The notes below the pieces were generated by a model. The model saw only the letters and a program-made list of their open reading frames with translations. It was not told the DNA's origin and did not search any database. A DNA stretch of 18,782 nucleotides from assembly GCA_029556545.1 (NCBI GenBank), contig JAKQEQ010000013.1, positions 1 through 18,782 of the forward strand. The letters run 5' to 3'. This stretch comes from Candidatus Hydrogenedentota bacterium (GTDB taxonomy: Bacteria > Hydrogenedentota > Hydrogenedentia > Hydrogenedentales > JAGMZX01). Shown piece after piece: positions 1 through 18,782 of this stretch; within the stretch, counting starts at the first letter, position 1, and the number at the start of each line of letters is the position of its first letter. The position numbers were made by a program, and so were the translations under genes.

Positions 1-20
1 GCGGGCGCCTGACCTTCGCC

Positions 21-1892
<1,872 letters not shown>

Positions 1893-1936
1893 CGCAGCAC
1901 TCCACACCGACTCGCACCGGAGGAGCGACGTGCTTC

Positions 1937-2617
1937 TTACAGCGTAGTGTCAGCCGTGTACTCCCAGTCCGCGGTTGTCGCAAGGCCGCCTTCGGCCCAG
2001 CACCATGTGATCTTATGGTACACGAAGGAGACTTCTTCCAGATGTATATACGACGGTTGAATCGAGACGATGATGGCGTCCTCCAATGTGATCGTGTAAT
2101 ACTCTTCTTCCTGGAGTTCGTCATTCACGCGGTAGAAGTGAAGAGCAACTTCCTGCAGGACATCCTCCCCGATCAGCGCCTGATAGAGCAGCGGACTCGA
2201 CTTGTCGAAGTGCTTGGTAATGACAAGGGGCTCATGGTGGCGGCGCCCGGTGGGTAGCCCCGACGCGGCATCTCGCGGTGAGACGACTTCATGAGCGAAG
2301 CCCGCTACGACAACCGTTCCCTCACGTCCTTGCGCCGTGCAACTCCCCTCAATGAGGTCGCCGCCGGCGTCCAGAATCCGCATGTGAACCAGCCCCTTGC
2401 CAGTTACAGTGCCTTCAGTCGGCAGGGTCGTCTGCTCGCCCGTCGCGAACGACTCCAGTTTGGCGTAGATATCCTCCAGTGTATGCATCGTTGGCCCCGG
2501 TGGTGCGGAAGGTTCGAGCGGACCCGAAAGCACCCCGCGCGGCGTTGCCAACACCAGCAGGATCACCAACGCAACCGACACCGTACCCGTTAAGACTTTT
2601 ACGTAACGACTCATCAT
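1937..2617 (-). CDS. Hcp1-family (T6SS tube-like) protein with N-terminal signal/anchor
   Basis: A 226-residue protein. Residues about 72-218 match the Hcp1 family of type VI secretion tube proteins: GREGTVVV (97-104), HEVVSPRDAASGLPTGRRHHEP (109-130), LVITKHFDKSSPLLYQAL (131-148), EEYYTITLEDA (171-181), and the closing HLEEVSFVYHKITW (192-205) with a WAEGG-type segment. Canonical Hcp is a cytoplasmic protein of about 160-170 residues that stacks as hexameric rings. This one instead begins with a hydrophobic signal or anchor (about 8-26), a Pro-rich stretch (34-43) and a short helix (LEDIYAKLES), so it is probably exported. GGGAG lies 4 nt before the first of two tandem ATGs (2617 and 2614). 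No other T6SS gene is in the window. Homology is confident from the motifs; a T6SS role is doubtful, and a secreted Hcp-fold protein is my preferred reading. Confidence 0.85.
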   Translation of the reverse strand: MMSRYVKVLTGTVSVALVILLVLATPRGVLSGPLEPSAPPGPTMHTLEDIYAKLESFATGEQTTLPTEGTVTGKGLVHMRILDAGGDLIEGSCTAQGREGTVVVAGFAHEVVSPRDAASGLPTGRRHHEPLVITKHFDKSSPLLYQALIGEDVLQEVALHFYRVNDELQEEEYYTITLEDAIIVSIQPSYIHLEEVSFVYHKITWCWAEGGLATTADWEYTADTTL

Positions 2618-2775
2618 GTGTCTCCCGTTGCCCATCCGCAGGGGCCGTAGTGCGTCTTCGTCGATCGCGAGGAGAGGGACTGCGAGTCGACGTACTGCAA
2701 GCACTCCACAACACCGTCCCCCATGAGCGCATGCGACGAAGCACGCCGGTTAATATTCTATTTCTTACTATTATC

Positions 2776-2804
2776 ATTATATCCGTGCCGGTGCCATCTG
2801 TCAA
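2776..2804 (-). promoter_or_regulatory. Perfect-consensus sigma70 promoter (TTGACA-17-TATAAT) for the Hcp-like gene
   Basis: On the minus strand TTGACA (2804-2799) and TATAAT (2781-2776) are separated by exactly 17 nt, a full match to the housekeeping consensus in an AT-rich patch. Transcription would start near 2769, giving a leader of about 150 nt before ATG 2617. I see no known riboswitch in that leader. Confidence 0.85.
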
Positions 2805-3153
2805 CTGCCAGGATCACGTCTTGTTCTTCCGCAGACTCCGTTGCTGCAACTGTCAGGTAGGCTGCGGGGTGCGTCCTTATGAGGCGAGTTCTTCCTTGCC
2901 CGAATCGGTCCTGCGCGTTATCCTTGTTCGCTGTGGTGCGGCATATAGCTACACCCACGTAGACTGCTTTCCTCAACTTCAAGATGTCTCCGTCAAGACG
3001 GCGAGGCGTCATCTGTGTCACAAATGTTTTCATTTCGGAACACGCGTGTGGATTACAGCGGCGTGAATTGCTATTATCCCCGTCTTTCGACGTGTCGGGC
3101 ATTGGCCCGGCGCGGCGGCGCGAGAGCGGGCATGAGGAGGCTTGAGCAGAATT
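2805..3153. other. Intergenic region between the Hcp-like gene and sdhC
   Basis: About 350 nt with no convincing gene. It must hold the sdh promoter, but I cannot identify it: TATTAT at 3072-3077 is a possible -10 without a good -35. A minus-strand open frame (about 3036 down to 2758) has no ribosome site and overlaps the Hcp-like promoter, so I do not call it. Confidence 0.5.
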
Positions 3154-3837
3154 ATGAGTGTTTCTCGAAGCAGCGTGCTGCGGAGTTCCGTGTTGCATGA
3201 ATTGGTGCTGGCGCTGGCCGGTATCGGCTTGGTGGGCTTCCTCCTGGTCCATTTGGCGGGCAACTTCTTCATTTATGGGGGTCCCGAAGTCTTTAACGGG
3301 TACTCGGAGAAACTGCACGGTTTCCCCGTCACGCTTTGGGTGGCGCGCATCGGGCTTATCGCAATTTTCGCGCTGCACGTAGTCATCACGACCACCATGT
3401 GGATCAAGAACCGCAACACGCGCGCGCAACGCTACGCCGTCACGGTTCGCCGCGCGCCCAAGGGGCTTGGCACGCGCACGATGATCATTACGGGCGCACT
3501 GATTTTCGTATTCGTGGGAATTCACCTGCTCGATTTCACGTTTGCCGATAAGGAGGGCCTGAATTCGCTTCTCAACGGAGAGAGCCAGGGCCTTTATGGC
3601 GTGGTCTGGAACGGATTCGCAAACCCGGTCCGTGCCGCTTTCTACATTCTCTTGATGTGCTGTGTCGGCCTGCACCTGAGCCACGCCATATCGAGCCTTT
3701 GCATCACGTTCGGAGCGCAGAACGAGCGTTTTGTTGCCATTGCGGACGTGACGGCGAAGATCTTCGGCGCGCTCGTGGCCATCGCGTACAGTTCGATCCC
3801 CGTGTATGTGCTGGTGCAAACGTACCTGCTGGGATAG
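3154..3837 (+). CDS. sdhC: Succinate dehydrogenase/fumarate reductase cytochrome b558 subunit
   Basis: A 227-residue membrane anchor of complex II that binds haem and passes electrons from SdhB to quinone. It has the five-helix plan of the single-anchor b558 family, with hydrophobic segments near 15-41, 61-84, 108-130, 158-182 and 199-225. Candidate haem-ligand histidines sit inside helices: H33 (VHLAGN), H75 (ALHVV), H124 (GIHLLDF), and H174/H177 (GLHLSHA). ATG 3154 is preferred although the strong GAGGAGG (3134-3140) is 13 nt away; a TTG at 3142 lies only 1 nt from it. It is first in a tight sdhC-sdhA-sdhB operon, 12 nt before sdhA. There is no separate sdhD, as expected for this type. Confidence 0.95.
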   Translation: MSVSRSSVLRSSVLHELVLALAGIGLVGFLLVHLAGNFFIYGGPEVFNGYSEKLHGFPVTLWVARIGLIAIFALHVVITTTMWIKNRNTRAQRYAVTVRRAPKGLGTRTMIITGALIFVFVGIHLLDFTFADKEGLNSLLNGESQGLYGVVWNGFANPVRAAFYILLMCCVGLHLSHAISSLCITFGAQNERFVAIADVTAKIFGALVAIAYSSIPVYVLVQTYLLG

Positions 3838-3849
3838 GAGACCGCAAGC

Positions 3850-5760
3850 ATGCTCGAATCGCGCGTTCCCCGCGGACCCATCGCGGAGAAGTGGTTCCGA
3901 CACAAGGCGCACCTTAAGCTGGTGAATCCCGCCAATAAACGCAAGTACACCATCATCGTGGTGGGCACGGGCCTCGCCGGCGCGTCCGCCGCGGCGTCGC
4001 TGTCCGAGTTGGGCTACCAGGTCAAGGCGTTCTGTTTCCAGGACACGCCCCGGCGCGCGCACAGCATCGCGGCGCAAGGCGGCATCAACGCGGCGAAGAA
4101 CTACCAGAACGACAACGACAGCGTATACCGGCTGTTTTTCGACACGGTCAAGGGAGGCGACTTCCGCGCGCGGGAGGCGAACGTCCACCGGCTGGCGGAA
4201 CTGAGCGTGGACATCATCGATCATTGCGTGGCGCAGGGGGTGCCGTTTCCGCGCGAATACGGCGGCTACCTGGCGAACCGGTCCTTCGGCGGCGCGCAAG
4301 TCTCGCGCACGTTCTACGCGCGCGGCCAGACGGGCCAGCAACTCCTGCTCGGCGCTTACGGCCAGCTCATGAAGGAGGTTGCCCAGGGCGGGGTGCAAAT
4401 GTTTCCGCGTCGGGAAATGCTCGATCTGGTCGTGGTAGACAACCGCGCCGTCGGGATCATCTGCCGCAACCTGATCACGGGCCAACTCGAGCGCCACGCG
4501 GGCGACACCGTGGTCCTGGCGACGGGTGGCTACGGCAACGTATTCTTTCTTTCGACGAACGCGAAGGGGGCCAACGTCACGGCGGCATGGCGCGCGCACA
4601 AGCGCGGCGCATTCTTCGCCAACCCCTGCTATACGCAAATCCACCCGACCTGCATTCCCATCCACGGCGATTATCAATCGAAACTTACCCTCATGAGCGA
4701 GAGCCTGCGCAACGACGGTCGCGTCTGGGTCCCTCGTAAGAAGCGCGATACCCGCCCGCCCCAAGAGATCCCCGAGGAGGAACGCAATTACTTCCTCGAA
4801 GAGCGATACCCGAGTTTCGGGAACCTGGTCCCGCGCGACGTGGCCTCGCGCAATGCCAAAGCCGTGTGCGATGCGGGTTTCGGCGTCGGCGAATCCGGCT
4901 ATGCGGTGTATCTCGATTTTCGCGACGCCATCCAGCGCGAGGGGCGCGAAGCGATCGAGGCGAAATATGGCAATCTCTTCGAGATGTACGAACGGATCGT
5001 GGATGAAGACCCCTACGAAACCCCGATGATGATTTATCCGGCGGTCCATTACACGATGGGCGGCCTGTGGGTTGACTACAACCTCATGAGCAACCTGCCG
5101 GGGCTCTATGTACTGGGGGAGGCCAACTTCTCGGACCACGGCGCGAACCGGCTTGGCGCGAGCGCGCTCATGCAGGGTCTCGCTGACGGCTATTTCATCA
5201 TCCCGTACACAGTGGCGGACTACCTGGCCGACGCGGGTCTCGCCAACATCGCCACGGACCATCCCGCATTCGCGGAGGCGGAGCACGCCGTCGCCGAGCG
5301 TATTGGCAAGTTGCTCGGTGTTGACGGCGACACGCCCGTGGACGCGTTCCACCGGGAATTGGGCCTGCTCCTGTGGGACAAGTGCGGCATGGCGCGCGAC
5401 GCCGCCGGGCTGCAAGAGGCGCTCGCAAAGATTCCCGAAATTCGCGAGCGGTTCTGGCGCCAAGTCAATGTGGTCGGATCGCCGGGCACGTTCAACCAGT
5501 GCCTCGAACGGGCGGGCCGCGTGGCGGACTATCTCGAATTTGCCGAGTTAATGTGCCTCGACGCCCTCGAACGCAACGAGTCTTGCGGCTGCCATTTCCG
5601 CGAGGAGCACCAGACGGAGGACGGCGAGGCGAAGCGGGACGACGCGAACTGCGCCTACGTCGCGGCCTGGGAGTTTCGGGGCGTGGGGGAGCGTCCCCAG
5701 TTACATAAGGAGCCGCTCGTGTTCGAAGAGGTGCAGCCGACGACAAGGAGCTACAAGTAA
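3850..5760 (+). CDS. sdhA: Succinate dehydrogenase/fumarate reductase flavoprotein subunit
   Basis: A 636-residue FAD subunit that interconverts succinate and fumarate at the cytoplasmic face of the membrane. The dinucleotide-binding GTGLAG is at 39-44. H71 in [11 protein letters not shown] is the covalent FAD attachment histidine. An HPT motif is at 265-267, the catalytic-Arg region VPRDVASR at 327-334, HYTMGG at 400-405, and the second FAD contact [18 protein letters not shown] at 423-440. A Cys-containing helical domain follows and the length is normal. GGAG lies 9 nt before ATG 3850. The stop overlaps the sdhB start by one base (TAATG). The N-terminal extension of about 30 residues before the FAD fold is typical of the non-mitochondrial, type-B branch. 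Whether it works mainly as dehydrogenase or fumarate reductase cannot be told from sequence. Confidence 0.97.
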
Positions 5761-6524
5761 TGGCGGTGAAGCGGATCAATGTCACGCTGCGGATATGGCG
5801 ACAGTCCGGGCCGAACGCCGAGGGCCATTTTGAGACCTACGAGATGCGCGAGGTCTCGACGGCCATATCCTTCCTCGAAATGCTCGATGCACTGAACAAT
5901 CGCCTGGAGAAGGAGGGCAAAGAACCGGTCGCCTTCGATCATGACTGCCGCGAAGGCATTTGCGGGGCCTGCGGCGCGGTCATTAACGGCGACATCCACG
6001 GGCCCCAGGCCGCTACGACGCTGTGCCAGCTCCACATGCGCCAGTTCCGCGACGGCCAGACCCTGATCATCGAGCCGTTCCGCGCGGAGCCGTTCCCCGT
6101 GGTTCGCGACCTTGCCGTGGACCGGTCGGCCTTTGACCGCATTATTCAAGCGGGCGGCTTCATCACGGTGCGCACCGGGCAGGCCCCGGACGCGCACGCC
6201 ATCCTGGTGCGAAGGACCGCCGCCAACAAAGCCATGGACGCGGCGCAATGCATCGGCTGCGGTGCGTGCGTGGCGGCGTGTCCGAACGCCTCGGCGAGTC
6301 TGTTCGTGTCGGCGAAGATCAGCCACTTGTCGTATCTCCCGCAGGGGCACCCTGAACGGCGACGGCGCGCGCTCGCCATGATCACGCAAATGGACCAGGA
6401 AGGTTTTGGGTCGTGCTCGAAGCATTACGAGTGCGAGGCTGTCTGCCCGAAGGGGATCAAAGTCAGCAATATCGCCCGGATGAACCGCGAATTCCTTGTG
6501 GCGGCGCTGCTGGGACCCGAATGA
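5760..6524 (+). CDS. sdhB: Succinate dehydrogenase/fumarate reductase iron-sulfur subunit
   Basis: A 254-residue electron-transfer subunit linking SdhA flavin to the SdhC haem/quinone site. The plant-type ferredoxin domain holds the [2Fe-2S] cysteines C63, C68, C71 and C89 ([12 protein letters not shown]). The C-terminal domain has [12 protein letters not shown] with C164, C167 and C170, which with C229 bind [4Fe-4S]; C174, C219 and C225 bind [3Fe-4S]. All are present. AAGGAG (5745-5750) lies 9 nt before the ATG, and the one-base overlap with sdhA suggests translational coupling. It is the last gene of the operon. Confidence 0.97.
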
Positions 6525-6548
6525 GCACCATCGCGGGGTGAATAAACA

Positions 6549-6574
6549 CGCCGGTGCGCTGGTCTTATCCGGCG
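6549..6574 (+). terminator. Weak stem-loop after sdhB, possible terminator
   Basis: CGCCGG (6549-6554) pairs with CCGGCG (6569-6574) across a 14-nt loop, 25 nt after the sdhB stop. There is no T-run, so intrinsic termination is doubtful. Confidence 0.2.
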
Positions 6575-6659
6575 GTGACGGGACCGTTCTCCGGCTGCCT
6601 GATCGAATGCATTATGATTCCCGTGAGTTAATCCGTTAGTATACCGGCCGCTGTGTGCC

Positions 6660-6742
6660 CCATGGCACACGCGACGCAAGCACTCGTGCCGCGCGTGGGC
6701 ATGCCGCCTCCGGTTTCTGAATCACGGGCGGGATGCCTGTGT
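6660..6742 (-). repeat. Degenerate copy of a dispersed palindromic element
   Basis: Read on the minus strand, 6737-6717 matches 11388-11408 at 19 of 21 positions, including CCCGCCCGTGATT. Matching continues as GGC..ATGCCC and GGCAC blocks over about 60 nt, so this is a diverged copy of the 11378 element in the opposite orientation. It occupies the leader of the thioredoxin gene. The remainder of 6525-6798 holds no gene that I can see. Confidence 0.6.
6663..6677 (+). promoter_or_regulatory. Possible sigma54 (-24/-12) promoter upstream of the thioredoxin gene
   Basis: TGGCAC (6663-6668) is a full -24 element, followed at the right spacing (GG-N10-GC) by ACGCA, a partial -12. It precedes the thioredoxin gene by about 120 nt. 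It lies within the dispersed repeat copy and may be coincidence. Confidence 0.2.
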
Positions 6743-6798
6743 CGCGGCGCCGGTTGCCGCGGTGCACGGCTGCAACCCCCAACGAAAGGACGACAACG

Positions 6799-7755
6799 AT
6801 GAAGAACTTGCTTGTGTGCGCGCTGCTCCTGACGGCGGCGGCGATATTGCCGGCGCGCGCCGCGGACCTCGGCGATAAGGCGCCCGAGTTGCAGGCGGCG
6901 GAATGGGTCAAAGGCCAGCCGGTTACGCTCTCCGAGATCAAGGAGCAGAAGAAGGTCGCGGTAGTCGAGTTCTGGGCCACCTGGTGCCCGCCGTGCCGCG
7001 CCAGCATCCCGCACCTCACCGAACTGCAGAAGAAATACAAGGATACGGTGGTCTTCATCGGCGTCAGCCGCGAGGAACCCGGCACGGTAAAGCCCTTTGT
7101 CGAGAAACAGGGCGACAAGATGGACTACCGCGTCGCCGTGGACGCTGAAGGCAAGATGACGAAGGGCTACATGGAAGCCTACGGCATCGAGGGAATTCCT
7201 CACGCGTTCCTGGTGAATCGGGAAGGCCGCGTCGTGTTTCACGCGCACCCGATGGAGCCGAAGTTCGAAGAAGCGCTGAAGGCGGTGCTTGAGGGCTCGT
7301 TTGATCTGGAGAAGGCGAAGGCCGCGCTCGAAAACGAGCGAAAGCTGGAAGAGTTGTACCAACAATACGGCGAACTCGTGATGGAAGGCGCGGACAAGGC
7401 AAAGGCGAAGGAGGTGGGACAGCGCCTGTTTGAAGCGGTAAAAGACGACGCCAATCGCTTGAGCCAGCTCGCGTGGGCTATCGCCTCGGCGTCGGAACTG
7501 GCCTTCCAGGACCTCGATTTCGCGCTGCAATGCGCCAAGCGCGCCGTCGATCTTACCCAAGAGAAAGAACCCGACACACTGGACACCTACGCCCGTGTGC
7601 TCTTCGAGAAAGGCGACAAGGAGCAGGCGATTGCGGTCGGCGAGAAGGCCCTCGCGCTCGTGCAGGACAATGAGGAACTCAAGGAACACATCGAGTTCCA
7701 ACTGAGCATTTATCGAGGCGAGGAATCGACCGGGGAAGAAGGCGAGGACGGGTAG
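6799..7755 (+). CDS. Exported TlpA/ResA-like thioredoxin-fold protein with helical C-terminal half
   Basis: A 318-residue protein. ATG 6799 is chosen because AAAGGA lies 8 nt upstream and a signal peptide starts there (1-21, cleavage near ARAA); upstream in-frame codons come from a repeat. Residues about 23-170 form a TlpA-type thioredoxin domain with the redox motif WCPPC (62-66) and the cis-Pro segment GIEGIPHAFLVN (129-140). Members of this family reduce or exchange disulfides outside the cytoplasm, for example in cytochrome c maturation. Residues about 170-318 are helical and Ala/Glu/Lys-rich with TPR-like spacing, an addition to the usual 150-190-residue domain. The acidic tail ends EEGEDG. 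It stands alone and converges on the response-regulator gene. The substrate is unknown. Confidence 0.9.
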   Translation: MKNLLVCALLLTAAAILPARAADLGDKAPELQAAEWVKGQPVTLSEIKEQKKVAVVEFWATWCPPCRASIPHLTELQKKYKDTVVFIGVSREEPGTVKPFVEKQGDKMDYRVAVDAEGKMTKGYMEAYGIEGIPHAFLVNREGRVVFHAHPMEPKFEEALKAVLEGSFDLEKAKAALENERKLEELYQQYGELVMEGADKAKAKEVGQRLFEAVKDDANRLSQLAWAIASASELAFQDLDFALQCAKRAVDLTQEKEPDTLDTYARVLFEKGDKEQAIAVGEKALALVQDNEELKEHIEFQLSIYRGEESTGEEGEDG

Positions 7756-7800
7756 CCGCCCACGGACTCCCGGGCTGATGCCCCGCGCGCGCCGGGCGGC
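7755..7800. terminator. Inverted repeat between convergent genes, weak bidirectional terminator candidate
   Basis: GCCGCCC (7755-7761) and GGGCGGC (7794-7800) form a 7-bp inverted repeat filling the 48-nt gap between two convergent stops. The loop is 32 nt and there are no T-runs, so only the position supports a terminator. Confidence 0.25.
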
Positions 7801-7803
7801 GGC

Positions 7804-9168
7804 TCAGTCGGTCGCGATGTGGAATTTCTCCAGCTTGTAGCGTACTTGGTCGCGTGTGATGCCCAATAGGGCCGCAGCCTGGGTCTGATTGCCCTCGGTG
7901 CGTTCCAGCGCCTGCTCGACCAGCGACCGCTCGACCTCGCTGAGCTTCAGGCCGCCCGGCGGCAACACCACGGGATGGCGCGTGGCCGCGGGATTCTCGA
8001 TGCGGCCCAGGACAACGTCGCGCGCCTCGATGGTTTCGCCCGGACTGAGCAGCACGGCGCGCTCGATGACATTGCGCAGTTCGCGGACGTTTCCCGGCCA
8101 CGGGTGATTCAGCAACTTCTCCAGCGCAGCCTCGGAGAAGCCCGTGTAGGTGCGTCCCAGCTTGCGCTCATACGCTTCGAGGAAATGTTGCGCCAGTTGG
8201 GGGATGTCCGACGCGCGCTCCCGTAACGGCGGCACGAGAATGGGCACGGTGCTGAGGCGGTAGTAGAGGTCCTCGCGGAACTTGCCCTCCTCGATGATAC
8301 GCGCGAGATCGCGATTCGTCGCGGCGACGACCCGGCAGTCCACGTGGATGTCCGCGGTGCCGCCTATGCGGCGGAACGTTTTTTCTTCGAGTACGCGCAA
8401 CAGCTTTGCTTGAAGATTGGGGGGCATGTCGCCGATTTCGTCCAGGAATACGGTGCCGTTGTGCGCCAATTCGAAGAGCCCCGCTTTCTGGCCTGTGGCG
8501 TTGGTGAACGCGCCCTCCTCGTAGCCGAACAGCTCGGACTCGATCAGCGTCTCCGGCATGGCCGTGCAGGTGATGTTCATGAACGGCTTCTCGACACGCG
8601 CCGATTCGTAATGGATTGCCCGCGCGATCATGTCCTTGCCGCTCCCCGTCGGGCCGAGCAGGAGCACCGTCGTCGAGTCGCTCGCCGCTACGCGGCAGAC
8701 CACGTCCTTGATTGCCCGGAACTTGTCGCTATCGCCAATCAGACTCACGACCCCGAACCGCTTCTTCTTCTGGTCGATTTCGGCGGACAACGTCCGCCGC
8801 ATTTCCTGATTCTCCAGCGCGCGCCGCACCGTCAACGAGAGCTCATCCATGTCGAAGGGCTTGCTCACGTAGTCGTATGCGCCCGCCTTTATGGCCTCGA
8901 CGGCGTTCTGCACCGAAGAATGGGCGGTTATGATCAGCACCGTCATGTCGGGCCGAAGCCGGAGCCCCTGACGCATAAGCTGAATGCCGTCGCCGTCGGG
9001 CAGTTTCAGGTCGATCAGCGCCAGGTCTGCCGGTTGCGCCTTGAGCAGTCGCAGCGCCGATGCGATGTCCTCCGCCTCGAAGACCTGGTGACCATCCGCC
9101 ATGAGCCGTTCGCGAAGCGACCATCGAATGAGTTTCTCGTCGTCCACAAGCAGTATACGGGCGCTCAT
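7804..9168 (-). CDS. Sigma54-dependent response regulator (NtrC family)
   Basis: A 454-residue enhancer-binding regulator. The receiver domain (1-120) has acidic residues D9/D10, phospho-acceptor D53, T81 and K103. The AAA+ domain (about 143-370) has Walker A GPTGSGKD (172-179), Walker B TVFLDEI (239-245), a sensor/arginine-finger segment (FREDLYYRL, 298-305), and WPGNVREL. The sigma54-contact loop reads GAFTNA (219-224) instead of the usual GAFTGA; Walker A is also slightly atypical (GPTGSGKD against GESGTGKE). A Fis-type helix-turn-helix closes the protein (428-447, [20 protein letters not shown]). GGAGG lies about 7 nt before ATG 9168, which overlaps the kinase stop by 4 nt (ATGA), so the two are co-translated. 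It should activate sigma54 promoters after phosphorylation; targets are unknown. Confidence 0.95.
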
Positions 9169-11294
9169 GCGCTTTCCTCCTTCGCCAGGTACAGGGTGAC
9201 CTCAACCCCGGCGTCATTGCAATTCCGAATCTCGATCGCGCCGCCGTGCGCCTCCAGAATGCGGCGGCAGATGGACAAGCCCAGTCCCGATCCCCGGGCC
9301 CGTGTCGTGAAGAACGGTTCGAAGACACGTTGCAGGTTCGCTTCCGGAATACCCGGCCCGAAATCACGCACGACAACACGCACGGTGCTCCCGGCATCGG
9401 TGGCCTGGATATGGACCCGCGCGCCGTCGGGCGCGGCTTGGCTCGCGTTCTGGATCAGGTTCTCGAGCACTTGCTCGAGGAGCGCCGGGTCGAAAGCCGC
9501 CTCGAGCGGCGGGCCGGGTTCAACCTCGATATCGGTGGCGGTCAACCCGCAGCGACCGCGGACCGCGACGCTGGCGTCGCGCAGCCATGCGCGCACGTCC
9601 CCGCGGCGAAGCTGCGGCGTCCAGGGCCGCGCGTACTGAAGCAACTGCTGCACCGTCTGCTCGACCCGCGCCACCTGGCCGAGCGCCTCCTCGACGGCGG
9701 CGCGGCGCGGGTCCTCTTGCGGCAGACCGCCCCGAATCACCTGCAGCGCTCCGCTGATTCCCGTGAGGGGGTTCCGGATTTCATGCGCCACGGAGGCGCC
9801 CAGTTCGCCCACCTCTGCCAAATGCCGGTTGCGAACCATGTTCTCATGCATGCGCCGCAAGTCCGTGATGTCGCTGATGACGCCGCCAATGCGGCGAGGG
9901 CGGCCCTGCGCATCATGGATCACGATGCGCCGGTCATGTACCCAGCGGGTCTCGCCGTCAGCGCGCACAATCGGGTATTCCATCTCGAAGCGGCCCGAAG
10001 CGCGCAGCAGGCAAAGCTTCTCTGCGACCGTCTCCCGGTATTCGGGATGCACGAACCGAACGAAGGCGTCCGGGCGTCCCACGAACTCGGAAACGGGTCT
10101 TCCGAAAAGCCGCTCCACCGCGGCGTTCACGTACAGCAGCGAGCCCACGTCCAGCGGCGCGGACCACACCACGTCATCGAGCGACATGAGGAGCGTCTGG
10201 AACCGCTGCTCGCTCTCGCGCAGGGCGTCTTCCGCTTCCCGGCGGGTTGCGCTGTCCCGGCGCAGCCGTTCGACCATGCGATTGAAGGCGCGCGACAGTT
10301 GCCCGAATTCATCCGCGCGTTCGGCGTCCGGCGCCGGCGCCAGTTCGCCGCTCTCGGCGATGCGGCCCACGTGGGCGGTCACGCTCGACAGCGGCTCGAT
10401 CACCATGTGACGCAACAGCAGCAACAGGAGCAGCAGGACGAACAACCCCACTACCCCGGCGCCTATGGCGTCGAGACGCATGGCCGCCCTGCCCTCGACC
10501 GTGATTTCGCGAGGCGTCTCCGAGTACAGCACAAACGCGGGCTTTCCCAGAACGTCCGGGATTATGACGCTCACTTCGAGGCGGGAATCGGTCTTCGTGA
10601 CGGAGAACGGCCCGTGCAGCGCCTGTATCAGCGTGGCGGGCGTATCCGAAGGCGTGCCGCCGGCCTCGAGCGGCGTTAGCCGCATGCGCACCTGCGTCTG
10701 CTCCGACAGCAACGTGAGGTAAGAGGCTTCCAGGAACCGCCCCATGACCACCGCGCCGCAAGCATCCCGGACGGCGTCGCGCCTCACCATCGGGCGGGAC
10801 GCCACCAACATAGGACCGCGACTGGTCAAGAGGACGCCCGCTATGGAACTCTCCGGGGTGGCGTGCCGCAGCAACGGATGCTCTCGCCCCCAGTGCTCCG
10901 CCGCAAAGTCCGGCAGTGAAATCGGTTCTCGGGATTTCAGGTCGTACACCGCGCCCCAGACCACCTTCCCGGCGGCGTTAACAAGGTAGAGCAGATTCAG
11001 GTTGTTGTCCGCGAAGGTCGCCGGAACAAGGTTGCGTTCCTCATAGGCCGAGGACGGCGCGGCCACGTATTCGCAGATATGCTCCTTCGCCGCCCAGTCG
11101 AGACAGAACTGATTCAGGTGCTGTACTTCGCGGCGGAGCGCCTGCACGCAGCGGGCCATGTCGCGCTGTGCCTGTTCCCGCTCGAGGTCCTCGAAACTGG
11201 GCTGGATAACCGCCTGCTGCAATAGAAAGTCCAGTCCCGCGTAAAGCGCGATAGTGAGCACGGCGATGCCGAGAATCTTGAGCCGAATGGACAC
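9165..11294 (-). CDS. Membrane sensor histidine kinase (CHASE4-HAMP-PAS-HisKA-HATPase)
   Basis: A 709-residue kinase, partner of the overlapping regulator. GTG 11294 is chosen: GGGAG lies 10 nt upstream, the first membrane segment (5-25) follows at once, and upstream in-frame codons come from repeats. A periplasmic region (about 30-270) resembles CHASE4 (FEDLEREQAQRD, NLNLLYLVNAAGKVVWG). A second membrane segment (276-296, Leu-rich) leads to HAMP (297-345), PAS (362-480), a HisKA domain with phospho-acceptor H504 in SVAHEIRNPL, and an ATPase domain with N-box ENLIQNASQA (N612/N616), DFGPGIP (G1) and GSGLGLSI (G2). It is NtrB-like in its catalytic half. The extracellular signal cannot be inferred. 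Confidence 0.94.
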   Translation of the reverse strand: MSIRLKILGIAVLTIALYAGLDFLLQQAVIQPSFEDLEREQAQRDMARCVQALRREVQHLNQFCLDWAAKEHICEYVAAPSSAYEERNLVPATFADNNLNLLYLVNAAGKVVWGAVYDLKSREPISLPDFAAEHWGREHPLLRHATPESSIAGVLLTSRGPMLVASRPMVRRDAVRDACGAVVMGRFLEASYLTLLSEQTQVRMRLTPLEAGGTPSDTPATLIQALHGPFSVTKTDSRLEVSVIIPDVLGKPAFVLYSETPREITVEGRAAMRLDAIGAGVVGLFVLLLLLLLLRHMVIEPLSSVTAHVGRIAESGELAPAPDAERADEFGQLSRAFNRMVERLRRDSATRREAEDALRESEQRFQTLLMSLDDVVWSAPLDVGSLLYVNAAVERLFGRPVSEFVGRPDAFVRFVHPEYRETVAEKLCLLRASGRFEMEYPIVRADGETRWVHDRRIVIHDAQGRPRRIGGVISDITDLRRMHENMVRNRHLAEVGELGASVAHEIRNPLTGISGALQVIRGGLPQEDPRRAAVEEALGQVARVEQTVQQLLQYARPWTPQLRRGDVRAWLRDASVAVRGRCGLTATDIEVEPGPPLEAAFDPALLEQVLENLIQNASQAAPDGARVHIQATDAGSTVRVVVRDFGPGIPEANLQRVFEPFFTTRARGSGLGLSICRRILEAHGGAIEIRNCNDAGVEVTLYLAKEESA

Positions 11295-11327
11295 GTACGA
11301 TTCACTCCCTCTCACGGCCTGGAATGC

Positions 11328-11356
11328 ATCATAGCACGAGAATGGGGCTGTGTGCA
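11328..11356 (-). promoter_or_regulatory. Extended -10 sigma70-type promoter for the kinase-regulator operon
   Basis: On the minus strand TGCACA (-35, 4/6) lies 17 nt from TATGAT (-10, 5/6), which is preceded by an extended-10 TGC. The predicted start near 11321 leaves a leader of about 27 nt before GTG 11294, enough for its ribosome site. Confidence 0.55.
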
Positions 11357-11377
11357 GTCGGTTTGCAGCACCCCCCG

Positions 11378-11445
11378 TCGTGGCGCTGGCGTCCCGCCCG
11401 TGATTGAGGACCACGGGCAAGATGCCCGTGCTACGCGTGCTGGGG
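11378..11445 (+). repeat. Dispersed palindromic (REP-like) element
   Basis: The element holds CCCGCCCGTGATT followed by a perfect hairpin, CACGGGC-AAGAT-GCCCGTG (7-bp arms 11412-11418 and 11424-11430, 5-nt loop). A diverged copy lies at 6660-6742. Its spurious translation (GVPPVIEDHGQDARAT type) is familiar from intergenic repeats of planctomycete-like and related genomes. Confidence 0.7.
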
Positions 11446-11449
11446 ACTC

Positions 11450-11501
11450 GGGGACAGGCACGTCTCCCCCGCGAAGCGCGGGGTCGCTTGTGCCAGTCCC
11501 C
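11450..11501. repeat. Long two-part hairpin (12-bp outer arms, 7-bp GC core)
   Basis: Outer arms GGGGACAGGCAC (11450-11461) and GTGCCAGTCCCC (11490-11501) pair at 11 of 12 positions. An inner stem CCCCGCG-AAG-CGCGGGG (11467-11483) is perfect with a 3-nt loop. It could also stop read-through between the divergent genes, but it lacks a T-run and looks like a dispersed element. Confidence 0.7.
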
Positions 11502-11538
11502 GTCCGTCCTCGTCCGTCCTCGTACTCGTACTCGATAC
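11501..11538 (+). repeat. Short tandem repeats next to the hairpin
   Basis: Two exact copies of CGTCCGTCCT (11501-11520) are followed by CGTACT twice and a variant CGATAC (11521-11538). They abut the hairpin arm exactly and may be part of the same repeat unit. Confidence 0.65.
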
Positions 11539-11619
11539 CCCCTTCCCCCGCACGTCGTTCTTGTCAATAGTTTTCCCATGCATTGGAACTGGTACGAACG
11601 TTCTGTGCTAAAAAAGTTC

Positions 11620-11648
11620 TTGACAACGGGAACTACCTGTGCTTTACT
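11620..11648 (+). promoter_or_regulatory. Sigma70-type promoter for the 11738-18597 gene cluster
   Basis: A perfect TTGACA (11620-11625) lies 17 nt from TTTACT (11643-11648; 4/6). It precedes ATG 11738 by about 85 nt and is the only strong candidate for the forward cluster. Confidence 0.65.
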
Positions 11649-11737
11649 AGAATCAGGCAGTCGTACGGACTGCCGAAGAATAAGGCTATAGGGGCCGACG
11701 ATAGACCGGGGGTAGTTTCGCCCGGGGGGAGTAGACC

Positions 11738-12247
11738 ATGCGAAACGCGATGGTTTTTCGGGTTCGGGGCGTGCTCAAGCGTTCCATATTGTCTCCAAGG
11801 CTGTTTGCGTGTCTATGCATCGCTTTCGGGGGGGGCGTGGCGCTTTTAATCGGTTTGCGGCTTGACCGCGCCGCCGCGGAGGCCGAAGGCGAGGCGATGT
11901 ACGCCGAAGGCGATGCGGAGGCAATCTCAAAGGCGGCTTCAGACATGTTGGCGTTGCGGATGTTCAATATGCGGCTGCCGGACGCCGCCGCGGCTCAACC
12001 GTATGAGTACGCGGATTTCGCGGAATTCCGGGACGAGTTCGAAAGCATCGGAGTGGACGTGGCCGAATCACCGGTCCAACTGGTGCTCGAGGCCTGTCTT
12101 CCGGATTCGAGGTACGGGACCGGTAAGGCGCTCTATGTGGACGCCGAACCCTATACCCGGCGCCGTGTCACGGGCGCCACGCCGGAAATGGAGAGTACGC
12201 TTGAACTGAGTCTTGACTCCCCCGGGAGCTTTGCGCCGCCATGGTAG
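11738..12247 (+). CDS. Single-pass membrane protein of unknown function
   Basis: A 169-residue protein that I do not recognise. ATG 11738 is well supported by a GGGGGGAG 6 nt upstream and by the promoter at 11620. It starts with a basic stretch (8-21) and one hydrophobic segment (about 22-42), then an Ala/Glu-rich helical region containing repeated AEGEA/AEGDA (47-60), and an acidic soluble remainder ending SPGSFAPPW. No catalytic motif is visible. Its last 7 nt overlap the start of the beta-helix gene (ATGGTAG), which suggests coupling. It may be an anchor or assembly partner of the secreted proteins downstream, from position only. Confidence 0.75.
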   Translation: MRNAMVFRVRGVLKRSILSPRLFACLCIAFGGGVALLIGLRLDRAAAEAEGEAMYAEGDAEAISKAASDMLALRMFNMRLPDAAAAQPYEYADFAEFRDEFESIGVDVAESPVQLVLEACLPDSRYGTGKALYVDAEPYTRRRVTGATPEMESTLELSLDSPGSFAPPW

Positions 12248-14361
12248 ATTCTCCTTTTCTGAGCGCGCCACTTCGGCGATATCTCCGCGACCGTCATCTC
12301 GCGATGCCGGTGCCTGGTCTACTGTGGGCGGTCTTACTGGTCTTCTTTCTCACCGCAAGCGCCGATGCTCGGATAATGGACGTGCCGCGGGAGTACGGGA
12401 CGATCCAGAAGGCCATCGACGCCGCGGAGGACGGAGACGAAATCATCGTGGCGCCCGGCCGCTACGTCGAAAACATCCACATGCTGGGCAAAGATATCGT
12501 ACTCCGCTCGACGAACCCTCAGGACTTCGCCACCGTCGAGGCTACAATCATCGACGGCAATCATGCGGGCACCGTAGTGACATTTCTGGGGCTTGAGACA
12601 AGGGAATGCGTAGTTAGCGGGTTTACTATAACCAACGGCTGGGCGCACCAAGGCGGTGGATTTCACGGGAGCAACGGGGACTTGTTCCCTGACCTCCCTT
12701 GGGCTCGACCGACAATCGAGTACAACATTATTCGCAACAACCGGTGTGGTTCGGATACGCAACTCGTATGGAGCGAGGGAGGAGGCATCTACCGCTGCCG
12801 CGGCGTAATCCGCGGAAACGTGATTGTAGAGAATGAGGCGCCCGGTCTTGAGATTTGTGATGACTGGCCGTATGACTGCGAATTCTCCGCGGGCTATGGG
12901 GGAGCACTGGATTCCTGCACGGGACTCATAGAACATAATCTCTTTGCGCGCAATCGCGCCAACTATGCCTCCGCGTTCTACGTAGGCAAGGCCACGATTC
13001 GAGGCAATATCGTCGTGGAGAATCTCGGCACCTCATGCATTTGGGGCGTCTTAGGCGACGTGTTCGAGGAAAACGTGGTTATCAACAATGAGATCGGGGA
13101 ACAATCCGGGGCGATCGAGGGGTTTACCGGCGACATCCTCAACAACGTAATCACCGGAAATACAGGCTACGGTCTGTTATCGGTAGCAAAGGATGGCCGT
13201 GTCGAGGGCAATTACATTGCGAACAACAGAAACGAGGTGGCTGGAAGCAATTACCAAATCTGGGGCGCCCGCAACGTATGGCGAAACGCCATTGTCGGCA
13301 CCCGCTCCGATAAGCTAGTCCGCGTACTGGCGGGTTGCAGGGACGTCCGGTACAACGTGATTTTCGATAATGCAAGTTCTGCTCTTGGCGGTTTAGTTCT
13401 TGGAGATTGCGAGGACATAATTGGCAACATAATCTGTGCTAATACATTTGCCAGAAGCATATTTGTCCTTTGTCGCGGAAAGTTCTATAACAATACGATC
13501 TTCGGCAATTCCACGCAAAATGTGAAGGGGTTGTTCGAAGACAGCCCGAACCTGGACATTCGCAATTGCATCTTCTGGAACAATACCACTCCCACAGGAG
13601 TGTTGTTCCCATCTGGTTTAACGCCCATCTACAGCTGCATCGAGAACGACGCATCAGGCGAACCGACGAATATCTCGCTCGATCCAAAGTTCGTGGACCC
13701 CGAGAACGGCGACTTCAGCCTCCAGCCGGATTCGCCGTGCATAGACGCGGGGGCCTATGTGCCCGAGGCGGCATTCGATATCCTGGGGCGTCCGCGCGGG
13801 TTCGACGGGAGCCCCGAGCCGCGCGGGGACGGTTCGGACTTCGATATCGGCGCGTTCGAGTTCTTCCGGCGCGTCGTCGGCGAGGGGGAGGGCGAAGGCG
13901 AGGCGGGCCTCCACAGCGCGGACATCGACGGGAACGGCCGCATTGCGATGCACGAGTTGCTGCGCGTCATCCAGTTCTACAACGCACGGGGGTACCACTG
14001 CGCGGAGGGAACCGAGGACGGCTACGCGCCGGGGGAAGTGGAGACGGATCCCATTCCCTGGGTCAACCCACTGGAAGTGGCTCGCTCGCCGTTGGTAGAG
14101 GCGTATATGGAGAAACACAACATCGAATTGCCCGAGATACCGGAGGAACACATCACGCTCTGGCGGGCAGTGGTCACGGGACAGTGGCCGAGTGAAACAA
14201 AGGCGGACGGCTGCGTTCCTCACTCGAGCGACTACTTCACCCAGGACTGGCGTATTGCGTTGACCGAACTGCTCCGGCTGATCCAGTTCTACAACACTCC
14301 CGGCGGCTATCATCCGTGTCTGGACAGCGAAGACGGCTTTTGCCCCGGCGCGGGAGAATAG
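12241..14361 (+). CDS. Secreted right-handed beta-helix protein with EG linker and C-terminal EF-hand (dockerin-like) pair
   Basis: A 706-residue exported protein. A signal segment lies at about 23-43 (ends TASADA). An opening module typical of beta-helix proteins (PREYGTIQKAIDAAEDGDEIIVAPGRY, 49-74) is followed by coils with repeated N-x-I-x-x-N/G patterns (about 80-460). The beta-helix closes with DPENGDFSLQPDSPCIDAGA and DIGAFEF. Then come an EG linker (13879-13902) and a tail with two similar units. Unit 1 has a canonical 12-residue EF-hand loop, DIDGNGRIAMHE (13921-13956), then LLRVIQFYN. Unit 2 has a 13-residue loop, DYFTQDWRIALTE, lacking calcium ligands, then LLRLIQFYN. ATG 12241 has GGGAG 12 nt upstream; an internal ATG at 12304 is possible. 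The beta-helix suggests a polysaccharide-binding or -cleaving role, unproven. Confidence 0.85.
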   Translation: MVDSPFLSAPLRRYLRDRHLAMPVPGLLWAVLLVFFLTASADARIMDVPREYGTIQKAIDAAEDGDEIIVAPGRYVENIHMLGKDIVLRSTNPQDFATVEATIIDGNHAGTVVTFLGLETRECVVSGFTITNGWAHQGGGFHGSNGDLFPDLPWARPTIEYNIIRNNRCGSDTQLVWSEGGGIYRCRGVIRGNVIVENEAPGLEICDDWPYDCEFSAGYGGALDSCTGLIEHNLFARNRANYASAFYVGKATIRGNIVVENLGTSCIWGVLGDVFEENVVINNEIGEQSGAIEGFTGDILNNVITGNTGYGLLSVAKDGRVEGNYIANNRNEVAGSNYQIWGARNVWRNAIVGTRSDKLVRVLAGCRDVRYNVIFDNASSALGGLVLGDCEDIIGNIICANTFARSIFVLCRGKFYNNTIFGNSTQNVKGLFEDSPNLDIRNCIFWNNTTPTGVLFPSGLTPIYSCIENDASGEPTNISLDPKFVDPENGDFSLQPDSPCIDAGAYVPEAAFDILGRPRGFDGSPEPRGDGSDFDIGAFEFFRRVVGEGEGEGEAGLHSADIDGNGRIAMHELLRVIQFYNARGYHCAEGTEDGYAPGEVETDPIPWVNPLEVARSPLVEAYMEKHNIELPEIPEEHITLWRAVVTGQWPSETKADGCVPHSSDYFTQDWRIALTELLRLIQFYNTPGGYHPCLDSEDGFCPGAGE

Positions 14362-14364
14362 GAG

Positions 14365-14396
14365 TCACCACAGAGGCAGAGAGGATACAGAGGAAG
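14365..14396 (+). repeat. CACAGAGGCAGAGAGG-type dispersed intergenic repeat
   Basis: A purine-rich stretch built on CACAGAGG / CAGAGAGGA / ACAGAGGAAG starts 4 nt after the beta-helix stop. Motifs of this kind are widespread non-coding repeats in environmental bacterial genomes (recalled, not searched). It lies where the 5' end of the following gene would be expected. Confidence 0.5.
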
Positions 14397-14413
14397 CACA
14401 AAGGCAGCGGGCA

Positions 14414-14521
14414 ATGAACGCGCGAATATACGAAAACATGCGCGGGGTCTGGCAGGACGGGAGCGTGGTCATCGACCTCGGGCCGCTGCCGGCGTCGTTC
14501 GATTACGTCTTCACGCCGGGG
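14414..14521 (+). pseudogene. 5' fragment of the large modular protein, one frame off
   Basis: From ATG 14414 this frame reads MNARIYENMRGVWQDG, then VVIDLGPLPASFDYVFTPG, then turns into low-complexity Ser/Arg-rich nonsense. By my count 32 of 36 codons here end in G or C, against 16 of 36 in the frame used downstream. Coding therefore appears to pass from this frame to the next near the GGGG at 14518-14521. One extra G would restore a continuous protein (FTPG then DLELLAMG). There is no signal peptide, so even this start may be internal to a longer ancestral gene. Confidence 0.6.
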
Positions 14522-14538
14522 ACCTCGAGTTGCTCGCG

Positions 14539-17500
14539 ATGGGCCTGCTCGATCACGTGGACATCCACACGGCAACGTACCCGGCGGGCGCGGTGCGCGG
14601 GCTGCCGGACTGTTCGGGCGTCATGGGCGAGCCGCCCGCGGCGTACGCGCCGGGGTGCCCGCTCGAATTCTCGGTGCGCATCGAGGCGTCGCAAGTGACC
14701 GTGACGGCCCTCGCGCTACGGGTCCAACTGCCGCCCGGCTGGACCTGCACGGACATCTCCGGTCCGGCGTACGCGGTCGGCCCGGAAGACCTCGAAACCT
14801 ACCCCGCCTCCGGGCTCATCGAACTGGCCTGGGTGCAGATTCCGACGTTCCCCGCGACGGTGACCTTCACCCTCGACGTGCCGCCCGAGGAATCGGGGAC
14901 CCGCTGGGTCTGGTACAGCGCCGAATTCCGGGGGTTGGGCGCGGCGCAATACGCCACGAACCAGGTGCTCCGCTTCGAGCCTTACGTCCCCGGCGAAGGA
15001 GAAGGTGAAGGCGAAGGAGAAGGCGAACCCAGCCCGCCGCCGTGCCCCGAACTGGCCGCCGAACGCACGCTCTACCTCGAGGACTTCCCGTCCCCCGGCG
15101 GTGGCGAAGGCGAAGGCGAGGGCGAAGGGCAAGAGCCGCAGTTCCTCTGCTCGATACCTCTTGACGGCGATTCCGTCGTACCGCCGGTCACGACCGACGC
15201 CTCCGGGCAAGCCCTGTTCGAGTGGCTTCCCGCCGGCCAATACGTCCGGATCACGATCACTCATGACGTCGCCAATCCGAACACGGTCTACCTGCACGCC
15301 GGCGAGCCGGGAACCAACGGACAAGCCATCCTCAATTTTGGCGGCCCGGAATCACCGGTGCAAGGCTGGCTGTCTTGGGAATCGTACGAGCAAGTGGCCG
15401 TGGACCACTACATTCAGGTGACCAGTTCGGCCTACCCGAACGGCGAAATCCGCGGCGACATCGACTGCCCCGTGTCCGAGGGCGAAGGCGAGGGCGAGCA
15501 ATTCCTTCGGTTCCTTGATAGCGAGGGTGAAGGCGAAGGGGAGGACGAGCAATGTCTTACCCCGCAGTTTCACTCCGCGGACCAGGATGGCGATAACCGC
15601 ATCAGTCTGTCCGAGTTGTTACGGGTGATCCAATTCTACAATGCGGGTTACCACTGCGCCGCTGACCCGGGGGCCACTGAAGACGGTTATGTTCCCGGGC
15701 CGGGCGCGAACCATGCTTGCTGCCCGCATGGCAGCGATTACAACAGCGCTGACTGGCTGATAGAACTCACCGAATTGTTACGACTGATTCAGTTTTTCAA
15801 TTTCGGGGCCTACGGATATTGTCCGGTCGGCATGGCCTGCTTTTGCGCGGACGCGGAGGACAACTTCAAGCCGATAACACTGCCGTGGGACATCCGGCTG
15901 CCCGCGTACCTGGATTGCTACATGACGTGTGTGCGCAAGAATGTCGTGAGCGAGGCGCAGAGCGGCGGGGGGCCGCTGGCGACGGTCTTTTCGGTCTTGG
16001 GGCCGATCGTGGGGGAAGGAGAGGGCGAAGGCGAAGGGGAAGGGGAAGGGGAAGGCGAGGGCGAGGGCGAGGGCGAGGGAGAAGGCGAGGGAGAAGGAGA
16101 AGGGCAGGATGTCTTTGATGCTCAGCATCTTGCGCACACGCTGCTTATCTTGTACGAAATGTATAATGAGCCTGAGTTCATGCAAGCGAAACTGACCGGA
16201 CAACAGGTGCTTGCCCAGGTGACGACCGGCGACGAGCGCACGTGGGAGGACCGGATGTTCGCGGCCTGGGAGAAGCTGCAATTCCGCAACGAACAGGATG
16301 ACGAATATGGCCGCTTCTTCACCATTACGGACGGCATCGAATACCTCGGCTGGCCCGAATCTCACCAAGCCCTACGGCACTTGCTTGTCGTTTACCTGCG
16401 GCACGCTTGCCGGATCGCGCCGGAGAACCTCGATTTGCTGCGGCAAACGCTCGCATATGCGTATTATCCGGTCCGGGATTGGATGGACCTCTTGCTCCGG
16501 GCCAATCAGCTGCCCGTGGCCTGTCCGTCCGAAGGCGAAGGGGAAGGCGAGGGCGAGGAGGGCGTCTGGGTGGCCATGGACGCGGATGAATGGACTTTCG
16601 ACAACCGTTACTTGGCGCATCCGTTGACGGCCATCGCGCTCGGCGAGGCGTTGAAGGAATCCGCGAACGACAACTACGACTGCCTCGCCCGCGACGGGAA
16701 ACGACTGTTCCTGGAGGTGGTGATGCCACGAGTGGCGGCGAACGGTTGGGCGGAGTTTCTCAGTCCGAACTATCACGGGGTGCTCTTGGACAAGCTGGAG
16801 TTGATGTTCAACCTGATCAGGGACGAGGAAGTCCACGAAGGCGTCAAGGCCCTGCTCGATTACACGTGGTACGACATCGCCGCCAACTGGTGGGAGCCGC
16901 CGGAAGCAAGCGGCATCGACCCGGAATGTCACGAGTGCGCCGACGCGTCGAAGGTAATGCTCGGCGCGCACAGCCGCGTGCCGACGTTCGGCACGGACCG
17001 GGGCCTGCTCCTGGACACGCTGCGCGCCTTCGGCTGGTACATCGTGCCCGAGGGCGACATGCCGCCGTATACGGAGTACGACTTCTCCGCGTTCGTCACG
17101 AGCTACCGCCCGCCGGCAGCGGATCTGGCGCGCTTCCGGGAGCCCATGGACCCGGACGACTACCGTGAGGTCCGCCAGACCTACGGCCCCGGGGAATACC
17201 AGTACGCCTACAACTTTATCACGGGGCGTTTTGCGCTGGCCACCGCCGCCCAGGAGTTTCTCGAACCGCACGACATGACGCTCACGGCCTATTTCCTGCC
17301 GCCCGCGCCCGACGGCGACATCTACGAGCCGCTGCCCGGCTACATCGTCATGGACGCCTGGGACGACCCTTACGCAAAGCTCCCCTCGAAGAAGGGGCTG
17401 AAGAACAGCTATCACGTCCCGGCCTTCGTCCTCGCGGACCAGGACAAGAACCTCGCGCTCTACCTCGCCGTGTCGCAGGTCTATGACGAAGGCCCCCGTT

Positions 17501-18597
17501 GGCCCGACTCCGACGCCGTCCCGGCCCGCTTCCGCGGCAATCTCTCGAACAAGGAGTACCTCCGCCAGAGTCTCAATCGGGCCTACGGTGACTTCTATTA
17601 TTGCGACTGCGGCGAAGGCGAGGGAGAAGGCGAGGGAGAAAGCAGTTGCTGCGACGAAGATCGCTTCGGCAACCCCGAGTGGTCCTACACGGACTATCTG
17701 GCCACGCACTTCGTATTTCCGTGGCTGACCGTGAACGGCGCCGAGCCGTACGGCCCGTTCGGAACTGAGGACGATATGGAAATCCGTTTGGGCGACGAAG
17801 TAATCGACCTGTCCAGCGACGCCCATACCACGTTCCTCCGGGAACTTGACTCCGTGGACGAGCCGGCCTTCTTCAGGTACCGGCCGAACGATGAACTTCC
17901 CAACGTGTTCATAGGCGTGCGCGTGGTGTGGGCGAAGAACCCCGACGGCCTCCCACCGCCGCGGGTCGTCTTCACGCGGGAGCCGGTGCGCGCAATTCGC
18001 CAATGGGAATCGGCAAGCGAGATCGTGGGGTACGCGCCCGGCGAGACCGCGGACCCCGCAGCGTTGGACGATTACCTCGTTGCTGATCCAGAGGTTTCCA
18101 CCCCATACGTTGGCTCAATAGTGGTCGTGCCAGGAGATCCAGAGGAACCAGAGAATCCGGGGAACCTTTGGGGAATTGACCATCCTTATCTTCTTCAGAT
18201 ACGTATGCGCAGGCCAGCGGACGCGGGCACGCTGGAAGTGCAATTGGGTGCCGGCTCCCCTGTGTCCTGGACGGAGTTTTCGGCGTCAGGTATATCCGGT
18301 GTTCCGATTCAATTGTACGATCCTTACACTGACGCGCCGCCTATCTGGCGACGCCAAGAGAGTGTGAGTACCGGCGACCTTTGGTGCTGGTACGAGTTTC
18401 CGACTCCTCTTATCCTCTCCGGTCCACAAAAGTGGTTAAGAATCTACCAAGATGATCCTGGAATCGAGATAGATGCATTTAGACTTCGTCTTGGTTGGGC
18501 ACAGTACGAGCCCGGGACGGAAGGGGAGGGGGAAGGCGCAGAAAGTGAAGGCGAAGGGGAGGGTGAATCACCAGGTGCGGTACTGCCGCGTTTCCTA
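14539..18597 (+). CDS. Very large modular surface protein (Ig-like, CHRD, EF-hand pair, helical domain, beta tail), cut by an IS
   Basis: This frame is open from 14362 to the window end; ATG 14539 is the first in-frame ATG and lacks a good ribosome site. Order: an Ig-like beta domain (14630-14985, ending in ESGTRWVWYSAEF); EG linker (14992-15027); a CHRD domain (about 15060-15470: VPPVTTDASGQA, VYLHAGEPGTNGQ, NGEIRGDID) with an EG tract inside; EG linkers (15478-15546); an EF-hand pair (15571-15801) with intact loop DQDGDNRISLSE and degenerate DYNSADWLIELTE; (EG)15 (16015-16104); a Trp-rich helical domain (16105 to about 18000) of possible six-hairpin glycosidase/lyase-like type, split by EG tracts at 16531 and 17611; and a beta-rich tail with more EG. 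Function unknown; a secreted polysaccharide-active or adhesive role is a guess. It is 5'-frameshifted and 3'-interrupted, so probably not intact. Confidence 0.8.
16015..16104 (+). repeat. (GAR-GGV)15 coding microsatellite
   Basis: Fifteen Glu-Gly dipeptides encoded with GAA/GAG and GGC/GGA/GGG but no GGT. It is the longest of several EG tracts in the large protein (others at 14992, 15101, 15478, 15520, 16534, 17611 and 18520). Confidence 0.9.
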
Positions 18598-18782
18598 GAA
18601 GCTATCCCAAAACCGGAATATTCAGTTCGAGTTATGTGTTCATGTGGTATGCTAAAACTTACTGATGCTCAACTCGATTGGCTCGTCGAGCGTCTCCCGG
18701 ACGCTCCGCGAAGCCCCAAGGGAGGCCGTCCGCCGGCCGACAAGCGTAAAGTCATTCAAGGTATCTTCTGGATTCTCGACAA
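18598..18782 (+). mobile_element. Left end of an IS5-family-like insertion sequence (runs off the window)
   Basis: GAAGCTATCCCAAAACC at 18598-18614 looks like an IS5-superfamily terminal inverted repeat and follows TA (18596-18597) in a CTAG context, a common target for the IS427/IS1031 subgroups. A transposase start follows after about 50 nt. The exact boundary is inferred because the right end is outside the window. It interrupts the large modular gene. Confidence 0.7.
18649..18782 (+). CDS. IS5-family transposase, N-terminal part (truncated by window end)
   Basis: Forty-four codons are visible. LTDAQLDWLVERLPDAP followed by KGGRPPADKRKVIQGIFWILD is the typical N-terminal DNA-binding region of IS5-family (IS4/IS5 DDE superfamily) transposases; the catalytic DDE residues lie beyond the window. 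ATG 18649 is preferred; ATG 18634 in the same frame adds MCSCG. There is no clear ribosome site. The frame is continuous with the interrupted upstream gene, so a fusion product is possible. Confidence 0.85.
   Translation, partial: MLKLTDAQLDWLVERLPDAPRSPKGGRPPADKRKVIQGIFWILD

What the first reader, a model, noticed from the sequence alone, without database searches (positions are those of the whole stretch)
13879..14361. Asymmetric EF-hand pair behind an EG linker, shared by two proteins: a possible undescribed surface module
Both 13921-14292 and 15571-15801 carry SAD-x-DGxxRIxxxELLRVIQFYN, a (T/S)EDGY-x-PG connector, then SDYxxxDWxIxLTELLRLIQFxN. Unit 1 is a canonical 12-residue calcium loop. 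Unit 2 always has a 13-residue loop with Trp and few ligands. The layout recalls dockerin (paired EF-hands) but the sequence and asymmetry differ. With an EG spacer it looks like a dedicated assembly or anchoring tag.
Basis: partly seen in the sequence, partly recalled or inferred. Interest (0 to 1): 0.75.

Follow-up and report, generated by a model that had tools for sequence, protein, structure and literature searches.

The report
Dockerin-like surface-attachment module of Hydrogenedentota
A small calcium- and disulphide-type module that looks like a relative or look-alike of dockerins (the plugs that attach enzymes to cellulosomes) sits at the end of about 100 secreted proteins of this bacterium and recurs across its phylum, yet Pfam, NCBIfam and the papers searched do not describe it; it probably plugs secreted proteins into a complex on the cell surface.

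Summary
The ~95-residue module (called HyDM here) occurs 105 times in this genome, and in 41 of 68 Hydrogenedentota genomes, but in none of 318 sampled genomes outside the phylum. It is usually at the extreme C-terminus of secreted proteins with unrelated bodies, often behind an EG linker. A few copies sit at the mature N-terminus, so it is not a cleaved C-terminal signal. A confident model (pLDDT 94) shows two repeats of loop-helix-beta-hairpin without an entering helix. Nearly all its PDB neighbours with Z>=2 are dockerins, but weakly (Z at most 4.8). Four cysteines covary as two pairs. No Pfam or NCBIfam family matches above cut-off. HyDM-rich genomes carry a cluster of cohesin proteins, several membrane-anchored, and 10 of 11 carry a cohesin fused to HyDM. 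In a dockerin-rich relative without HyDM, a cohesin of the same cluster is fused to an ordinary dockerin. Best reading: a phylum-specific, disulphide-stapled dockerin-like attachment module; the cohesin receptor is inferred, not shown.

The parts
12304..14361 (+). HyDM protein 1: Sec-type signal peptide, beta-helix/NosD-like body, choice-of-anchor Q domain, EG linker, C-terminal HyDM with insert
   Evidence: start read from the sequence (MPVPGLLWAVLLVFFLTASADA)
13711..13863 (+). choice-of-anchor Q domain (NF041518), a domain that NCBI finds next to various C-terminal anchors
   Evidence: 30.1 bits, cut-off 25
13876..13905 (+). GEGEGEGE linker
   Evidence: read from sequence
13909..14052 (+). 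HyDM copy 1, unit 1 (12-residue Ca loop DIDGNGRIAMHE, helix LLRVIQFYN, hairpin GYHCA..TEDGYAPG)
14053..14196 (+). ~48-residue insert between the units, shared by four copies seen in this genome
14197..14352 (+). HyDM copy 1, unit 2 (13-residue loop DYFTQDWRIALTE, helix, hairpin with C..DGFC), stop at 14361
15154..15462 (+). CHRD domain of HyDM protein 2
   Evidence: PF07452 E 2.9e-13
15472..15555 (+). two short EG linkers before HyDM copy 2
15568..15855 (+). HyDM copy 2 (uninterrupted, internal in a longer open frame)
   Evidence: E 5.3e-46

Best explanation
HyDM is a dockerin-like attachment module. It consists of two copies of [calcium loop - helix - beta-hairpin], stapled by one or two intramodular disulphides, and is added to either end (nearly always the C-terminus) of secreted proteins, often through a flexible Glu-Gly linker. 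It probably folds in the oxidising, calcium-containing exterior and then docks non-covalently onto a receptor at the cell surface, most likely one or more of the membrane-anchored cohesin-domain proteins encoded in a conserved cluster, so that about 100 different proteins are displayed or assembled there. The cohesin-HyDM fusion protein of that cluster would act as an adaptor. Shown by computation: the family, its distribution, position, predicted fold and cysteine covariation. Inferred: calcium binding, disulphides, docking, and the identity of the receptor (receptor part alone about 0.4).
For: Genome census: 105 distinct copies; 91 of 93 with a readable end stop within 20 residues of the module; 74/79 with a signal peptide-like start against 41% of control frames. 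Bodies are unrelated: 66 Pfam families in 67 proteins. N-terminal copies directly after a signal peptide, e.g. L185, L168, L260, L255, L252. Model pLDDT 94.4, pTM 0.84: H15-26 E30-32 E40-42 H65-76 E80-82 E92-94, no entering helix. Dockerins take ranks 1-3 and 5 in Foldseek (E 0.39-2.3) and the top 13 and 16 of 17 rows in the second look (best Z 4.8, 2.9 A, 60 residues); the weaker window model found only two PDB chains, both dockerins. Cys pairs covary: 229 both/1 one/6 none and 186 both/2 one/48 none, p 3e-48 for the second. Cohesin cluster: SP-cohesin-HyDM, cohesin-TM and cohesin-Cys-TM-Arg genes side by side at G000:C33 42.1-44.6 kb. Three or more cohesins in 10/11 HyDM-rich against 13/57 other genomes (p 3e-5, not corrected for phylogeny). 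Cohesin-HyDM fusions in 10/11 HyDM-rich genomes. In G064 (20 dockerins, no HyDM) a cohesin of the cluster ends in a canonical dockerin instead. None of the genomes with 9 or more PF00404 dockerins is HyDM-rich (this lack of overlap alone has p 0.34).
Against: No binding data. Fold matches are weak in absolute terms (Foldseek E > 0.3, Z < 5). No sequence profile links HyDM to dockerin: hhalign probability 41% on 20 columns, against 90% on 21 columns for ordinary EF-hand pairs. Cohesins also occur in HyDM-free genomes, and several low-copy genomes (e.g. G007, G008, G014, G018) have HyDM but no match to the cluster cohesin profile at E<=1e-8. Canonical dockerins in the same cluster are equally plausible partners of these cohesins. 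G041 is HyDM-rich, but no cohesin-HyDM fusion was seen in the stretches read. All genome comparisons share phylogeny.
Confidence: 0.6

Rival explanations
1. HyDM is a C-terminal sorting or secretion signal read by a dedicated transport or processing machine, like PEP-CTERM, MYXO-CTERM or the type IX secretion CTD.
For: Extreme C-terminal position in most copies, unrelated bodies, a choice-of-anchor Q domain just before it in window protein 1.
Against: No transmembrane helix or basic tail after it (sequences). About eleven copies stand at the mature N-terminus. No exosortase match in G000, G040, G028-G031 or G039. SprA_N found above cut-off in 0 of 68 genomes (none of the control genomes rang either, so sensitivity is untested).
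Confidence: 0.12
2. HyDM binds an envelope component directly (polysaccharide, S-layer or peptidoglycan) and needs no cohesin receptor.
For: Calcium loops and conserved Trp would allow it; cohesins are absent by the profile used in several low-copy genomes.
Against: Dockerin-like predicted packing, fusion to cohesin domains and clustering with anchored cohesins.
Confidence: 0.18
3. HyDM is only a stabilising cap or a calcium sensor of extracellular proteins, without a common partner.
For: Small calcium-loop module with covarying cysteine pairs on very different proteins.
Against: Helix residues (ELLRxIQFxN) are conserved beyond what a cap would be expected to need: many are invariant or nearly so in both units across 77-78 sequences.
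Confidence: 0.1

Closest known systems
Dockerin type I (PF00404), cellulosomal and non-cellulosomal
   Same: Two calcium loop-helix units without entering helix, usually C-terminal on secreted modular proteins, cohesins in the same genome; its PDB structures are the nearest folds found.
   Different: HyDM has a beta-hairpin after each helix, two covarying cysteine pairs, unit-2 loops of 12-17 residues with Trp, E at the last loop position and ~95 residues; only 11/78 members touch PF00404, best E 9e-5. The PF00404-rich genomes of the phylum are other genomes.
NCBIfam NF041540 'GC-type dockerin domain-anchored protein'
   Same: Its name treats a dockerin as an anchor of proteins; one canonical dockerin of the cohesin cluster touches it weakly.
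   Different: No HyDM member matched it at E<=0.5.
EF-hand families (PF13405, PF00036, PF13202)
   Same: Unit 1 is a canonical 12-residue loop followed by a helix; 72/78 members touch PF13405 at E<=0.1.
   Different: No entering helix in the model; window member below the cut-offs.
MYXO-CTERM / myxosortase tags (PMC11980579)
   Same: A lineage-wide C-terminal tag on dozens of secreted proteins; the last cohesin of the cluster itself ends in Cys - transmembrane helix - Arg, as MYXO-CTERM does.
   Different: HyDM has no transmembrane helix and is a folded domain that also occurs N-terminally.

Membership tests
Dockerin (PF00404) | match to the family profile above its curated cut-off | tested here: not met
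   no PF00404 hit in the window proteins; 11 of 78 members touch it at E<=0.1, best E 9e-5 (bit scores of those members were not shown, cut-off 22.9); NCBIfam dockerin model none
Dockerin (PF00404) | two loop-helix (F-hand) units, no entering helix | tested here: met
   predicted only: H15-26 and H65-76 preceded by coil loops
Dockerin (PF00404) | both calcium loops 12 residues, near-symmetric | tested here: not met
   unit 1 12 residues in 220/226, unit 2 12 residues in 3/226
Dockerin (PF00404) | dockerin fold in three dimensions | tested here: inconclusive
   nearest structures are dockerins but E>0.3, Z<=4.8
Dockerin (PF00404) | cohesin domains encoded in the same genome | tested here: met
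   cohesins also present in genomes without HyDM
Dockerin (PF00404) | calcium-dependent binding to a cohesin | not testable with these tools
   needs a binding assay
EF-hand pair | helix-loop-helix with profile above cut-off | tested here: not met
   window member 20.8 bits vs cut-off 25; no entering helix in the model
Tripartite C-terminal sorting signals (PEP-CTERM, MYXO-CTERM, LPXTG) | motif + transmembrane helix + basic tail at the C-terminus | tested here: not met
   polar tails, N-terminal copies
Type IX secretion CTD | SprA translocon in the genome | tested here: inconclusive
   none over cut-off in 68 genomes, but no control genome rang

The most novel reading that the evidence does not exclude
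HyDM is the plug of a phylum-specific, non-cellulosomal cohesin-dockerin display system: a disulphide-stapled dockerin variant that took over from ordinary dockerins in part of the Hydrogenedentota and fastens around 100 different secreted proteins of one cell to membrane- or lipid-anchored cohesins.
Probability: 0.4. Interest if true: 0.85.

Novelty: new variant of a known kind. Interest (0 to 1): 0.7.

Why it matters
Little is known about how uncultured Hydrogenedentota arrange their surface. A single ~95-residue module marks about 100 exported proteins in one genome, so it defines a large part of a hidden surface proteome and lets annotators find it. If it docks on cohesins, it shows a large cohesin-dockerin-type network outside cellulose degradation, and gives an orthogonal, disulphide-stapled plug-and-socket pair for protein engineering. 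The receptor question is directly testable with three small cohesins from one gene cluster.

Tried and rejected
Literature: no paper in the library contains LLRVIQFYN; searches for Hydrogenedentes with dockerin or cohesin gave nothing on this module from titles and abstracts, and a Hydrogenedentota genome paper does not mention dockerin, cohesin or EF-hand. PDB sequence search: only chance hits. Viral contigs and plasmids: no relatives. Exosortase dependence rejected because the window's genome has no match. Type IX secretion: SprA not found over cut-off. The trypsin-like protease + HyDM gene followed by a ~450-residue secreted protein in low-copy genomes was considered as a processing pair, but the second protein only touches a 3-keto-disaccharide hydrolase-type domain and an alpha/beta-hydrolase below cut-off, and was not pursued. 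The fold model of the window copy itself was only medium (pLDDT 74), so a canonical copy from a relative was modelled.

Full report
WHAT WAS CHECKED. The window is one whole contig (G000:C131, 18,782 bases) of a 6.1 Mb, 195-contig genome. Related records in the named collection are Candidatus Hydrogenedentota where they bear a phylum name. A profile of 17 copies (A1) finds ~105 near-full-length copies in this genome, best E 4e-51.

THE FAMILY. In the phylum, 41 of 68 genomes have HyDM. Numbers differ strongly: 73 or more (the scoring cap) in G000, G040, G001 and G002; 37 in G003; 19-24 in G028-G031; 42 in G039; 19 in G041; 1-6 in thirty others; and nearly none in family f11. None of the 318 genomes outside the phylum searched as relatives has a match at E<=1e-4. 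Viral contigs and plasmids have none.

POSITION AND HOST PROTEINS. After removing duplicates, 105 copies come from the own genome and 137 from others. Of 93 own copies with a readable end, 85 lie within 5 residues of the stop and 6 more within 20. 74 of 79 complete own proteins have a signal-peptide-like start, against 41% of control frames under the same loose rule; 72 of 105 have at least three EG in the preceding 60 residues. About eleven copies stand at the mature N-terminus directly behind the signal peptide, then often an EG linker and a body (L185 on both strands, L168, L252, L255, L259, L260, L264 twice, L265, L079). The bodies of 67 own proteins touch 66 Pfam families: beta-helices, LRR, Ig, Kelch, P-domain, CHRD and others. 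The module therefore travels between proteins and is found at either end.

ANATOMY. Unit 1: 12-residue loop in 220 of 226 (D1, N/D3, D/N5, I8, E12). Unit 2: 13 residues in 108, 15 in 76, others 12-17; consensus DYNPQDWxIxLSE; Trp in 219 of 226. Each loop is followed by E-L-L-R-x-I-Q-F-x-N. The AlphaFold2 model of a canonical copy (pLDDT 94.4, pTM 0.84) shows loop-helix-hairpin twice and no entering helix. Cysteines covary in two pairs: 229 copies with both of the first pair, 1 with one, 6 with none; 186 with both of the second, 2 with one, 48 with none. I read these as two disulphides. The second pair is typical of EG-linked C-terminal copies (137 of 152 with ..DGFC) and absent from cohesin-fused (0 of 11) and protease-fused (0 of 6) copies, so there seem to be two subclasses.

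RELATION TO DOCKERINS. By sequence, no curated family is matched above cut-off by the window copies; EF-hand profiles are touched by most members and Dockerin_1 by 11 of 78; NCBIfam gives only scattered weak hits. Profile-profile comparison aligns only one loop-helix, better with EF-hand pairs than with the phylum's own dockerins. By predicted structure, dockerins dominate the neighbours: Foldseek ranks 1, 2, 3 and 5 (E 0.39-2.3), and 16 of 17 rows with Z>=2 in the second look, best Z 4.8 over 60 residues. These scores are weak in absolute terms; what speaks is that one family fills the list. So it is built like a dockerin in layout, but I do not file it as a member of PF00404.

COHESINS. PF00963 cohesins over cut-off occur in 58 of 68 genomes. 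A phylum-specific cohesin profile (A3) marks a conserved gene cluster. In the own genome, G000:C33 (locus L146 = C33:30001-50000), it reads: dockerin protein ending ..LTPNAPP.. (9822-10373, minus), dockerin + TSP3-type protein (10483-12057), cohesin-HyDM (12094-12858, PF00963 E 5e-7), cohesin-like + linker + C-terminal transmembrane helix and basic tail (12855-13910, matched by A3 but not by PF00963), cohesin + Cys-rich stretch + transmembrane helix + Arg (13917-14618, PF00963 E 2.6e-9). The last tail resembles the MYXO-CTERM plan of signature Cys, helix and Arg-rich end (PMC11980579), though no NCBIfam model matched it. Ten of eleven HyDM-rich genomes have a cohesin-HyDM fusion (in G003 with HyDM at the N-terminus); G041 does not in the stretches read. 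Anchored cohesins are read directly in G000, G040, G001, G002, G030, G031, G039 and G041; in G003 the match is weak (Pfam E 0.0033) and in G028 and G029 contig ends cut the genes. In other families one of the cluster cohesins ends in a transmembrane helix where HyDM-rich genomes have HyDM. In G064, which has 20 dockerins and no HyDM, the third cohesin of the cluster ends in a canonical dockerin (PF00404 E 3.9e-7). That is not the same gene position, so it shows interchange of the terminal module within the cluster, not strict replacement. Three or more cluster-type cohesins: 10/11 HyDM-rich against 13/57 others, p 3e-5, uncorrected for common descent.

ALTERNATIVES. A cleaved sorting signal is disfavoured by the N-terminal copies, the lack of a membrane helix, and the absence of an exosortase match in the own genome and several other HyDM-rich genomes. 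SprA of type IX secretion was not found, without a positive control. Direct binding to an envelope polymer, or a mere stabilising cap, cannot be excluded.

VERDICT. A genuine, apparently undescribed, phylum-restricted module; new variant of a known kind (dockerin-like); function as an attachment plug likely, its receptor inferred.

Noticed in passing
window 14362-14700 and 18660-18780: The frame of HyDM protein 2 has no signal peptide at its open start (possible 5' damage or frameshift), and its far end carries an IS5/DUF4096 transposase start at the contig end; the 1473-codon open frame may not be one intact gene.
   Followed up: partly
window 15856-15960; G000:C170:19350-19643 (L249): HyDM copy 2 is followed by a segment (..WDIRLPA.LD..M.CVR) also found after the HyDM of a paralogue on C170, so a small group carries the module internally with a shared extension.
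   Followed up: partly
window 1-1907 and several contig starts (C100, C34, C124, C191): Several contigs begin or end inside or next to GEGEGE repeats beside HyDM genes; the assembly seems to break at these repeats.
   Followed up: no
window 13711-13863: Choice-of-anchor Q domain directly before the EG linker and HyDM, a curated hint that this position holds an anchor.
   Followed up: yes
L149 7244-11119, L159 8831-12739, L157, L164: In low-copy genomes a conserved trypsin-like protease + HyDM gene is next to a ~450-residue secreted hydrolase-like protein.
   Followed up: partly
L146 9822-10373, L172 3981-4448, L178 5065-6125, L181 5529-6062: Small secreted dockerin proteins beside the cohesin cluster end in a conserved ..RYLxxLTPNAPP.. 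or similar tail of unknown use.
   Followed up: no
family f11 genomes (G048, G049, G063, G064): Canonical dockerins are abundant (20-63 per genome) where HyDM is absent.
   Followed up: partly
G000:C33, L146 13917-14618; L166 7126-7782; L172 8426-9130: Cohesin proteins with a Cys - transmembrane helix - Arg tail resembling MYXO-CTERM in a phylum outside Myxococcota; no NCBIfam model matches the tail.
   Followed up: partly
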